NCBI GenBank assembly: GCA_958295815.1
Contig: OY282374.1
Span: forward strand, 2,376,856 to 2,440,855
Source of the DNA: Candidatus Poribacteria bacterium
GTDB lineage: Bacteria > Poribacteria > WGA-4E > WGA-3G
Direction: 5' to 3'
DNA length: 64,000 nucleotides
In this document: piece after piece, positions 1 through 64,000 of the stretch
How the letters are laid out: the number at the start of each line of letters is the position of its first letter
Numbering within the stretch: the stretch's first letter is position 1
Translations under genes and position numbers: made by a program
Notes under the pieces: generated by a model
Told to the model about the DNA's origin: nothing
The model's database searches: none
What the model saw: the letters and a program-made list of their open reading frames with translations, nothing else

Positions 1-1
1 G

Positions 2-439
2 AGCAATATCGAGATAAAGTATACAACAACGCATGAATGGGCTGAGATTCTCGATTCAATGGAATGTAGCGTCGGAATCACCGAACGCGCTCAAGAAATC
101 TATAGCAACATAATTTATATTGAATTACCGTCCCTTAGTGAATATGAGCAAGATGAAATTATGGGGCGTGTTGAAACCTCTGATGGCAGAAATTTTTATA
201 TCCATGCCCCCGTAAGCGGTGAGGTTTATGAGGTCAATGGTGCGCTTGAGGAAGATATTGATCTCATCAATCGTTTCCCGGAGGGTGATGGATGGATTTG
301 TAAACTCCATATTGAGAACCCAAGTGAGATAGAGGCACTTCTTACGCTTCAAGAATATCATGCGTTTGAAGAGGAAGAACTTAATGAAGAGGAATACCTG
401 CCAGAGACCGATTTTTACGAAGACATTGAGGATTATTAA
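2..439 (+). CDS. GcvH-like (glycine cleavage H) protein, 5' truncated
   Basis: Open from base 2 with no start inside the window, so this is the last 145 codons of a gene that begins upstream. The product follows the glycine-cleavage H-protein fold from end to end: THEWAEI near the start, VGITERAQE, IIYIELP, the APVSGEVYEVN strand, and the LINRFPEGDGWICKL hairpin before a helical end. The lipoyl-lysine site is not there: where family members read VESVKA before the xAPVSGEV strand, this protein reads VETSDGRNF. It therefore should not be lipoylated and is unlikely to shuttle aminomethyl groups. A very acidic tail (EEEELNEEEYLPETDFYEDIEDY region) extends beyond the usual end. Fold assignment is firm; the function is unknown. 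Confidence 0.75.
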   Translation, partial: SNIEIKYTTTHEWAEILDSMECSVGITERAQEIYSNIIYIELPSLSEYEQDEIMGRVETSDGRNFYIHAPVSGEVYEVNGALEEDIDLINRFPEGDGWICKLHIENPSEIEALLTLQEYHAFEEEELNEEEYLPETDFYEDIEDY

Positions 440-493
440 ACCTCGAACTATCACATGAAGAAAACCTACGATTGAATCTTGAGGAGGAATGCT

Positions 494-1333
494 ATGTCAG
501 AAACAGAAAAAATTCGAATCGGGCACAGTCCAGATTCTGATGATGCGTTTATGTTCTATGCCTTGGCAAAGGGGCTACTTGAAACCGAACCGTATGAAAT
601 CGTGCATGTTATAGAGGATATTGAGACACTGAATCGGCGGGCACTCGCTGCTGAACTTGAAGTTACAGCGGTCTCTGTTCATGCGTACGCTTATATCGCG
701 AAAGATTATGCGCTCATGCCCTGTGGTGCGAGCATCGGGGATCGCTACGGACCACTCGTTGTTTCTAAAGCACCGATGGACACCCTTGAAGGTAAACGTA
801 TCGCTATCCCCGGCAAAATGACGACTGCCTATCTTACACTCAGTCTTGTCCAACCTAATTTTGAGGCAGAAGTTCGTCCCTTTGATAAAATATTAGATGC
901 TGTTCAACAGGACGAAGTAGACGCAGGACTCATTATTCATGAGGGACAGTTGACTTATGCGCGCGAGGGACTTCACAAAGTCATCGACTTAGGAGAGTGG
1001 TGGTATGAGGAGACAGGACTTCCGTTACCACTTGGTGCTAATGTTATACGGCGTGATCTCGGTACCGAGAAAATTCGTCAGATAACGGCACTACTCAAAC
1101 ACAGCATTCAGTACTCACTTGAACATCGAGCGCGCGGGCTGGAGTACGCAATGACTTATGCCCGCGACATGGAGACGTCTCTTGCTGATAAGTTTGTTGG
1201 GATGTATGTCAATGACTATACTCTTGATTATGGTGAGAAAGGTAGAGCGGGGGTCCGAGAGTTACTGCACCGAGGCAATGACGCAGGTATCATTCCACAT
1301 CGTGTAGACGCTGACTTTGTCACTCTCGATTAA
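494..1333 (+). CDS. MqnA/MqnD/periplasmic-binding-like family protein (menaquinone futalosine pathway type)
   Basis: 279 residues. The start at 494 is preferred over an in-frame ATG at 479 because GAGGAGG (481-487) lies at ribosome-binding distance before it. The N-terminus (IGHSPDSDDAFMFYAL) matches the MqnA/MqnD family, whose proven members act in the futalosine route to menaquinone: MqnD makes 1,4-dihydroxy-6-naphthoate from cyclic dehypoxanthine futalosine. The length fits the family. No signal peptide, so it should be cytoplasmic. Many bacteria carry paralogues with this same variant N-terminus whose substrate is untested, so the MqnD reaction is an inference. It follows the GcvH-like gene by 54 bp and may be co-transcribed with it. 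Confidence 0.75.
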   Translation: MSETEKIRIGHSPDSDDAFMFYALAKGLLETEPYEIVHVIEDIETLNRRALAAELEVTAVSVHAYAYIAKDYALMPCGASIGDRYGPLVVSKAPMDTLEGKRIAIPGKMTTAYLTLSLVQPNFEAEVRPFDKILDAVQQDEVDAGLIIHEGQLTYAREGLHKVIDLGEWWYEETGLPLPLGANVIRRDLGTEKIRQITALLKHSIQYSLEHRARGLEYAMTYARDMETSLADKFVGMYVNDYTLDYGEKGRAGVRELLHRGNDAGIIPHRVDADFVTLD

Positions 1334-1353
1334 TTGTTACGATACTCTCTGTC

Positions 1354-1377
1354 TGGCGAGGTATGTGTACCTCGCCA
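1354..1377 (+). terminator. terminator-like hairpin after the MqnD-type gene
   Basis: Perfect 10-bp stem TGGCGAGGTA / TACCTCGCCA with a four-base loop, 20 bp after the stop of the upstream gene. The tail is only weakly T-rich (CTTTCT), so it may be a pause or a weak terminator. The same GGCGAGG core forms a stronger terminator at 39062-39092. Confidence 0.45.
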
Positions 1378-1397
1378 CTTTCTGTACAAGAGAAACT

Positions 1398-1604
1398 ATG
1401 GATACGAAACGCCGTAGATATTTCCATTTGGAAGACGCTGATGGTGAGAGGCTCGCCTATGGGGTTCTCTATGATGAGGGAAATGTACAGATCCTATGGC
1501 GAGCAGACTACGGCTACACTGCAGAGCAGTATTCCTCCCTCACACAGGTTTTAGGGATGATGGCAGAGATTGCTGTTCTCCGTTTTGAAGACGATGAAGC
1601 GTAG
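1398..1604 (+). CDS. small hypothetical protein
   Basis: 68 residues from ATG 1398, starting MDTKRRRYFHLEDADGERLA. It has a basic start, a beta-rich middle (YGVLYDEGNVQILWRADYG) and an acidic end. No signal peptide, membrane segment or motif that I recognise. An upstream in-frame start at 1317 would overlap the previous gene and run through the hairpin at 1354-1377, so 1398 is preferred. It lies between a plus-strand gene and a convergent minus-strand gene. Codon use is ordinary for the region, which is the main reason to accept it. Confidence 0.45.
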   Translation: MDTKRRRYFHLEDADGERLAYGVLYDEGNVQILWRADYGYTAEQYSSLTQVLGMMAEIAVLRFEDDEA

Positions 1605-1622
1605 AAAATAGAAGATAGGGCA

Positions 1623-2495
1623 CTAACGCAGCCTTCGATCCGCTAATTTGATAATCTCTCCGGTTTCCTGTGCGATGTACATGTAGCCCAACCCATCTAA
1701 TACAATCCCTTCCTGTTCATCACCGGGTAAGAGATATTGCCCCAGAATAGTGCCTTCCCTTTTCAGTTCCACCAATAAGTTGCTTGTATCGCTGACTAAG
1801 ACCAGATGATCACCTTGCGCATCATAAGCCAATCCTGAAATATCAATGAAGTTCATCCGGTATGCGTTGATAATGGTGCCTTCTGCCTTGCGCGTTGTTG
1901 CAGAACGGAGCGGAACCATTACTTCACATATAACTGATGGTTCATCTTTCGGTTTGAGGCTAAACGATTGATTGCCAACCCAGAAGGTCCCTCCTTCTGG
2001 ATGCGAAACATCTGGGACAAAGGCGATGGCTTCAATACCCATACCACCTTTTTTCAAGATTTGTTCGCCTTCAAAATTTCGCGCGATGCTGAATTCTCTC
2101 TGAATACTCAGGGTCTCCGGATCCAGTTCTAGGATTGTCTCGTCGCCTTCCACTACAGCGTACAGCAACCCCGTGTTTGGATTGACTGTGATCCCCTCAA
2201 TATCAAGTTCACTTAGATTTTTTGACTGAACAATATTCCCGTTTAGTTGGGTTTCATAGATACTACCTGAGTCATCGGCGACGAATAGACTCCGCCGTGC
2301 TGCGTGATAGGTTATACCTGAAGGCTCCGCGATTTGCGATTTTGTGATGTTCCCGACCCAATTATATGGAAGTCCGACTGGCCGTGATTCCGCAGTTTTT
2401 TTCGTTGAAATTTCTTCCATCTGGATAAGGAAGTAAACGAGAGCAACACCGATGCTAATAATAGCAATGATCAAGAGCACTTTTTTATACGACAT
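1623..2495 (-). CDS. SdiA-regulated-type beta-propeller, membrane-anchored
   Basis: 290 residues. A short cytoplasmic start (MSYKK) and one hydrophobic segment (about 6-24) anchor the protein to the membrane with the rest outside. The body has the repeated propeller pattern of the SdiA-regulated (YjiK) family: EPSGITYHAARRSLFVADDSG, LDIEGITVNPNTGLLYAV, the acidic EGDETILELD strand, and GIEAIAFVPD. In this family the blades surround a possible ligand or esterase-like pocket, but no reaction has been proved. Good RBS (AGGGGGA) ahead of ATG, with a promoter at 2543-2571. Transcribed alone. Family call is fairly sure, role unknown. Confidence 0.7.
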   Translation of the reverse strand: MSYKKVLLIIAIISIGVALVYFLIQMEEISTKKTAESRPVGLPYNWVGNITKSQIAEPSGITYHAARRSLFVADDSGSIYETQLNGNIVQSKNLSELDIEGITVNPNTGLLYAVVEGDETILELDPETLSIQREFSIARNFEGEQILKKGGMGIEAIAFVPDVSHPEGGTFWVGNQSFSLKPKDEPSVICEVMVPLRSATTRKAEGTIINAYRMNFIDISGLAYDAQGDHLVLVSDTSNLLVELKREGTILGQYLLPGDEQEGIVLDGLGYMYIAQETGEIIKLADRRLR

Positions 2496-2542
2496 TCGGT
2501 TTCCCCCTATTTTGTATTTATAGTGAATTACCGAAGTATGCT

Positions 2543-2571
2543 GGAATATATCAAAAATAGTGTTATGTCAA
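2543..2571 (-). promoter_or_regulatory. sigma-70-type promoter for the SdiA-regulated-type gene
   Basis: On the minus strand, TTGACA (2566-2571), a 17-bp spacer, then TATTCC (2543-2548). Transcription would start near 2536, about 40 bases before the start codon at 2495. Perfect -35; the -10 is weaker, with TATATT overlapping it. Confidence 0.5.
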
Positions 2572-2687
2572 CGTAATCTCTGTGTTAAAATTGTTAAAAG
2601 ATTTTCCACAATACCACTGTATTTCCGGGGCAAAATTCCTGCTTAAAAGCGTCTCTACAATGTTTTGCATATACTATATCATATTTT

Positions 2688-2787
2688 TTGACACCAATCA
2701 ACAAAAAAGTTAGACTTTATAGCAATTTACTTTTTTGTGTGAAACAATATTTTTTCCTTGACAAACTGCCAATGCTAATTGTATCTT
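2688..2787 (+). promoter_or_regulatory. two candidate promoters upstream of the crystallin-domain gene
   Basis: The 446-bp gap 2496-2941 is very AT-rich and lies between divergent genes. It holds two plus-strand matches: TTGACA (2688-2693)-17 bp-TAGACT (2711-2716), and TTGACA (2758-2763)-18 bp-TATCTT (2782-2787). The second would give a leader of about 150 bases before 2942. I see nothing else in this gap. Confidence 0.45.
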
Positions 2788-2941
2788 ATTTTAACTCGCT
2801 ATTTGGTTCACAAGCGATGCGTTAACGTTCTGCTGCAAAATGCGTCTGATTCAGTTAGGTGATATAGATGCTTACTAATGGGATTTGTGAGATCAAACCT
2901 CTATGTTCAGCGTCCGGTGATACTACAAATAAGGATCGGTT

Positions 2942-4357
2942 ATGACTAACATGCCGAGGCTCGTCGTTGAAGTTTATGAACATGTGAACTTTCAAGGACG
3001 TAAAGTAACGCTCATTGAATCCATACCGAATTCCGGGGAAATCGGCGCACAAGATATTATCTCCTCGATTAAGATTTATAAGGGTCCCGGATTCAACGCG
3101 TCGCCAAACTATAAAGCCGTTTTTCATGAGCATGAGAACTATAAGGGACGCCGACTTGTACTCTCCCCTGGGTTCTATCCGAATATTCATGATATCCCCT
3201 ACAACTTCGGGGATGCAATTACGGCTATCAGTTTCAGCCCATCGGCGCATCCGACACCCCCTGAATATGGGGCTGTGCCAGTTATCATCGAAGTGTTTAA
3301 TAATGTAGACTATAGTGGGCAGCGAAGTGTTATAATGCGAGATGTCAGTTCAATGTTCGATGTCGGTATGAACGATACGGTTTCCTCAATTCGTATTCAG
3401 CGAGGTCCCAGTTTTCCATTCAGCGGGTGTCATGTTATTTTCTACGAACACGTAAATTTTGAGGGACGCCGGTTAAATGTGAGTTTAGGTTCTCGAGAAT
3501 TCCAGTTGGCACTTCGCAATCTTAGGGCACTTCCGCATTCGCAATCATTTTCAGATATTATTTCCTCTATAAAGATCGTGCCTTTAGGCGTATTTCGGGT
3601 CTTGGTCGTTGTTGGTGATAGTATGTCAGGCGAACCAGCGGTATTAGAATCGCTCACGACAATAGAAGGGTTAGAGTTCCAATTCACTACGGTGCACGTC
3701 AATGACAATCCTGACAATCGTGGTGATGCCAATAATGCGGTCAAGCTTTCAAGCATCGGACTTTCAGACTACGATATCATCTGGTTTACATGGAACGCGA
3801 CGGGACATGACGGCGAGTATTTTCTTGAAGATGCGGATCGGGCGATTCGAGACTTTGTACGCAAGGGCGGGGTCGTCTGGGCTTCCGCAATGGATAACAA
3901 TATCACTCCACCCGACGGCGTGCATACTACCGAACCGCAGTGGCGTGGAGACTGGTTGCCAGTGAATCAGCATCCGATAAAGGTTATTAATTCCAACGAT
4001 GGCAACGTTCGAGTTACTGATGACGGCCAAAAAACCGGTATGTTTACCTGGCCCCATAAGGTTAACGTTGATACCTTAATAACCGACGACCATTGGGTGA
4101 CAAATGACCGAAGTTACCGAAAATTAGCTGTTAGGGAAGATAACGGTGATGCTGTTAGTCTCCAATTACAGTGGGGAGACGGCTATTATGTCGCTTTTGC
4201 AGTTGATACACGCGATCCACATCGCACTACAGTCGCCAGACCGCTCATTGAGAATGCCCTGTGTTACTTAGCGAACCTGGCGTGGCAGACTTCTCCTCGT
4301 CAACCGCTCAAGGGGCGATACCGGACGCACCTGAGCAGCGAAACAATCTTCCGGTAA
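2942..4357 (+). CDS. beta-gamma-crystallin repeats fused to a ThuA/GATase1-like domain
   Basis: 471 residues. Four Greek-key crystallin motifs fill residues 1-220: VVEVYEHVNFQGRK, AVFHEHENYKGRR, VIIEVFNNVDYSGQR and VIFYEHVNFEGRR, each followed by the second-half strand (DIISSIK, DAITAIS, DTVSSIR, DIISSIK). One of these, NDTVSS, is a full (N/D)(N/D)xx(S/T)S calcium site; the others are partial. The second half (FRVLVVVGDSMSGE, SDYDIIWFTWNATGHDGEY, RDFVRKGGVVWASAMDN) has the Rossmann-like shape of the ThuA/class-I glutamine-amidotransferase group, and I see no nucleophile elbow Cys, so it is probably not catalytic. No signal peptide is visible. The combination suggests a calcium-binding structural or surface protein. 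Confidence 0.7.
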   Translation: MTNMPRLVVEVYEHVNFQGRKVTLIESIPNSGEIGAQDIISSIKIYKGPGFNASPNYKAVFHEHENYKGRRLVLSPGFYPNIHDIPYNFGDAITAISFSPSAHPTPPEYGAVPVIIEVFNNVDYSGQRSVIMRDVSSMFDVGMNDTVSSIRIQRGPSFPFSGCHVIFYEHVNFEGRRLNVSLGSREFQLALRNLRALPHSQSFSDIISSIKIVPLGVFRVLVVVGDSMSGEPAVLESLTTIEGLEFQFTTVHVNDNPDNRGDANNAVKLSSIGLSDYDIIWFTWNATGHDGEYFLEDADRAIRDFVRKGGVVWASAMDNNITPPDGVHTTEPQWRGDWLPVNQHPIKVINSNDGNVRVTDDGQKTGMFTWPHKVNVDTLITDDHWVTNDRSYRKLAVREDNGDAVSLQLQWGDGYYVAFAVDTRDPHRTTVARPLIENALCYLANLAWQTSPRQPLKGRYRTHLSSETIFR

Positions 4358-4429
4358 AGTTTTCTAAGCACGCTATACAAGGCACACCTGTGCCTCTGGT
4401 CTATATTCTATATCTTATAGGAGAATTGA

Positions 4430-6730
4430 ATGCGTTTCATTGCTGTTATCGTCTTCTTGATTGCCATAGCCATTGCTGTCGGATGGTTTGCCTTCAAAAA
4501 TCTTGACAGTCTTGGGGAGAGCGGTGTAATGCGTGTAATATCGTTTGTTATACTCGTCCTGCTTGCTATCTTAGCAGCTTTCGTGGCTATGGTAATCCGC
4601 TACAGGATACCTAAAGCGGATGTGGCACTGGTGCGAACAGGTGGTTCCAAAGAGAAAATTCGTATCACCGGCGGACTTTGGGTTAACACAATCATCCACG
4701 AAATTAAAGAAATCTCTCTTAACACCATGCGGATTGAGGTAATCCGTGAGGGACCAGAGGCGTTAATTACTTATGATTTCAACCGCGGTGATGTAGAAGT
4801 TGTTTTCTACCTTAAGGTTGAACCTGAGCAAAATGATATTTTGCGCGCAGCACAGGCACTCGGTGATAAGTCCATGACACCGGAAACCGTGCGCGAACTG
4901 ATAGAACCCAAGCTTGAAGGTGCTTTGCGAAGCGTAGCCGCCGAAAGCGAAATCCAGGATCTGCTTCAGAAACGCCAAGAGTTTGCTGAAAAAGTCCAAT
5001 CGACATGCGGTGAGGACTTAGAAGTCCAAAATGGATTGACGCTTGAGACTGTTTCGATTATCCGAGTAGACCAGACCCCTGTTGAAACACTGGATGCTGA
5101 AAACCGTTTTGATGCTGTTGGTATTCGTGAAATCACTGAAATCACAGCCGAACAAGAGCGGGAAAAGGAACGGATTGTCCAAGAAAAAGAGGTCGCCATC
5201 GTTCAAATCGAAGTTGACGCGCGTATCCAGAAACTCGAAGCAGAACAGCAACAAGCGTGGGCTGAGTCCGACCAGCAGAAGAATATCGCTATCTATGCCG
5301 CTGAGCGGGAAGCGGAAACCCTGAAATTCCAGTTTGAAATGGAACAAGGTGTCCAAGAACGCGAATACGAGATGAAGCAAGAGGTTGAACGCGCCCGTAT
5401 TGCACAGGAGCAGATCATCCAAGAACGTGAAATTGAGATGAATCGAGACGTTGAAGTCGCTCGTGTCCAGCAAGAACAGGTGGTCGCTGAACGTGAAATT
5501 GAGAAAAATCTCATCGTTGAAACGCAACAAATCGAGCAGTCCAGAGTCGTACAACTCGCCGAAATACAACAGTATCTCACCGTCCAGATGCAGAAGATTG
5601 CTCAGGAACAGACGCTTGCTGTTCGTGAGATAGAGAAGGAATTGACGGTAGAAAAAGCACGTATTGCCCAAGAAGAGGGTGTGTCCTTACGGGATATCGA
5701 GCGCGAGTTGTCGGTGCAGGTAGCACGCTTTGGTCAAGAACAACAGGTCCAGCAGCGTGAAATCGAGAAGAATCTCGTTGTAGAAACCGCACAGATCGAT
5801 CAAATGCGGCAGGTCGAAATCGCTGAAATTTCCAAAAAATTGGCGGTAGAACTGACGCGAATTTCGGCGGATCAACAGGAAGTAATCCGCGGTATTGAAA
5901 AGATACTCATGGTAGAGAAGGCGCGTATTGCCCAAGAAGAGGGTGTGTCTTTACGGGATATCGAGCGCGAGTTGTCGGTGCAGGTAGCACGCTTTGGTCA
6001 AGAACAGCAGGTCCAACAGCGTGAGATTGAGAAGAATCTCGTCGTAGAAACCGCACAGATTGATCAAATGCGACAGGTCGAACTTGCCGAGATTGCGAAG
6101 ACTTTGACGGTGGAGCGGTCCCGCATCGGTCAGGAATTACAGGTTGCTTTAGTCGATGAGGACCGGAAGATTGATATTGCCAACAAACAGCAGGTGACCG
6201 CACTTGCCGAGAAAGAACAGTTAGTTGCTGAAGCCGACCGTATGGGTGCGGAAATCAATGTTACTGCGACAGAACAGGTGAAAGAAGCGGAATGGCAACG
6301 AGAAGTCGCTATTATCGGTGCTGAAGCACAAGCACAACCGATTGAACGTCTTGCGGATGCTGTGCTCGCTGAGGCACGTGCGAAAGCACAAGGCGAAATG
6401 GCTGAGTATGAAGCCCGAAATGTTGCTGAACAACGCGTCCTCGTCCAAGAGGCGATCATGGAACTCATTGATGAATTCCCAGATATTGTGGAACAGTTGA
6501 TGCGACCTGTCGAGAAAATTGATAGCATCAAGATTTTGGATATGGGAAACAACGATGGACAAGGCGGCATTAACCGGAGCAATATGGGCAAACTCGCAAA
6601 TGCCTTACTCGATACAGGTGCTATTTCCCCGATGTTGAAAGAACTTTTTAATTTCGCCGACGTTGATGCCCAGCAGATTACCGATAAAATTGCTGAATAT
6701 CTGGCGGACCTCGTTAATCGTCCGAGTTGA
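4430..6730 (+). CDS. SPFH/flotillin-like membrane protein with 22-residue coiled-coil repeats
   Basis: 766 residues. Two hydrophobic segments (about 3-20 and 32-56) precede an SPFH/band-7 domain (about 57-210). A very long charged coiled coil follows. Twelve consecutive 22-residue units (residues 319-582) share the pattern VExARIxQExxVxxREIEKxLx. Residues with VEKARIAQEEG appear twice, 88 residues apart, as nearly identical blocks of four units, marking a recent duplication at the DNA level. The tail (ADAVLAEARAKAQGEMAEYEARN and beyond) resembles flotillin ends. Flotillins assemble into membrane scaffolds that organise microdomains; the same role here is an inference. RBS AGGAG precedes ATG 4430. 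Confidence 0.85.
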   Translation: MRFIAVIVFLIAIAIAVGWFAFKNLDSLGESGVMRVISFVILVLLAILAAFVAMVIRYRIPKADVALVRTGGSKEKIRITGGLWVNTIIHEIKEISLNTMRIEVIREGPEALITYDFNRGDVEVVFYLKVEPEQNDILRAAQALGDKSMTPETVRELIEPKLEGALRSVAAESEIQDLLQKRQEFAEKVQSTCGEDLEVQNGLTLETVSIIRVDQTPVETLDAENRFDAVGIREITEITAEQEREKERIVQEKEVAIVQIEVDARIQKLEAEQQQAWAESDQQKNIAIYAAEREAETLKFQFEMEQGVQEREYEMKQEVERARIAQEQIIQEREIEMNRDVEVARVQQEQVVAEREIEKNLIVETQQIEQSRVVQLAEIQQYLTVQMQKIAQEQTLAVREIEKELTVEKARIAQEEGVSLRDIERELSVQVARFGQEQQVQQREIEKNLVVETAQIDQMRQVEIAEISKKLAVELTRISADQQEVIRGIEKILMVEKARIAQEEGVSLRDIERELSVQVARFGQEQQVQQREIEKNLVVETAQIDQMRQVELAEIAKTLTVERSRIGQELQVALVDEDRKIDIANKQQVTALAEKEQLVAEADRMGAEINVTATEQVKEAEWQREVAIIGAEAQAQPIERLADAVLAEARAKAQGEMAEYEARNVAEQRVLVQEAIMELIDEFPDIVEQLMRPVEKIDSIKILDMGNNDGQGGINRSNMGKLANALLDTGAISPMLKELFNFADVDAQQITDKIAEYLADLVNRPS
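5384..6175 (+). repeat. twelve in-frame 66-bp repeats, including a 264-bp tandem duplication
   Basis: Twelve units of exactly 22 codons lie end to end inside the flotillin-like gene. A block starting near 5650 recurs 264 bp downstream near 5914 with only scattered silent or conservative differences over roughly 160 bp, then the copies diverge. The unit length (2 x 11) suits a hendecad coiled coil rather than a plain heptad. Confidence 0.85.
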
Positions 6731-6771
6731 TTTCCACATTTCAGTCCCAGCATTTTTCTTAGGAAAAAGAC

Positions 6772-8070
6772 ATGCGACATCAGAGACAGCATACCTCAAG
6801 AAGGCGACCCAGACGTCAGCGATGTCGCACCTGCCGATCCGATAACGGCAAACGCATCTGCCCGGCACTCAACGGTATGTTGATTTGTCCAGAGTGCTGT
6901 AGAGCCAAAAGGGCAAAGATTCCTGGGTGCGATGAAAGATGCCAGTACTACTCGCCGCTTATTGTATCCAGTAAAAACCATCGATCTCCAGAGCTTCCAG
7001 TGCATCGATGTTTTATCAGTCGTTCTAAAGATACAGGTATGTTAATTGTGGTTGGAACTCGGAAACGTCCTGATGGAAATCTGAAGGCGATGTTTGTCCT
7101 CCTCGATCTATGGAAAAAGGGGATCCGAGACTGCTTTTTTGACGCTAACCTTTCCGAGAAACGGTTTGAGAAAATCTCACAGAAAATCGCAAAGCACTAT
7201 AATCTCATGGAACCCATCGATTCCGAAGATGCTGACGAACCCGAAGAACTTGTCCGCTTACCAAAAGATACACTTGTTATTGAGGCAGATGCCGCTGTCC
7301 ACTTAGATAATGGTGTGAGAATCGTGGAGCACGAGGAAGCTTCCGATGGTCGTGCGATCGACAGTATGTACCGTGCGCGCGCAATTTATGAAATTTACAT
7401 ACCAAAAACGGGTAAGTGGTACGTCTGGCTTCGCGTCTTTTTTGGGAAAGGTGATGATTCTTATTGGATTGGGATGGACGACGCAGCCCCCTATCCTTGG
7501 GATCGGGATGGTGGTGAAGGGGCAATCAGAATCTGTCCGGAACACGAAGATAGCACGAAATGGGGACGCTGGCTCTGGCATACCGGTCTTGAAAGTGTCG
7601 TAAACAATAAACAGGGGAGCAGTCCAGCCTTTTTCCAAGTCAAACACGCAGGCTACTATCACCTCTGGTCGAAGGGCAGAGAAGAGGGTTCACGTCTGGA
7701 TCAGATTTTGCTCACTCGCGCCCGAAATTTTGACCCTGAGGTGGAAACGGATGGCAGCGCACTCCCAGTTAAGCATTCACATCAACTTTACGAGTCGGCT
7801 TCTCTTCATGAATGTCAGAAATTAATTCGCCACGCCGTCGAAATATCAACCGCTGTTAATACCGAATTGCCATGGGAATTCAAATACGCACTTCGTGATG
7901 TTTGGGGCGATATTACCCAATTTCCTGAAATAGAAGGATCGCTCTACAAATGTCCGAAATGCGAAGCGAATCTACCACAACAGGCAGTTGACCTAATGAT
8001 ACAACATGCCCAGTCTGATGATATCCAGTTCTATATCTTATGTCGGAAGTGCGGAGGCGAGTTTGATTAA
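6772..8070 (+). CDS. zinc-ribbon protein with galactose-binding-like domain
   Basis: 432 residues. The basic N-terminus holds eight cysteines in about 40 residues (C18, C21, C30, C39, C42, C43, C53, C57), ending in the pattern CCRAKRAKIPGCDERCQYY seen in a planctomycete-type zinc-binding family. A small alpha/beta region follows (VLLDLWKKGIRDCFFD). Residues about 160-330 look like a galactose-binding/CBM-type beta sandwich (YEIYIPKTGKWYVWLRV, DDSYWIGMD, YYHLWSKGREEGSRLDQILL). A second zinc pair lies at the end (CPKCEA, LCRKCGGEFD). RBS AGGAAAAAGAC precedes ATG. Function unknown; metal binding is the only firm inference. Confidence 0.6.
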   Translation: MRHQRQHTSRRRPRRQRCRTCRSDNGKRICPALNGMLICPECCRAKRAKIPGCDERCQYYSPLIVSSKNHRSPELPVHRCFISRSKDTGMLIVVGTRKRPDGNLKAMFVLLDLWKKGIRDCFFDANLSEKRFEKISQKIAKHYNLMEPIDSEDADEPEELVRLPKDTLVIEADAAVHLDNGVRIVEHEEASDGRAIDSMYRARAIYEIYIPKTGKWYVWLRVFFGKGDDSYWIGMDDAAPYPWDRDGGEGAIRICPEHEDSTKWGRWLWHTGLESVVNNKQGSSPAFFQVKHAGYYHLWSKGREEGSRLDQILLTRARNFDPEVETDGSALPVKHSHQLYESASLHECQKLIRHAVEISTAVNTELPWEFKYALRDVWGDITQFPEIEGSLYKCPKCEANLPQQAVDLMIQHAQSDDIQFYILCRKCGGEFD

Positions 8071-8113
8071 GCCTTTTGCCTTGTACCTTTGCGGATCCTT
8101 CCAGTCTACACCA

Positions 8114-10213
8114 ATGAAAATCACACAGGTCCTAATTGTTAGTATCGTGACTATTGTTCTGTTTTCTACACTGAGCGTCGCAGCACCACCACATCCTTAC
8201 CTCTATTTCAATGAGGATTCGACGAGCGGTCAATTAGTGCCCAAAACACCGGAAAGTAGAGCAGAATTTCTTGATGCACTGGAGGGGTGTTGTCTTGTCA
8301 GGGAACAAGGCGTCTTACAATCTGACGGGATAGAATATGTTCTCGCATTGAAGATAGATTTTGCCGATATGCCGGGACGTAGGGAAGGCGCGGCATTTAA
8401 TCAATATCTCTTTGGGACAGAAGGCGTGTCTCTCAAAACGTACTATCGCGAAAATTCTTATGGACAGATGGATATACAACCCGGTCCGATGGGTGGCGTT
8501 GTGCCAGCAGGGAATGCATGGATTCGTGCTAAAAAGCCGATGACATATTACGGTGAAGGCATCAGAATCCAAGAACGCTACCGAGAATTGATTCGGGAAG
8601 CATGTGATGCAGTAGATTCAATCGTCGATTTCTCAAAATATGATAGGGACAACGATGGCGTCGTTGACCATGTCCTCCTCATTCATTCCGGCAACAATCA
8701 GGCTGCGTCTGGGGTTGCTGATGATATTTGGTCGATTTTAACGAAAGGTATTAACGGTATTTATGACGGGGTTCGGGTGGATACAGCCGCAGTTGTGGCA
8801 GAAGAACCAGATCTTGAACATCCACATTTAGGCATCTATTTTCACGAGTTTTTCCACGATTTCGGTGCCCCTGATGTTTACGGATTTACCTTTACAGATG
8901 CTCGCGATCACAAGTGGGGGTTGATGGGGGCTTTCGGTCCGTATCAAGGTCCAGGCGGTTTGGGCATTAGACCGAGCCATATCATAGGCTACCTCAAATG
9001 GGATTTCGATGCGAGACCCCAAAACGGACGCCTGGGCTGGATCCAACCCGTTCAGATAACCCAAAACCAAAAAATTGATGTACCAAGTTTTGAACTCGCA
9101 CCCAAGACCGATAAACTCTTCAAAATTGACATTCAGTCGTCTGTATCATCTGCTCGTGGTGAAGCCACAGAATTCTTTCTCATAGAAAATCGGAATAAAG
9201 ACTCTGGCGCGACTTTCGATACGCACTTACCTGAATCCGGTATACTGATCTGGCACATTGATGAGACCAATCCGTATCCACCCGGTACTATCGATGCGTC
9301 CCAACAGATATGGCTTGAAGATCCAACGGATCCTGAACATCTCGGCATCTCTCAGCAAGACGATGGATTTATAGATATACAACTGATTACTGAAGGTGCC
9401 GCTTACTCTGCTGATGATGAACAAACAGCTTTTACGCCAGGTACGTACCCGAACAGCGGTGCCAATGACGGCACTGTTAGCGGCATTTCTATTACGAACA
9501 TTGGCGCAGAAGGGTTTACTATCCCAATTTTGGTCTCGTTTGGTGATACTTACGAACCCAACGATATGCTCGCAACGGCGTTTCCAATTACATATGGGGA
9601 AATCTACGAATCTTTTCTTTTCAGCTTGACGGATACACGTGATGTGTACAGCCTGGAAGCGACTCGAGGCATTACTATTTTGGTAACACTTGCTGACATC
9701 CCGCCAGACATGAATTATCGTTTATCCCTCCTGACAGAGACAGGAGAGACACAAGCTATAGCGGAAAATGCGACTGACATCGCTGGACTGAGACTCCTTT
9801 ATCAACCTGATAGGACAGGCGTATTCTATCTTGTTGTAGAATCGGATGGTGGTTTCAGTAGTGTTGATTCCTACAGACTCCGTGTGGAGCAGCTTCAAGC
9901 GGAAGCGTTTGCTATTAAAGACTTGCGGGTCTATCCGAATCCACTCCGTTCAGGGGAAGGTGCCGTGACATTCGCCTATCGCTTCTCGGCTTCCCAAGTT
10001 GCGGATAACGTCAATCTTGAGGTATTTATTCCGACTGGTGACCTCATCTATAGTGAAACGCGCGAGAATGTTGCCCCCCAGGGGAAGTTTGAGTGGCGCG
10101 CCACGACTTATAGCGGAACACCTGTCGCATCAGGTATCTATATTTATCGCGTCTCCGCGAGTCAAGCGGACGTGCTTGTTCAGGAAATTGGCAAGTTAAG
10201 CGTTGTAAAATAG
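8114..10213 (+). CDS. secreted M6-family metalloprotease with PPC and C-terminal sorting-like domain
   Basis: 699 residues from ATG 8114, where a clean signal peptide begins (MKITQVLIVSIVTIVLFSTL, cut near VAA). Upstream in-frame starts overlap the previous gene. The protease domain carries the zinc motif HEFFHDFGAPDVYG (HExxH) near residue 240, preceded by the M6-type DNDGVVDHVLLIHSG strand. A pre-peptidase C-terminal (PPC) domain follows around 475-600 (YEPNDMLATA, DVYSLEATRG, GVFYLVVESDGG). The last 90 residues (VYPNPLRSGEG, SGIYIYRV, GKLSVVK) match the FlgD/type IX-like tail used for surface sorting. It probably degrades extracellular protein. Confidence 0.85.
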   Translation: MKITQVLIVSIVTIVLFSTLSVAAPPHPYLYFNEDSTSGQLVPKTPESRAEFLDALEGCCLVREQGVLQSDGIEYVLALKIDFADMPGRREGAAFNQYLFGTEGVSLKTYYRENSYGQMDIQPGPMGGVVPAGNAWIRAKKPMTYYGEGIRIQERYRELIREACDAVDSIVDFSKYDRDNDGVVDHVLLIHSGNNQAASGVADDIWSILTKGINGIYDGVRVDTAAVVAEEPDLEHPHLGIYFHEFFHDFGAPDVYGFTFTDARDHKWGLMGAFGPYQGPGGLGIRPSHIIGYLKWDFDARPQNGRLGWIQPVQITQNQKIDVPSFELAPKTDKLFKIDIQSSVSSARGEATEFFLIENRNKDSGATFDTHLPESGILIWHIDETNPYPPGTIDASQQIWLEDPTDPEHLGISQQDDGFIDIQLITEGAAYSADDEQTAFTPGTYPNSGANDGTVSGISITNIGAEGFTIPILVSFGDTYEPNDMLATAFPITYGEIYESFLFSLTDTRDVYSLEATRGITILVTLADIPPDMNYRLSLLTETGETQAIAENATDIAGLRLLYQPDRTGVFYLVVESDGGFSSVDSYRLRVEQLQAEAFAIKDLRVYPNPLRSGEGAVTFAYRFSASQVADNVNLEVFIPTGDLIYSETRENVAPQGKFEWRATTYSGTPVASGIYIYRVSASQADVLVQEIGKLSVVK

Positions 10214-10431
10214 GTGTTAGAAATTCTTCATACATATTTCTTGACTAAAAATTGCAGTTATGCTAATTTTATAAATAAAATGAGTTTTAGGGACATCGTT
10301 TGTATCTTACCCCGGTGTTCTTACAATCAGCCGTAGGTGCTTTGCGCGATGATAACTTGAATGCGCTGTAGGGTAAGAAACGAAAAATAACTGTCATTCG
10401 TAGAATGGCAGCCAAGGAGGCAATATTATCT

Positions 10432-11484
10432 ATGAAATGGTTGAATAAATTCGCAGCACTTAATCTCGTCTTGCTATTTGCGGTTGCTTTTGGTATCACA
10501 GGTTGTGGCACATCACTCTACAACATGTCGCCGATCCAACCCGTGCATAATATAGCGGATGCCCTGTCGGAACAAGCTGCAAAGCCGGACCAAGAAGTGA
10601 TCGTCCCTGCTGTTCCCTCTGCGGAACTCGCTCAGCCTGTGCTGGATAAGTACGGTATGGAGACAGTCGGATTCCGTGTTGGAAAAGCCCGTAATGCCAA
10701 TATGGAGGCGATAACCTACATTTTCGCGTTTGACGAATACGCACACGCAGCCGACCAATGGGATAATTTCCTCGGTGAATGGACGGAAACTAAAACCGTA
10801 ATCGAAACAGGAAGCGGTGAAGATAGGAAGGTTGTTGATGTCCTCATGATGTCTGAGAACCCAAAATTGTTTGACGTTCAGGCAAGACAACCCATCTTAA
10901 CCAAAACACGTGATGGCATTACCGTTTCTATCGCATATTGGCGCCGGGCAGACCTCGACCGGAAGTATAATCGTGGAAACGCGTTCTCACCGTTTTATGA
11001 AACCGAGGCACTCCACCAAGGCGACAAAACAGACGTGTTTTATGTGAAGATTACCAACAATCGAGAGCATAACATCATCTTTGATGTCAAAAAATGCACA
11101 ATCATCGATCAAGGCGAGAATATCTATACCGGTATGGATTACGATGATTTAGAGGAACGTTTCACATACATGGCACGCGCAACAGGACTCTATGTGAAAA
11201 ATGGACTCGAAACTGCGCGCCGAATTTTAATCGAGAAACGGATGCCTATTGTTGAAAAGCAGGTAGGTACACGACGGACAGGGATCCCTCCAGGTGAAAG
11301 TTCTGAAGGGTTTGTCCCATTCACGCAAACAAAGTTGAATGCGCTTGAGTTAAAGGTTATCCTACCTATTGAAAAGGCACCGCCTCCGGGAGCTGCACAG
11401 CGTTATCAAACGATAGAATTTGAGTTCCCTTTCACACATGACAGAGGGATTCGCAACTCACAGCCATCACCTAAGCGTTATTAG
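10432..11484 (+). CDS. hypothetical lipoprotein
   Basis: 350 residues from ATG 10432, which has AAGGAGG (10414-10420) ahead of it; the in-frame ATG at 10405 has none. A signal segment ends in a lipobox, GITGC, so Cys is lipidated and the protein is attached to a membrane facing the periplasm or surface. The body is mixed alpha/beta with no catalytic motif I recognise. Visible segments include ITYIFAFDEYAHAADQWDNF, a YVKITNNREHNIIFDVKKC strand typical of beta sandwiches, and a C-terminal EFEFPFTHDRG. It stands alone and ends before a strong bidirectional hairpin. Function unknown. Confidence 0.75.
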   Translation: MKWLNKFAALNLVLLFAVAFGITGCGTSLYNMSPIQPVHNIADALSEQAAKPDQEVIVPAVPSAELAQPVLDKYGMETVGFRVGKARNANMEAITYIFAFDEYAHAADQWDNFLGEWTETKTVIETGSGEDRKVVDVLMMSENPKLFDVQARQPILTKTRDGITVSIAYWRRADLDRKYNRGNAFSPFYETEALHQGDKTDVFYVKITNNREHNIIFDVKKCTIIDQGENIYTGMDYDDLEERFTYMARATGLYVKNGLETARRILIEKRMPIVEKQVGTRRTGIPPGESSEGFVPFTQTKLNALELKVILPIEKAPPPGAAQRYQTIEFEFPFTHDRGIRNSQPSPKRY

Positions 11485-11524
11485 TCGCTGAAATAAGAAG
11501 TGCTACGCGTGATTCACACGCCTT

Positions 11525-11566
11525 AAGATGCTCGTGGTCCGATATGCTGCGAGCATCTTTTATTCT
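11525..11566 (+). terminator. intrinsic terminator between convergent genes
   Basis: Perfect 10-bp stem AAGATGCTCG (11525-11534) / CGAGCATCTT (11550-11559) followed by TTTATTCTT. It ends the lipoprotein transcript; its 3' arm abuts the stop codon of the convergent helicase gene. Confidence 0.7.
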
Positions 11567-13524
11567 TCAACGATCTCGCAGTTTGGTAGTGAATCCAAAA
11601 ACTGCTTTCCATAGCTTCGGGTCTTAATCCGTGGATCAAGAATAACGACAATCCCGTTGTCAGTTTGTGTTCGGATGAGCCGTCCAAATCCCTGCTTCAA
11701 CCGAAGAATCGCTTCGGGTAGACTGAATTCAAAAAACTCGTTCCCACCGCTCTCCTTAATCTGCTTTACGCGCGCCTCCATGATTGGGTGCGTCGGCACT
11801 TCAAACGGAAGTCTTGTGATGATGACATTACTCAGTGCCTCACCGCGGACATCAACCCCTTCCCAGAAACTCGATGTTCCAAACAAAACCGAGTCGGTAT
11901 CCTCGCGAAACGCTTGAAGCATATCAGTCCGTGAAAGTTCACCACCCTGTTTGAAAACATCAAGACCGATCGTCTCAAGGTAAGGTGCGATAGCATCGTA
12001 CACCTCATCCATCATTTTGTAACTTGTAAATAGGACGAACGCCTTACCGTGGGTTAGCTTCAAGTAGTGCCTGATTTTCCGAGTCACTGCTGGCACAAAC
12101 TCACTACTATTTGGGTCTGGCATATTCCGTGGAATGTGAATCTGGACCTGTTTCTTAAAATCAAAGGGCGAGTGCGCAAGGAGTTCACGACATTCATCTA
12201 TCCCGACCCGATTTTTAAAGTAAGCAAAGTTACGATTCGTAGAGAGCGTAGCACTTGTCATCACAACGCTGTTTTTTGCTGTAAAGAGATGATCCTCTAA
12301 CATCTGGTTCACGTTCGCTGGTGTAGCGTTGAGATGGATCCTTGCTGTCCGTCTTCTCATTGATATTTCAGCCCAATAGACATAGTCCGGATCGTCCTGC
12401 CGAATTATCATGTCTAATTCCTCGCGGAGGCGTTGACAATAGTTGTAATGTGCAGTAACCTCTTGTTCTTCGTCGTCCGTTGAAGTGCTGTTGCGGAGGC
12501 TTTTCAAGGTTTGCTCAATATTTCCAAGCGGGACATCCAATACATTTCTGACAAAATTACTTTCGTGAATCCGCTGTGTAAGCGTCGTGCTGTAATCTCC
12601 TTCACTGACTTCTTGCATAGCATCGATAATCGTGGTAAACAGGATTTTTGACTGTTCACTCGCTTCTTCAACCTCGGTTGTCAGCTGCTGTGAGTCGAAG
12701 ATCTTCGCTACATTGGAAAGCGAATCGAGAAGCCACTTGACGCGAGTGCTACTAAAATTGATACTCGCGTGGTTAGTTGCGGTTGCTTCCAGGTGGTGTG
12801 CCTCGTCGATAATCAGGTAATCGTAGTCTGGTAAGATCCCCGATGCGTCCTCACTGTCTTTGCGGATGGCAAGATCACTAAAAAGCAGGTGATGGTTCAC
12901 AATGAGCAGATCCGCATCTTGCATCTCCCTCCGGACGTTGAAATAGAAGCAGGTATCGTAAGTTTCGCATTGACGTCCAAGGCAATTATCTCTGTCGGAT
13001 GCCACTTTATCCCAAACCTGAGAACTCGGCTGCCACGGCAGATCAGCAGTACTACCGTCTACTGTGGAATTTACCCATTCTTCGATTTCAGCAACTTCTT
13101 CAACTTCTTCATGCGTATCAAACAAGCCTCGCTCGTAATTGAGTAAATTTTTGAGTCGTCTACGCGAAAGGTAATTACGCCGTCCCTTTGCAAGCACTAC
13201 GTTGAAACCACGAGGAAGTATACGTTGCAGGAACGGAATGTCTTTCGTGACAAGCTGCTCCTGCAGACTGATGGTATTCGTTGAAATAACGACTCTCTGT
13301 TCTGATTTGAGGGCAAGAGAAATCGCCGGAATTAGATAGGCAAAACTTTTACCGATGCCAGTGCCGGCTTCAACGATCAAGTGTTCAGAGTCGATCAATG
13401 ACCGAGCGACCTCGTGTGCCATCTGTAATTGTTCTTGGCGGAACTCATACCCTTCAAGGTGCTGTGATATGAGACCGCCATGGCTAAAGATTTCTCTAAG
13501 TGTGAGGGTAGGTGATGATGCCAT
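11560..13524 (-). CDS. DinG/XPD-type ATP-dependent helicase
   Basis: 654 residues from ATG 13524; a GTG seven codons upstream (13545) is an alternative. Superfamily 2 motifs: Walker A EAGTGIGKSFAYL, motif Ia ISTNTISLQEQL, the DEAH box DYLIIDEAHHLEATA, and the C-terminal QGFGRLIRT. The cluster DNCLGRQCETYDTC supplies three of the four cysteines of the iron-sulfur domain. The first ligand, normally in KGRxNYLC, is serine here (KGRRNYLSRRRL). E. coli DinG unwinds R-loops and stalled forks; the repair role here is inferred. It is followed on the minus strand by no co-directional gene for several kb. Confidence 0.85.
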   Translation of the reverse strand: MASSPTLTLREIFSHGGLISQHLEGYEFRQEQLQMAHEVARSLIDSEHLIVEAGTGIGKSFAYLIPAISLALKSEQRVVISTNTISLQEQLVTKDIPFLQRILPRGFNVVLAKGRRNYLSRRRLKNLLNYERGLFDTHEEVEEVAEIEEWVNSTVDGSTADLPWQPSSQVWDKVASDRDNCLGRQCETYDTCFYFNVRREMQDADLLIVNHHLLFSDLAIRKDSEDASGILPDYDYLIIDEAHHLEATATNHASINFSSTRVKWLLDSLSNVAKIFDSQQLTTEVEEASEQSKILFTTIIDAMQEVSEGDYSTTLTQRIHESNFVRNVLDVPLGNIEQTLKSLRNSTSTDDEEQEVTAHYNYCQRLREELDMIIRQDDPDYVYWAEISMRRRTARIHLNATPANVNQMLEDHLFTAKNSVVMTSATLSTNRNFAYFKNRVGIDECRELLAHSPFDFKKQVQIHIPRNMPDPNSSEFVPAVTRKIRHYLKLTHGKAFVLFTSYKMMDEVYDAIAPYLETIGLDVFKQGGELSRTDMLQAFREDTDSVLFGTSSFWEGVDVRGEALSNVIITRLPFEVPTHPIMEARVKQIKESGGNEFFEFSLPEAILRLKQGFGRLIRTQTDNGIVVILDPRIKTRSYGKQFLDSLPNCEIVEE

Positions 13525-13616
13525 ATATTGTCTTTCGCTGAGCACAACTCAGCGCGAATAAATTTTCACTGAGGACCAGACAGAATAATCACGTTGTGTA
13601 AGACTTTCTCATCAGC

Positions 13617-14963
13617 TTAATCGTTTAACTTTACTGTTACCTGTTCTATACCGTGCCGACTTTTGACATCAAGCGTGACCGGTTCAAGATCTACTGTCAC
13701 CTTTTGAAGGAGAGCGTCAAATTCCTGAGCACTACTAACCTTTTGCCCGTTGACGGCAGTAATGAGTGCGCCTTGTCGAATTGGACTATTTTGCACTCGG
13801 ACATAGTCAACGATCACACCGCGATCTTCCTCGGTTAAGTAGGCATATCTTTCAGAATCGCCTTTTTCTAATTTTCGCACTGATACGCCAAGACGCTTCC
13901 ATGCTACTGAGTCGCTTTCGATGGGTCTGCCTGCTTGTAAGGAAGGCATTTCAGTTATGGTTACAGCGAACATTCGCTCATGTCCGTCCCGGAGAACCGT
14001 AATTTGTGAGGCTTTACCGACTTGAGAGTCGGCAATCCACATCTTAAACTGATTGACATTGTTCACTTTCTGCCCATTATATTTAACAATAATGTCATTT
14101 CTTTTCAGACCACCGAGGTGTGCCGGCATATTGGGGACAACACCCATCACCCGAATACCGTGCGCTGCTTCCAACATACGAATCCCAAGAAAACCACGAA
14201 TAATTCTTCCGTTTGCAACCAGTTGGTTCCCAATCTTTCCGACGAGGTTGCTGGAAATCGCAAACCCAGCACCTGCTCTGACTGCCTGCGTTGCGGGTGC
14301 ATCATCATCACGTCTTCGAATTAACGCGTTGATCCCAATGACTTCACCATGGATGTTCAGCAATGGACCACCGCTATTTCCGGTATTAATCCATGCGTCC
14401 GTTTGAATATAATCTTGGTACCGAATAAGACCGCGATCCGCGAGAATTGAACGTCCTTTTCCACTCACGATACCCGTTGTCACTGTATGATTGAGTTGAA
14501 ATGGATTTCCAATAGCGATCGCAAACTGTCCCACCTGGACCTGTTCTGAGTCGGCTAATTGAAGGACTGGCAGTTCTGACTTTGCATCAATTTTTAAAAC
14601 AGCAATATCTGTATTCGGATCTGCCCCGGCTAATTTTGCGTCAAATTCGTTTCCACCGAACAATTCTACTTTAATTACTGATGCTCCTTTCACCACGTGC
14701 TCATTCGTGAAAATATAACCATTTTTTCGAAAAATAAACCCTGAACCTTCTTGGTGAAATTGTTTCCCGTCCACCCAACGTTCGGCACTCACACCAACAA
14801 TAGCGGGTGTGCTCTGTTTAGCAACACTGACAAATGCATTTTCGATTGAGCTCAACAGTTCGACATCTGTCGGTTGGGTGGTCGCGTTACCACACGAGGA
14901 TATGATAACACTCACACTAACAAGGAAAAGTATCAGATATGAACAGATATAGATCTTTTTCAT
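13617..14963 (-). CDS. HtrA/DegP-type serine protease lipoprotein
   Basis: 448 residues. The start is a lipoprotein signal (VIISSCGN), so the enzyme is tethered in the periplasm. The trypsin-like domain has the full triad: His in FTNEHVVKGA, Asp in NTDIAVLKID, Ser in NTGNSGGPLLN. Two PDZ-like domains follow: the first around 270-350 (GFLGIRMLEAAHG, GLKRNDIIVKYNG), the second around 360-448 (QGALITAVNGQKV). HtrA proteases degrade or hold misfolded envelope proteins. RBS AAAGGAG precedes ATG. It lies just downstream of the Rieske-fusion gene on the same strand with a gap of about 75 bp, and could share a transcript. Confidence 0.9.
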   Translation of the reverse strand: MKKIYICSYLILFLVSVSVIISSCGNATTQPTDVELLSSIENAFVSVAKQSTPAIVGVSAERWVDGKQFHQEGSGFIFRKNGYIFTNEHVVKGASVIKVELFGGNEFDAKLAGADPNTDIAVLKIDAKSELPVLQLADSEQVQVGQFAIAIGNPFQLNHTVTTGIVSGKGRSILADRGLIRYQDYIQTDAWINTGNSGGPLLNIHGEVIGINALIRRRDDDAPATQAVRAGAGFAISSNLVGKIGNQLVANGRIIRGFLGIRMLEAAHGIRVMGVVPNMPAHLGGLKRNDIIVKYNGQKVNNVNQFKMWIADSQVGKASQITVLRDGHERMFAVTITEMPSLQAGRPIESDSVAWKRLGVSVRKLEKGDSERYAYLTEEDRGVIVDYVRVQNSPIRQGALITAVNGQKVSSAQEFDALLQKVTVDLEPVTLDVKSRHGIEQVTVKLND

Positions 14964-15040
14964 CGTGGTCTCCTTTAGTATAGATAGCGATGTAGAACGT
15001 CCCTGTGGGTATATTTTTAGTTCCGTCTGAATTGATATGC

Positions 15041-16840
15041 TTAGTCCACTGCTTCATCAGGATTGTCAGCCGAAAGATCTTCACCGCGATGTAAGCGTAG
15101 TGCGAGGTTCGCTGTCTGTCGGCGTGCTCGGGCTGTTGGTGCGTGTGCAGCGAGATAGCGCGATGCCGCTACAAGGGTCATCTGCGCGCGGGGCTCATCC
15201 AGTTCATCCGCTTGCTGGAAAGCTGCTTCCAACATCTGGAAGGAATGGAATTCAGCATCTTCTCTCAGGAGAATATGTCCCAATTTTTCCAACAATGCCT
15301 CGCGTGGATGTCCAAGAGACAGGTACCTATAGATATACATTCCTGCCCTATCGGCTTGTGCTTGCGTATCAAGAAGTTTGACAAACGCTTCCAAGAGCGC
15401 ATCTGCATCAGTCGGAAGCGTCTCGGTTTCTCGACGATGTTGCGGTAAGCGCGCAGCTGGCATGTTAAACCATCGATCGAAGTAGATGGCTATCGCACCG
15501 TGAAAAATACCGCGGATAATCTCCACTGACGGGGCGCGCTTGGCGCACTGGTGAAGCGCATTACAGTAGGTGTAGGTATGCAGAACCGCAATCCAGTCGC
15601 CAAATTCATTCTTCGTATGAAATTGTGCGATGCGCAGTGCTGCTGCGTAAGTGAGCGTCTGTGCCAACTCTGTTAATGTTGCTCCGTCTTGGATAGCCGA
15701 CTTGAGGGCATTTATAGTTTCGAGTGGAGCATCAGCGAGTAGCGTCTCAACTAATGCATCACTACCTGTCCAGGTGTTATCTTTGCCTTCTACTACGAGA
15801 GTTTCAAGTTCGTCAAACGTCTCTCTTAGCACCGGCACGAAGTCGATCGGACTACGCCATCTATTCTCTTCCTCAGCGCGTGATGAACTTGCTAACATCC
15901 CTACGAGTGTCGGTATAACTTCCTCCGCTTTTTCCCAACCGATGCGTTCGAGAAGTTCAAAGGCTTTATTGATAAAGTCGAGGGTATGACCACCATCTCG
16001 ATAAAAATGATCCGTCGCTGCCGCTACCATCATATCACAAACTTGCGTTTCCGTTGCGCCATTGGCAATCGCGGTTAGTACAGTACGTTCAGCCCCATCG
16101 GCGTTTCTAACTTCAATAAAATAGCGGAACCACGTCTTTAATTGTGATAACGAGTGGGTATCAGTTTCGAGTTGTGAAAGTGCAATTCGGGGTGCCGATG
16201 CTGAGGTTTCGTCGGAGACATGAAGTAAACCTTGGTACAGTGCGAGTATTTTGTCAGCATCCGATAGTTTTGCCGCGACATTCGCCATGCAGGTAAGAAT
16301 TGTCATCGCGGGTCCCCAACCGGCGCGCCTACCTCGCGCACCATAAAGTGCTCCAACTTCAACGATAGCATCAGGGGCAGTCTCAAGCGACCGGAGCGCG
16401 ATAACAGATTTTGCGAGGATAAGGTTAATGCTCTGCTCGAGACCTTCGTGAAGCCGTCCTTTCCACCGCTCCACGGCATTAATACCATTTGCACTCACAT
16501 TGACGTATACTTTACCGTCCCGAACTTCGACAGGATACGGCTCTACGTCATCTGCGAATGGGTGAAAGGTACAACCACTCGCTAAATCAAACATCGCGTG
16601 ATGCCAATGGCAAATGAGGATACCATCATGCACACTCCCTCGGTTCAGAGGATACCCCATGTGTGGACAACGATTGTCCACAGCAAAAATTTTGCCATCG
16701 CTTTTTGCCAATGCGATGGGTTGTCCAGAGACATTTACGGCAATAACACCGTCGTCAGGAATTTCAGCAACTTCGGCACATTCAATAAATTCGGACCTGT
16801 TATCATCGGCTCTTGTGTTGTGCGTTGGATGTTCAGCCAT
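15041..16840 (-). CDS. Rieske 2Fe-2S protein with large alpha-helical C-terminal domain
   Basis: 599 residues, RBS AGGAGG before ATG. Residues about 17-115 form a ferredoxin-type Rieske domain with both ligand boxes, CPHMGYPL and CHWHHAMFDL, so it binds a [2Fe-2S] cluster. The remaining 480 residues are almost wholly helical with several His/Asp-rich stretches (LYGARGRRAGWGPAMTILTCMAN, AATDHFYRDGGHTLDFINKAFE, NALHQCAKRAPS) and no homology I can name. There is no alpha-subunit Fe(II) motif of ring-hydroxylating oxygenases. No signal peptide. The enzyme probably passes electrons to a helical partner domain; the reaction is unknown. Confidence 0.7.
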   Translation of the reverse strand: MAEHPTHNTRADDNRSEFIECAEVAEIPDDGVIAVNVSGQPIALAKSDGKIFAVDNRCPHMGYPLNRGSVHDGILICHWHHAMFDLASGCTFHPFADDVEPYPVEVRDGKVYVNVSANGINAVERWKGRLHEGLEQSINLILAKSVIALRSLETAPDAIVEVGALYGARGRRAGWGPAMTILTCMANVAAKLSDADKILALYQGLLHVSDETSASAPRIALSQLETDTHSLSQLKTWFRYFIEVRNADGAERTVLTAIANGATETQVCDMMVAAATDHFYRDGGHTLDFINKAFELLERIGWEKAEEVIPTLVGMLASSSRAEEENRWRSPIDFVPVLRETFDELETLVVEGKDNTWTGSDALVETLLADAPLETINALKSAIQDGATLTELAQTLTYAAALRIAQFHTKNEFGDWIAVLHTYTYCNALHQCAKRAPSVEIIRGIFHGAIAIYFDRWFNMPAARLPQHRRETETLPTDADALLEAFVKLLDTQAQADRAGMYIYRYLSLGHPREALLEKLGHILLREDAEFHSFQMLEAAFQQADELDEPRAQMTLVAASRYLAAHAPTARARRQTANLALRLHRGEDLSADNPDEAVD

Positions 16841-16880
16841 TGTCCCATCCTCCTGATTATCTTCATTCCTGTGTAGTCTA

Positions 16881-16910
16881 ATTTTAACACAGTTTCTCGG
16901 ATTTTGTCAA
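16881..16910 (-). promoter_or_regulatory. sigma-70-type promoter for the Rieske gene
   Basis: Minus strand: TTGACA (16905-16910), 18-bp spacer, TAAAAT (16881-16886). Start near 16875, about 35 bases before ATG at 16840. Close to consensus in both boxes. Confidence 0.6.
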
Positions 16911-17041
16911 ACCTTTTTCCCTACTGTATAGGGTCATTCAGCTTCTAATAATAGACATGCGGAAGCCCGAACTTGTTCGTGATAGTGCGTAAGAACCCGA
17001 ATAAAAATGTAATACAAGGAATGGAAATGTAAAGCAAAGAC

Positions 17042-17087
17042 AAATTTTGCCGCGTGTGGGCAAAATTTAGTCTATTCCCAGACTAAA
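17042..17087. repeat. two overlapping hairpins in the gap between M28 and Rieske genes
   Basis: AAATTTTGCC (17042-17051) pairs with GGCAAAATTT (17059-17068); TTTAGTCT (17066-17073) pairs with AGACTAAA (17080-17087). The two stems share 17066-17068, so they compete. They lie downstream of the M28 gene in its direction of transcription; there is no long T-run. Confidence 0.55.
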
Positions 17088-17146
17088 TCCGGGCATCCAG
17101 ACAATAGGCATCCTTCACATATGTAGACTTATTTCTTAAAACTAAA
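17088..17146 (+). repeat. dispersed repeat family A, copy 1
   Basis: Contains TCCGGGCATCCA, ATCCTTCACATA and CTTAAAACTAAA in the same order and spacing as the copy at 61202. The palindromic head is degraded here; a partial head in the other orientation (CCCGAACTTGTTCG) sits at 16966-16979. Confidence 0.65.
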
Positions 17147-17156
17147 TGCCTCTACC

Positions 17157-18770
17157 CTACCTCAGGATCGCCAACTTCTCCAAGTAAGTATAGGTCACTC
17201 CTTTTGATATTGCAGAAATGTGGCACATATAAATCCCTGGCGATACCGCCAGTCCGTAAGAGGTTTGCTGATTCCACCACGTTCGCCAGACCCGTTGATC
17301 TAAGCGGTCAGGAACACCTTCAATCCGTTTTATCAGATTACCACCAGAATCGTAAATTAATACCCCCATATCTGTTATATCTGCATTCGCTTCGATGCGG
17401 AACTCTGTTAAACCATCTGAGCGCGCTGGATTCGGAAACACCGCTACCTCTCGCCATGCAAATGCTTCCGTTAAGATAACAGATTCAGCAACCGAGACCG
17501 AACCGAGTGGATAGCGTGCTGTTGCCCGGAGGACATTCACCCCCGGTTGCAATGGGACTGTTGCCGTGTAAGTTTGGGTTTCTCGATTCAGGAATCCCTC
17601 CGCTCGACTCGGATAGACGACAATATCAATCGGAAAATCTGAACGAAACGTACCCGTAATCTCTAATTCACTCTCTTTAGTTGTTGGGGGAAGCTGCAAC
17701 GTTATCTGTGGGGGTTGTCGTGTCGGATGAAACATGCCCGTGAGAAGGCTGTCCACTGTAACAAGCACAAGTTGTGTCACCTTTCTCACCAAATTGAAGT
17801 TCACCTTATCAGCCGTGTCTGCAGCCGTGTGATAGAAAGGGTTCGCATCGTAATTTTGTGAATCTCGCCACGGCGTGGAACTTTCAGTCAAAGTCACGGC
17901 ATTGTATCCGTTATCCCAGAATGGCTTGTGGGAGGAAATATCGACGAATTCATCTTGGGTCCGACGAATCTTCAAACCGATGTCGTACCATGTATTTGCG
18001 ATTATGAGTGCGCGACCTATCCAAGCAGAATCATTATTGGTAACAATTTCGACCAGATCGCTCTTCCAGTTGAAACCCAACATGTCGAGATTAAAAACGG
18101 CAACAATCTTCCCCTGTTGACCGCTGCTATCGGCATCAGTGCCTGTATTCTTGGTAGCCGCCTCTTGGACATAGTGCCGACTCCCCAGAAAACCGAGTTC
18201 CTCGCCGCCTAACGCAATGAATCTTATTTCGTGGTCGTATTCGGACCGACTTAGGAGATACGCAATTTCCAGCATCGCTGCAACGCCTGTGCCGTTATCG
18301 TTGGCACCGGGTGCGCTGGAGGCTAATGGATTCCAATTCGGTTCGCGTATCGCTTGTGTATCATAATGGGCACAGATAATGAAAACACGATTGCTGGAAG
18401 AAGTCAGACGCCGTGGTAGGACAGCCACTATGTTTCTAATACCACCGAAAACTTGTTCTTTTACCTCCATACGTGGGGAACGGCGAAACTGATTTGTAAT
18501 GTAATGTACGACGTTTTCTGTTGCCTCACGATGGTGTGCGCTGCGCGTCCGAAGAGCTTGCAAATTATGTCCGCGTGCGATGTTCTCCTGTAATGCAACC
18601 ACCCGCGCTTCAAGGGCATCAGATTGCACCAATGTGAGTAGTTCATCTCCATGGGATGAAGGTTTATCATCCTGTGCAGCTGTAATAGAAAAGGGAATAC
18701 ATAGCAGCGAAAAAAAAATGACGTGGACGCTTATCTGGACTTGCAAGCAACGTCGTAATTGACTTGACAT
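17157..18770 (-). CDS. secreted M28-family zinc peptidase with C-terminal FlgD-like tail
   Basis: 537 residues, signal peptide at the start (hydrophobic IFFSLLCIPFSITAA). The peptidase domain (about 90-330) shows the M28 set: HYDT (His, Asp neighbour), GANDNGTG (bridging Asp), GGEELG (catalytic Glu and ligand), NLDMLG (Asp), FYHTAADT (His). A beta-sandwich region follows, and the last 90 residues (VFPNPARSDG, VSPGIYMCHIS, LEKLAILR) form the same FlgD/type IX-like tail as the M6 protease at 8114. It likely acts as an aminopeptidase outside the cell. It has its own promoter just upstream. Confidence 0.87.
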   Translation of the reverse strand: MSSQLRRCLQVQISVHVIFFSLLCIPFSITAAQDDKPSSHGDELLTLVQSDALEARVVALQENIARGHNLQALRTRSAHHREATENVVHYITNQFRRSPRMEVKEQVFGGIRNIVAVLPRRLTSSSNRVFIICAHYDTQAIREPNWNPLASSAPGANDNGTGVAAMLEIAYLLSRSEYDHEIRFIALGGEELGFLGSRHYVQEAATKNTGTDADSSGQQGKIVAVFNLDMLGFNWKSDLVEIVTNNDSAWIGRALIIANTWYDIGLKIRRTQDEFVDISSHKPFWDNGYNAVTLTESSTPWRDSQNYDANPFYHTAADTADKVNFNLVRKVTQLVLVTVDSLLTGMFHPTRQPPQITLQLPPTTKESELEITGTFRSDFPIDIVVYPSRAEGFLNRETQTYTATVPLQPGVNVLRATARYPLGSVSVAESVILTEAFAWREVAVFPNPARSDGLTEFRIEANADITDMGVLIYDSGGNLIKRIEGVPDRLDQRVWRTWWNQQTSYGLAVSPGIYMCHISAISKGVTYTYLEKLAILR

Positions 18771-18809
18771 AAGAATAAAAATCTTGTACCCTATTTAATA
18801 GTTTCTTCC

Positions 18810-18838
18810 ATTGTAACAGATTTCACGGTGATTGTAAA
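18810..18838 (-). promoter_or_regulatory. sigma-70-type promoter for the M28 peptidase gene
   Basis: Minus strand: TTTACA (18833-18838), 17-bp spacer, TACAAT (18810-18815), about 40 bases before the start codon at 18770. Five of six matches in each box. Confidence 0.6.
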
Positions 18839-18910
18839 CGAGATAACATTTCACTGCGCGGAATTGAGGCGTGCGAAGCCTGTCCGTATGACCATGGAGA
18901 TGGACGAAAG

Positions 18911-19864
18911 ATGCCAGCGAATCTGCCACCAACCTACTATAAACTCAAGCACCAACACGAAGCCGCCAAAACTGATGAAGAGAGACTCGGCATATTAGAG
19001 GAGATGCTGCGCATCGTCCCAAAACACAAAGGTTCCGAGAAGGTGGTCTCTGACATTCGTCACCGTATCGCCAAAATTAGAAAGGGACCAACGGATGCGG
19101 GCGGTAAAGGGGCTGGTAAGAGAAGCTATAGCGAACATATTCCAAAGCAAGGCGCGGGACAAGTTGTTCTCCTTGGTCCACCGAATAGCGGTAAATCGCA
19201 GATACTTGCCAACTTTACGAACGCTAAACCAGAAGTTTCGCCCACACCGTATACGACGACGACCCCAATGGTAGGGATGCTCCCTTACGAAAACATACAA
19301 TTCCAAGTCGTCGATATGCCGTCAATTACGCCTGATTTCGTTTTGCCAACAGTTTTGACGCTGACTCGCAACGCAGATATTCCTTTGCCCGTTATAAGCC
19401 TCGCAAGCGATAATTTGTTAGATGATATTGATGTGGTGGTAGCACTCCTTAACGAAGCGGATCGCGAGGAAGCAGACAATGGTAGTATTATCGTTGCTAA
19501 CCAACTTGATGCACCAGGCGCAGCAGAAAGATTGGATATTCTCAAAGAATTTTATGCGGAAGAATTTCGGATCTGTCCCATCTCTGCAGAAACTGGTGAA
19601 GGTAAAGATACGCTATTACAAGAAATCTATGCGGAACTGAGTATCTTGCGGGTCTATCCGAAGGCACCGGGCAAACCAGTAGAACAGGATAACCCTCTCG
19701 TTCTTCCTACAGGCGCAACCGTCCTCGACGCAGCACGCAGTTTGCACAAAGATTTTGCCGATTTTAAGTTTGCACGGATTTGGGGACCTGAATGGCACGA
19801 TGGGCAATCCGTTAGCCGCAATGATGTCGTTTACGACGGAGATGTTGTTGAATTCCATTTGTAG
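18911..19864 (+). CDS. DRG/Obg-related GTPase with C-terminal TGS domain, altered G3
   Basis: 317 residues. A charged helical N-terminus (1-80) leads into a small GTPase domain: G1 GPPNSGKS (89-96), G2 region PYTTTTPMVG (113-122), G3 DMPS (135-138) and G4 ANQLD (196-200), then CPISAETGEG as G5. The last 75 residues are a TGS domain (RVYPKAPGKP, ATVLDAARSLHKDF, NDVVYDGDVVEFHL). The order GTPase-TGS matches the DRG group, which bind ribosomes and regulate growth. The G3 Gly (DxxG) is Ser, and G4 has Gln for Lys, so nucleotide affinity or hydrolysis is probably changed. It leads a short plus-strand group with the VWA gene. Confidence 0.8.
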   Translation: MPANLPPTYYKLKHQHEAAKTDEERLGILEEMLRIVPKHKGSEKVVSDIRHRIAKIRKGPTDAGGKGAGKRSYSEHIPKQGAGQVVLLGPPNSGKSQILANFTNAKPEVSPTPYTTTTPMVGMLPYENIQFQVVDMPSITPDFVLPTVLTLTRNADIPLPVISLASDNLLDDIDVVVALLNEADREEADNGSIIVANQLDAPGAAERLDILKEFYAEEFRICPISAETGEGKDTLLQEIYAELSILRVYPKAPGKPVEQDNPLVLPTGATVLDAARSLHKDFADFKFARIWGPEWHDGQSVSRNDVVYDGDVVEFHL

Positions 19865-19891
19865 TTGTTTTCGAGAAGAATGGACACATAA

Positions 19892-21454
19892 ATGCTGAAA
19901 CGAAAAACCGCATCTCCATATTTTATATACTCCCTCCTCATTCACTTTGTCCTGTTGTTGGTAATCTGGTGGACCGTGCCCCAACGGGTTCCGCTTGTAC
20001 CCTTCGTTGAAGAGATAGTGGTTTCGATAACGCACGTTGAGCGGCCGCCGCTACCGATTAAAATAGTTCCCGTTGTTGAACCTCCTGCTCCTGCTGTTGT
20101 TGAAGAAATAAAACCGCCACCCCCGAAACCCAAAGCCGGTTTAAGCGCGTCTTGGCAAACGGAAAATCAGACGGATATTCCAAAATCCGAAACACGCAAA
20201 CAAGAAGGAGCGAATCGCTCACGAGAATCCATTGGAGACGGTCTGTTAGCGTCCAATCCTATAGTAGGAAATTCCACTAATTACGCGACTGAAAATCGCG
20301 TAGCAGTGAATTCACGCAATCAATCAGTAATTGACCCACGGACACCAGAAGCCGATTATGTAGCACCACAGGGAGAAATAAACCCCATTGCTTTGGGTAC
20401 AAGCGACGCTTTAAGCGATGGTTCTCCAACGGTCGACGCACCGAAGATTCACTATGGCAGTCGACGCGGAGACGCACTCCAAGCGACTGGGATGGGCAAT
20501 TCTTGGGGAGGTGGAAGCACCTCTGGAAGTACTAATGTCGGTGGTGTCTTTGTCCACATGATGAAGGACATTGCCCGTACACTTGCTGACGCCAGCACAA
20601 CAAAAAAAGTTGATGTTGTTTTTGTCCTTGATGAAACCGAGAGCATGCGGGACAACATCCGAGGTATACGAGCGTATGTGGATTTTCTTTTCGAGGCGTT
20701 TGAACGAGAAGGGCGCGATGCCACTTTTGGATTGGTAACATTTACAGATAAGGCGCAACACATTGGACGGACTGACGATCTCGGGACCTTCAAAAACTGG
20801 CTTTTTCAGATAGGTGTTGACGGTGGAGGAGACATCGCTGAAGCGGGATTAGATGCACTTATGACTGCGGTAACAGAGACGAAATTCCGAAGAGGTGCAG
20901 ATCGCTTCATTATTCTCGCAAGTGATGCCGCATTCCATGACGCTGATTACGATGGAAGATCGGCTTATAGTTTGGATCAGGTTATCGAAACGCTACAGAA
21001 TGAACAGATTCGCGTCGATGTTATCGGAATTGACTATCTGCCAATCCAACAAATCGGATTGGCAACCGGAGGAACATGGCGACCTATACCAGGGAGCGGA
21101 TACCTTGAATACGTGCCTCCGCTAACGTTAACCGTTAAACTGTTCTCCAAATTAGGGACGCTTAGTCTTGAAAGCGAAAGAATTGACGATACAATCACCG
21201 TTTACATCAATAACCCACCGCGTCCTAAGCAACTTTCCGTAACATGGAAGGTGCTTAATCCCTTGGGAGAGCGAGTTTACGGACCTTTCACTAAAAAGAA
21301 AATTATTCCCGATGATGGTTCAACCCAGATAGAATTGACACCCACGATTGATGCGCATCTGTTTCAGACGATCCCTGGCATCTATACCGTCATCTATCGG
21401 CTCGAAAACGAACACGGGCATCAAAGCATCTTGCGCCGAACATTGACATTCTAA
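19892..21454 (+). CDS. TonB-like-anchored VWA-domain protein
   Basis: 520 residues. A single membrane segment (about 11-28, IYSLLIHFVLLLVIWWTV) is followed by a proline-rich stretch (PPLPIKIVPVVEPPAPAVVEE, PPPPKPKAG) like those of TonB proteins that span the periplasm. Residues about 245-430 form a von Willebrand A domain starting VDVVFVLDETESM; the DETES sequence is a variant of the DxSxS metal site. GLVTFTDKA and DRFIILASDAAFHD follow. Such proteins are usually adhesion or complex-assembly scaffolds. It begins 27 bp after the GTPase gene and is probably in the same transcript. Partner unknown. Confidence 0.75.
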   Translation: MLKRKTASPYFIYSLLIHFVLLLVIWWTVPQRVPLVPFVEEIVVSITHVERPPLPIKIVPVVEPPAPAVVEEIKPPPPKPKAGLSASWQTENQTDIPKSETRKQEGANRSRESIGDGLLASNPIVGNSTNYATENRVAVNSRNQSVIDPRTPEADYVAPQGEINPIALGTSDALSDGSPTVDAPKIHYGSRRGDALQATGMGNSWGGGSTSGSTNVGGVFVHMMKDIARTLADASTTKKVDVVFVLDETESMRDNIRGIRAYVDFLFEAFEREGRDATFGLVTFTDKAQHIGRTDDLGTFKNWLFQIGVDGGGDIAEAGLDALMTAVTETKFRRGADRFIILASDAAFHDADYDGRSAYSLDQVIETLQNEQIRVDVIGIDYLPIQQIGLATGGTWRPIPGSGYLEYVPPLTLTVKLFSKLGTLSLESERIDDTITVYINNPPRPKQLSVTWKVLNPLGERVYGPFTKKKIIPDDGSTQIELTPTIDAHLFQTIPGIYTVIYRLENEHGHQSILRRTLTF

Positions 21455-21521
21455 CTTTCACAGTACGTTGTGCGTTAAACCGTAATTTAACTGTGCTTTA
21501 GTCCATATTAGGAAACTCAGA

Positions 21522-22718
21522 ATGAAAAATTTGGTTTTTGAACAGTGTAGCCGTCATTTTAATGACATCGTTGCTATTCGACGTGACATCCATCAGTACC
21601 CTGAAATAGGATTTGATGTGCATCGTACCGCAGGTATTGCTGCTGAAGCCCTACGTGCCCTTGATATCCCTGTTAAAACCGGTATCGGTAGGACAGGCGT
21701 AGTCGGGGACTTAGAGGTGGCGGGAGCATCAAAGCGGATCGCGCTTCGGGCAGATATGGACGCCCTTCCCATTCAGGAGCTCACCGAGGTGCCATTTAAG
21801 TCGAAAATCGATGGCAAAGCACACCTATGTGGACACGATGCACATACGGCTATGCTCATCGGCGCGGCGCGAATTATTTCGCAACTCCGAGACAACCTCA
21901 AAACGCACGTCAGATTTATCTTCCAACCCAGCGAAGAAGCGATGCCGGGTGGTGCACCTGCTATGATAGCAGATGGTGCCTTAGAAGATGTAGACGAGAT
22001 TTATGGAATACATGTATTTCCACTCTATGCAGTAGGCGAATACGCGACCTGTACCGGTCCAATGCTCGCGCAATCGGACACTTTTCAAATTACACTTACA
22101 GGCAGAGGTGGACACGCCGCATTCCCACACCTCACTGTTGATCCGATCGTCATTGCCTCACAGTTTGTGACAGCAGCGCAATCGATTGTCTCCAGAAATG
22201 TTAATCCGCTGGACTCAGCCGTTATCAGTGTCACACAATTGCACGGCGGGGATGCCGATCTGAAAAATGGACTCGCTGGTGCGGCTCTTAATGTCATCCC
22301 ACCTAAAGTCCTAATAGGCGGTACGGTGCGCACACTCCAGGGGTCTGTCCAGAAAAGCGTTCGAGCACAGTTGGAACGCCTCCTCGCTGGATTGGCGAAT
22401 GCCCACGATGCGATTTACACCTTTACCTATCAGGAAGGATATCCGGTGACATATAACCATGAGCCTTGTGTCACCACAGTCTTATCTGCAGCGAGAGGGT
22501 TGGTCGATGAGGAGAATCTCGTGTTCCCGATGACTCCAATATTAGGTGGCGAGGATTTCAGTTACTACTCCCAGGAGATTCCGGCATGTTTTGTGATGGT
22601 TGGCGCGGGTAATGAGGAGAAGGGCATTGTTAATATGTGCCACCATCCACAATTTGATATTGACGAAAACTGCATGATTTATGGTATGGCACTACTTGTA
22701 AGTCTTGCCACGAATTAA
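21522..22718 (+). CDS. M20-family amidohydrolase (hippurate hydrolase/IAA-amino acid hydrolase type)
   Basis: 398 residues, cytoplasmic. The metal-dependent amidohydrolase core is complete: RRDIHQYPEIGFD, RADMDALPIQE, LCGHDAHTAMLIGAA (metal ligands Cys and His), QPSEEAMPGGAPAMI (catalytic Glu pair) and GIHVFP. The dimerisation domain includes GRGGHAAFPHLTVDP. The length and the order match amidohydrolases that cleave N-acyl amino acids to the free amino acid plus a carboxylate. The exact substrate cannot be told. It starts 67 bp after the VWA gene and ends 26 bp before the TPR gene, so it may share their transcript. Confidence 0.88.
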   Translation: MKNLVFEQCSRHFNDIVAIRRDIHQYPEIGFDVHRTAGIAAEALRALDIPVKTGIGRTGVVGDLEVAGASKRIALRADMDALPIQELTEVPFKSKIDGKAHLCGHDAHTAMLIGAARIISQLRDNLKTHVRFIFQPSEEAMPGGAPAMIADGALEDVDEIYGIHVFPLYAVGEYATCTGPMLAQSDTFQITLTGRGGHAAFPHLTVDPIVIASQFVTAAQSIVSRNVNPLDSAVISVTQLHGGDADLKNGLAGAALNVIPPKVLIGGTVRTLQGSVQKSVRAQLERLLAGLANAHDAIYTFTYQEGYPVTYNHEPCVTTVLSAARGLVDEENLVFPMTPILGGEDFSYYSQEIPACFVMVGAGNEEKGIVNMCHHPQFDIDENCMIYGMALLVSLATN

Positions 22719-22743
22719 ACGTTCTCAGGTAAATGGAGACACA

Positions 22744-25053
22744 ATGCAACGACTGGTTAACTTTCTTTCAATCCTAACCCTATTATCCCTTATTGCGGTC
22801 ATAGAGAGTCCCAACACCTTCGCGCAGGTCCGATCTGTTCCAAACAACCCGACGGTAGATCCTATGTTGGATCCCGTTGAAGCCGCACATGACCACTACC
22901 ACGAACGACGCTATGCGGAAGCGATCAAAGCGTATGAGGAATTGCTTGAGAACGGCATTCCAAAACGTGATGGCACTTATACACCGCTTCGGCAGAGCCA
23001 AAAAAATTCTATTCGGTTAATGCTTGGGCAAAGTTATGCTAAAATTGGTGAAGATCCGGCGGCACAACGAATCTACAGAGAGGTGATTGACGAAAATCCC
23101 GATGGTTCTTATGCTACGCAAGCCGTCCATCGCTTGGGAAACCTACACTGGCAACGTTATCAGTTCAGAGAGGCAGTCCTGCAATGCAAGCAGATTTTGA
23201 ATCAGTATCCGCACACAACTGCTGCCTCCACCGCCGCATACCTTATTGGGCAATACCAGCAGACAGAAGGTAAGACAGAGGAAGCGATGGAAAGTTACAA
23301 GTCCTTTCTCGACAATTTTCCCAGTTCTCCTTACCGCACAAGCGCAGTGAACAGTCTCGTTCGACTCTATATTGCGAATGCACGCTACACAGAAGCCGAA
23401 GAACTTATTCAAAAACGGATGGAAAGCTCTCCAGGGGACCTTACGCTGATGGATCAGTTAGCAGAACTCTATAAGCAACAAGGGGAGCATCCGAAGGCAA
23501 TCCAACTCTATCGTCGAGCGATTGAAAGCGACCCAAACAATAAGAGCCTCTATAGAAAATTAGGCGATCTCTACGCTGAGATTGGCAAAACCGCACAAGC
23601 CGTAAATGAATGGAAAAAGATTGTAGAACGTGAGACAGTTGAGGCTGACCAGCATCAACGATTCGGGGCAATCTATCTCTCTCATAAAATGTATCCAGAG
23701 GCAATCGAATCGTATCGACAAGCTATTCGTCTGAATCCGAAAGACGGTTACCTTTATACGCAGTTAGCAGCGGCGTACAAAATTCAGGGACAAAATGAAC
23801 AAGCCGCAGAGGTCTATATCAATGCGTTGCAAAGTGTTGGGCTTGCACCGAATCAACGCGAACCGATCTGGGATACAATGCTTGAAATTTACGAAGGCGT
23901 ACGCCATAAAGCACTTCAGGAAAAACTTATTGCGCAACTCCGTAAGCAACACGGACGCGAACCAGAAAATCCCAACATCACGATGACTTTGGGTGAACTC
24001 CTTTTTCATGCTGGGAGCGTATCGCAATCCCTTGAAACATTTAGGCAACTCTATCAAAACCATCCAAATTACACTGACGCAGCACTGGAGAGATATGCCC
24101 TGGTATTAGAGCGTAATGAGAGTCCACAAGCCGTTGATTTCTATAAAGGGATTATAGATGGTTCTCCAAATAGAGTTCGCATCAGAAATTCCCGCTCCAA
24201 ACTTGCAGTACTTTATCAAAAGATGGAGCAGTGGGAAAACGCCGTTTCACTTTTGAAAGAGCTCGTAAAAAATCGTGAAGGTACTATCCAAAATAGATTG
24301 CTACTCGGAAAGCTGCAACTGCACGGTATTCGGGACCCTAAAGCTGCCCAGATGACCTTTCAGCCCCTGCTTACGCAACGCTTAGTTACGCGGCAATTGA
24401 TGGAGGCGCAGTTAGGTTTAGGAGAGTGCCATATTTTACTAAAACGTTATACGCTCGCCAGAGAGGTACTTGAACCGATTGCTAATAGAGTAAACCGTTT
24501 CCGTGCTACCGCTCGAAAACTGATAGGGGACTCTTATTTCTTTGAAGCGGACTTCGATCAAGCCATTAAGGAATACAATCAAGTCATTGAGATTTCAAGA
24601 TCCGACCAACTTACAAACGATGCACTCGATCGGATCGTGCTGATTCAGAGTTATCCAGACTATGTCAAAATCCCACTCACAGAATATGCAACTGCTCTGC
24701 AACTCTACCTCAGCGGCAAGACAGAGAAGGCACTACAACAGTGTGAACGGACACTTGAACTCTATCCAGAAGCCACTATTGTTGGTGAGGTATGGTCCCT
24801 CATGGGTACTATCTACCGAGAGGCAGGGAAAATAGCCGATGCAATTAACGCCTATCAGCAGGTAATTGCGCAGAAAAGTCCTATTGCTCCTAAAGCACTG
24901 ATAAACATTGCTCAGATTTATCAGCAGCAAGATGACTTGGCTAACGCCACTGCGACCTACGCTACGATTATTACGGACTACCCTGAAAACGCTATCGTTG
25001 TCCATGCCCGCCAGCAACTTGACGAGATTAACAAGCTTCAGCAAACAAGGTAA
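22744..25053 (+). CDS. secreted TPR-repeat protein
   Basis: 769 residues from ATG 22744, with a signal peptide (MQRLVNFLSILTLLSLIAVI, cut near FAQ). Starts further upstream overlap the amidohydrolase and lack a signal peptide. Nearly all the rest is tetratricopeptide repeats. Clear units are YAEAIKAYEELLENG, PKAIQLYRRAIESDPNNKSLYRKLGDLYAEIG, YPEAIESYRQAIRLNPKDGYLYTQLAAAYKIQG and IADAINAYQQVIAQKSPIAPKALINIAQIY. About 16 to 18 units seem present. TPR arrays hold other proteins; here in the periplasm, perhaps as an assembly factor similar to the outer-membrane lipoprotein group. No partner is evident. Confidence 0.8.
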   Translation: MQRLVNFLSILTLLSLIAVIESPNTFAQVRSVPNNPTVDPMLDPVEAAHDHYHERRYAEAIKAYEELLENGIPKRDGTYTPLRQSQKNSIRLMLGQSYAKIGEDPAAQRIYREVIDENPDGSYATQAVHRLGNLHWQRYQFREAVLQCKQILNQYPHTTAASTAAYLIGQYQQTEGKTEEAMESYKSFLDNFPSSPYRTSAVNSLVRLYIANARYTEAEELIQKRMESSPGDLTLMDQLAELYKQQGEHPKAIQLYRRAIESDPNNKSLYRKLGDLYAEIGKTAQAVNEWKKIVERETVEADQHQRFGAIYLSHKMYPEAIESYRQAIRLNPKDGYLYTQLAAAYKIQGQNEQAAEVYINALQSVGLAPNQREPIWDTMLEIYEGVRHKALQEKLIAQLRKQHGREPENPNITMTLGELLFHAGSVSQSLETFRQLYQNHPNYTDAALERYALVLERNESPQAVDFYKGIIDGSPNRVRIRNSRSKLAVLYQKMEQWENAVSLLKELVKNREGTIQNRLLLGKLQLHGIRDPKAAQMTFQPLLTQRLVTRQLMEAQLGLGECHILLKRYTLAREVLEPIANRVNRFRATARKLIGDSYFFEADFDQAIKEYNQVIEISRSDQLTNDALDRIVLIQSYPDYVKIPLTEYATALQLYLSGKTEKALQQCERTLELYPEATIVGEVWSLMGTIYREAGKIADAINAYQQVIAQKSPIAPKALINIAQIYQQQDDLANATATYATIITDYPENAIVVHARQQLDEINKLQQTR

Positions 25054-25207
25054 CACCTGATACTTTCTATAGGAAGGATCTCCGAATCCCGGCAGTACTA
25101 TAGCGAACTACCGCGGTAAGTGAGGTATCATGAGGTTTAAGAAATATAATTCGGTATTTATTCGGAGGTTTCCTCAACTTGTTGGAGAGGCAGTTCAACG
25201 AAACAGT

Positions 25208-25254
25208 CCCGAACAAGTTCGGGCATCCAAACACCTATTGTTGGAAAACTAAAT
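25208..25254 (+). repeat. dispersed repeat family A, copy 2 (short form)
   Basis: Begins with the intact palindrome CCCGAACAAGTTCGGG (25208-25223) and GCATCCA, then ends in TTGTTGGAAAACTAAAT. The middle of the long form is missing. An inverted partial copy of the tail (TTAGTTTTCCAACAAT) is at about 62475-62492. Confidence 0.7.
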
Positions 25255-25385
25255 GTCCTATCCATGAGGCATTCTACTTTTTTCTTGCCCGTTTATCTAA
25301 AGTGTGTTACACTTAACCCAAAATCGGATTACATACTATTTATGGTAGATTCTAAGTTACTTAGACACTCTATACCTACACATGT

Positions 25386-25452
25386 CGCCCCGCTGGGGCT
25401 TAGGCTTTGGAGCAGGACGGCATTTCTATAGACATTCCGCCCCGCTGGGGCT
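25386..25452 (+). repeat. pair of CGCCCCGCTGGGGCT palindromes
   Basis: Two copies of CGCCCCGCTGGGGCT at 25386-25400 and 25438-25452, 52 bp apart; each can form a short GC stem. Their flanks also match (CAT before, TA/TAA after). A truncated relative is the GCCCCGCTATG at 38203. Confidence 0.65.
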
Positions 25453-25571
25453 AAACCCTTAGCATACAAGCACTTTCATCTCTTGGAATATGTTTGAATC
25501 AAAGTGTTGAATATCAAGGTTAGAATCCCTCCCACAGATTATTGGAATGTCTACTTATTTTTAGAATTCAC

Positions 25572-25637
25572 TATAGTAAAATCTACAATTACATGGACAT
25601 TTGTAAAGCGTCGGGGTTACAAACCCCTCCTACATAG
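25572..25637 (+). repeat. dispersed repeat family B, copy 1
   Basis: Carries TATAGT, TACAATTACATGGACATTTGTAA and the GGGGTTACAAACCCC hairpin, then TCCTACA. The reverse complement of 38952-39011 matches it over about 60 bp. Confidence 0.7.
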
Positions 25638-25677
25638 ATAATTACTTCCAGTTTTAGATTGTCGAGAGGTCGATCAG

Positions 25678-26970
25678 ATGGTTCAACTCAATACACCACG
25701 CGCATTTCATGTGATGACAAAGCCTATCGGGCCAATATGCAACCTTGATTGCGAGTACTGCTTCTATCTCGAAAAAGAGAAGCTTTACCCTGAAACCCGA
25801 TCCTTCCGCATGACTGACGAAATCTTAGAGAACTACGTCAAGCAGTACATTGAAGCACAGGATGTCAATGAAGTCACATTCGCATGGCAGGGTGGTGAAC
25901 CCACGCTCATGGGTGTTGATTTCTTCCGAAAAGCAATTAGGTATCAGCAGAAATACAGACGTCAGGGCATGCAAATTCAGAACTCTTTTCAGACCAATGC
26001 GACCCTCCTCGACGATGAATGGGGCGAGTTTTTCAAGCGGAACAAATTCTTGATTGGCGTAAGCATTGACGGACCTCCAGAACTTCACGATAAATACCGC
26101 TACGATAAACGCGGCAGATCGTCTTCAGAACAGGTAATCCGCGGATTGCGTATCTTGCAAAAACACAAGGTCGAGTATAATATACTGTGTGTCGTCAATA
26201 ATCACAACGCTGAATACCCAAAAGAAATTTACAACTACTTCAAAGAACTTGGTGCGGAGTTCATGCAGTTTATTCCTGCCGTTGAGAATTTTGGTGGTAA
26301 GAACGTATCCCCGCGTTCCGTTACGGCACGGCAGTACGGCAAATTTCTTTGCACAATTTTCGATGAGTGGGTAGTGAACGACATCGGTAGAATCTTTATC
26401 CAGATTTTTGATGTCGCGCTTGAGGCGTGGTTAGGTTATAACCCCAGTCTCTGTGTTTTCAACGAGACTTGCGGCGATGCACTCGCAATAGAGCATAACG
26501 GTGATCTCTATTCCTGCGACCACTTTGTTACACCTGAGTATCATGTAGGGAATATCGCAGATAGCACTGTCGCGGAGATGGTGGACTCAACGTTTCAACG
26601 CAAATTTGGCACTGATAAGCGAGACACACTCCCAGAATACTGCCGTAGCTGTGAGGTAAAATTTGCCTGTAATGGCGGCTGTCCCAAGAACCGTTTTATC
26701 AAAACGCCTACCGGTGAAGATGGTTTGAACTATCTCTGTGCTGGGTATAAGCAGTTTTTCAATCACATTGACGAACCGATGAAAATGATGGCTTCCGCGT
26801 TGCAGACGGGACGTCCAGCAAATAGTATCATGCCTATTATGCGTCAACGTCAGCAGGAAAAAACACGGACCGCCCCCGTGGCAGCCTCCTCGCAAAAAGT
26901 CGGACGCAACTCGCCGTGTCCATGCGGCAGCGGACGGAAGTATAAACAGTGCTGCCTGAACAAGAAGTAA
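25678..26970 (+). CDS. anaerobic sulfatase-maturase-like radical SAM enzyme with SEC-C tail
   Basis: 430 residues. The radical SAM cluster motif is CNLDCEYC (CxxxCxxC) near residue 17. The SPASM-type region supplies extra cluster cysteines: LCVFNETCGDAL, YSCDHF and CRSCEVKFACNGGCPKNR. This layout matches anaerobic sulfatase-maturing enzymes, which oxidise an active-site Cys or Ser of a type I sulfatase to formylglycine. The C-terminus adds a SEC-C zinc motif, CPCGSGRKYKQCC, not needed in proven family members. No sulfatase gene is in this window, so its client is elsewhere. It starts a group with the zeta-toxin-like gene, 30 bp downstream. Confidence 0.85.
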   Translation: MVQLNTPRAFHVMTKPIGPICNLDCEYCFYLEKEKLYPETRSFRMTDEILENYVKQYIEAQDVNEVTFAWQGGEPTLMGVDFFRKAIRYQQKYRRQGMQIQNSFQTNATLLDDEWGEFFKRNKFLIGVSIDGPPELHDKYRYDKRGRSSSEQVIRGLRILQKHKVEYNILCVVNNHNAEYPKEIYNYFKELGAEFMQFIPAVENFGGKNVSPRSVTARQYGKFLCTIFDEWVVNDIGRIFIQIFDVALEAWLGYNPSLCVFNETCGDALAIEHNGDLYSCDHFVTPEYHVGNIADSTVAEMVDSTFQRKFGTDKRDTLPEYCRSCEVKFACNGGCPKNRFIKTPTGEDGLNYLCAGYKQFFNHIDEPMKMMASALQTGRPANSIMPIMRQRQQEKTRTAPVAASSQKVGRNSPCPCGSGRKYKQCCLNKK

Positions 26971-27000
26971 ACCCGCCGTCTTAATTAGAGAGGCAGCCCC

Positions 27001-27588
27001 TTGTCAAAAAATGTGATAATTATTGCGGGCCCAAACGGGTCTGGCAAAACGACTTTCGTCTCCGAATATCTCCAAGACTCAGAGATTTCCGTATACATTA
27101 GTGCCGACGCGATTGCAGAGAAATTGGTTTCCAGACCGGAGGATATGGGCAGCGTTAAACTTCAGGCAGGACGAATCTTCTTTCAGGAAGTCCATCGATT
27201 TATTGAAGCAGAGAGAGATTTTATTGTGGAAGTGACGCTTTCAGGAAAAGGGTTCGCGCGGATCATCTCTCGATTCAAGCGTGCCGGATATACAGTCGCA
27301 ATTGTCTTTATTTATCTCAAATCCGCTGATACGTGTATCGCTCGCGTGCGAAATCGGGTGATGGCAGGTGGGCACCATGTACCAACGGAAGACATTGTAC
27401 GCCGGTTTTACCGGAGCAAGCACAACTTTTGGCATGTTTATAAAGATCAAGTGGATCGGTGGGGTCTGTTCTACAACTCCGCAGAATCCTTTCAGGAAGT
27501 TGCTTCTGGTGAAAGGAATCAGTTTACGATAACAAATGAGAACTTCTTTGAGCTGTTTTGGCAGAATTTTAGCAATAGAGGTGTATAA
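27001..27588 (+). CDS. zeta-toxin-like P-loop kinase (COG4185 type)
   Basis: 195 residues, TTG start (27001). Walker A is AGPNGSGKTTFVSEYL at about residue 9. Further motifs are YISADAIAEKL, DFIVEVTLSGKG, and RNRVMAGGHHVPTEDIVRRFYRS, where the charged loop follows the zeta-toxin pattern. Zeta toxins phosphorylate UDP-N-acetylglucosamine and stop wall synthesis; COG4185 proteins share the fold, and only some are tested as toxins. Its stop overlaps the start of the next small gene (TAATG), the arrangement of a toxin-antitoxin pair with the toxin first. Activity is an inference. Confidence 0.75.
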   Translation: MSKNVIIIAGPNGSGKTTFVSEYLQDSEISVYISADAIAEKLVSRPEDMGSVKLQAGRIFFQEVHRFIEAERDFIVEVTLSGKGFARIISRFKRAGYTVAIVFIYLKSADTCIARVRNRVMAGGHHVPTEDIVRRFYRSKHNFWHVYKDQVDRWGLFYNSAESFQEVASGERNQFTITNENFFELFWQNFSNRGV

Positions 27589-27809
27589 TGTGTAAAGACG
27601 AATTAAGTCTTGAAACCCATAAGTGGGCACGTGAGATGTTACGTATTGGCAATCGTGCTGTCAAAAAAGCACAGGAAGAGAACCGCAAAAAAGGGATTCC
27701 GAACGTGTACGACATCAACGGACACCTCTACTATGAACTCCCCAATGGTGAACTTACCAAAGAAGATCCGTTATCGAAAGAAACGGATTCAGAAGAGGAA
27801 AAATGTTAA
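27588..27809 (+). CDS. small charged partner of the zeta-toxin-like gene (possible antitoxin)
   Basis: 73 residues. RBS GAGGTG sits inside the end of the upstream gene and the ATG overlaps its stop by one base, so translation is coupled. The sequence has a long charged helix (HKWAREMLRIGNRAVKKAQEENRKKG), then a small beta hairpin (PNVYDINGHLYYELPNGE) and an acidic end. Proteins of this shape commonly neighbour COG4185 ATPases. Antitoxin function is inferred from size, charge and position. It has no DNA-binding motif I recognise, and overlaps the next gene by 7 bp, so three genes are chained. Confidence 0.6.
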   Translation: MCKDELSLETHKWAREMLRIGNRAVKKAQEENRKKGIPNVYDINGHLYYELPNGELTKEDPLSKETDSEEEKC

Positions 27810-28576
27810 CTATCTGTTATGACCCGTACTCCGGCACATTGGGTAGATTTACACGTGCCGAAATTTTTGATCTCGTTGCTGAGGCAGGCTACGAAGGGAT
27901 TAATATTCCCGTAAATGCTGCATTTCTCGGTGAACTCTCAACCGCTGAGATAGACGATGCCATTAACCTTGCTGAAAAACATAATCTTGTTGCGCCAACA
28001 ATCGGCTTTGGCAATCATATCTTGACGACCCCTGCCCGAAAAGCTGAGGCATTACAGCACTTTGAGACCGTACTCGAAGTCGCTCGCCGGTTCCATGCAG
28101 ATGTTATCGGCGTATGGGTGAATCCCTCAGAAGGCGTATCCCGACAGGAATCTCTGGATGCACTCGCCGATAACCTGTCTCAGATGGTCACCCCTTGCAA
28201 TGAAAATGGAATGAAGATTGCGCTTGAATTTGAGAAGGGATGTCCACTTGATAATTATCGAGAAGGTGTTGCCTTCATCGAGGACACAGGTTTGTCTGTC
28301 TATTTGACCTGCGATACCTATCACCTTTTCAATGATGGTGCGGAACCGCATGCAGCGGCACACGCAATGAAGTCGTGCTTGGGTGATGTCCATGTTTCGG
28401 GTAGCAATCGCGGTGAACCCGGTGGCGGCGTTTTTGATTTTGAGACGTTTGCACAAGGCTTGAAAGAGGTCGGTTTTGACGGTCCTTTGGTCGTACAATA
28501 TAAGATGGAAGATGTGGCAAGTATCGCCCGCAGCTGCGAATTCACGAAGAAATTTCGAGCGATGATACAGGCATAG
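27803..28576 (+). CDS. sugar-phosphate isomerase/epimerase-like TIM barrel
   Basis: 257 residues. ATG overlaps the end of the previous gene (27803-27809). The pattern is that of the xylose-isomerase-like AP-endonuclease-2 family: YDPYSGTLGRFTRAEIFDLVAEAGYEGINIP at the start, ADVIGVWVNP, ALEFEKG, YLTCDTYHLFNDGAEP and VHVSGSNRGEPGGGVFDFETF, with Glu, Asp, His and Glu at the metal positions. Members interconvert ketoses or aldoses, but substrates vary too widely to name one. Chaining with the toxin-like pair does not explain its role. Confidence 0.75.
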   Translation: MLTICYDPYSGTLGRFTRAEIFDLVAEAGYEGINIPVNAAFLGELSTAEIDDAINLAEKHNLVAPTIGFGNHILTTPARKAEALQHFETVLEVARRFHADVIGVWVNPSEGVSRQESLDALADNLSQMVTPCNENGMKIALEFEKGCPLDNYREGVAFIEDTGLSVYLTCDTYHLFNDGAEPHAAAHAMKSCLGDVHVSGSNRGEPGGGVFDFETFAQGLKEVGFDGPLVVQYKMEDVASIARSCEFTKKFRAMIQA

Positions 28577-28591
28577 AGAGGAGATTGCCGA

Positions 28592-29698
28592 ATGAGACAG
28601 GTTGTTTTTATAATTTTTGCTCTTACCCTTATAATCGGATACGCTTATGCACATGTGACTGAGCATCCATCCGCTGAAACAGAAGATTTTCAGTTCGTCG
28701 CACATCATGAGTCTCCAGATACGAAGCTCACCAGCGGACAAGGCGCTCTTAAGTTTAAAGTCCTCTATACGCGTGATCATTTCCCGGCAGAAGTCGTCGC
28801 TGCGATTGACAATGCACACGGTGGATTCGACGTAGACCGGCGAGAAGGAAAAGGCGAAACCTACTTCGCACTACCAGAAGTCGGTATCATCCAGATTAGT
28901 GCTGACCTGAAGACTACACAACTGATTGAAACACCCGACGCTTTGAAGAAAGCCAATGCACACTATGTGACCGTCTGGACAACGACTGACGGGATGCCCT
29001 ACCTTTCTTTCCCCGCCAACGATGTCGGCAAGATTTTCACAACTACATTAGCCGGAAAACTGGTGCATACGCTCGGTTCCCCAGACGCAATGACAGATTT
29101 CAAGCATCAGGAAGTTAACACCTATTTTAGTGAAGGTGGAAAGTTTGTCCCGACTGGTGTGACGCATCTTGATGGCATGCTTTACGTTACCACGGGTTAC
29201 TCCGATTTGGATTACATTCTTGGTGCAAAACTCACGAGTCTCGAACCGCTCGAAGCGAGTTGGTATCCGTTAGCGTTTGGTGGCAAAGGTAATGAACCCG
29301 GGCAATTCGGCACAGGACACCATATTACAGTCCCTTATGGCACAAATAGATTGGACGCTTCTGACCGGGCAAATGCGGAAATTGAACGCTATTCGCCAGA
29401 TGGCACCTATTTAGAGACACTTTCGCTTATTAAAGGTTCATTCCCATGTAGCATTGATTACGAAGCGGGATATGCTGTTGTTGCGTCTCTCTTTGGACCG
29501 AATAGAGAGAAAGGCGCGCCTCTTTATATCTTGGAAGGAAACAATCTCGTTTCAACCGTCATGCTGAAAGAGGAATTGGGTATGGAGACATTCCAGCACC
29601 TGCACGGCGCAGTAATTCGCAAGATTGACGGCAAATTCTACATCATTGTGCAATCGTGGAATCCGGGAGATATTGTCATTCTGGAACAGGTAATGTAG
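28592..29698 (+). CDS. secreted beta-propeller-like protein
   Basis: 368 residues, RBS GAGGAG, signal peptide (MRQVVFIIFALTLIIGYAYA). The mature part carries the repeated strand pattern of a six-bladed propeller: GIIQISADLKTTQLI, DGMPYLSFPANDVGKIFTTT, DGMLYVTTGYSDLDYI, IERYSPDGTYLETLSLI. Histidines (GTGHHITVPYG, LHGAV) could bind metal, as in some lactonase-like members. No enzyme signature can be named. It is the last gene of the plus-strand run that starts at 25678, 15 bp after the TIM-barrel gene. Confidence 0.65.
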   Translation: MRQVVFIIFALTLIIGYAYAHVTEHPSAETEDFQFVAHHESPDTKLTSGQGALKFKVLYTRDHFPAEVVAAIDNAHGGFDVDRREGKGETYFALPEVGIIQISADLKTTQLIETPDALKKANAHYVTVWTTTDGMPYLSFPANDVGKIFTTTLAGKLVHTLGSPDAMTDFKHQEVNTYFSEGGKFVPTGVTHLDGMLYVTTGYSDLDYILGAKLTSLEPLEASWYPLAFGGKGNEPGQFGTGHHITVPYGTNRLDASDRANAEIERYSPDGTYLETLSLIKGSFPCSIDYEAGYAVVASLFGPNREKGAPLYILEGNNLVSTVMLKEELGMETFQHLHGAVIRKIDGKFYIIVQSWNPGDIVILEQVM

Positions 29699-29719
29699 AT
29701 TCTCACTCACCTCTCGGTA

Positions 29720-29741
29720 GGGTAGGTTTCTAACCTCGCCC
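29720..29741 (+). terminator. hairpin between convergent genes
   Basis: GGG-T-AGGTT (29720-29728), loop TCT, AACCT-CG-CCC (29732-29741) forms a broken stem of eight pairs between two convergent genes. It belongs to the GAGGTTTCTAACCTC-like hairpins in this genome. No long T-tract. Confidence 0.35.
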
Positions 29742-29751
29742 ACACTAAAAT

Positions 29752-31383
29752 CTACCTCAGTTTTGTAAGACTGTTATCCCGAGGCACATACAAATAGGCA
29801 CTCCTGCCCGTAAAGTATTGCGCGTACACATTTTCCCAATCGCTATTTGTAAGTTTCCAGCGTGGTGCGGGACCGAGTTTAAAATAGACAATGTCCGCTT
29901 CTTCAAGACTTTTGAACGGATAGTCTCCAATCGGCGCGCCTCTATGCTGAGATACAAAAATAACGGCGTTGTGAATATCTCGTTCTGATACCATAGGTGG
30001 TAGTTTCTGATAAACAGCACCCCAGTTTTGATACCTCTCTCCGATGCGGACGTAACTCCACACAATATTAACGCTGAGTAACAAGAAACAGATCCCAACA
30101 CCAATTGCAAGACCTCGTCTCTCAGGTAGTTTAAAGCGTTCGTAGAGGATAAGCATTCCGCGTGCTACCAGCGGAATGAAGCCGAGAAACGTTGATTCAG
30201 TGTAATAGCGTGCATTTACAGGTGTGTATCCCCACGTTGAACCTTCAAAGTAGAAGACAGCGTAAAGCATCAGATTAACTATGAGCAGCGACAAACACAT
30301 GACATCATATTTGTTCCGAGTATTGTGAAAAAATGGCAAAAGCACAAGGCACCACGGCAGGATTAATGGCACAAAAGCCACGATCCACGTCAATGATAGT
30401 TCTGCATCTTCCAATAAATCGTGATGATAACTACCCCACCCTAAAGCGTTGAAGCTGATGCATGGGAGAATGTGTCGCCATGTCCTTTCAATTGCCCATG
30501 CCGGTGTGAAAATAAATGCTCTTTCAATGTCAGGATCGTAGCCTTCCATCCGAGCACCGAATCCGATTTTGTCGTAGGGTTGTGCCACGGTGTGCGTAAA
30601 CAGAAACGGATCTTCCGTGAAATGCGCGTTCCATGACATACATACGCCGAGCAACACAACAAAGGGAATAAAGAAGAATCCTAACCGTTTAATTGTGCCT
30701 AATAGTGCCTGTGTGCCATCATGCCGCTGCTGCCATTGCGTAATGAGATGATAGAGTGTTAATCCTGCCCCAACAACACCAAAGACGATAGCGGAGAGTG
30801 GACGCGTATTGAATGCATATCCCAACCCAAATCCTGAGAGCAGTGGGTAACCGATTCGAGTAAGGAGAGAAGCATCGTTGTTACAATTTAAGGTCTTAAG
30901 AAGTGCAAACAGATAGAGCGAGAGGTAGAAACGGCTTACAGGTTCACTGAACCACGTTGATCCCATGCCGAGTGTTGCTGGTGATACGAGCGCAAGTACT
31001 GCAGCTGTAAGCGCGATACCGTTGTGGATTTCTCCGTATATCTCTTTTACGAATAGATAGAGGAACAGTAAGGCACCACCGGTTGCGAGTGCTGGAATAA
31101 ACCACGGCGCGTTGATAAATACCCCGAGCATCAGCATCAAGGCGTTCCCGAATGGGTATTTTGAATACCACTTGCCGTTTAGGACATTAATATGTGGTGA
31201 AGAAGAGAATCCATGTTCAGGTGGCGCGGGGACAGAGAGTTTGCCTTCTGCAAATAACTTCGCTTGGAACAGATACGAGACGGTGTCTGGTTCAAAGTAG
31301 GAGAATTGGAAATAGATACCGCATAGGATCACTGATAGCAGCACGCCGAGTATAGCAATGATGTAAATAGGTTTAATCTTCAT
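29752..31383 (-). CDS. multi-pass membrane protein, PMT/ArnT-type glycosyltransferase-like
   Basis: 543 residues from ATG 31383 (a TTG start seven codons upstream is possible). About ten hydrophobic segments are visible, the first at residues 7-25 (IIAILGVLLSVILCGIYFQF). The first outer loop has FEPDTVSYLFQAKLFAEGK and the second a KWYSKYPFGNAL stretch, the pattern of GT-C enzymes of the PMT/ArnT class, where an acidic residue in the first loop (here the DT of EPDTVSY) serves in catalysis. Such enzymes transfer sugar from a polyprenyl phosphate to protein or lipid. A soluble end (HRGAPIGDYPFKSLEEADIVYF) follows. The acceptor is unknown. Confidence 0.65.
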   Translation of the reverse strand: MKIKPIYIIAILGVLLSVILCGIYFQFSYFEPDTVSYLFQAKLFAEGKLSVPAPPEHGFSSSPHINVLNGKWYSKYPFGNALMLMLGVFINAPWFIPALATGGALLFLYLFVKEIYGEIHNGIALTAAVLALVSPATLGMGSTWFSEPVSRFYLSLYLFALLKTLNCNNDASLLTRIGYPLLSGFGLGYAFNTRPLSAIVFGVVGAGLTLYHLITQWQQRHDGTQALLGTIKRLGFFFIPFVVLLGVCMSWNAHFTEDPFLFTHTVAQPYDKIGFGARMEGYDPDIERAFIFTPAWAIERTWRHILPCISFNALGWGSYHHDLLEDAELSLTWIVAFVPLILPWCLVLLPFFHNTRNKYDVMCLSLLIVNLMLYAVFYFEGSTWGYTPVNARYYTESTFLGFIPLVARGMLILYERFKLPERRGLAIGVGICFLLLSVNIVWSYVRIGERYQNWGAVYQKLPPMVSERDIHNAVIFVSQHRGAPIGDYPFKSLEEADIVYFKLGPAPRWKLTNSDWENVYAQYFTGRSAYLYVPRDNSLTKLR

Positions 31384-31431
31384 TAGTCGATGATGTATTC
31401 CCAAAATAGTAGTCCTGATGACTTATAAACA

Positions 31432-31490
31432 ATGACATTTCTGCTTAATTGGGTATAATATCATTATATCTAATTTTAATCATTGATTTT
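31432..31490 (+). promoter_or_regulatory. promoter of the lipoprotein gene, sharing a segment with the his promoter
   Basis: ATGACA (31432-31437), 16-bp spacer, TATAAT (31454-31459). From GTATAATATCATTA through AATCATTGA.TTT the sequence repeats the region at 32921-32959, suggesting a copied promoter. About 80 bases to the start codon at 31540. Confidence 0.6.
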
Positions 31491-31539
31491 CATACAAGAT
31501 AAAACGAAGTGACCTCTTCCTTGTTAGGAGTCAAACACA

Positions 31540-32142
31540 ATGAATAAAATAATCTGTATTGTTATTGCACTCCTTAGCATTTTCATCAGCGTCTTCTTTG
31601 GACCTGGATGCTCGTATGCCCCTGGGAAGATCAGCATCGATTCGAGGTCGGCATTGATGCAGCCAAAGTTCTGTTACCACTTTCGACCAATTACAGGACG
31701 CTTGGACATTAAAAGAATAGTGGTATCGAAACCGCAACCCTCATCTGAAGCGAAAGGACAATGGGAACTTGACTCGCTATGGTGGATAGATAGTCAAAGG
31801 GTTTGGGAGTTGGAATATAAAGCCTCTGATTTTCTGATTTTCTATTACGCGAATTGTATTTTCGGATGGCGACCGAAGGCACCAGTATCTTGTCTAACTT
31901 ACGGAGAAGTACCACCCGGCTATGAAGAAAAAGTGAAAGCCTTACCTCTCGAACCAGAACAACTCTATATTGTCAAAATAGAGGAATATGGTTCACCAAG
32001 AGATTCAGAAGATCTGAAATTTATCATACGCGCGGATGAAACAGGCATCCCAGAACGACTGGAATATCGTTCGCCGGACTATATTTTCGATTATACGGTA
32101 ATTTATTTGAGACTCTATAATAAAGTCTTTTCTTGGAATTGA
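31540..32142 (+). CDS. hypothetical lipoprotein
   Basis: 200 residues, RBS TTAGGAG before ATG 31540. The N-terminus is hydrophobic and ends in GPGCSYAPG, a lipobox-like site (the -1 Gly and Cys are right, the -3 residue is unusual), so lipid attachment is likely but not certain. The rest is beta-rich with many aromatics (WELDSLWWIDSQRVWELEYKASDFLIFYYANC, YLRLYNKVFSWN). No motif I recognise. The promoter at 31432-31459 reads into it. The gene 24 bp downstream is also a lipoprotein, so they probably share a transcript. Confidence 0.65.
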   Translation: MNKIICIVIALLSIFISVFFGPGCSYAPGKISIDSRSALMQPKFCYHFRPITGRLDIKRIVVSKPQPSSEAKGQWELDSLWWIDSQRVWELEYKASDFLIFYYANCIFGWRPKAPVSCLTYGEVPPGYEEKVKALPLEPEQLYIVKIEEYGSPRDSEDLKFIIRADETGIPERLEYRSPDYIFDYTVIYLRLYNKVFSWN

Positions 32143-32166
32143 TGGTCTAACAGGAGTGAAATACGT

Positions 32167-32832
32167 ATGTTCAGCGAAAAAGTATTTTACATAAGCATTG
32201 TTAGCATACTTACGCTGGGACTGTCGGGGTGCGGGTGTCTATCTGGATGTGGGTGTCTTTTTCCTTTTCGGACTGCTACGAATAGTCTGAATCGGTCTCT
32301 GCAGCTGCGCGATGAAGCAGAGATCCATCTGAGAGACTTTGAATACAGAGCGGCACTCATGAAATATGAGGAAGCTTTAAAAAAACGGTCTAACTCCACT
32401 GTTGATACGATGTTTATTGATGTCAACTATCCGACACTAATAACATACCGCCTCGCTTTTTGCTATGCCAAATTAGCAGAAGTGGAAGGCGATGTTTCCC
32501 TCTATATTATAGCTGAGGAGCTAATTAAGGAATGCTATAAAACCGCGATTGACGAGAACGATCGGTTAGATACTCTCTATCTTTGGGGATATATCCTTTT
32601 CAAGCAAGCACGGTATGAGGAAGCCGGTGTCAAATTCGAGGCACTCATTGAGGGATCTCAACAACGTGAATACGATAGTATCTTTACTGAGGATGCTATG
32701 TTTGGGCTTGGTAAAGTGTACTTGGAACTCGGTGATGTATATGCCGCACGACGGGTATTTGCGCTGCTTCGTGTCCATTATCGGAACTCATATTTTAACG
32801 ATGAGATTGAACGCTTGCTTCAAAAGCAGTAA
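32167..32832 (+). CDS. TPR-like lipoprotein
   Basis: 221 residues. A signal peptide ends in the lipobox LGLSGCGC; the following CLSGCGC repeats a near-identical stretch, an oddity that could be a small in-frame duplication. The mature protein has tetratricopeptide-like helices (AEIHLRDFEYRAALMKYEEALKKRS, DTLYLWGYILFKQARYEEAGVKFEALIEGS, MFGLGKVYLELGDVYAARRVFALL). It resembles periplasmic assembly scaffolds such as the BamD group, though much shorter and without more evidence. It follows the previous lipoprotein closely. Confidence 0.65.
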   Translation: MFSEKVFYISIVSILTLGLSGCGCLSGCGCLFPFRTATNSLNRSLQLRDEAEIHLRDFEYRAALMKYEEALKKRSNSTVDTMFIDVNYPTLITYRLAFCYAKLAEVEGDVSLYIIAEELIKECYKTAIDENDRLDTLYLWGYILFKQARYEEAGVKFEALIEGSQQREYDSIFTEDAMFGLGKVYLELGDVYAARRVFALLRVHYRNSYFNDEIERLLQKQ

Positions 32833-32898
32833 GTGTAGTTATCAGAAACCGATGGGTGGTCCTCGGCGTAAAACAGTCGTTTCCTATTTCAAAAAAAT

Positions 32899-32927
32899 TT
32901 GACATCTTCTATTTGATAGAGTATAAT
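32899..32927 (+). promoter_or_regulatory. consensus sigma-70 promoter of the his operon
   Basis: TTGACA (32899-32904), 17-bp spacer, TATAAT (32922-32927): both boxes and spacing match the consensus exactly. Transcription should start near 32934, leaving about 370 bases before hisZ, occupied by a leader peptide gene and attenuator structures. Confidence 0.85.
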
Positions 32928-32995
32928 ATCATTAAGTCCAATTCAAATCATTGACTTTTTAAAAGCAAGCTTCGTCTTGCAAGCGATACCTAAAA

Positions 32996-33049
32996 ATGCC
33001 TAACACTATTGCATATAGTATACATCACCATCATTCGGTCCACTGCTGA
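32996..33049 (+). CDS. hisL: his operon leader peptide
   Basis: 17 codons from ATG 32996 to TGA 33047, reading MPNTIAYSIHHHHSVHC. Four consecutive His codons (CAT CAC CAT CAT, 33023-33034) and a fifth near the end make it a histidine sensor: shortage of charged tRNA-His would stall a ribosome on them. It lies about 60 bases after the predicted transcription start, with a small hairpin (GCAAG/CTTGC, 32965-32980) before it. The RBS is weak; only a partial AAGCGA lies upstream. The stop falls within the antiterminator arm, as expected for attenuation. Too short to be found by length alone; the case rests on its codon content and position. Confidence 0.85.
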   Translation: MPNTIAYSIHHHHSVHC

Positions 33050-33144
33050 GTTGAGCGGATGAGGGAATATGTATAAACATCTTTAATACGAAACAAGTTT
33101 AGCTTGCCTATACCCCTAGTAAACAAACCGCTCTCTTAGTGCTG
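33041..33144 (+). promoter_or_regulatory. his attenuator: antiterminator hairpin
   Basis: CACTGCTGAGTTGAGCGG (33041-33058) pairs with CCGCTC...CTTAGTGCTGTG (33128-33144): six GC-rich pairs plus seven more (three of them G-U). Inside it, GGG(AA)TATG (33063-33071) pairs with TATACCC (33109-33115), taking bases needed by the terminator's 5' arm. The left arm covers the leader stop codon, so a ribosome finishing the peptide would block it. Confidence 0.7.
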
Positions 33145-33195
33145 TGTTACCCACGCGCTCAAGAAAAGGAGTTTCTGTTTACTGGGTTTTTTTTT
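33113..33195 (+). terminator. his attenuator: intrinsic terminator
   Basis: CCCCTAGTAAAC (33113-33124) pairs with GTTTACTGGG (33177-33186), ten pairs with one bulged T, followed at once by nine T (33187-33195). A second small stem (AGAAA/TTTCT, 33162-33176) stacks inside the loop. It lies 110 bp before hisZ and crosses the antiterminator in pairing, so the two should compete. Confidence 0.75.
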
Positions 33196-33304
33196 GACTT
33201 TTTAATCGCTGATGCGGCTTATAATCATAACCAACGTTGTCGAAACTTGACGAAATCTTTTTTTGATAACCGAAAAATGGAGCGAAAACGCAATCGTAAG
33301 AAAA

Positions 33305-34741
33305 ATGGAAAAATTTGATAAACCTACTGGAACAAGCGATTTTTTACCTGAACAGATGGTTCAGCGAAATTTCGTCGAAAATATAGTTCGTGAGACCTTT
33401 GAGACTTACGGATACGCGCAAGTTCAGACCCCGCTATTTGAGTCTTTCGCACTTTTATCTGCGCAATCTGGTGAGGAAATCCGACAGAAAATGTTTACAT
33501 TCGTCGGTTCTGATCGTGTAGACTACGCGTTGAGACCTGAAATGACTGCCCCTGTTTGTCGGCTCGTTGCTAACGGACAGCTCGGATACCGTCCCTATCC
33601 TTACAAACTCTACTACATCGGACAATGCGTCCGGCAGGAACCAACTGCAGACGGGGACGAAGTAAAAATGGAATTTCGACAGGCTGGTGTTGAACTCATT
33701 GGACCGGCTTCTGCACACGCCGACGCAGAAATCATCGCGATCCCTGTCCGTATCCTCGAAAAACTCAATATTTCACACACGAAGTTAAAAATCGGCAATA
33801 CGAGTATTTTCCGCGAGATTTTCAAACAGGTTTCACTGGATACAAAAGATCATGGTGAAATTATATGGGACATCGATTATCTTGCACGTCTGCGTGCTGA
33901 AGCTCAGGTTTGGGACCTGGAGACGTTCAGAGATGCCCTTAATATGTTACGCCGCTCACAAGGTGCCGATTATCAAGGTGATTATAAGATTGAATCCGCA
34001 GAGATTCAGGAATTAACTGACAGTAATATGTCTGCGTTCGCTGAGAAATTGCCAATAGTCGCTGAGGAGACCTATAAAACAAGATGGCAGCGCTATTTCG
34101 ATATTTCTGAGGAAACTGCCCAGTGTTGTATAGATGTCTCTAAAATTTCTGGGGACAGGGACACCGTTATGAAAGCTTGGGAGACGTATCTGGGTGGGAC
34201 GGCACAAGCAGCACGCCAAGAACTCCTCACGCTTTGTGATTACTTGGAAAACTACGACATTACAGACTTTGAAATCAATTTGGGAATTACACGCGGGTTT
34301 GATTTCTATACCGGCACGGTCTTTCAGATTGAGTTGCCTGAGAAACGCCGACCGCTCTGTGGGGGCGGAAGATACGACAAGCTAATTGAATCTTTTGGTG
34401 GCACACCGACCCCTGGCGCCGGGTTTGCGTTCCAATTTGATGCACTTGTAGAAGCGTTTACTGAAACAGCAAAAACAAATGTTAACGGGAAAAAAGACTA
34501 TTTCATCGCAGCAGAGACACCAGATATCCTTGCGGATGCACAACGACTTGCTGAAACCTTGCGGAGAAACGGTAAGAATGTGGAAGTAGATTTAATGGAA
34601 CGTGATCTACAAGCACAACAGGATTATGCTGACCAAACAAACTACAATTATCTGATACGATTAGTGTCTGATGAACCGATTTGTCGGATTCAAATGAAAA
34701 CTGGTGATACACAGGTAGTCACTGTTGCGGATCTCCTATAA
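33305..34741 (+). CDS. hisZ: HisZ-like regulatory subunit of ATP phosphoribosyltransferase (HisRS-like)
   Basis: 478 residues from ATG 33305; a TTG at 33263 is less likely. The class II synthetase fold is clear: GTSDFLPEQMVQR, ALRPEMTAPVCRLV and ITRGFDFYTGTVFQ. Where true HisRS reads GRYRQFxQ, this protein reads GDEVKMEFRQAGVELIG; the QAGVELIG end is typical of HisZ, and the ATP/His loop arginine pattern is gone. It is followed by a HisG without the ACT-like domain and by a genuine hisS. HisZ binds short HisG and gives histidine feedback inhibition of the first step of His synthesis. Unusual: it keeps a C-terminal anticodon-binding-like domain (KKDYFIAAETPD onward) that HisZ normally lacks. 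Confidence 0.8.
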   Translation: MEKFDKPTGTSDFLPEQMVQRNFVENIVRETFETYGYAQVQTPLFESFALLSAQSGEEIRQKMFTFVGSDRVDYALRPEMTAPVCRLVANGQLGYRPYPYKLYYIGQCVRQEPTADGDEVKMEFRQAGVELIGPASAHADAEIIAIPVRILEKLNISHTKLKIGNTSIFREIFKQVSLDTKDHGEIIWDIDYLARLRAEAQVWDLETFRDALNMLRRSQGADYQGDYKIESAEIQELTDSNMSAFAEKLPIVAEETYKTRWQRYFDISEETAQCCIDVSKISGDRDTVMKAWETYLGGTAQAARQELLTLCDYLENYDITDFEINLGITRGFDFYTGTVFQIELPEKRRPLCGGGRYDKLIESFGGTPTPGAGFAFQFDALVEAFTETAKTNVNGKKDYFIAAETPDILADAQRLAETLRRNGKNVEVDLMERDLQAQQDYADQTNYNYLIRLVSDEPICRIQMKTGDTQVVTVADLL

Positions 34742-34781
34742 TTTTACCATCTTTCACACTACAGAAAAAGGAGAATTTCTG

Positions 34782-35561
34782 ATGCAAACGGAATCACAAC
34801 GGACGCTGAAACTGCTTTTACCAAAAGGAAGTCTGCAGGGAGATACCCTTGAAATGTTTCAGCGTGCAGGGTATGAACCCAACGGTTACAATGAAACTGA
34901 CAGATCCTATCGTGCAACCTTCCGCGATGATAACGAATTTCAAATCAAGATTTCACGTCCACAAGAAATACCCGTCTACGTCGGCATGGATGACTTCTAC
35001 GATGTAGGAATTACCGGTCAGGATTGGGTTGAAGAGACTGACGCTGATGTCGAAGAAATCTTACCTTTGGAATATGGACACATTGACATTATTCTCGCTG
35101 TTCGAGAAGAACAAGATGACATCAATACATTTGAGGATTTAGTGAATCTCGCCGATAGAGACATTCGTATTTCCACCGAGTATTTGAACATCGCCGAGAA
35201 ATATATCCTTGAAAAAACGGAGAATAGAATCGCACCTGCGATTTTAACACCGTGGAAACGGCTTAATACGCGTGGCACTTACCATTCCCCTATCACGCTC
35301 ATGTTGTCTTTCGGAGCAACCGAGGGAAAACCGCCTGAAGAAGCCGATGCGATCATCGACAATTCTACGGCGTCTCGGCGTACAATCAAGGCAAATGCAC
35401 TCAAAGAAATTGAGCTTTTACGCGAATCTGAGTCCACGCTTATTGCTAATCCGAAGGCACTCACGGACTCGTGGAAGCGGGAAAAGATTGAAGAATTCAA
35501 GCAAAACCTACAGAAAGGTTTGCGGAGACGGCGGAGCCAGTCACTCCCCGGACACATTTAG
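34782..35561 (+). CDS. hisG: ATP phosphoribosyltransferase, HisZ-dependent form
   Basis: 259 residues from ATG 34782, with AAAAGGAG just ahead. It condenses ATP and PRPP, the committed step of histidine synthesis, in the cytoplasm. Family marks are LKLLLPKGSLQGDTLEMFQRAGY, VYVGMDDFYDVGITGQDWVEE and EADAIIDNSTASRRTIKANALKEI. The C-terminal ACT-like regulatory domain of long HisG is absent, so it should need HisZ, which is encoded 40 bp upstream. It is somewhat longer than typical short HisG (about 210-230) because of internal insertions and a basic tail. The downstream hisS starts 11 bp after its stop. Confidence 0.9.
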   Translation: MQTESQRTLKLLLPKGSLQGDTLEMFQRAGYEPNGYNETDRSYRATFRDDNEFQIKISRPQEIPVYVGMDDFYDVGITGQDWVEETDADVEEILPLEYGHIDIILAVREEQDDINTFEDLVNLADRDIRISTEYLNIAEKYILEKTENRIAPAILTPWKRLNTRGTYHSPITLMLSFGATEGKPPEEADAIIDNSTASRRTIKANALKEIELLRESESTLIANPKALTDSWKREKIEEFKQNLQKGLRRRRSQSLPGHI

Positions 35562-35572
35562 GAGTATAACCT

Positions 35573-36904
35573 ATGGCAAGCTCTTTTATTAAACCGCGAG
35601 TTCCGCGAGGGATGCGAGACATCCTACCTGAGCAGATGATTCGCAGGCAATATGTTATAGACGTTATTCGCGACGTTTTTGAAGAATTCGGCTTCGAGCC
35701 TCTGCAAACACCCGCGCTTGAATTGTCTGAAGTGCTCACCGGTAAATATGGACCTGACGCTGAGAAACTCATCTATCAGGCAGGTCATACAGGTGGAAAG
35801 GAGGACATCTCCCTCCGCTACGATCTTTCGGTGCCGCTCTGCCGGGTCGTTGCAATGTATCCACAACTACCCAAACCGTTTAAGAGATACCAGATTGATC
35901 CCGTCTGGCGAGCGGAACGTCCACAGAAGGGACGCTATCGTCAATTCTTCCAGTGTGATGCAGATACGGTAGGGAGCGACAGCATGCTCGCTGATGCTGA
36001 AAACGTTAATCTCATCTATCAGATACTCACTCGACTCGGTTTCAAACAATTCGAGATTAATATCAATGACCGAAAATTAATCACAGGTATTGGGCAATTC
36101 GCTGGTGTGCCTCATGAGCAACTTGGTGGACTCTATCGGTCTATTGACAAATTGGATAAAATTGGACTGGAAGGCGTCAGGACAGAATTAGTGGATAATC
36201 AGATCCCAGAACCCGTTATTGAGAAACTGCTTAACCTACTCCAGATTGAAGGTGATCCATCCATGGTTCTAAACGCACTCTCCGAACAACTCGGCGACTC
36301 TGAGGTGGCAAGAGAAGGGATCGCAGAATTGAAAGAACTGTGCGCCTATCTCACAACGCTTGGCGTACCCCATGAATTCTATAGAGTGAATGTTGCGATG
36401 GTGCGTGGTTTGGAATACTACACTGGACCTATCTATGAGACCGTTGTCGAAGAACCGAAAATCGGGAGCATTACCGGTGGTGGCAGATATGATGAACTCA
36501 TCGGTAGTTTCAGCAAACAGGGTCATCCGGCAACAGGCACCAGTTTTGGTATTGAACGCATTATTGACGTTATGGAAGAATTCGACATGTTTCCGCCAGC
36601 TGTAGGGAAAACGGTAACACAAGTGTTGGTGACTGTTTTCGATGCTGAACTTGCCCAAGAGTCGCTGAAATTGGCGACGCTTCTTCGTAGTAGTGGCATC
36701 CGTACAGAGGTCTATTGCCGTCCAGCGCGTCTGAGTGCACAGATAAAGTATGCGGATACCAAAGGGATCCCGTATGCTGTGATTCTCGGATCCGATGAGG
36801 TAGAAGCAGGTACGGTCGCAGTTCGGGATCTCGCGAGTAGAAATCAACAAGTTATCCCGCGTGGTAACCTTGTCGAACACATCCAAGAATTGGCGAGAAC
36901 CTAA
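35573..36904 (+). CDS. hisS: histidyl-tRNA synthetase
   Basis: 443 residues, RBS GGAG before ATG 35573. Charges tRNA-His. Motif 1 includes RGMRDILPEQMIRRQ; motif 2 is VWRAERPQKGRYRQFFQCDADTVG, intact; the histidine site VRGLEYYTGPIYE and motif 3 ITGGGRYDELIGSF/GTSFGIERI follow, then the anticodon-binding domain (VLVTVFDAELAQESLKLATLLR onward). SLRYDLSVPLCRVVA and QCDADTVG resemble the archaeal/eukaryal branch rather than the E. coli type. As third gene of the operon under the His leader peptide, it would be induced when charged tRNA-His falls, which makes physiological sense. Confidence 0.92.
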   Translation: MASSFIKPRVPRGMRDILPEQMIRRQYVIDVIRDVFEEFGFEPLQTPALELSEVLTGKYGPDAEKLIYQAGHTGGKEDISLRYDLSVPLCRVVAMYPQLPKPFKRYQIDPVWRAERPQKGRYRQFFQCDADTVGSDSMLADAENVNLIYQILTRLGFKQFEININDRKLITGIGQFAGVPHEQLGGLYRSIDKLDKIGLEGVRTELVDNQIPEPVIEKLLNLLQIEGDPSMVLNALSEQLGDSEVAREGIAELKELCAYLTTLGVPHEFYRVNVAMVRGLEYYTGPIYETVVEEPKIGSITGGGRYDELIGSFSKQGHPATGTSFGIERIIDVMEEFDMFPPAVGKTVTQVLVTVFDAELAQESLKLATLLRSSGIRTEVYCRPARLSAQIKYADTKGIPYAVILGSDEVEAGTVAVRDLASRNQQVIPRGNLVEHIQELART

Positions 36905-36939
36905 TTGTTTATCCTATAACAATGGAAGCAAGGTAGAAA

Positions 36940-38127
36940 ATGAAGCAGCTTTATCAACACGGTAATTTTACTCGGTATGTCCTTTTGCTCTGTTGCGTCA
37001 TTCAAATAGTGCAACTGACAGGTGCGGGGTGTAGCCATACCAAACCGTACTACCATTCTGACATACCCGAAATCGGAAAAGGTAATAGTGACACAGACAG
37101 CGTGCTTCACTATCGCCTTTTGCTACTCGGTGACGGCGGTGCCCCAAAACCGGATGAACCTGTCCTTAGAACTCTCGGTGAATGGGCGCGGAAAGATGCT
37201 GCAAAAACGAGCGTTATCTTCTTAGGGGATAATATGTACCCAGAAGGGATGACAGAACGAAAAAAGCACGAAGCAGCAGAACGGCTCACACCACAACTCA
37301 CTGTTATTAAAACCGCTGGTGCCCGCGGATTGTTCATTCCGGGAAACCATGATTGGGCAAAAGGGAAAGCAAACGGACTTGATGCAGTAATCGCACAAGA
37401 GAAGTTTATCAACGAAGCACTTGCTGGTGAACAGAATTTTCTACCATCTGGGGGTTCACCGGGTCCAGTTGCACTTGAGCTTCCAAAAGACAATCCCGCA
37501 GTCCGACTTATAGTTCTCGATACACAATGGTGGCTCCACCAACATGAAAAACATCAGAAATCACTTGAAACAGTTATCGAAGAACTTATAGAGTTATTAG
37601 ATACCGAATTGCCAGTTATCGTTGTAGGACACCATCCACTGCAGACTTATGGACCACATGGTGGTTTCTTCGATTGGAAGTCTCACCTTTTTCCTGCCAG
37701 GGATCTGAAAAGATGGCTTTGGGTGCCGATACCGATAATTGGGTCTGCCTTTCCTTATGCCCGACAGTACATCTACAGATCAGATCAAGACATGAGTGGT
37801 GCCCGTAACAAAAATATGGTAGCACAATTGAATGGCGCATTTTCCAGTCGAAAATCTACATCCCAAAACACACCTCTTTTAATTTATGCATCCGGACATG
37901 ATCATTCGCTACAAGTCTTAAAAAGTGATACCGTGGATTATTTTCTGGTCAGTGGAGCCGCAGCGAGTCGGAAAGTGACGGAAGTGATGTCTGGGGAAGA
38001 TACTTTATTCGCGCATCAGCATACCGGTTTTATGGCTATCGATTTTTTCACTGATGGGAAAATATTGCTGCGCGTGGTTGAACCTGAGGAAAAAGACGTT
38101 CTATTTCACCGATGGTTGATTTTTTAG
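36940..38127 (+). CDS. metallophosphoesterase lipoprotein
   Basis: 395 residues. A hydrophobic signal ends in the lipobox LTGAGC, so it is membrane-attached and exported. The calcineurin-like metal motifs are complete and in order: LLGDGG (first Asp), FLGDNMYPEG, GNHDW, VVGHHPL and ASGHDHSLQ. This spacing fits purple-acid-phosphatase-like phosphodiesterases. It probably frees phosphate from extracellular or periplasmic phosphoesters. It starts 36 bp after hisS, and may be read through from the his operon; whether it has its own promoter I cannot see. Confidence 0.85.
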   Translation: MKQLYQHGNFTRYVLLLCCVIQIVQLTGAGCSHTKPYYHSDIPEIGKGNSDTDSVLHYRLLLLGDGGAPKPDEPVLRTLGEWARKDAAKTSVIFLGDNMYPEGMTERKKHEAAERLTPQLTVIKTAGARGLFIPGNHDWAKGKANGLDAVIAQEKFINEALAGEQNFLPSGGSPGPVALELPKDNPAVRLIVLDTQWWLHQHEKHQKSLETVIEELIELLDTELPVIVVGHHPLQTYGPHGGFFDWKSHLFPARDLKRWLWVPIPIIGSAFPYARQYIYRSDQDMSGARNKNMVAQLNGAFSSRKSTSQNTPLLIYASGHDHSLQVLKSDTVDYFLVSGAAASRKVTEVMSGEDTLFAHQHTGFMAIDFFTDGKILLRVVEPEEKDVLFHRWLIF

Positions 38128-38180
38128 AAATTCAATCTAAATTGCTGATTCTATGGTAAAAAAAGTCTTTTGAGAATGCC

Positions 38181-38325
38181 CTACAAGCCCCCTGAAAAAG
38201 ATGCCCCGCTATGTAAACCCTACCAGAAAAAACGGAAGGGCTTGTAGCGGGTCAATAAGTAACATCTCAATTGAATTCAAGGTCAGTATTATACACATTA
38301 GGCAGGACAAAAATATGTCCTGCCT
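38181..38325. repeat. two inverted repeats between convergent genes
   Basis: CTACAAGCCC (38181-38190) and GGGCTTGTAG (38238-38247) form a widely spaced inverted repeat. AGGCAGGACA (38300-38309) and TGTCCTGCCT (38316-38325) form a perfect 10-bp hairpin just after the 3' end of the minus-strand gene at 38341. The second may terminate that gene, but it has no T-run on either strand. Confidence 0.5.
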
Positions 38326-38340
38326 ATGTTCTACTTTTCT

Positions 38341-38664
38341 CTATTTGCGATTCTGGCGAGCGTACTTTAAAAATTCTACATCTCGTAGAAACGGTTCGGC
38401 ATCCTCCAACTCAGAACGAATTTCTTGTAAGTCTCCAACAATCTGCTGCAAATCCGAATCCACTTGGCGATAAGTCTCTTGGGCTTTATTCGATTTATAT
38501 CCTGACCCTCTCAGGTGATACGACGTTCCCACCCAGACACACGCGAGTATAGTGATTGTCGTTGTACCCGCCACTATTGCCAAGATAGCGATAAATGCAA
38601 CGGTATACTTGATGACGAAGAAGAACATCAGTCCAAGAAAAATCAGCAGTAGTAGTGTCAGCAT
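38341..38664 (-). CDS. small membrane protein with coiled-coil tail
   Basis: 107 residues, RBS GGGGAAG before ATG 38664. Two hydrophobic stretches (about 2-19 and 22-45), then the sequence ITILACVWVGTSY and a charged coiled coil (YRQVDSDLQQIVGDLQEIRSELEDAEPF). The ITxLxCVxxGTSY segment is nearly repeated in the upstream gene, so these are paralogues. The layout (N-terminal membrane helix, C-terminal coiled coil) recalls PspB-like stress proteins, but I do not claim that family. The two genes are 14 bp apart and surely co-transcribed. Confidence 0.65.
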   Translation of the reverse strand: MLTLLLLIFLGLMFFFVIKYTVAFIAILAIVAGTTTITILACVWVGTSYHLRGSGYKSNKAQETYRQVDSDLQQIVGDLQEIRSELEDAEPFLRDVEFLKYARQNRK

Positions 38665-38678
38665 TTTGTTCTTCCCCT

Positions 38679-38915
38679 TTACTCACCTACGCCTTTGGCG
38701 ATTTGAATGAGCTGTTTCACTTCCTGTTTGAGGACAAGTATTTCTTGTTGAACATCATTAACTTTCTGCTGTAGGGTTTCTATCTCGCGTTGGGATGCTC
38801 CCTTCTGCAAACCATTTTTCTTCGCCGAGTAAGATGTACCCATCAAAACACATCCGAGTGTTGTTATTGAGATACTCCCAAATACAATCGCGATAATCAG
38901 AATAATTTCTCCCAT
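38679..38915 (-). CDS. small membrane protein with coiled-coil tail, paralogue of its neighbour
   Basis: 78 residues from ATG 38915, chosen because GGAGGT stands just before it; an upstream in-frame start at 38975 has none and would lie in a repeat. One membrane segment (about 3-22, IILIIAIVFGSISITTLGCVLMG), then SYSAKKNG and a long coiled coil (SQREIETLQQKVNDVQQEILVLKQEVKQLIQ). Its SITTLGCVLMGTSY matches ITILACVWVGTSY of the downstream protein. Role unknown; envelope-stress sensing is one possibility. Confidence 0.65.
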   Translation of the reverse strand: MGEIILIIAIVFGSISITTLGCVLMGTSYSAKKNGLQKGASQREIETLQQKVNDVQQEILVLKQEVKQLIQIAKGVGE

Positions 38916-38951
38916 TTTCAATACCTCCATCTTTCTATTTCTTTCACTCTT

Positions 38952-39011
38952 TGTAGGAGGGGTTTGTAACCCCAACTCTTACAAGTGTTCATGAAATTGT
39001 AATTCACTATA
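38952..39011 (-). repeat. dispersed repeat family B, copy 2 (inverted)
   Basis: GTAGGAGGGGTTTGTAACCCC..CTTACAAGTGTTCATGAAATTGTAATTCACTATA. The reverse complement follows the copy at 25572 base for base over most of its length. Confidence 0.7.
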
Positions 39012-39056
39012 AAATGTAGTCTTATTTTATTAGAGTCGGTATTGGAGAAAAAGATA

Positions 39057-39092
39057 GAAAAAAAATGGCGAGGTAAGAAACCTCGCCATTTT
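39057..39092 (-). terminator. intrinsic terminator of the recombinase gene
   Basis: A perfect 12-bp stem AAAATGGCGAGG (39062-39073) / CCTCGCCATTTT (39081-39092). On the minus strand a run of eight T follows the stem, about 40 bp after the stop codon at 39132. The GGCGAGG core equals that of the hairpin at 1354. Confidence 0.8.
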
Positions 39093-39131
39093 ACGGCATC
39101 TAAGTGATTATAAAGTCTACCATGTATCTAT

Positions 39132-39899
39132 TTAAACAAATTTTGGTGTAATTTTTTCGTCTTCTGATTGAAAAGATTGTTCTGATTCGTCTTTCTGAAG
39201 GAGTCGTGCGACGTCATACCCTCTTCTGAGCAATTCGACTAAGAGCACGTCATCCGTGGCTCCATTTACCGAAGGTGACGTTTTCGTTGTTACGTCACCT
39301 TCGCTGTGTACCGACATCGCTTCCGATGCTTCCCGCACACTCGCGTAGTTGACGCCCAAGTACCGTTGCGTTGTAATCACGCTTTTATGCCCCAACATCT
39401 CTTGTACAGCGTAAATATCGTTCGTCTGCTCATAGAGGCGCTGCGCATAAGACTTCCGTAGAGAATGTGTCCCAAGCTTTCCATTCAGACCCGCAGCCTC
39501 AAACGCGTTCTTCAGCAAATCGTGCGCTGCCTTTCTGGTCATCATCTGCGAACCTTGTCCATTTCGTGACGGAAACAGTGGACGGGTGGGATCGATATTT
39601 CCATACAGCTCAACCTGCCAAGCGATAATATTATCAATCGCCTGCCTACCGTCCGCATTTACGGGTACGGCTCTTGATACCTCGCCGCCTTTCACGATAC
39701 TTAAATCAAATAGCAAGTCTTTGACAGGCTTGCCATTCTGCCATACATCGTTCACTCTCAGCGCGAGCAGTTCACTAATACGTCCACCGACGGACACGCC
39801 TAACATAAAGAGGCTCTGATTCCGAACGGCAAATACACCATTAAAGGCTCGCGATACTTTACGAATTTCAACATTATCTAAAGGTCTTGTACCTTTCAT
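39132..39899 (-). CDS. tyrosine recombinase, catalytic domain only
   Basis: 255 residues. The full catalytic set is present: Arg in GGRISELLALR, Lys in SIVKGGE, HSLRKSYA (HxxR), MLGHKS (His) and TTQRYLGV (nucleophile Tyr). The N-terminal SAM-like core-binding domain of integrases is missing; only about 20 residues precede the catalytic fold. An extra 60-residue tail follows the Tyr. It could be a stand-alone short recombinase or need a helper for DNA binding. No att-like direct repeats flanking a mobile unit are visible; neighbours are ordinary genes. A strong terminator follows it. Confidence 0.85.
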   Translation of the reverse strand: MKGTRPLDNVEIRKVSRAFNGVFAVRNQSLFMLGVSVGGRISELLALRVNDVWQNGKPVKDLLFDLSIVKGGEVSRAVPVNADGRQAIDNIIAWQVELYGNIDPTRPLFPSRNGQGSQMMTRKAAHDLLKNAFEAAGLNGKLGTHSLRKSYAQRLYEQTNDIYAVQEMLGHKSVITTQRYLGVNYASVREASEAMSVHSEGDVTTKTSPSVNGATDDVLLVELLRRGYDVARLLQKDESEQSFQSEDEKITPKFV

Positions 39900-39978
39900 G
39901 CAAAAAACTCCTGTTCCACAGTAATGTATACCATTTAAAACGGAATAAGTCTTTATTGGTTTCTAACCTATGATGATC

Positions 39979-41370
39979 TTACGGTTTGTCGCACAGCTCA
40001 TACACTAACTGCTCCAGAGTAGCTATTGCATCCGTCTGGCTCGTTTTCAGTTCGGTGTCTACTGTTAAGGTTTTCTCAAGCCCAGCCGAGAGTTCTTCAG
40101 TTGTGAAGGAATGAAGCGTCTGAAAAATCTTGTAAGCGACATAAGGATTCTGCTTCAGTATGTTGTGGGTAGTAGATTTAGGTAAGAGACTTCCTATCTC
40201 TTCAGCAATGGGTTGGTAAATATTTTTTATAAAATCTTGAAGCGGCATCCGGCTACGGAGCGGTCGAAGACCTCTTTTTTCAGCGATTAACTTGGCTTGG
40301 AGTGCAAATCGGAAGTGGCGTGCGATCGTTGCATTAACCGGAATCGGATCTTGACCGCTCGCTAATACGTCGTGGAGGCTTTTCAATGCTTGTCTAACGG
40401 AACGTTTTCCAATCGCATCGGTTAAGTCAAAGATATTGTCGAACGTATTCTGCGTCACAACGTTCTGGATATCTTGCTCATCCACTTGGCGTTTGTCTCC
40501 CACAAAATTGATAATCTTATTGATGGCTTCAGCAATAGTATGCATGTCGCCTCCGGTGCGGATCCGGAGTTGCGAGAAAGCGCGCGGTGTTATCTGTTTC
40601 TCGAATTCAGAAAGTTTTTCTGTGACCTTTATATAGAGCGGATCTCGGTTCAGCGATGTCCCAGCTTCCACTGGCGCGAAAGACCTGTAGCGTCCCACGC
40701 TCTCAATCGCCCTGACAAGCCTATTCCGTTCGTTTACAGTGCCCCGCACCGTGAATATCAGCACACTGTTTTTCGGAAGGTCACCTTCAAGCCATTCGAG
40801 CATCAATTCGACATCATCAACGGCACTGGCGTCTGTAGAATATAGGTCCAGTTGTTGGGCAATTTGCGGTAAACGTTCTAAAAATCCGCGTTCTTCATCA
40901 TTCAATCTCGTATTTAGTTCATTGATAAGAGAAACAACGGAATTTTCGTAGTCAAAATGCTGTTCGGCAATCTGATACGGTTTAACCTCCAAAATCTTTG
41001 CCATTGTAGAGATACATTTTTGTGGGTCTGTGGTCTCAATTTTAAACGCATTTCGGAGGACTGTTATGGGTGTAGAACGTTGCTGCGCTTTAAACAGACC
41101 GGTGTCGCGGACGACTACAGCCCGCCAGTCGGACATGACGGGATAGGTATCTACTTGGCTGAGGATCTCTTGGGTTGTGACATCCGTGCCTTCTAAGAAG
41201 GAGAGATTGAAATCCCGGGTTTCAGGCGTCAGAAGGTGATCAAGCATCTGTTTCAAGGTGCCTTCAATCAGGAAATTTTCCTCGCCACAGAGCAGATACA
41301 CGGGTAGGATTTTATTCGCTTGGATTTCACGGAGGATGTTGGGAGGTGTTTTTGTCTGTTTCTGTCTCAT
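39979..41370 (-). CDS. holA: DNA polymerase III delta subunit, enlarged
   Basis: 463 residues. HolA opens the beta clamp as part of the clamp loader. Family signs: ILPVYLLCGEENFLIEGTLKQMLD at the start, the LPKNSVLIFTVRGTVNERNRLVRAIE strand, FSQLRIRTGGDMHTIAEAINKIINFVG, and the C-terminal FDLTDAIGKRSVRQALKSLHDVLASGQDPIPV collar region. It is about 120 residues longer than typical (340), with most of the extra between residues 105 and 200 (IETTDPQKCISTMAKILEV onward), inside the clamp-binding ATPase-like domain. A second stretch may bring it out of range. It lies alone between a recombinase and FmdB. Confidence 0.85.
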   Translation of the reverse strand: MRQKQTKTPPNILREIQANKILPVYLLCGEENFLIEGTLKQMLDHLLTPETRDFNLSFLEGTDVTTQEILSQVDTYPVMSDWRAVVVRDTGLFKAQQRSTPITVLRNAFKIETTDPQKCISTMAKILEVKPYQIAEQHFDYENSVVSLINELNTRLNDEERGFLERLPQIAQQLDLYSTDASAVDDVELMLEWLEGDLPKNSVLIFTVRGTVNERNRLVRAIESVGRYRSFAPVEAGTSLNRDPLYIKVTEKLSEFEKQITPRAFSQLRIRTGGDMHTIAEAINKIINFVGDKRQVDEQDIQNVVTQNTFDNIFDLTDAIGKRSVRQALKSLHDVLASGQDPIPVNATIARHFRFALQAKLIAEKRGLRPLRSRMPLQDFIKNIYQPIAEEIGSLLPKSTTHNILKQNPYVAYKIFQTLHSFTTEELSAGLEKTLTVDTELKTSQTDAIATLEQLVYELCDKP

Positions 41371-41444
41371 CTAAGTTTTCGACTGGACCTCCAAATTAAT
41401 TCGGGAATAGTTGGTGAGGGCTAACTGCCACCACTTGGAATCAC

Positions 41445-41627
41445 TCAGGTTGCGTTATCGCTGAAGGATTCCTTTTGGGTGCCTACAGCAGCAAACGCCG
41501 AGAAGCGTTTGGTCGTGTCCTGTGTGCCACAACGCGGGCATTTCGTAGGTGCTTCTACCTTACTCACACGTTGAAGCACCTCAAACTCATTTGTGCAATC
41601 GTTGCATCGATATTCAAAGATTGGCAT
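41445..41627 (-). CDS. FmdB-type zinc-ribbon protein
   Basis: 60 residues, RBS AAGGAAA before ATG 41627. Starts MPIFEYRCNDCTNEFEVLQRV and continues TKCPRCG: two CxxC pairs binding one zinc, the mark of the FmdB putative regulatory family. It is followed by AFAAVGTQKES. The family is abundant and its function is largely unknown; first described next to a formamidase gene. It sits 11 bp after the CARDB/cyclase protein gene on the same strand and may share its transcript. Confidence 0.8.
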   Translation of the reverse strand: MPIFEYRCNDCTNEFEVLQRVSKVEAPTKCPRCGTQDTTKRFSAFAAVGTQKESFSDNAT

Positions 41628-41638
41628 TATTTTCCTTA

Positions 41639-44074
41639 TTACGCCACAACGGGGCGGATAATTAGTTTTACTTTTGTTCCTTTCGGTGGAATTACGTCGG
41701 TATTGACACGATACGTGCGGTCATCGGTACCCGTTGGTAATGGATGATTAAAAAGTGAGTCTGGGTCACGGTAAACGGCTATAATGTTATGGAAGAGTTG
41801 GGGAGTGAATTGGTCGTTAACGAGCCGTCCGCCATTGAAAATCCATGACGTTTCTTGCATGGGTTGCTCCGTGAAGGTGTTCCATATCAACTCTCTCGCA
41901 CGACGCGAAATTACTTCGTCGCCGCGGTTCCACTCCACCCAGATTTCAACAGGAGATCCCGTAGGAGGTCGTGGATCACCTTCGACTGTGAGATTCATAC
42001 CGGGTTCAAAGTCCATAGCACCGAGTGCCGCAAATATATGAAAAGGTTCAGCATCAAGAATCAAAATACTCTCGTGGGTTTTGCCAAGTTTTCCGCACGC
42101 GAAAAATTCAATAATTGAATTTGCTCCGGAGATGTTAATCTCCCCCGGAACCGTTACTTCACGTTTGATGGTGTCAAAAACCACATTGCCGAGTTGGAAA
42201 GTGTTATCGCTGATTTTCTGGGGTTTTACCAATTCTGCATCCGTTGCTGCAGTCGAGTGTGGATAAACGGTAAGTTTTTCCGAAGCGGTGTTATCTTTTT
42301 CATCCGTATCCTCGAGGTCTATACGTGCTACAAGTTCTATTTCGCCTTCCGTTTTAGGTACCCAGTCTGCTGAGACGACAGTCTCACCAAGCGTTGAAGT
42401 CCAAAGGACTTCGGTTGTAGATACCTTTTCGTCATCAATGTAGAATTCGACGTTCAGAATCTCGTCGAGGGGAGTCCCTGTATTCCGAAGCGTTGCGCTC
42501 AGGCGAACTGCTTCACCGACACGCGGAGACGGTGGAGAAAACCGAAGGCTTTGTGGACCAATACCGATATTTGGTTCTGTTGGACCTACGAGTGCATGGC
42601 TCAAGGACATCACAGCGAAGCATGTCGCCAAAAAGTCGCTTTCTGATCCGCGCCATCTCCCATCGGGTTGTTGTTGGGAAACCATCATCTGGGAGATCTC
42701 ATCATACCAGTTGTAGCCAGCGAGTGTATCTAAGGTCGGTGGAATGTCACAGAACCGTTGCAGTGAGAGGAGATAGTAGTACAACCATGAATTAGAACCT
42801 GGATTTCGGGTTAAAGTCCAATGCTTTTTCACCCACGCAATGCCATTCTGAATCTGTAGATCTTCGGCAGGAACACCACAAGCACGGAGTGCCCACAATC
42901 CGGTTGCCGTCATACTTCCATAGACCCCTATCGCCCAAGGTGAACCCTCATCGACTAAGTTATAGAGCCAACCGCCAGTTTCGGTTTGGTTCCGGCGAAT
43001 CCACTTCTCTGCGCGTGCCCATGTGTCCTGTGGAATCTCAAGACCCCATTGCTTCGCAGCATAAAGTGCGTAGATGACCATGTTCATATGCGCGCCATCA
43101 GCGGAGTAACCGTATCCCCAACCACCGTCGTCACGTTCGTCAGCAAACTCACTTCCTGGGACTGGAAGTTGCTTTTTAACCAACTGGTTGACGGCAAATT
43201 GGGCACGCTCTTTATACTTAGGATTCTGGGTCGAAACTAACACTGGAATAACCACTGCGTGTTGGTAAACATCGAATTCATTCCAGTCCCGATCCAGCAG
43301 AAATTCTAAGCCTTTCTGTACTGACGGATCCGAGGGTGTATGCCCGGTCGCAAAGAGGGATTGCAGTGCTAAGGAGGTCTCTTGCGTCTGATCTTCGCCG
43401 AAATTCCAGGTCGCACCCGGGATAAAATTTTCAGCTAACCCTTTTAGACTCGCTCCACAGGTGACGCAGATTAAGATGAGTTGGTTGTCTGTGCCGCACT
43501 GTAAACAGGTCCGACTATGTTTGCCCTGTTGTGCCTTTATCCACGAAATCCCTTTTGTTATGGTATCCTGAATTTGATCAGGCTTAACTGCAGGGAATGT
43601 AAGTTTCTCTGCGACAATCGTCGCCCGTGTGACGTTGTTTTCTGCGTTTACTTCTTCAATATGTTCATCACCAGCGGGGTTAACGACGGCATAAATTTCT
43701 GTCGTACCCGGTGGTGCTTGCCATCTTGCCTCTACCCGATCAGTTCTTCCGGCTTTCAATTCTATAATAACATCACTACAGAGAATTTGGAGGGGTTGCG
43801 TCGCTGGATCCGCCTCGTAAAGGTCAACGACCAAATCTTCGTTCATTGTTGGTGTGCCTTCACCGATGTTCTTCACGTCAACCTGGATAAGAATATCCTC
43901 GCCTTCAACCGGGTTGGGATTGGAAAAGGTGATGCTGTCAGGAGCAACATAAAAATCTGGGAGCTGCGCAAATCCATTTGTGGCGAACAAGCCAGCAGCA
44001 ATAATTCCGATTGTCAGTTTTACTAGTAGGTTTCGGAAACCCACATGCTGTGCCAAAAGGTGATGCCTAATCAT
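41639..44074 (-). CDS. secreted multidomain protein: CARDB, prenyltransferase/cyclase-like repeats, YdjY domain
   Basis: 811 residues from ATG 44074, which has GAGGTG before it. Domains in order: signal peptide; a CARDB adhesion-like domain (DFYVAPDSITFSNPNPVEGEDILIQVDVKNIG); a zinc-knuckle-like CLQCG...CVTCG; alpha-alpha barrel repeats of squalene-cyclase/prenyltransferase type (about 230-500; VYQHAVVIPVLVSTQN, ETGGWLYNLVDEGSPWAIGVYGSMTATGLWAL, QQPDGRWRGSESDFLATCFAVMSL); a second CARDB (about 510-610); and a C-terminal YdjY-type domain (FQLGNVVFDTIKREVTVPGEI...). YdjY domains are frequent in planctomycetes and poribacteria. No catalytic DxDD is seen, so it probably binds rather than cyclises. 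Confidence 0.7.
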   Translation of the reverse strand: MIRHHLLAQHVGFRNLLVKLTIGIIAAGLFATNGFAQLPDFYVAPDSITFSNPNPVEGEDILIQVDVKNIGEGTPTMNEDLVVDLYEADPATQPLQILCSDVIIELKAGRTDRVEARWQAPPGTTEIYAVVNPAGDEHIEEVNAENNVTRATIVAEKLTFPAVKPDQIQDTITKGISWIKAQQGKHSRTCLQCGTDNQLILICVTCGASLKGLAENFIPGATWNFGEDQTQETSLALQSLFATGHTPSDPSVQKGLEFLLDRDWNEFDVYQHAVVIPVLVSTQNPKYKERAQFAVNQLVKKQLPVPGSEFADERDDGGWGYGYSADGAHMNMVIYALYAAKQWGLEIPQDTWARAEKWIRRNQTETGGWLYNLVDEGSPWAIGVYGSMTATGLWALRACGVPAEDLQIQNGIAWVKKHWTLTRNPGSNSWLYYYLLSLQRFCDIPPTLDTLAGYNWYDEISQMMVSQQQPDGRWRGSESDFLATCFAVMSLSHALVGPTEPNIGIGPQSLRFSPPSPRVGEAVRLSATLRNTGTPLDEILNVEFYIDDEKVSTTEVLWTSTLGETVVSADWVPKTEGEIELVARIDLEDTDEKDNTASEKLTVYPHSTAATDAELVKPQKISDNTFQLGNVVFDTIKREVTVPGEINISGANSIIEFFACGKLGKTHESILILDAEPFHIFAALGAMDFEPGMNLTVEGDPRPPTGSPVEIWVEWNRGDEVISRRARELIWNTFTEQPMQETSWIFNGGRLVNDQFTPQLFHNIIAVYRDPDSLFNHPLPTGTDDRTYRVNTDVIPPKGTKVKLIIRPVVA

Positions 44075-44185
44075 AATGCACCTCACATTTATTTATCAGA
44101 GCAGTTGTCATCGTGCTCACGCCTACCACAACCAGATTTGCGTCTATCTCTCAACAAGGCGAATATAGCGACTCAATCCGTCAAT

Positions 44186-45115
44186 TTAATTGCCTGCCCA
44201 ATACCCCACTGAAACAGAAGATGGTTGTGGAATAGGGTTTTTGAACAACGGTTGACCTGATGCACTCCATTTGCTAATCTCACCTTGAAAGGTCTCACCG
44301 AGCAGATCTGCTATCCAAATACCACCATCCGTGGGCGAAAGGGTTATTGCCACAATTGCCATTCCTGCTAAAAATTCGTTCTTTTTCGTTCCATCTGGTC
44401 CCAAGTTAAGTAGCATGGATTGCTGAGATACGACCCAGAGGCTTCCATCTATTGGATTAATACGGGGAGATGTGGGATTCAGAATATCGGTAATTTCCAC
44501 GAGTTTCTGTCCAGTCGGTGAAACCCGCATCAGGACACTGTGCTGACTGTCGGCAATCCAAGCGTTTCCTTCGTAGTCAACGCTGACCCCTTTAGGTTCG
44601 CCCATCGCCGGTGCGTCTGCTACTTTGTTTCCTGCTGCATCATAACGAGCGATTGCACCTCCAGCATCAGTTATCCACGCCGAGCCATCTTTCGGATTTA
44701 CTGCCACGGCAGGTTCCCTCGCAGGTATTGTGGCTATAACCTGGGTGCCATCGCCGGATACTTTTTTCACGGCATCAAGACCCGCAATCCACGCCGAACC
44801 GTCCGCAGGGTTAATAGCGATCATGTTTGGACGTGTAATATCTGGAATCTGGGCGAAATCTCCGGTATTTGGATTATAGCGATAGACGGTATTTGCCGCT
44901 GAAACAGCTATCCAGACAACACCATCTGCTGGGTTCACTTCCGCTGCACTCGCTTGTGTTAGATTCGGGATAACTGTCGGATCTGCCTGCCCATCGGCAT
45001 ATAACTTATAAATCGTTTCTCCTCCGCTTACAACCCAACATTCACCGTTGTATTGTCCGTAACTCGTAGCAACTGTCAGCCCTAACAACATCACTACGTA
45101 AAACATCTTCTTCAT
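44186..45115 (-). CDS. secreted beta-propeller (Vgb/NHL-like)
   Basis: 309 residues, RBS GAGGAG, signal peptide (MKKMFYVVMLLGLTVATSYG). The mature chain contains regular blades, each with N-P-x-D-G-x-x-W-I: VNPADGVVWIAV, INPADGSAWIAG, VNPKDGSAWITD, NPIDGSLWVVS and SPTDGGIWIAD. The spacing of about 45 residues matches a six- or seven-bladed propeller of the NHL/virginiamycin-B-lyase-like class. No lyase active-site histidine set is evident, so it is likely to be a binding protein. An inverted repeat in its leader (45158-45212) overlaps the promoter's -10 box. Confidence 0.7.
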   Translation of the reverse strand: MKKMFYVVMLLGLTVATSYGQYNGECWVVSGGETIYKLYADGQADPTVIPNLTQASAAEVNPADGVVWIAVSAANTVYRYNPNTGDFAQIPDITRPNMIAINPADGSAWIAGLDAVKKVSGDGTQVIATIPAREPAVAVNPKDGSAWITDAGGAIARYDAAGNKVADAPAMGEPKGVSVDYEGNAWIADSQHSVLMRVSPTGQKLVEITDILNPTSPRINPIDGSLWVVSQQSMLLNLGPDGTKKNEFLAGMAIVAITLSPTDGGIWIADLLGETFQGEISKWSASGQPLFKNPIPQPSSVSVGYWAGN

Positions 45116-45157
45116 TATGTATATCTCCTCTTTAGCTGTGTTGCGCTTGTAGACGCG

Positions 45158-45212
45158 CTATTTAGAATCATTCGTAAAGCGCGCTGTAAGCGACGCTTTC
45201 ATTTCTAAATAG
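45158..45212 (-). promoter_or_regulatory. nested inverted repeat over the propeller gene promoter
   Basis: CTATTTAGAA (45158-45167) and TTCTAAATAG (45203-45212) are perfect 10-bp arms; inside them AAAGCG (45176-45181) and CGCTTT (45194-45199) make a second stem. The outer right arm overlaps the -10 box at 45209-45214, so a regulator bound here could block RNA polymerase, or the transcript could fold at its 5' end. Confidence 0.55.
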
Positions 45213-45238
45213 TAACATAGTTTTTCTTAATTTTGCAA
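45209..45238 (-). promoter_or_regulatory. promoter of the beta-propeller gene
   Basis: Minus strand: TTGCAA (45233-45238), 18-bp spacer, TACTAT (45209-45214) preceded by TGT, an extended -10. Leader of about 87 bases before the ATG at 45115. Confidence 0.5.
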
Positions 45239-45322
45239 GAAATTTTGTCCGTTCGTGTGATGAAACAAACAGGCTAATGTTTTAACAGAATACAACGACT
45301 CGACATTTCTTATTGTTTTTTC

Positions 45323-45351
45323 TTGCAATTTCTGAAAAAATAGTGTACACT
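45323..45351 (+). promoter_or_regulatory. promoter of the RND efflux gene group
   Basis: TTGCAA (45323-45328), 17-bp spacer, TACACT (45346-45351) with TG two bases ahead (extended -10). Start near 45358, about 64 bases before ATG 45422. The 306-bp gap 45116-45421 otherwise holds the divergent promoter above. Confidence 0.55.
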
Positions 45352-45421
45352 AAATTAAGAACGTCTGAACTGACAATGAACTGAGTATCTTTGAATTTTT
45401 ACATACTTTAAGGAAATTAGA

Positions 45422-45865
45422 ATGGAATTTACTTCGGCGAAAAAAATGAGTATTACCATTCCCTTAATTTGGTTGCTCATCTATCTTTCCATAATCCCGA
45501 TGCAGTTGTCCAACCACGTTCTATGCATCGGAACAGACGGTCACGTCGCCCTCGAAGTCTCCGCTGATGGACGGTGCACCGACGTGCATGCGCTTGACCT
45601 GACACATAGGGAGCCCACAATTATTGGAAGCATCCACGAGGATCACTGTGGTTCCTGTATAGATCTTGCTATTTTTGTTCCACTAAGCACTGAACCCTAT
45701 CTTATTCCAATTCAAGATGGATTGATGGCTCCCACCTTTGTAGTCTCACTTACAATACACCAGACAAGTGATTCCACGTTTCCAACATATACGCCGGTAC
45801 TGGATATACCGTTGTTAGTAGACTCGACCCTCACATCCCTTCGCACCACGACGCTTCTTATTTGA
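45422..45865 (+). CDS. small exported Cys/His-rich protein of the metal efflux group
   Basis: 147 residues. An N-terminal hydrophobic segment (about 11-28, IPLIWLLIYLSIIPMQL) leads it out of the cytoplasm. The mature part holds LCIGTDGHVALEV, DGRCTDVHALDLTHRE and HEDHCGSCIDLAI, giving a cluster of Cys and His able to bind a soft metal. Proteins with LCxGxDGH.xE and CGxCxDI motifs are found ahead of CusCBA/CzcCBA systems in other bacteria. The gene has its own promoter and is followed by the outer-membrane efflux gene after about 200 bp. Metal delivery or sensing outside the membrane is my inference. Confidence 0.6.
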   Translation: MEFTSAKKMSITIPLIWLLIYLSIIPMQLSNHVLCIGTDGHVALEVSADGRCTDVHALDLTHREPTIIGSIHEDHCGSCIDLAIFVPLSTEPYLIPIQDGLMAPTFVVSLTIHQTSDSTFPTYTPVLDIPLLVDSTLTSLRTTTLLI

Positions 45866-46072
45866 TCCTTACCACCACACTATCTACGTCCAAAACTCAC
45901 TGTATCTGTGTAATCAGAAAGTAAGCATTGATTCGTGCTTATATGCTGTTTCGATGCTCCTAAGTATTCACAGACACATCCAGTGATTTTTTAAGCACCA
46001 CGCACTCCGCAATCGCAGAGAATATGGACGAAAATTCTCAATTTATATGTTTATTTTACATGGAGGAGAAAA

Positions 46073-47338
46073 TTGCGTACAAGAACCACATTCAACCACA
46101 GCTTTATGATATGCGCAATATGCCTGTTAGTGATGAGTATGGTACAAATACCGCCTGCACTTTCCAACGGAGAAAGCAGAATATCACTTGAGATAGCTGT
46201 TCAGACGGCACTGCGGGAAAATCCACAACTCAACGCAATTCGCGAAAAAGCCAAAGTCGCTCGCGCCCGAGTCGAGGGTATCGCTTTTCTGGATAATCCG
46301 GAACTCGAAACCGAATTCACAGGAGGGGCGGGTCTTGAACAAGGCTTGGAACTAACCCAAACTTTTCAACTTGGTGGACAACGCGGGCATCAACGACGCA
46401 TTGCGAGCACTCATCTTGAAAAAGTGAATGCCGAATTCGGCGAAGCGTCACGTTTGCTCACGAAATTGGTAAAGATGGCTTTTCACGAGTTAGCACTCGT
46501 CCAAGAAAAACTTAAGTTAGCTAAGGAAATTATCCAGCAGACCGAACAGATGCGTGACATCGCTGAGTTTCAGTTTGAAACCGGTGATATTTCGATAACA
46601 CAAGCAAATCTGGCGAACATTCAACTACAATCGGCATTACGCGAAGCAGCGATGTTAGAAAGTGAACTGCATCTGGCACAACTTGAAATAAATGGATTGA
46701 TGGGTACACCACTTGATTTGGAACATACTGCTATCAACGGTCTGCCCGAAAAAATATCGTCAGACATACACCAGAAACTAACGATTGACGCGCTGAAGAC
46801 GCACGCATTCGCGCATCGTACAGATCTGAAATCACTCCAATTAGATGCACAATTGACTAAGAACACACTCCAACTCGCAAAAGCGGAGAACATTCCCGAC
46901 CTAAGTGTAGGCGCACTCGCTCAACGCAGCACCGACGAGAGCATATTCGGCGTGAAACTCACATTTCTCTTACCATTGTTCGACCGGAATCGCGCTGCAA
47001 TTGATGCCGCGAAAGCACAACAACTGGTGGATACAGCGCAAATTAGCGATACTGAGCAGCAAATTATCCGTGAGGTAATGTCGTCGTTCCTGTCTCTGAA
47101 CACTGCTCGAAAAATGATTGAATTTTACCAAGGTGATTCTCTGAAGTTGCTCAATGAAAACCTTAATCTGACCCGCGCTGCCTACGAATTAGGAGAAGCC
47201 GAACTCTTAGAAGTTATTTTGATGCAGAACGAGTTCATCAAAACGCGATTCGCTTATCTTGAAGCACTCACAACATATCATAAGGCATTAGCTGAGCTTG
47301 AAGCTGCTATAGGTACATCTATCGAAATGCTATCTTGA
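46073..47338 (+). CDS. outer-membrane efflux protein, TolC/CzcC type
   Basis: 421 residues from a TTG start at 46073 with the strong RBS TGGAGGAG at 46061-46068. Signal peptide (CAICLLVMSMVQIPPALS). Two tandem coiled-coil halves of the outer-membrane efflux family follow, each with long helices (LREAAMLESELHLAQLEINGLMG; LQLAKAENIPDLSVGALAQRST). It should form the trimeric outer-membrane duct for the inner-membrane pump encoded downstream. CzcC-type members are shorter than TolC, as here. Position and family together are good evidence. Confidence 0.85.
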   Translation: MRTRTTFNHSFMICAICLLVMSMVQIPPALSNGESRISLEIAVQTALRENPQLNAIREKAKVARARVEGIAFLDNPELETEFTGGAGLEQGLELTQTFQLGGQRGHQRRIASTHLEKVNAEFGEASRLLTKLVKMAFHELALVQEKLKLAKEIIQQTEQMRDIAEFQFETGDISITQANLANIQLQSALREAAMLESELHLAQLEINGLMGTPLDLEHTAINGLPEKISSDIHQKLTIDALKTHAFAHRTDLKSLQLDAQLTKNTLQLAKAENIPDLSVGALAQRSTDESIFGVKLTFLLPLFDRNRAAIDAAKAQQLVDTAQISDTEQQIIREVMSSFLSLNTARKMIEFYQGDSLKLLNENLNLTRAAYELGEAELLEVILMQNEFIKTRFAYLEALTTYHKALAELEAAIGTSIEMLS

Positions 47339-47392
47339 CCCTATCGCATGGTAAATGATGGCACACGGAGTAGACCTACTCTTATTAAAGTC

Positions 47393-47512
47393 AGGACTTA
47401 CGCAAATTGAACAGAGAAAGGGTATATTTTGCTGAAAAGGCGTTATTCGCTTGTATTTAACCCCCTAAATCCCCCTTATCAGGGGGACTTTAAAAGAAAA
47501 TGCGTAAGTCCT
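47393..47512 (+). mobile_element. MITE-like element with 12-bp terminal inverted repeats
   Basis: Perfect 12-bp inverted ends AGGACTTACGCA (47393-47404) and TGCGTAAGTCCT (47501-47512) enclose 96 bp without a gene. An inner hairpin CCCCCT TATC AGGGGG sits at about 47471-47486. Similar ends are known from MITEs of cyanobacteria and other bacteria. Target duplication is not obvious (AGTC before, AAAA after). It separates the outer-membrane and adaptor genes. Confidence 0.75.
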
Positions 47513-47549
47513 AAAAGTATAATTCAGACCAATACAAGGAGATGTAAAA

Positions 47550-49400
47550 ATGGAGCGCAACTCTCATCTCACACTACTTTTTGCAATTTTTAGTATTATG
47601 ATAGGAGGCTTGATTTCATTAAACCTCCCATCCGCATTCACTTGGGCTGATGACACACACGTCCAGGGCGAGCAAGCGGATCACTCACACCCTCCAGAAA
47701 ATGTAATCACACTCACTAACCAAGCAAAAACCAATATCGGTTTGAGAACTGCGGAGGCTGATGTTCGCTCGATTGAGACGGTTGTAGATATTCACGGGAA
47801 CGTAATAGCACATCCTGGGCGGCAGGCAACCGTCACACCAAGGATCGGCGGTATCGTGAAGCGCATCTATTTCAGCGTCGGTGAATCCGTAAAAAAAGGT
47901 GATGTACTACTCGAACTGGAGAGCCTTGATTTGCAAATGATGCAGATTGAACTCATTGAAGCGGTTTCACAAAAACAATCGTTGGAGTCAAGATTGGCAA
48001 GACTAACCAAGGTTTTTGCCAGACAAATTCGGCGGGAATTGCAAACGCGTCAAATTGACTATTTACAATCGCTTTCCGAGTTGCAAGAGTTACAAACAGC
48101 ACTTGAAAAACGCAAGGAACTCGCTATAGCAACAATTACCTCAGTACTGGAACAGATGCGGTTTAGATTGGTTAAAGCCGATGTTGAACTCCGATTATTA
48201 GATACCACACTCAAGAGAACTGAAGCACTCGCAGAAAAGCGTATCTCGGCGCGAAAGGATCTTATTACCCAGCAGGCGGAATATACTAAAGGTCAAACCG
48301 AACTGTTAGATGCGAAACGGCAATTCCAAGTCCTCGGTATCAGTGATCAGATTCTGGATAAAATCCTGAACGACGGTGGAGAAATATCGATCCTCTCGCT
48401 ACTGGATACAGGCGAAACTTTACTTGAAAAATATGCAGTACTCAGTGGACAAGGAACTGCGTTGGTTGATGCACAAGCGGCGTACGAAATCGCTGCGATC
48501 AAGGTTGCAGCAAACAAACAACGCGCTTTGGCTGCGGGACTTACGGAAACACTTCTTGAAAACTTGGCTAAGACCAAATCTATTGTCTCTTTCAACGATT
48601 TGCCTACTGATGAACTGATTGAAAATTACCTCGCCTTCGTGGAGAGTTCAGAGGCACTTGAGGGCGTGCTACAGTTGGAAGAAGCATTCCGAAGTGCTGT
48701 TATTACTTTGACCAAGATTCAACAAAAACTTCAAGTGTCTGGACTGACTCCCGCAGACATAGAAAAGGTTATGCATACAGGAGAGCCATTCCCAATGTTC
48801 GACGTCACAGCACCTGCCTCTGGACAAATCATTGAGCAACATGTGACACACGGCACGACAGTTGAAAAAAGCGATATGCTTTTCTCAATACTTGACACCG
48901 GCATTGTTTGGATTGAAGGCGAGACGCATGAGGAAACACTCTCACAAATTCAGGACAAATGGCAAATAGGCAGTGAAGTACGCATTCGCGTCCCTGCTTA
49001 TCCTGGAGCTATTTTTACTGGCAACATTTCTCACATATCGGATGTTATGGATCCAGAAAAACGGACCCTCCATTTTTGGGCAGAAGCCAACAACCCTATG
49101 CATAAACTCAAACCTGGAATGTTTGCTGAGCAGACGGTTGTCCTTGACAAAAGAGCCGAGGTATTAAGCGTTCCGGTCAGTGCAGTGTTTGAAGACGCCG
49201 GAAGTCAATTTGTCTTTGTTGAATACGAGGATACTTATACTAAAGAAGAGGTCGTAGTGGGCGCGAAAGATGACCGATATATTGAAATCAGAAAGGGTCT
49301 GTTTCAGGGCGACTACGTAGTGGTGCAGGGACAACATCAATTGATAAGGGCGACAGCAGACGATCCCGAAGATTTAGGTGCGCATGGACATCCGCACTAA
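47550..49400 (+). CDS. RND efflux adaptor, CzcB/CusB type
   Basis: 616 residues; signal peptide (SIMIGGLISLNLPSAFTWA). Residues 30-45 hold a His-rich stretch (DDTHVQGEQADHSHPPEN). The adaptor halves are clear: RPGRQATVTPRIGGIVKRIYFSVGESVKKGDVLLELES as the first biotinyl-lipoyl half and FDVTAPASGQIIEQHVTHGTTVEKSDMLFSILD as the second, with a very long helical hairpin between (about 130-420). C-terminal beta barrels end at HGHPH. It bridges inner and outer components of the pump. The hairpin is much longer than in standard CusB (about 400 residues in total). Confidence 0.85.
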   Translation: MERNSHLTLLFAIFSIMIGGLISLNLPSAFTWADDTHVQGEQADHSHPPENVITLTNQAKTNIGLRTAEADVRSIETVVDIHGNVIAHPGRQATVTPRIGGIVKRIYFSVGESVKKGDVLLELESLDLQMMQIELIEAVSQKQSLESRLARLTKVFARQIRRELQTRQIDYLQSLSELQELQTALEKRKELAIATITSVLEQMRFRLVKADVELRLLDTTLKRTEALAEKRISARKDLITQQAEYTKGQTELLDAKRQFQVLGISDQILDKILNDGGEISILSLLDTGETLLEKYAVLSGQGTALVDAQAAYEIAAIKVAANKQRALAAGLTETLLENLAKTKSIVSFNDLPTDELIENYLAFVESSEALEGVLQLEEAFRSAVITLTKIQQKLQVSGLTPADIEKVMHTGEPFPMFDVTAPASGQIIEQHVTHGTTVEKSDMLFSILDTGIVWIEGETHEETLSQIQDKWQIGSEVRIRVPAYPGAIFTGNISHISDVMDPEKRTLHFWAEANNPMHKLKPGMFAEQTVVLDKRAEVLSVPVSAVFEDAGSQFVFVEYEDTYTKEEVVVGAKDDRYIEIRKGLFQGDYVVVQGQHQLIRATADDPEDLGAHGHPH

Positions 49401-49471
49401 GGTTCACTGTTTAGTCTTGACAAGAGTAGGCTTAATAGAGAAAACCGCTCTGAACGGAGGTAAAGTCAAAA

Positions 49472-52400
49472 ATGTGGTCAAAAATCACCGAGGTATCTCT
49501 CAAAAATAGACTCCTGACGCTCGCTTGTATGGTTGTAGTCGTCATCGTCGGCATCAGGATGTTTCAATCGGCACCGATCGATGTTTATCCTGACATCAAT
49601 CCACCTCGCATTACTATCTTAACTGAAGCACACGGTTGGTCTCCTGAAGAGATGGAAACGCTTGTTACATTACCTATAGAGAGTGCGATGAATGGAGCAC
49701 CTTATGTCGTAAGGGTGCGGTCTGCCTCTGCAATTGGCTTGTCGTTGGTGTTTGTTGAATTTGACTGGGGTATGGATATATTCCTTGCTCGACAGATGGT
49801 TTCCGAGCGGCTGCAACTGGTTGCTCCAAATTTGCCTGAGGGGGTTGAAGCACCAGTTATCTTACCGACCTCTTCTCTCTTGGGTGAGATTATTGAATAT
49901 GCCCTTGTTGATGAAACTGGTGAATTTGACGAGATGGAAATGCGAGACCTCGCAGATTGGATAATTCGATACCAGCTTCAATCGCAAGGTGGCATCGCTA
50001 ATGTCATCAACATCGGCGGCTACGTAAAACAATTTCAAGTGTTTGTTAACCCCGACCAGTTGATAAGTTATCAACTCTCACTCGAAGATGTTGCCGAAGC
50101 ACTCACGAAGAGCAATGATAACTCAGCGGGTGGCTTCCTCATCAAAGATTCACGTGAATTGATGATCCGAGGATTGGGACGGATTGCTACGGTATCTGAC
50201 ATTGAAAGCGTTCTCATTGCTGTACGGGATCACAGCCACCCTATTTTCGTTAGAGATGTTGCTACAGTAAAAATCGGATCGCTCCCAGAAATTCGGCGGG
50301 GTGCGGGGAGTCACAATGGCGAAGAGACTGTCTTGGGCAAAATCATTAAGCAGCCGGGTATTAATACGATGAGCCTCAGTGATAAGATAACTTCCGTATT
50401 GAAATCACTTGAGCAGTCAATGCCTGAAGGCGTAAAAATCAAGGTTGAATACGCACAAGCCGATCTCATTCGTCGTGCCGTGGATACCGTCAAAGATGCG
50501 CTACGCGACGGTGCTATTCTCGTTGTTGTCATTCTTGCTATTTTCCTTTTTAACATTCGCACCGCACTTATTACGCTGACCGCGATCCCGCTTTCCCTGA
50601 TTATAGCAGTAATTGCCTTACTCTCTCAGGGAGGCACGCTGAATATTATGACCCTTGCTGGTTTAGCGATCGCCGTCGGAATGGTGGTTGACGACGCGAT
50701 TGTCTATGTCGAAAACATTTTCCGACGACTCCAAGAGTATTTCCGTCGCCGTTATAGCGGTGAAGAACCAGACGAGACACCATCAGAAGTCGTTACACGC
50801 GCAAGTGATGAGATTCGGTCATCGATTGTTTTTGCGACGTTAATTATTATCCTTGTTTTTGTGCCTCTGTTCAGTCTAAGCGGTATGGAAGGCAGAATGT
50901 TCCGTCCACTCGGTTGGGCAGTTGTGATTGCGATGGCAGCATCGTTGCTCGTCGCGCTGACAGTGGTTCCCGTTTTAAGCGACTTGCTGCTGACACGCTT
51001 TCGATGGCAGGGGATGAGAAATGGAACCGATACAGAACCACCGCCTCCTAAAGAAAGTCCAGTGGTTGTCTGGATCAAACGGGTGTATCGTCCTATTCTT
51101 GCCTTGGTCATGCGATTGCGTTGGGCTGTTGTGGTCTTGGCACTATTATTGGTAGCATTGACGGTGGCAGCGATTCCTCGTTTAGGACGTGAGTTTTTGC
51201 CTGTCATGGATGAAGCCACCTTTATCATCGCTGTCTTTTCACCACCGGGTACCTCGTTAGGAGAATCAACACGGATCGGCAGAGAAATGGAAAAGAGACT
51301 CTTAACAATGCCAGAGGTAACGAGTGTGAGTAGTCGCACCGGACGGGCAGAAGCCGATGAACATGCGCATGATGTAAATACACACGAAATCCTTGTGAAC
51401 TTTATTCCACCTGATGAACGCGAAAAAACACGTGAAGACCTCCTCGCAGAAGTCCGAAAGCTGCTGTCTCCAGAAAACTTTCCGGGTGTACTGGTATCCG
51501 TCGGTCAGCCGATTCAACACCGACTCGATCATCTCTTGTCAGGCGTTAACGCCCAGGTGGCATTGAAGTTGTTCGGACCCGATCTCGACATACTCAGACA
51601 GAAAGCGGAGGAAATTCGGGGAGTGGTCTCCGAAATTGAGGGGGTTGCCGACCTGCAGGTTGAGCAACAGGTACAGGTGGAGCAGCTGCAAATCAAGGTC
51701 AAACGACATGAAGCGGCTCACCACGGCTTAAAAGTTGAAGATATAACGCACTTCGCAGAGAATGCATTCATGGGAGAGAAAGTCAGCCAAGTCCTTCAGG
51801 GACAACGCCAGTATGCGCTCCTGATTCGGGTTGATCCCACACTCGTTAACACCATTGAATCAATTGGAAACCTAAGACTCCGAACACCGTCAGGCGCGTA
51901 TGTTCCGTTAAAACAGGTTGCCGATGTCGGTTTTGGATACGGACCGAATGCCATCAATCGCGAGAACGTTTCTCGGCGGATTGTTATTCAGTGTAACGTC
52001 CAAGATCGAGACCTCGGAAACTTTATTGCTGAAGTCCAACACGAAATCGAAGAACGAGTTAACCTCCCCGAAGAATACTTCCTTACCTACGGTGGGCAGT
52101 TTGAAAGCCAACAGTCGGCACAAAGAAGAATTCTGGTTCAGACAGGTTTTGTTATTGTCGGTATCTGTGTTCTACTGTTCCTTGCGATGGGTTCATTTCG
52201 GCTATCACTATTGGTGATGCTGAATCTACCGTTAGCGTTGATTGGTGGTGTCATTAGTATTTTTCTCACGGGTGGCGTGTTGAGTATTCCATCGATGGTC
52301 GGTTTCATTCTACTCTTTGGTATTGCCGTGCGTAACGGTATTATTTTGGTGACGCACATCAATTCCCTGCGTTCGGAAGGCATGTCGCTGTATGACGCCG

Positions 52401-52645
52401 TCTTGAAGGGTGCGGAGGAACGTATTAGTCCAGTGCTAATGACAGCCTTGACCACAGGGTTAGGGATGCTTCCACTTGCGCTCGCGCACGGTTCCGGGGC
52501 AGAACTCCAGAAACCGCTCGCTATTGTCATCAGCGGTGGAATGATAACTGCTACGCTCTTGACGCTTCTTGTTTTACCGGTTTTATACTACATCGTCGAA
52601 CTCAGCTGGTTAAGGAGTTTTGAACGACAAGAGGCAAAATCGTAG
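49472..52645 (+). CDS. heavy-metal-type RND efflux transporter, CzcA/CusA family
   Basis: 1057 residues, twelve hydrophobic segments, two large periplasmic loops. The start WSKITEVSLKNRLLTLACMV and APIDVYPDINPPRITILTEAHGWSPEEMETLVTLPIE match the CzcA/CusA (HME) group. In TM4 the proton-relay stretch reads VGMVVDDAIVYVENIFRR (near residue 407), with an Asp-Asp pair rather than the DFGxxxDG of CzcA or the MVDAA of CusA, so the metal cannot be named from this motif. Together with the adaptor and outer-membrane genes it forms a proton-driven export complex. Starts 71 bp after the adaptor. Confidence 0.88.
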   Translation: MWSKITEVSLKNRLLTLACMVVVVIVGIRMFQSAPIDVYPDINPPRITILTEAHGWSPEEMETLVTLPIESAMNGAPYVVRVRSASAIGLSLVFVEFDWGMDIFLARQMVSERLQLVAPNLPEGVEAPVILPTSSLLGEIIEYALVDETGEFDEMEMRDLADWIIRYQLQSQGGIANVINIGGYVKQFQVFVNPDQLISYQLSLEDVAEALTKSNDNSAGGFLIKDSRELMIRGLGRIATVSDIESVLIAVRDHSHPIFVRDVATVKIGSLPEIRRGAGSHNGEETVLGKIIKQPGINTMSLSDKITSVLKSLEQSMPEGVKIKVEYAQADLIRRAVDTVKDALRDGAILVVVILAIFLFNIRTALITLTAIPLSLIIAVIALLSQGGTLNIMTLAGLAIAVGMVVDDAIVYVENIFRRLQEYFRRRYSGEEPDETPSEVVTRASDEIRSSIVFATLIIILVFVPLFSLSGMEGRMFRPLGWAVVIAMAASLLVALTVVPVLSDLLLTRFRWQGMRNGTDTEPPPPKESPVVVWIKRVYRPILALVMRLRWAVVVLALLLVALTVAAIPRLGREFLPVMDEATFIIAVFSPPGTSLGESTRIGREMEKRLLTMPEVTSVSSRTGRAEADEHAHDVNTHEILVNFIPPDEREKTREDLLAEVRKLLSPENFPGVLVSVGQPIQHRLDHLLSGVNAQVALKLFGPDLDILRQKAEEIRGVVSEIEGVADLQVEQQVQVEQLQIKVKRHEAAHHGLKVEDITHFAENAFMGEKVSQVLQGQRQYALLIRVDPTLVNTIESIGNLRLRTPSGAYVPLKQVADVGFGYGPNAINRENVSRRIVIQCNVQDRDLGNFIAEVQHEIEERVNLPEEYFLTYGGQFESQQSAQRRILVQTGFVIVGICVLLFLAMGSFRLSLLVMLNLPLALIGGVISIFLTGGVLSIPSMVGFILLFGIAVRNGIILVTHINSLRSEGMSLYDAVLKGAEERISPVLMTALTTGLGMLPLALAHGSGAELQKPLAIVISGGMITATLLTLLVLPVLYYIVELSWLRSFERQEAKS

Positions 52646-52757
52646 GGATGGAGATAATAAAATTGATTGTCCGTAAACTTTTTTGAAACTTTTTTCGTTG
52701 AAAGGTGTCTAATAGAGTAAGAAAAGCAAAACTTACAAATTAAGCGAGGGAAGCAAG

Positions 52758-53486
52758 ATGAAACGCTCACATTTTTATTGCCTTACTGTTGTAGTGGTAC
52801 TTCTATTTGTTGGAATTAGCATGGTAAGCATGGCTGAAGTGGCTGTCTTGCAGGTAGAGATTTCTGATGTTGTTAGTAATGCCGATGCTCGTCAGATTCG
52901 GCGTCTATTAGAACCGTGGGCAGAGGCAGAAGACATCACCTTTGAGACACCTGTTGATAAGAACGGAAGAAAACGACTTTTCACTACGCTCGTGAAAATT
53001 AAACCCAGACAAGGGGCATCTAAATATAGCGAGACACATACATTTGACGTTTATGACATCATGCGTCAACTCAACGATTCGCGTTTCCGAGGCAGACATG
53101 GACTTGGATCTTCCCGCGTCCTTAAAACCGAGGCTACTATTCGCGGCGACCTGTTTGCACATCCCGGTTTTGCCCGGAGTTATCTCCGCAACGTTCCATC
53201 GTGGCGACGATGGCGACCCGACACCTCCAATATCCATCATGCAATGACTGCGGGGCATGAGGGACAGAAGTTCGTTTTCAGCACAAATCCTGAATTCGAT
53301 CAGATGCGGATTGATGCAGCAAATAACGATAAACCGGTTGAGGTACAAGGTGTAATCACCGGATTTGATGGTCCTTACCCGATTGTATCAGTGCGTAAAT
53401 ATGAAGTGGGCTACCATCTCAAGGGAGAGAGGGCTGAAACTGAGGCAGGAAGGAAGCCGACTTACGACTATCTTGAGGAGCGTTAG
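52758..53486 (+). CDS. hypothetical exported protein
   Basis: 242 residues, signal peptide (LTVVVVLLFVGISMVSMAE). The first mature part (VAVLQVEISDVVSNADARQIRRLLEPWAE) has a ferredoxin-like beta-alpha-beta rhythm; the second half is rich in Arg, Trp and Pro (RSYLRNVPSWRRWRPDTSN), with HGLGSSR, and ends in VRKYEVGYHLKGERA. I do not recognise a family. The gap before it (112 bp) is rich in T-tracts. It follows the efflux operon and may serve it, but nothing in the sequence requires this. Confidence 0.55.
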   Translation: MKRSHFYCLTVVVVLLFVGISMVSMAEVAVLQVEISDVVSNADARQIRRLLEPWAEAEDITFETPVDKNGRKRLFTTLVKIKPRQGASKYSETHTFDVYDIMRQLNDSRFRGRHGLGSSRVLKTEATIRGDLFAHPGFARSYLRNVPSWRRWRPDTSNIHHAMTAGHEGQKFVFSTNPEFDQMRIDAANNDKPVEVQGVITGFDGPYPIVSVRKYEVGYHLKGERAETEAGRKPTYDYLEER

Positions 53487-53511
53487 AGACGACTATTGTT
53501 CTCAATTTCTT

Positions 53512-54687
53512 TTAGGATTGATATCCGCCTGTGTTAAATAGCACAACGCGTTCGGAAGGTTCAATCATTCCATTCGCCATAAGTTGTTCAAGTGCCGCGA
53601 CTGTCGCTGCCCCTTCAGGACATGTCAAGAGCCCTTCGGTAGTAGGCAGTAATTGCATTGCCTCACGGATGGCTTTGTCCGTGACAGCAATCGCGGCACC
53701 GTTACTTTTACGAATCGCCTCTAAAATCAGAAAATCCCCAATTGCTTGTGGCACGCGTAACCCGCTTGCAACGGTATGCGCATCACGCCACGGCGTTGCT
53801 TCAGTAGCACCTTCTTCCCATGCCTTAACAATCGGTGCACATCCTGTTGACTGTACTGAGATAAACCGTGGTCTTTTCTTACCAATCCAACCGATCGCTT
53901 CCAATTCTGCAAAGCCTTTCCACATTCCCACAATCCCTGTACCGCCACCGGTAGGATAGATAATCACATCTGGAAGTTCCCAGTTGAATTGCTCTGCGAG
54001 TTCAAACCCCATTGTCTTTTTACCTTCTACGCGGTAGGGTTCTTTAAGCGTTGACACGTCAAACCATCCCTCTTGTTCTTTCCGTTCCGCCACTATTCTC
54101 CCGGCATCTGTAATTAAACCGTCAATCAGCGTAACGTTTGCCGCTGCGAGTTGACACGTCTGCTTATTGAAGTCAGGTGTATCTTGTGGCATGAAGATGT
54201 GTGCTGTAATACCCGCAGCCGCGGCATAGACCGAGAGTGCTGTCGCTGCATTACCAGCAGAAGGGATTGCTAAATCTGTGAGTCCAAGGGATTTCGCCTT
54301 GGATACCGCCATTGCCAAGCCACGTGCCTTGAAACTACCAGTCGGCAATCGCGATTCATCCTTCACCCAAACTTCCGTGAGTCCGAACTCCGCGCCTAAC
54401 CTTTTCGCATGAACAAGTGGGGTTATCGTCTCACCAAGCGATACCATATCTTCTGGGGTTGATATAGGTAGAAGTTCCGCATAACGCCAAAGCGAAGCGG
54501 GTCGTGAAAGGAGGGTATCAGGTGTCCATATTCCTGTTAACTGTTCAAGGTCGTAACGCGCAAGGAGAGGCTTCCCACAAGCGTTACAGACGTTCTGCGG
54601 CACCGTGTGCGGGTAGATTTCGCTACACTTGCTACATTCGAGGTGTTCTAATGTTTCACCGTGCGAAAAAGAGAGATCCTGATTCAA
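53512..54687 (-). CDS. thrC: threonine synthase-like PLP enzyme
   Basis: 391 residues, TTG start (54687). An N-terminal zinc ribbon (CSKCSEIY ... CNACGKPL) precedes the fold-type II PLP domain. The PLP lysine is in LPTGSFKARG. The phosphate-binding and substrate loops are SAGNAATALS, YPTGGGTGIVG and GLRVPQAIG. Threonine synthase makes threonine from O-phosphohomoserine; the order with the zinc ribbon matches the archaeal/bacterial short type. Related PLP enzymes with this fold exist, so the reaction is likely but not proved. The gene 54 bp upstream on the same strand encodes a carbamoyltransferase. Confidence 0.8.
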   Translation of the reverse strand: MNQDLSFSHGETLEHLECSKCSEIYPHTVPQNVCNACGKPLLARYDLEQLTGIWTPDTLLSRPASLWRYAELLPISTPEDMVSLGETITPLVHAKRLGAEFGLTEVWVKDESRLPTGSFKARGLAMAVSKAKSLGLTDLAIPSAGNAATALSVYAAAAGITAHIFMPQDTPDFNKQTCQLAAANVTLIDGLITDAGRIVAERKEQEGWFDVSTLKEPYRVEGKKTMGFELAEQFNWELPDVIIYPTGGGTGIVGMWKGFAELEAIGWIGKKRPRFISVQSTGCAPIVKAWEEGATEATPWRDAHTVASGLRVPQAIGDFLILEAIRKSNGAAIAVTDKAIREAMQLLPTTEGLLTCPEGAATVAALEQLMANGMIEPSERVVLFNTGGYQS

Positions 54688-54702
54688 GAAAAATTTCCCT
54701 GT

Positions 54703-54739
54703 CTTTGTAGGAAAGGTTTGTAACCCCGACTCTATTGTG
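54703..54739 (-). repeat. dispersed repeat family B, copy 3 (partial)
   Basis: TTTGTAGGAAAGGTTTGTAACCCCGACTCT, a diverged copy of the GGGGTTACAAACCCC hairpin region, in the 54-bp gap between the two biosynthetic genes. Confidence 0.6.
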
Positions 54740-54741
54740 GA

Positions 54742-55680
54742 TTAGGATTGCGCGAGTAGTTTAAGAAGGATCGCTTTCATGCTATGGAGGCGGTTCTCGG
54801 ACTGATCGAAGATAATTGAGCGTTCGTCGTTAACCAGTTCACCCGAAATTTCATACCCGTGATGCGCCGGGAGGCAGTGCATAATTCGGCATCCATGTGC
54901 TTTCAACAGTTCAGCATTCAATTGATACGGCATCATCTTTTCCAATCGGCGTTTCCGCTCTTTCGCAAAAGAGGGATCTGTAAAGAATTCCATATCGACC
55001 CACGTATCAGTGTAGACGATATCGCTTTCAGCAACAACTTTTTCCAACGCACCCTCAACACCTACAGCATCGGTGTCAATCTTCTTATAGAGTCCCTTCT
55101 GAGAAGCCTCATTCCACAATTCCTTATCAACAGCAGCAGGGTTCACCTCGGGTGCGACGACAGTAACTTCAACACCCACCTTCATGCCAGCAGCTATCAG
55201 CGAGTTACAGACATTGTTATGCACACCAATGAAGCATAACTTAACACCTTCGAGTCTACCGAGGGACTCCTGTATCGTCATCAGATCGCCGAGGGCTTGT
55301 GTGGGGTGGTATCTGTCGCAACAGCCATTAATAACTGGAACGGTTGCAGCCTCTGCTGCGTCAACGAGTTCGGAGTGTTTCAGAAAGCGCGCTAAGATAA
55401 TATCAACATACGCCGAGAGGACGCGCATTTCGTCGCCAAGATCGGCTAACGCAAAGTTCGTCGTGCGCCAATCGAGATAGTGTGCATGCCCACCGAGGTG
55501 TGTAATGCCTACCTCACCCGCACATCTCGTTCGTGTGGAGGTCTTTTGAAAAAGCAAGCAGAGGCTTTTTCCACCTACAGCGTGTCTATATTTTTCGGGA
55601 TGGTTCTTAATTTTTAGGCTATTTTCAACCGTTTCAAGAATATCTCTTTCTGACCAAGGTTTCAGTGTAATTAGGTGCAT
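54742..55680 (-). CDS. argF: ornithine carbamoyltransferase-like enzyme
   Basis: 312 residues from ATG 55680, with GGAGGT just ahead; starts further upstream lack an RBS. The fold has the carbamoyl-phosphate site FQKTSTRTR, the HPTQ motif (RYHPTQALGD), the HCLPA motif (MHCLPAHHGYEI), and FDQSENRLHSMKAILLKLL at the end. The ornithine-side loop, DxWxSMG in classical OTCase, reads DTWVDMEF, so the second substrate might differ (N-acyl-ornithine or another amine). It makes citrulline-type products from carbamoyl phosphate in arginine synthesis or degradation. Pairing with thrC is not typical of one pathway. Confidence 0.75.
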   Translation of the reverse strand: MHLITLKPWSERDILETVENSLKIKNHPEKYRHAVGGKSLCLLFQKTSTRTRCAGEVGITHLGGHAHYLDWRTTNFALADLGDEMRVLSAYVDIILARFLKHSELVDAAEAATVPVINGCCDRYHPTQALGDLMTIQESLGRLEGVKLCFIGVHNNVCNSLIAAGMKVGVEVTVVAPEVNPAAVDKELWNEASQKGLYKKIDTDAVGVEGALEKVVAESDIVYTDTWVDMEFFTDPSFAKERKRRLEKMMPYQLNAELLKAHGCRIMHCLPAHHGYEISGELVNDERSIIFDQSENRLHSMKAILLKLLAQS

Positions 55681-55954
55681 AATTACCTCCACAGTAGGGT
55701 CTAAAGAAATATAAACGTTTCCTTCTCTCAGTAGATTATACGAAATATGCTCTCTACCGCTACTGCTGTAAAATTAGAAACTACAATTATACACCACTTC
55801 CTAATAAATGTCAAATGTTTTCTGTTGTTGATATGTAGAGCAAACTGTTGGTTTACGGCATAGCAGGATTTATTGAAGAATTAAGGATTTCATTTTTTTC
55901 TAAATTAACCAGTATTTTTCTTAATCACTCCTCATAACACTACCGTAAATTTCC

Positions 55955-58900
55955 TCAATCGGAAGATGGTTTCCACCAAGGAGCAATTCTCGGTTGCTGA
56001 CCTGCTGAAAGATTCTCACCCCGGCAATACTCCCGAAGTTTTCTCCTATAAACTTCAATATTACGTTTTGTCTTAGAAGAATTTCTCCACCAATACCAAA
56101 ATCGATCAACAAGAGCAAGGACTTTTGGATCAGTACTTTGCGACTTTTCATATAGTTGTTCATCTTCTTCGATCTGGTAACGCCAACATTGAGCGATAGG
56201 AGACAAGGCAGGATTAATTTGCTCAAAAACGGCAGAGATTTGGAACAGATCGCGAGTCTGTAAAGCCTCTCGGTAAACTTCTCGACAGCTTCGTTCCTGC
56301 TGTGCAACCTCGTATGCCCACGTAGCATGTTCACGAACCCACTGACTTGGATCATCTGACTTCAACTCTCCCAGTTTCTCAATTGCTTCCTCCTCTTCAA
56401 GCCACGGTAAAATCGAAACACCAAGATTACGTTGCTTCGCATAAGGACTTTGTAAGTATTCCTGTGTCACCAAATTCCATAGCTCATCTTCGCCTCCACC
56501 AAGTAAAGAAGCAAGCGTCATAAACATAATTTCTTCGTCATTTAGACATTCCTCCAGCAGTTTACGTCTGAAGTCGCGATGTGCCGATAATCCACAGTCC
56601 TCAACCTGCCAAAGTTGAGCAAGAAAAGACTCTACACCGTAATGATTTGAGTAAATTGTTCTAACACCCTCAGTTCTCCAACGATCATAGTGTTTCATTG
56701 CATTATCCGGTTGGAAACGTAACAACAAACAGAGAATATTATCCGTGAAGTCACTCAACGCTTGGCGATACTGTGGAGATTTAGAAAGTTCGGTGAGATA
56801 TTCATCTGCTAATTGCTCAAAATCGCTCTTGTTCTGTTCTGCCCAAACCTTAAGAACGCTGCGGTGAATCCTAAACCTTAGTTCTTTAACAGAACGAGAG
56901 TTTCCTTCAGCACCCTGAAGAATTGAACACATCCGCTCCATAATTGCTTTACCGAAACGAGAAAGATCATCCTGTCGATCTGGTGTACACAGAAAAGAAC
57001 CTACCATTTCCAAAGGCAAAAACGATATGAGCGTATCATAAGACGGCGCATTTTCACTCCCGTCATAAGGACGTATCGTAAATCGTCTACCATTCTTAGA
57101 AAAAAGATGTTTTTGTATTTTTTCACCTCTATTAGCCAGCATTTCATCCAAAAATCCTTTTGAATCCGATAACGCTAATCGGAGCATTGGAAAGGTTCCA
57201 GTTGAATCAGGCTTTCTGATTTTCAGCTCTTCCAATGTATACTTTACTGAGTTTTCATCAACTTGGACACTGTAAGTGTAAAGCATACACCAGAAATCTT
57301 CCTCTGAGAATTCTTTAGCTTCGTTATCAGATAGATTCTGACCATTAGATGATACGGGCCGAAGTGTCTCCAATTTTTGCTGTGCCAATCTCACGATTGA
57401 CTTCGGTAATAGTTCATTAAGCAGACTTGGTATTGGGAGGCGGTCAATTACTCCCCGGAGTGGTCCATGGGCAGATAGAAATTCAAACCAATCGGTTAAC
57501 TGCTGTTCAGAGGCAGAAAAAAGGAGGGTTTCTGTCAGTAAAGAAGTTAAATAAATAGTATCAGATGATGAATTGTCCGCTTGAGCATCTTGAACAAGAC
57601 GCTGCTTCATCCCCAAAATCGCTTCCGCAATTCTTTCGCGATCTTCCAGTTTAAAAATGATCCCCGGAATTGACCCAAGTTTAAACTGTGCCCATCTTTG
57701 ATTCAGAGCGTTAAGTTTGAGACTACAGGCAAGTTCAGCATAACTTTTGAAATCATATTTGGCAACCCACGGTAGTAGATTTTCTATACAAAAATCTTCA
57801 AGAGTTGCACCAACACTCCAACCTAACTTAGCATTCAGTGATACATCCTTCAAAATTTTCTTGATTTCGATGAGATCTTCATAGTGCAAGTCAGGCAAAT
57901 CTTTCCGAACCGCTAAATAGTCAAGCCCGTGGTAATTACCATTGGCTGCTGGTGAATCACCTATTAATAAGCGTTCTTGGTTTCGAATGCGATCAATATA
58001 AGGTTTAAAACTACGGTTCCATTTTTCGGCAAAAGCGCGTCTCTCTAAGTCTTTTTCTGTGAGAGGACATTCCAGAATTTGAGGTAAGTCAGCAACCCGC
58101 AGGTTAGCAGCCAAACCATAAATTCCATTCAATAGCGATGTATCATCTTCAGCTTGTTTCGCCAATGAACGTAGGTCATCCAAAACATCTTCAGTGTATC
58201 CCCACCGCATCAACTTGCCAAGATACTCATCAAAACGCGCTAGTCTGCTAATTTCCTCATGAGATTTTGCGTTACTCCACAGAAATTCATAGCAACGCGC
58301 AAGTGGTTCTAGGAATTGAGGATCTGGTCTTTGGGATAGAATTGAGATAGCAGCACATGATAATTGGGTTTGTATATCATCCTTTTTCCGAGGAAATTGA
58401 TTCTCTTTATGACCAACATAAACAATATCTTCTGGCTCATCACTAATTGATGTAGCGAGCAGCCATTTGGTAAGACGTAATCTTAATTGATTAATTTGTC
58501 CTATTTGGTGCAACCAGACTTTGGCGAGAGGTCCAATGAATGCTTCTTCATAACTCGGAGAATTGTGAGTTTCCAACTGAATCTTGACAACTTGTGCATA
58601 GGCATCGGTATCTGTCCGCACCCAAAAAGAAATGTGCTTATTTGTAATTTGTGCATTGTGACTATTGAACCATGCAAGCATTAAAGCTGCCCGCTTTTGT
58701 GAAAGTTGGTCTTGCGGAATATCAGGATCAGGCGATATTGCTGTGATATGTAGTGCTACAAATAGTGCTTTGGACCGCAAGTCTTCTGAAGGGATTGGCT
58801 CAAGCGCATTCTGAAAGCACTCGGCAAAATCTTTAATTTTCGTGTATTCTGCACATTCAAAAAGGTTGGCGAGGTAAAGTGCCCAACCGAGTACAATATG

Positions 58901-60691
58901 ATCTTTACTCAATTCGGCTTCCCTCTTATGTGCCGTGAGAGTAATCCGTTGTTCTTCAAGGTCTCGGCGGATTTCATGGTAATTAGAAAAACAATCTGTA
59001 AGCAATTCTACAGAGGCTTGTGGGACATCACTAATGTTAGTCCACTTCGCTTCTTTTGCGAGTTTTGCAAGGTCATCCTGAGCCTCTTCAATACGCTGCC
59101 AATCAAGTTTTTTTCGGATTTGTGGATCTCCGGCATATTTGATTTTGTAAAGCAGATCTGCCCATAAAACCATTTCCTTGGTGACAGCATCAAATGAACC
59201 GAGTTCATCTCGCAGTTCAACACATCTCTGAAAATACCGAGGAATTCTTGCAATGTCCTTTAATGAATCTGGTAAATCATCAAGTTGGAGACCTTTTCGA
59301 GCGAGTGCGTCTTGGAGTTCAGCGTCATTAAAAGGATGAATAGAAATTTTATGGACCCTCTCCCACAAATAACTCTCAAAATCCGGGTAGTCATCCAAAG
59401 GACGTGTGGTCAACAGAAAACGAATTCTATCTCTCCAATCGCTCTTGGGTTTAAAGTATTCAGTCAGAATTCGCTGTGCTGTCTCAATTGCATTCCGTTC
59501 ATTGACACCATCAAGCACAATAAGCGTTTTACGCCAGATTTTGGCTGGCTTATTTTGCAGCTTGGTGATTTTCCCTTGTTCATAGGACGGGTAGATTGAA
59601 CTGAAACAGGAGTGAAGTAAATCAGATATGAATTTATCATCTTTCCAATCTTTACTGTCTAACCAAAAAGTGACAACATTTTCGTTCTCACGAATTGTAT
59701 TCATACACTTGGCGGCAAGCCACGATTTTCCCTGCCCTTCCTCGCCTTCAAGACAACAGACGGGGCTCCCTGCGGTTTCCCACCAATCTGTGATTTCTGA
59801 TTCCAAGGACTTCCGCTCTATTGCTTCAGATAGATTAATTGGATTAAAACCTTTGTCCCTACTAAAATGATCGAGTAGGTATTCTTCAATATCTTCTTGA
59901 ACATGCTTTTGGGTTTGAATTCCATCCTCTAACTTGCTTCGGACATCCTCTATTTTCCGCTTTGTTTTTGAATCATCTGTTGCTATTTGAAGCCAAGCCA
60001 AGAATTCCTGATTGATGTTTGGAAGGTCGAAGAAATGGCAGATACCCTCCCAGAAGGTAACGCATAATGCCCCGATATCCGATAGTTTATCAGAAAGCTC
60101 AAGGGTAACAATATCCACGCCAGTTTCCCTAGCAATGGCATCCAATTCATAACTCAACTGCTCTGCATCGCGAGAGACAACTAATACATAGACTTGAAGA
60201 TGTAATCCTGGAGATCGCCTCGCTTGACCAATATCACCCTCAATTGTTTTAACATCAGGGAGGTATTTGCCAGTGTATCTCTTAGCTTGAATTGATACAT
60301 TACCGGATACACTTCTAGCATCGCCTCTTGGTTGATCTCCAGATCTCGCAACTACAAAAGGGATTTTGAGAAGCGATTTTAGCAATGTAGCAGCGAGTTC
60401 TTCAAACTCGTTAGGTTTTATGGACTGAATTAGGTTTTTTAGTTTCTGCCAACCCTGTTCATCCAAAAAAGCACCGGCCTGACCTGATTCCGCACTTTCC
60501 TCTGGAGGCGAATTCTTAGTAAGATTGACTTGGAATTCAACCTCATGCGTTTCATCCCAATAGTCAGCAAGGCTATGCGTATCCCAAAATTCACCGATCT
60601 CTTCTGGTGTTGCATCTGGAGGCGGCATCGGATCCGGATTTTTATTTTTGTTTTCTATATTTTCTTGGTTTTGCTTATTTTTGTCTTCCAT
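55955..60691 (-). CDS. antitoxin-domain / Mrr-like nuclease / STAND NTPase fusion (Avs/NLR-like)
   Basis: 1578 residues. Residues 1-60 carry the CopG/BrnA-type antitoxin signature (PEEIGEFWDTHSLADYWDE ... VEFQVNL, 29-57) without the ribbon-helix-helix part. Residues about 78-220 are Mrr-like: FEELA (96-100), RGDAR (122-126), and IQAKRY (134-139) as the nuclease Glu, Asp and QxK. Residues about 285-500 form a NACHT/STAND NTPase: Walker A GEEGQGKS (316-323), Walker B TLIVLDGVNE (389-398), sensor LLTTRP (426-431). The rest, 1100 residues, is helical, repeat-like and suited to sensing. ATG overlaps the BrnT-like gene by 17 bp. Nuclease-STAND-sensor order matches antiviral Avs proteins, so defence is a strong inference. 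Confidence 0.8.
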   Translation of the reverse strand: MEDKNKQNQENIENKNKNPDPMPPPDATPEEIGEFWDTHSLADYWDETHEVEFQVNLTKNSPPEESAESGQAGAFLDEQGWQKLKNLIQSIKPNEFEELAATLLKSLLKIPFVVARSGDQPRGDARSVSGNVSIQAKRYTGKYLPDVKTIEGDIGQARRSPGLHLQVYVLVVSRDAEQLSYELDAIARETGVDIVTLELSDKLSDIGALCVTFWEGICHFFDLPNINQEFLAWLQIATDDSKTKRKIEDVRSKLEDGIQTQKHVQEDIEEYLLDHFSRDKGFNPINLSEAIERKSLESEITDWWETAGSPVCCLEGEEGQGKSWLAAKCMNTIRENENVVTFWLDSKDWKDDKFISDLLHSCFSSIYPSYEQGKITKLQNKPAKIWRKTLIVLDGVNERNAIETAQRILTEYFKPKSDWRDRIRFLLTTRPLDDYPDFESYLWERVHKISIHPFNDAELQDALARKGLQLDDLPDSLKDIARIPRYFQRCVELRDELGSFDAVTKEMVLWADLLYKIKYAGDPQIRKKLDWQRIEEAQDDLAKLAKEAKWTNISDVPQASVELLTDCFSNYHEIRRDLEEQRITLTAHKREAELSKDHIVLGWALYLANLFECAEYTKIKDFAECFQNALEPIPSEDLRSKALFVALHITAISPDPDIPQDQLSQKRAALMLAWFNSHNAQITNKHISFWVRTDTDAYAQVVKIQLETHNSPSYEEAFIGPLAKVWLHQIGQINQLRLRLTKWLLATSISDEPEDIVYVGHKENQFPRKKDDIQTQLSCAAISILSQRPDPQFLEPLARCYEFLWSNAKSHEEISRLARFDEYLGKLMRWGYTEDVLDDLRSLAKQAEDDTSLLNGIYGLAANLRVADLPQILECPLTEKDLERRAFAEKWNRSFKPYIDRIRNQERLLIGDSPAANGNYHGLDYLAVRKDLPDLHYEDLIEIKKILKDVSLNAKLGWSVGATLEDFCIENLLPWVAKYDFKSYAELACSLKLNALNQRWAQFKLGSIPGIIFKLEDRERIAEAILGMKQRLVQDAQADNSSSDTIYLTSLLTETLLFSASEQQLTDWFEFLSAHGPLRGVIDRLPIPSLLNELLPKSIVRLAQQKLETLRPVSSNGQNLSDNEAKEFSEEDFWCMLYTYSVQVDENSVKYTLEELKIRKPDSTGTFPMLRLALSDSKGFLDEMLANRGEKIQKHLFSKNGRRFTIRPYDGSENAPSYDTLISFLPLEMVGSFLCTPDRQDDLSRFGKAIMERMCSILQGAEGNSRSVKELRFRIHRSVLKVWAEQNKSDFEQLADEYLTELSKSPQYRQALSDFTDNILCLLLRFQPDNAMKHYDRWRTEGVRTIYSNHYGVESFLAQLWQVEDCGLSAHRDFRRKLLEECLNDEEIMFMTLASLLGGGEDELWNLVTQEYLQSPYAKQRNLGVSILPWLEEEEAIEKLGELKSDDPSQWVREHATWAYEVAQQERSCREVYREALQTRDLFQISAVFEQINPALSPIAQCWRYQIEEDEQLYEKSQSTDPKVLALVDRFWYWWRNSSKTKRNIEVYRRKLREYCRGENLSAGQQPRIAPWWKPSSD

Positions 60692-60962
60692 AATTTCTTC
60701 GCTCCGCTCTGGTCATATCCCTGGCACTGATAATCAACGCTCTACGATTTGATTTTCGGATAAAGAAAACGATAAGATAACGTCCAGCGTCTGTTTGTCC
60801 CATAGCCGAGTAAACATCTTCCCCTGGTTGATTGCCTTTAGAGATGAAACGAAAATACGGGCGATTGGTTAAAACTTCCTCAACTTCGTTTTTTTCTACA
60901 CCGTGCTTTGTCGCTAGTTTCTCAACAAATTGTTGTATCCATATAATCTCATCAATCCGCAA
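60675..60962 (-). CDS. BrnT-like toxin
   Basis: 95 residues, TTG start at 60962 with CGGAGCGAG ahead. BrnT-family signs: KHGVEKNEVEEV (19-30), YFRFI, GQTDAGRYLIVFFIR (55-69), and ALIISARDMTRAERRNY (75-91), where ISARxxTxxERxxY is the closing motif. BrnT toxins are small RelE-like ribonucleases that cut mRNA and are held by a BrnA antitoxin encoded just downstream. Here the downstream protein begins with the antitoxin's signature but continues for 1500 residues. The 17-bp overlap links their translation. Toxin activity is inferred. Confidence 0.8.
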   Translation of the reverse strand: MRIDEIIWIQQFVEKLATKHGVEKNEVEEVLTNRPYFRFISKGNQPGEDVYSAMGQTDAGRYLIVFFIRKSNRRALIISARDMTRAERRNYGRQK

Positions 60963-61096
60963 ATTCTCGCTCCGGTTCTGTGTTAGCGTTCTGACAACTC
61001 GCCTCAGACTTCCTCACTCTATATCAATACATTCTCAAATTCGGTAGGCAGAATCAGGCAGTGTCACACACTTTGCCGGTTACTTCTCCTAATAGG

Positions 61097-61125
61097 ATTA
61101 TATCACATTTCCAGCGTCTTTTCAA
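61097..61125 (-). promoter_or_regulatory. promoter of the toxin/STAND operon
   Basis: Minus strand: TTGAAA (61120-61125), 17-bp spacer, TATAAT (61097-61102) with TG just before (extended -10). Start near 61090, giving a 128-base leader to the TTG at 60962. The rest of the 332-bp gap 60963-61294 holds a family A repeat. Confidence 0.7.
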
Positions 61126-61201
61126 CATTTCGCTAGGGGAATTCAGTTATCCAATAATTCCCATCTATATGCCCAAACCTGTTTAGACCCGTGTGTACGC
61201 T

Positions 61202-61269
61202 CCCGAACAAGTTCGGGCATCCATCAACAAGAATCCTTCACATAGATAAACTTATCCCTTAAAACTAAA
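61202..61269 (+). repeat. dispersed repeat family A, copy 3 (full form)
   Basis: Palindrome CCCGAACAAGTTCGGG (61202-61217), GCATCCATCAACAAG, ATCCTTCACATAGATAAACT and CTTAAAACTAAA. About 68 bp; best copy of the family. Confidence 0.75.
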
Positions 61270-61294
61270 TAATTCTGATTCTTGGCAATCAGTT

Positions 61295-62365
61295 TTATTG
61301 TCGAACCCATGGAATTTCGACATCTAATTCGTCAGCAAGTTCTTCGAGTGTTTGCACCGGTTCCCGATGCAGCGGAATCCCGTTCGCACGACGCTCTTGG
61401 GTTAACTCCGACTCAATTTCACCCGGAAGCGTGACACGCGTAAATCCACTCCGCGGTATCGCTTGACGCGTTATCCGAATCTGCCGATCAATTTCAGCCT
61501 TAAATTCTTCAATAGCGGTGAAACTGGCGATGTTAATAGCAAAGAAAAAATGTGATGATACGCGTTTCTCTCGCGGCGCGTCTCCGGGCTGGTAATGCTT
61601 ATTGATACCCATCAGCCCACCGCTTAACGGACCGCACAACACATCCATCACAATTGCAAGCGCAGAACCTTTAGGACCCGCAGCCGGTAGGATAGCAGCA
61701 ACTTTGCTTGGATCGTCAGTCTCATTGCCATCGGCGTCGAGAGCCCATCCCAACGGTATCTTTTCCTGATACAACCTTGCCGTCCCGATCCGTCCAGCGG
61801 CAGCCGCACCGCACGCCATATCCAATACAATCGGTGGTTCCTCACCTGCTGGAATAGCATACGAGAATGCGTTGTTTCCAATCGAAGTGCTCCTCGCGCC
61901 GTGGACAGCGACATTCACACCGAGACCGTTGGTTGTCGCAAAGCCTATCATATCATGTTCCGTGGCACGGATCGCATGGCTGGAGGCAGCACCAAAGTGA
62001 TTACTATTCCGAACGATAGCCACACCAATCGAAGCAGACTTCGCCTTCTCTATGGCGAGATTCATTGCCCGAACACTGACCAGATGTCCCAATCCCTGGT
62101 CTCCATCCAGCAAAACAGAGGCAGGATTATCCTCAAGCACTTCAAGTTCTGGTGTAGGATTTATACCACCGTTGATAATACCGCGAACATATCCCGGTAC
62201 GGCGCGTGTCGCATGCGAATGAACACCCCGTAAATCCATCAAAACCTGCAATTCAGCGACGGTATCTGCATCCGATTTGGCAACACCCACTTTTTGATAA
62301 AGTTGACTACAGACGGTTTGCAATGCCGACGCGTCTACAATTACTTCCTGTTCGTGACGATTCAT
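61295..62365 (-). CDS. Ldh-family (malate/lactate/ureidoglycolate-type) NAD(P)-dependent dehydrogenase
   Basis: 356 residues. The type-2 malate/L-lactate dehydrogenase fold is marked by DLRGVHSHATRAVPGYVR (catalytic His), VRNSNHFGAASSHAIRA, MIGFATTNG and the PKGSALAIVMDVLCGPLSGG loop. Family members reduce or oxidise 2-hydroxy acids such as malate, sulfolactate or ureidoglycolate with NAD(P). The exact substrate cannot be read from the sequence. No signal peptide. It stands alone between two family A repeats. Confidence 0.82.
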   Translation of the reverse strand: MNRHEQEVIVDASALQTVCSQLYQKVGVAKSDADTVAELQVLMDLRGVHSHATRAVPGYVRGIINGGINPTPELEVLEDNPASVLLDGDQGLGHLVSVRAMNLAIEKAKSASIGVAIVRNSNHFGAASSHAIRATEHDMIGFATTNGLGVNVAVHGARSTSIGNNAFSYAIPAGEEPPIVLDMACGAAAAGRIGTARLYQEKIPLGWALDADGNETDDPSKVAAILPAAGPKGSALAIVMDVLCGPLSGGLMGINKHYQPGDAPREKRVSSHFFFAINIASFTAIEEFKAEIDRQIRITRQAIPRSGFTRVTLPGEIESELTQERRANGIPLHREPVQTLEELADELDVEIPWVRQ

Positions 62366-62541
62366 GGCAAGATCCTCCTACTGCATTTCCGAGTCGCTCT
62401 AATGCCGCTATTTTAGCATAACCACCCTTAAAACGCAAATTCCGTTAGTAAACGTAACAATCCTGCCTTGAGTGATAGGTACTTAGTTTTCCAACAATTT
62501 GTGTGTGGATACCGGAACTTTTTCGAGGTAAGGTGCGTGTC

Positions 62542-62608
62542 CCCGAACAAGTTCGGGCATCCATCAATAGGTTAACTTTTCAGGAGTAAACCCTTTCTAA
62601 AACTAAAC
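62542..62608 (+). repeat. dispersed repeat family A, copy 4
   Basis: Intact palindrome CCCGAACAAGTTCGGG (62542-62557), GCATCCATCAATAGG, diverged middle, and CTAAAACTAAA. An inverted tail piece lies just before it at about 62475-62492. The 379-bp gap 62366-62744 holds this and the promoter below; nothing else is seen. Confidence 0.7.
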
Positions 62609-62623
62609 AATCTGCCATTTTAC

Positions 62624-62653
62624 TTGACTTCACGCACTATTTTATGGTATTAT
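62624..62653 (+). promoter_or_regulatory. promoter of the DUF1587/1592 cytochrome gene
   Basis: TTGACT (62624-62629), 18-bp spacer, TATTAT (62648-62653). A leader of about 85 bases separates it from ATG 62745. Confidence 0.55.
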
Positions 62654-62744
62654 ACTATACATTAGGAAAACGCTTGTAGCAACCAAGACATAACGCTGTC
62701 TATGGAAAACAAGATCCAACCCTTTTAGCATGGGGAGCAGATGG

Positions 62745-64000
62745 ATGATTTCGCCCAATTATGTCCTACGATGCCTCTGTCTGATTTTGATGCTGGCACT
62801 CGTTACATTTACCGCTAACCCGGGTGAAAAGGATACTTCTGACTTTTCGCAAAATGGTGCGCTGTTCTTGGAACAGTACTGTTTCAGCTGCCATACCGGT
62901 GACCAACCCGCCGCTGACCTCTCCTTGGACGCATTTTCAGATAATCATTCCTTAATCAAGAACCGTGAGATCTGGGAACGGGTTCTGGACATGGTAACAA
63001 CAGCTCAGATGCCACCTTCGGATAGCGAGCAACCATCGTTTGAGGAATCGGAATCGTTTGTTGAGCATATTGAAGCAATCTTCGAGCACGCAGACCGTAC
63101 GGCGAAGCCTGATCCGGGACGAATCACGGTACGCAGACTCAATAGGGTCGAGTACAAAAATACCGTCCGAGATCTGCTTGGTGTCGATTTCAACCCCACA
63201 GAAAATTTCCCCGCAGACGATGTAGGACACGGATTTGATAATATCGGTGATGTCCTTACTGTGTCCCCACTTCTGATGGAACGCTACCTCGAAGCCGCAG
63301 AGGCAATCGCTACGCGTGTCATCTTGCTGGAACGACCGCCGCCATTGAAACGTTACCGAATAGGCACCAGCCTTGATCCCAGCCACGATGATGTTCCTAA
63401 AGAAGAACGTTTCCGCCTACTCGACCCAACCGCTACAGAGGCGTGGAAAACGGGTCCCTTTACAACAGGTGCGGCGTATCTCAATATATCCGCTGATGCA
63501 GAAATCATCTATCGTGCAACGCTATATGCCGAAACCGATACTGAATTACCTGTGAAAGCTGCTTTATTCATTCAGGGTGAAGACTTGCCATACCTCTCAA
63601 CACCAGATGAACTGGCACGTTTAGTTGGCGTGGACCCGACAGCAGACAACAAAATCAAGGTTTTGAAAGCCTTTGAGATTACCGCTCGTGATGCCGAAAA
63701 AACGCAGGTCATTAAGACCCTTCTTACGGGTATCCCTAACATTGAAAGCGTCGGGATTGCGATGCTCAAGCCTAAAGAAGGAGAGCCACACGCTAAACTC
63801 CAAATTCGCGCTCTCTGGTCAGAAGGTCCATTGGAGTCAAGACCCGATTCGCACTTCAAAATCTTGGAATGTACACCCGGAATCTCTCAAGCAGAACAGA
63901 CGCGTGAAGTCCTGACCCGTCTGTTACGCCGCGCATATCGCCGTCCACCAACTGAAGATGAACTCGAGCAACTCGCCCAGTTTGTAGAATCCACCCAAGT
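62745..64000 (+). CDS. planctomycete-type cytochrome c protein (DUF1587/DUF1592/DUF1595), 3' truncated
   Basis: 418 codons inside the window; the gene continues past base 64000. ATG 62745 is preferred over 62730 because GGGGAG lies at RBS distance before it. Signal peptide (YVLRCLCLILMLALVTFTA). The heme-binding CFSCH follows within 45 residues of the mature start. RLNRVEYKNTVRDLLG is the signature of DUF1587, then a beta domain (RYRIGTSLDPSHDD, TGAAYLNISADAEIIYRATLYAET) and LLRRAYRRPPTEDELEQL of DUF1595. These large periplasmic proteins are a feature of planctomycetes and relatives, where they may take part in polymer breakdown; their reaction is not known. Confidence 0.85.
   Translation, partial: MISPNYVLRCLCLILMLALVTFTANPGEKDTSDFSQNGALFLEQYCFSCHTGDQPAADLSLDAFSDNHSLIKNREIWERVLDMVTTAQMPPSDSEQPSFEESESFVEHIEAIFEHADRTAKPDPGRITVRRLNRVEYKNTVRDLLGVDFNPTENFPADDVGHGFDNIGDVLTVSPLLMERYLEAAEAIATRVILLERPPPLKRYRIGTSLDPSHDDVPKEERFRLLDPTATEAWKTGPFTTGAAYLNISADAEIIYRATLYAETDTELPVKAALFIQGEDLPYLSTPDELARLVGVDPTADNKIKVLKAFEITARDAEKTQVIKTLLTGIPNIESVGIAMLKPKEGEPHAKLQIRALWSEGPLESRPDSHFKILECTPGISQAEQTREVLTRLLRRAYRRPPTEDELEQLAQFVESTQ

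Follow-up and report, generated by a model that had tools for sequence, protein, structure and literature searches.

What governs the expression of the hisZ-hisG-hisS operon in Candidatus Poribacteria, and can the DNA preceding hisZ sense how much charged tRNA-His the cell holds? The locus was studied in a window of 64,000 nt (the whole stretch of DNA that was analysed), taken from a genome assembled as a single contig of 5.13 Mb. Judged from sequence and its comparison among relatives, the region ahead of hisZ is very probably a ribosome-mediated transcription attenuator that senses His-tRNA supply and controls HisZ, HisG, and HisS. The features on which the argument begins are as follows.

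32899..32927, + strand: sigma-70-type promoter of the leader transcript, 12 of 12 consensus positions
32965..32980, + strand: hairpin GCAAG-CTTGC upstream of the leader ATG, found in many copies of the genus and replaced in some
32996..33049, + strand: predicted leader peptide ORF, MPNTIAYSIHHHHSVHC, 17 codons and TGA
33023..33034, + strand: four contiguous His codons, CAT CAC CAT CAT (putative sensor; part of segment 1)
33305..34741, + strand: hisZ, ATP phosphoribosyltransferase regulatory subunit (HisS-like; PF13393, 1.6e-53), adjoining a short hisG
34782..35561, + strand: hisG, short-form ATP phosphoribosyltransferase (PF01634, 8e-31; TIGR00070 over its cut-off)
35573..36904, + strand: hisS, histidine--tRNA ligase (TIGR00442, 1.8e-118, over its cut-off)

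The operon, its promoter and the predicted leader peptide

The first gene is named hisZ because of its neighbourhood and the presence of a second, full hisS; its product scores 276 bits with the hisS model TIGR00442 and 232 bits with the hisZ model TIGR00443, both below cut-off. This HisZ is long (478 aa) and retains RGFDFYTG and GGGRYD stretches, which resemble HisRS motifs. No terminator-like site was found on the + strand between hisZ and hisS, and a single weak one lies inside hisS. The gene order is kept in 22 of 23 named relatives, the last of which has hisZ and hisG and no hisS within the DNA examined. Shared control of hisS, as the original prediction proposed, fits this conserved order. 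Further downstream, a frame on the - strand (39132-39899) resembles, by eye, a tyrosine recombinase/integrase.

The predicted consensus promoter, TTGACA-17-TATAAT, was confirmed: its -35 element (TTGACA, 32899-32904) and -10 element (TATAAT, 32922-32927), separated by 17 nt, form the sole 12/12 site between 28000 and 40000. A comparable promoter precedes 50 of the 51 aligned leaders that have enough upstream DNA. The sole exception, L099 (G075), has no TTGACx-TATAAT; its upstream DNA has been replaced by a different, hairpin-bearing sequence. The hairpins at 32965-32980 and 33094-33106 carry common CAAG...CTTG arms on both sides of the leader ORF and could alternatively pair with one another.

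The 17-codon peptide and its His codons, likewise foreseen, are strongly conserved. In each of the 54 uncut leaders, an ATG opens a frame that contains an unbroken series of three or more His codons (four in the genus and three in the sister genera), and His codons together with a stop are kept in every one of these copies. Within the three-codon run, changes are limited to CAT/CAC synonyms. The leader of the window has a fifth His codon at 33041-33043, and a further codon soon after the run encodes His in 51 of 54 leaders (CAC in 33, CAT in 18), the others having GAC, GAT, or TAT. A stop codon follows soon after the run in 53 of 54, that of L018 having been lost. The frame itself is also preserved: the ATG lies 27 nt upstream of the run in 35/35 genus rows, and a 3-nt deletion in three leaders leaves the frame intact. 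Among 19 sister-genus leaders, picked by their His run and not by an ATG, an open ATG occurs in the His frame in 19/19, compared with 10/19 and 3/19 in the other two frames.

The first nine codons show only a weak third-position excess (pairwise differences of 1050, 1225, and 1505). Such drift would be expected if the His codons and the frame alone matter; by itself, the pattern is no proof of leader translation. No Shine-Dalgarno sequence precedes the leader ATG, where the best core has 3 letters. Among the long ORFs of the window, 26 of 29 reach a core of 4 letters or more at an early start, a count inflated by taking the best of several starts and to be read against the 23% of random 15-mers that reach the same core.

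Alternative pairings of the leader RNA

The leader RNA contains three pairing segments and a predicted terminator.

33026..33037, + strand: segment 1, His codons pairing with segment 2 (33056-33065), from RNAalifold of 28 genus leaders
33053..33065, + strand: segment 2, GAGCGG and AUGAGGG, putative antiterminator 5' strand; GAGCGG/CCGCUC invariant in 28/28 genus rows
33094..33106, + strand: spacer hairpin CAAGU-UUA-GCUUG, all cells paired in the 18 rows having letters
33114..33133, + strand: segment 3, CCCUAGU and CCGCUC, putative antiterminator 3' strand, overlapping the terminator 5' arm
33115..33195, + strand: predicted terminator, 11-bp stem 33115-33125/33176-33186 and nine T at 33187-33195

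The terminator with nine T that had been placed within 33113-33195 is indeed found there. Its large loop (50 nt) contains a covarying apical hairpin (33139-33156), and its T run ends about 110 nt upstream of hisZ. The stem and T run are present in all 54 aligned rows; in the terminator and apical hairpin, 8 pairs show double changes, a number reached by 1 of 500 shuffles. The distance from T run to hisZ ranges from 22 to 539 nt in the 46 leaders where the T run was found, which fits termination rather than masking of the ribosome-binding site. Of 100 shuffles, 98 fold less well than the whole leader RNA (z -2.57), and the terminator half alone stands out less distinctly (z -1.77; 9 of 200 shuffles equally good); the main evidence against chance, and it is strong, is conservation in 55 of 84 genomes.

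For the antiterminator, the original prediction needed correction. It paired 33041-33058 with 33128-33144; the conserved core lies inside those arms and joins 33053-33058 (GAGCGG) with 33128-33133 (CCGCTC). The second helix proposed, at 33063-33071/33109-33115, lies close to the conserved one, which the genus alignment places at 33059-33065 with 33114-33120. The leader stop codon, thought to lie in the antiterminator arm, is outside the core: it occupies 33047-33049 and ends 3 nt before the conserved arm. The spacing is conserved as well, the stop codon starting 2-6 nt before the arm in 53 leaders (exactly 6 nt in 48/54) and the His run lying 27 nt from the G[A/G]GCGG arm in 46/54 and 24-26 nt in the other 8.

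Across the family, 317 of 318 cells of the core are paired. Since the core is nearly invariant, it shows 0 double changes and no covariation; support for the antiterminator is its conservation, together with most of CCGCUC being unpaired in the terminator state. The genus consensus fold contains the helix of His codons with segment 2, the spacer hairpin, and the terminator, and when the part before the stop is removed it switches to GAGCGGAU.A.GGG paired with CCC.U..GU...CCGCUC. Segment 1 and the antiterminator both use 33056-33065. Sister-genus leaders have GGGCGG-A-UUAG as segment 2, with CUAA-CCGCUC as its partner (98.4% of cells paired). Their His codons form a 13-bp helix in a different register (95.9% of cells paired), where a His CAU-to-CAC change is matched by A-to-G in the partner and a UA-to-CG change occurs elsewhere. 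The comparison of stems among relatives that had been suggested shows the terminator, the apical hairpin, and the helix between segments 1 and 2 retained with paired changes. The outcome that would have refuted the original prediction, relatives lacking these stems or the His codons, was not observed.

Taken together, the leader has a short ORF rich in codons for the operon's amino acid, a predicted intrinsic terminator between this ORF and the first gene, and an antiterminator exclusive both with the terminator (an overlap of one base in the sister genera) and with the His-codon helix. From these sequence features we infer leader translation and termination at the T run, and the following mechanism is proposed. 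RNA polymerase would start near 32934, and a ribosome would then translate the leader peptide. With ample charged tRNA-His, this ribosome would get to UGA and its footprint, reaching about 12 nt past the A site, would hide GAGCGG; with GAGCGG hidden, no antiterminator would form and transcription would stop at the T run. Untranslated RNA should terminate too, its segment 1 being paired with segment 2. If charged tRNA-His runs short, the ribosome would stall on the His codons and cover segment 1, and the freed GAGCGGAUGAGGG would pair with CCCUAGU...CCGCUC before the terminator 3' arm emerges, letting polymerase continue into hisZ-hisG-hisS. One signal would govern both the committed step of His synthesis (HisZ-HisG) and tRNA-His charging (HisS).

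This switch was examined in silico in 54 leaders, with the nascent RNA cut just 5' of the terminator 3' arm and a stalled ribosome represented by a mask that ends 18 nt from the first of the last three His codons. The mean antiterminator probability was 0.94 with the His codons masked versus 0.08 for naked RNA. Masking to 12 nt past the start of the stop codon, a footprint taken from PMC4833913, gave 0 for the antiterminator and 0.99 for the terminator. Shuffling segment 1 raised the naked antiterminator to 0.52 (higher in 51/54 leaders), and flipping the third bases of three His codons raised it to 0.38 (higher in 37/54). L096 did not switch in this fold test. For the full transcript at equilibrium with masked His codons, the terminator still had a mean probability of 0.73 (1.00 for the leader of the window), and masking lowered it by more than 0.1 in just 24/54 leaders. 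As the terminator mostly wins at equilibrium, the choice of read-through must be kinetic and made during transcription; known attenuators likewise decide during transcription.

Two other uses of these pairings were weighed, besides a riboswitch. The original prediction itself raised a pseudoknot, and a translated leader acting through one, with the pairing of segment 2 and CCGCUC coexisting with the terminator stem, is improbable without being negligible. The pairings do cross. Sister-genus leaders have just one base that belongs to both the antiterminator and the terminator stem, so that overlap does not disfavour the idea there; in the genus, however, 7 nt of the terminator 5' arm (33114-33120) are also used by the antiterminator, and 98.5% of the cells of this antiterminator-state structure are paired over 28 rows. 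Less likely still is a protein-binding leader in which HisS or HisZ would bind the RNA (e.g., as a tRNA-His mimic) and control termination, the His codons merely serving the helix. The extreme conservation of the His-codon helix within the genus and the inclusion of hisS in the operon would suit such a protein, but the register and partner of the helix differ across genera, and what persists is the stop and the His codons in their frame. Moreover, most variation in the last His codon falls on the third base (CAC in 33 and CAT in 18 of 54), and the two spacings, 27 nt and 6 nt, fit a ribosome.

The T-box sequence was not seen in the leader. A tRNA-His T-box riboswitch, with uncharged tRNA binding the leader, CAC/CAU as the specifier codon, and no ribosome, is the least credible reading: Firmicutes histidine genes carry His T-boxes according to PMC9413887, and the leader has conserved CAC/CAU plus a terminator, but no T-box was matched in Rfam at gathering score in the window or at 20 relatives' loci, none was among the matches up to E 10 in 32850-33350, and a T-box needs neither 3-4 consecutive His codons nor a conserved frame and stop. 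The preferred reading remains a ribosome-mediated attenuator.

Distribution among Poribacteria

A covariance model built from 28 genus copies and searched in 84 genomes of the phylum gave 56 matches in 55 genomes. The element was present in 35/38 genomes of the genus, in 20/20 of the family's other two sampled genera, and in 0/26 outside the family. Two of the 56 matches, in G067 (L091) and G029 (L026), were left out as cut by contig ends, and L110 was omitted as a duplicate of L007. G025 carries a second leader copy near a contig end (L106, G025:C200), possibly through contamination or strain mixture. Among the three genus genomes missed, G023 and G032 yielded hisB and no hisZ, hisG, or hisS; because hisS is essential, their his locus is probably absent from the assembly. 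In G024, the contig carries only the last 42 residues of hisZ, whose start is off the contig.

Outside the family, most genomes have a hisG open frame of about 290-340 residues, a length that fits the long form, and in 24 genomes no close hisZ was found, just hisS-like matches. Searching the 26 outside genomes with a broader model, R2, brought up nothing strong (best E 0.0073), and 20 of their hisS loci had no match to any Rfam family. No leader ORF with three consecutive His was found there in the upstream DNA examined at hisG (23 loci) or hisS (24 loci); the same scan, which also covered control loci of the family, showed a few ORFs with three scattered His.

No paralogous leader was found in the same genome as the window by the covariance model, whose 1 match is the known locus. 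The pattern CAYCAYCAY-N140-170-T7 also returned the known locus only (2 overlapping matches versus 1 in the reversed control). A variant with N120-150, a gap too short for the known locus, gave 10 matches versus 10 in the control; these 10 loci were rejected, their 8 frames (from 4/10 loci) being chance-like with GTG or TTG starts. The same scan for short ORFs with three consecutive His, run at 8 hisB loci, found none.

In G049 (family f4), R2 matched upstream of a prs-like gene (L193:1501-1639), where a leader-like ORF with two adjacent His (MTSIFHHSSLF, then a stop) occurs with nested complementary segments and a terminator, resembling a leader-peptide attenuator. The other prs loci examined had no such ORF with a T-run terminator (L213 left out of 29; L223, L224, L225, and L227 judged by eye), and the case was set aside as a single one from an assembly with 7% contamination.

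A wider and distinctly tentative reading, to be taken as a whole, is that this His attenuator evolved independently in one Poribacteria family, arising or being acquired with a hisZ-short hisG-hisS cluster that stands in for the longer hisG found elsewhere in the phylum. It would use a sensor ORF lacking a Shine-Dalgarno sequence, and the sister genera would rely on pseudoknot-like competition instead of plain exclusion between antiterminator and terminator.

Relation to known systems

Mechanisms of this kind are known; novelty, within the literature searched, seems to lie in the phylum, the operon, and the sequence family, and the Poribacteria papers found, judged by title and abstract opening, did not concern a His leader-peptide attenuator. 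If correct, the proposal extends amino-acid-specific leader-peptide attenuation, which requires tight coupling of transcription and translation, to an uncultured, little-studied phylum of sponge symbionts, and would place both tRNA-His charging and the committed step of His synthesis under a single signal. The diverged copies are numerous enough for comparative analysis, and annotators gain an RNA family missing from Rfam, no family of which matches the Poribacteria his leader. With His-specific T-boxes the leader shares its target genes and its input, tRNA-His charging; unlike them, it has no T-box match and conserves a predicted translated ORF instead.

Peptide attenuators were described in the original prediction as best known from Proteobacteria; this can be broadened, as hisZ leaders are reported in Firmicutes as well. 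Naville and Gautheret (2010; PMC2965389) describe His leader peptides in bacilli, upstream of hisZ and of a paralogue of hisS, and find no similarity even between Firmicutes and Proteobacteria leaders. PMC4833913 cites hisZ leaders for C. difficile and the B. cereus group, and PMC9413887 describes His attenuators of his operons in the B. cereus group, Eubacteriales, and Erysipelotrichales. Going by such descriptions and not by sequences, the Poribacteria leader is like the Bacillus hisZ/hisS* attenuators, for which ribosome-mediated attenuation was proposed, in having a short ORF with a His-codon run and a terminator before hisZ or a HisS-family gene; it differs in its phylum and in its operon, hisZ-hisG-hisS.

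The term "classical" in the original prediction holds for the probable mechanism and not for descent, as there is no recognisable kinship with the enteric leader: the Rfam His_leader family (RF00514) matched neither the window nor 20 relatives' loci at gathering score, and was absent up to E 10 in 32850-33350. As in the enteric his attenuator, His codons lie in a leader peptide, the stop precedes the antiterminator, and the terminator has a T run. Unlike the enteric his operon, the Poribacteria operon begins with hisZ, not hisG; the enteric leader has seven His codons and A-F helices, and the Poribacteria leader has 3-4 contiguous His codons plus one, and one antiterminator set.

Follow-up and report, generated by a model that had tools for sequence, protein, structure and literature searches.

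An antitoxin segment without a ribbon-helix-helix fused to an Avs-like Mrr-NACHT-solenoid protein beside a BrnT-like toxin gene in Candidatus Poribacteria

Results

Organization of the locus

The window is the whole 64,000-nucleotide stretch of a Candidatus Poribacteria genome that was analyzed; these bacteria live in sponges. It carries, on the (-) strand, a short brnT-like gene followed by a gene for a very large fusion protein, with the following features:

61097..61125 (-), operon promoter, TTGAAA-17-TATAAT with a TG before the -10 element (11/12 matches)
61060..61072 (-), inverted repeat AGTGT-GTG-ACACT in the 5' leader (read directly)
60675..60962 (-), brnT-like toxin gene, 95 codons, TTG start (PF04365, E 7.4e-12)
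60675..60691 (-), 17-bp overlap of brnT and the fusion gene (ORF coordinates)
55955..60691 (-), including the stop codon, 1578-aa protein comprising an antitoxin segment, Mrr-like nuclease, NACHT and helical solenoid (open frame; full-length relatives 61-70% identical)
60512..60691 (-), residues 1-60, antitoxin segment, the toxin-binding half of a CopG/BrnA-type antitoxin without the ribbon-helix-helix (RHH) (weak PF12441 match; same segment in RHH antitoxins)
60017..60454 (-), residues 80-225, putative Mrr-like PD-(D/E)XK nuclease domain with D124, Q135, and K137 (ZorD match, invariant residues, secondary structure)
59312..59761 (-), residues 311-460, NACHT NTPase with Walker A GEEGQGKS and Walker B LIVLDGVNE (PF05729, 3.5e-9)
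55958..59179 (-), residues 505-1578, all-helical HEAT/importin-like solenoid, putative sensor or regulator (AlphaFold2, Foldseek)

The ORF positions and the 17-bp overlap given by an earlier, sequence-only reading of this DNA were reproduced exactly. Nearly every related locus retains a short overlap between the two genes, and the 17-bp overlap suggests translational coupling. The toxin gene starts with TTG and the fusion gene with ATG; a GGAG ribosome-binding site precedes the TTG, and both are conserved in 10/10 loci aligned. The predicted near-consensus promoter lies about 130 bases upstream of the TTG, and its extended -10 element is invariant in the 10 loci aligned, with much of the leader conserved too. 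This holds largely for the segment containing AGTGT-GTG-ACACT, the repeat itself being imperfect in most of the 10 loci. It is possible that the repeat at 61060-61072 serves as an operator, though the RHH is gone from the fusion protein. An Rfam search gave no match.

The BrnT toxin

The assignment of the 95-residue product to BrnT, proposed earlier from the sequence, was borne out by a match to PF04365 of 45.9 bits, above the curated cut-off of 34.5. The protein is one 95-aa toxin domain, and the antitoxin segment is not part of it. Based on the KHxV motif, K19-H20 is equivalent to the K16-H17 pair of Brucella abortus BrnT, which matters for toxicity of that protein; a K-H pair also matters for RelS (PMC13284704). 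Among 18 sequences H20 is invariant and K19 nearly so, and a dN/dS of 0.18 indicates purifying selection on BrnT. When unbound, the window BrnT would probably act as a growth-stopping RNase. Synonymous divergence (pS) of brnT in the window and its relatives is 0.25, about half the 0.47 of the fused large gene. A PDB sequence search with BrnT, the antitoxin, and the large protein gave no convincing match.

An antitoxin reduced to an N-terminal segment

By direct comparison with PF12441 (CopG_antitoxin), residues 1-60 match at E 0.03 and 15.5 bits, below the cut-off of 28, over profile positions 9-40 of 79. The segment nevertheless shares 50-73% identity with the N-terminal part of PF12441-matching RHH antitoxins. 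These relatives are about 90-114 residues long, lie beside BrnT, and carry the RHH after the segment; stand-alone relatives that keep the RHH give near-full-length PF12441 matches (1.2e-9 and 1.6e-7). Where they have the RHH, the window protein has a variable linker followed by the Mrr-like nuclease. Because the RHH-bearing relatives match PF12441 nearly end to end, the segment is a true homologue and the fusion genuinely lacks the RHH, and the earlier proposal of antitoxin-derived first 60 residues without an RHH thus stands. In the AlphaFold model, the segment forms two short helices, residues 29-38 and 42-45, within a low-confidence stretch; such helices would suit a peptide that binds the toxin.

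No other part of the large protein is nearly as constrained as the segment. Residues 23-60 are 93% identical between relatives, as compared with 51-79% for other regions, and dN/dS is 0.042 in the segment, 0.355 in the Mrr-like region, 0.248 in NACHT, and 0.245 in the solenoid. Synonymous divergence is similar across these regions, so that the conservation reflects selection and not recent copying. Recent copying of the segment by gene conversion was accordingly rejected for the NACHT family, in which the pS of the segment (0.47) equals that of the rest. Segments without an accompanying brnT have a dN/dS of 0.068 versus 0.042 (label permutation 90/2000, which ignores relatedness), and in the HsdS fusions without brnT described below it is 0.076, still constrained. 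Binding of BrnT in cis is perhaps not the only role of the segment, since it is constrained also where brnT is absent. Searches of viral contigs and plasmids with the segment gave no match.

The Mrr-like nuclease, NACHT domain, and solenoid

All motifs quoted in the sequence-only reading are present in the large protein, and its call of a NACHT domain and a putative Mrr-like nuclease is supported. In the nuclease region there was a single match, to the nuclease part of ZorD (4.8e-4), and no Pfam Mrr match; D124, Q135, and K137 are invariant among relatives, and the predicted order of secondary-structure elements fits a PD-(D/E)XK core. PF05729 was found in 10/10 members scanned. For the solenoid, about 1070 residues of helical repeats, the AlphaFold2 model has a mean pLDDT of 70.8, and the Foldseek matches are HEAT solenoids at E 5e-5 and weaker, with low TM scores. 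The model of residues 1-520 has a mean pLDDT of 59.5, and its best PDB match is EcAvs4 (8dgf; E 7.8e-10, TM 0.27 by query length).

The resemblance to Avs proteins noted before is therefore borne out in part: EcAvs4 is the best fold match of a low-confidence model, but none of the Avs profiles matched and the C terminus is HEAT-like. PADLOC gave no Avs match in 11 members. As no Avs profile matches, we call the protein Avs-like and not Avs4.

Orthologs lacking both the segment and the toxin exist, and for this reason the nuclease-NACHT-solenoid part probably acts alone as a STAND defence protein. A phage or plasmid origin of the large protein was rejected, given that viral contigs and phages gave no match and plasmids a single distant relative, 21% identical. 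This relative of the nuclease-NACHT part lies on a Candidatus Manganitrophus plasmid (L163:4112-8320, CP114562.1), near a gene for a SAVED-domain protein.

Linkage of the segment and brnT across Poribacteria

The full-length tagged proteins, by which we mean those with the antitoxin segment (tag) at the N terminus, form a set of 10 loci, the window and 9 other Candidatus Poribacteria genomes. In all 10, brnT is adjacent in the overlapping position, intact in 9 and frameshifted in one (L069). By contrast, brnT is present in 0/4 of the untagged orthologs (L009/L075, L076, L079, L080). The association of tag and brnT (10/10 vs 0/4) has a Fisher p of 0.001, though the lineages are related. This genome survey confirms the pairing of toxin and fusion described earlier for the window. 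Chance, an assembly error, or a frameshift artefact was rejected as an explanation, the same architecture being found in 9 other genomes, some of them on a single contig. In a tree, the tagged set falls on one side of a branch with modest support (62/91), a topology consistent with one gain of tag and toxin together.

At least three distinct genomic sites carry toxin and fusion as a pair. A Type ISP restriction enzyme precedes the pair in six loci, two of which have a second NACHT protein there as well; the window has neither neighbour. The second NACHT protein (L072:4965-7319, L078:4911-7319) has 784-802 aa and an NCH2 C terminus and is encoded between the Type ISP enzyme and brnT.

Genome G017, which is 96% complete, yielded no BrnT besides the linked one and no PF12441 antitoxin. 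The genome of the window has two BrnTs that are not linked to fusions, each with an adjoining PF12441 match. The fusion must be the antidote of BrnT if BrnT is toxic. Going by homology, linkage, and selection, the giant protein is very probably the antitoxin of BrnT.

These data bear on the explanation that BrnT is inactive or is not bound by the tag, in which case the two genes would form an ordinary operon with another role; for example, BrnT could regulate the large protein, which might itself be the regulated partner. Yet the catalytic K-H pair is kept, and in the loci read an intact brnT of this subfamily adjoins this antitoxin segment. We consider this explanation very improbable.

The same segment on other carriers

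In a phylum-wide search the segment was found in 57/85 genomes, partly in ordinary antitoxins. Besides the NACHT protein, it is fused in frame to DUF2806, HsdS, ArgC, and FGE-sulfatase-like proteins, with an intact brnT beside 4/6, 0/10, 1/4, and 0/1 of these fusions, respectively. An intact brnT thus accompanies the NACHT protein in 9/10 loci versus 5/21 for other carriers (Fisher p 0.001, uncorrected for relatedness). The sequence-only reading took the window locus for a single design without precedent; it is rather the best-maintained example of a type of fusion that recurs.

In each of the four genomes with an ArgC fusion the fused gene is the sole argC match, near relatives (94% protein identity) have a plain argC, and the inserted DNA ends immediately upstream of the start codon of argC. 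As brnT is intact in L113 (4801-6331), frameshifted in L115, a remnant in L117, and degraded in L121, the argC fusions form a decay series of the toxin gene. A short brnT remnant ahead of the segment is found in L117 and L138. In the HsdS fusions (L033, L034, L036, L038-L041, L043, L044, L052) the segment is conserved without an intact brnT, and some of these loci adjoin genes for HsdM and a HigBA-like pair. The segment fused to the FGE-sulfatase-like protein is at L120:4912-5958. Just upstream of an intact brnT-fusion pair, L037 (4148-4240) and L114 (5537-5698) have a truncated extra copy of the segment, which suggests repeated insertion at the same spot. A mobile element with clear ends was considered and tentatively rejected, the homology common to the carriers corresponding approximately to the brnT reading frame plus the tag.

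Such a distribution could be produced by a hitch-hiking cassette of brnT and antitoxin that fused by chance to many genes, with no joint function, and is now decaying. At least five unrelated carriers, the absence or breakage of brnT in every HsdS and in 3/4 of the ArgC fusions, and the insertion point before argC are in line with such a relic. In the NACHT family, however, purifying selection acts on brnT and the tag, and 9/10 toxin genes have stayed intact, at several genomic sites and next to large proteins that are only 60-70% identical. For the locus in the window we thus regard a mere relic as quite improbable.

Discussion

Several elements of this locus are already known, namely BrnT/BrnA, single-gene BrnT-BrnA fusions (PMC11980606), STAND nucleases, and toxin-derived co-effectors near NTPases (PMC7159879). 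The closest counterpart of the gene pair is the type II toxin-antitoxin system BrnT/BrnA of B. abortus (Heaton 2012, as described in PMC11980606 and PMC13284704). It shares with the window a BrnT-family toxin gene followed by one for an antitoxin of the CopG/BrnA kind, and the catalytic K-H pair, but in the window the antitoxin lacks the RHH and is a tag of a 1578-aa defence-type protein. The operon would consequently be without RHH-based autoregulation. In single-gene BrnT-BrnA fusions, nearly all of which keep the RHH, toxin and antitoxin are joined (PMC11980606). The antitoxin of a BrnT-family toxin is likewise part of a fusion here, but its fusion partner is a third protein, and the toxin is encoded on its own.

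EcAvs4 (PDB 8dgf) combines a nuclease, a STAND NTPase, and a long C-terminal helical region, as the large protein probably does, whereas the window protein has no Avs profile match and a HEAT-like C terminus. To our knowledge, Avs4 has no antitoxin tag and no linked toxin. NTP-dependent conflict systems with effector-associated domains, one kind of which has toxin-derived DUF397 co-effectors (PMC7159879, PMC8195603), similarly use a small N-terminal domain to tie an NTPase protein to an effector or toxin. Effector-associated domains are, however, homotypic adaptors present on both partners, while the tag is an antitoxin segment and is absent from BrnT. CapRel, a fused toxin-antitoxin in phage defence (PMC9712102), links an antitoxin domain to phage defence in one polypeptide, but it joins toxin and antitoxin, whereas the window has the antitoxin on an NTPase/nuclease and the toxin as a protein of its own. 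Searches of the open-access literature yielded no description of a STAND protein, HsdS, or ArgC with an antitoxin segment fused to it.

On balance, we consider it somewhat probable that the locus is a type II toxin-antitoxin operon in which the antitoxin has become a tag on an Avs-like protein, so that BrnT guards this protein and addicts the cell to it. According to this model, the DNA-binding half of an antitoxin would have been lost, and the remainder would now be the N-terminal tag on the Mrr-NACHT-solenoid protein. Homology, linkage, and selection point to a tag that binds and silences BrnT. With the large protein as the sole adjacent antidote, BrnT would be restrained for as long as the protein is made and intact. 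Loss of the operon, a phage shut-off of expression, or destruction of the large protein would then free BrnT, which would cut RNA and arrest growth. BrnT would in this way guard an immune protein and make the cell dependent on it.

Alternatively, a trigger acting on the solenoid, together with oligomerization through NACHT, could alter the tag and release or activate BrnT while the Mrr-like nuclease cuts DNA, giving one sensor two outputs; an adaptor version of this scheme is also conceivable. The better retention of brnT beside the NACHT protein agrees with it, as do the match of the N-terminal part to EcAvs4, a sensor of phage proteins, and, in several relatives, the company of Type ISP restriction enzymes and a second NACHT protein. 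Against it, ArgC and DUF2806 proteins also come with both tag and toxin, HsdS and FGE-like proteins carry the tag, and no such sensor is evident in these cases; moreover, two short helices in a low-confidence stretch, followed by a poorly conserved linker, offer no obvious allosteric path. We judge a dual-output sensor, which the sequence-only reading proposed with release of BrnT on phage sensing, unlikely. With a biosynthetic enzyme and a restriction subunit among the proteins that bear this tag, sensing by the carrier cannot be required in general. Since the tag is found on ArgC, HsdS, DUF2806, and FGE-like proteins and the carrier need not be a sensor, we favour guarding and addiction over sensor-gated release. 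Guarding and addiction is the simplest reading, and we infer our preference for it over regulated release from these comparisons. The retention of brnT beside the NACHT protein nonetheless leaves room for a closer functional tie, two outputs included. A broader proposal, which we put forward as doubtful, is a general strategy in which an antidote peptide of about 45 residues is placed on a valued protein, such as an immune NTPase, a restriction specificity subunit, or a biosynthetic enzyme, and the toxin polices the presence of that protein, with the NACHT STAND switch also gating release to direct an attack on both RNA and DNA from one sensor.

The locus would join two branches of bacterial immunity, toxin-antitoxin systems and STAND sensors, by a plain physical link, and it suggests that an antitoxin is reducible to a peptide tag, which occurs on unrelated proteins. 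If the tag works, the tagged protein cannot be lost without self-poisoning, and the pair would be a device that nature uses for guarding or addiction, and a portable tool as well. With natural tagged and untagged orthologs at hand, the question why toxins accompany defence proteins becomes directly testable.

The genome of the window also contains a second fusion of this kind (L032:3464-5132; G000:C1 near 2284500), in which brnT is followed by the segment fused to DUF2806 and then by a gene for an AAA_21 ATPase.
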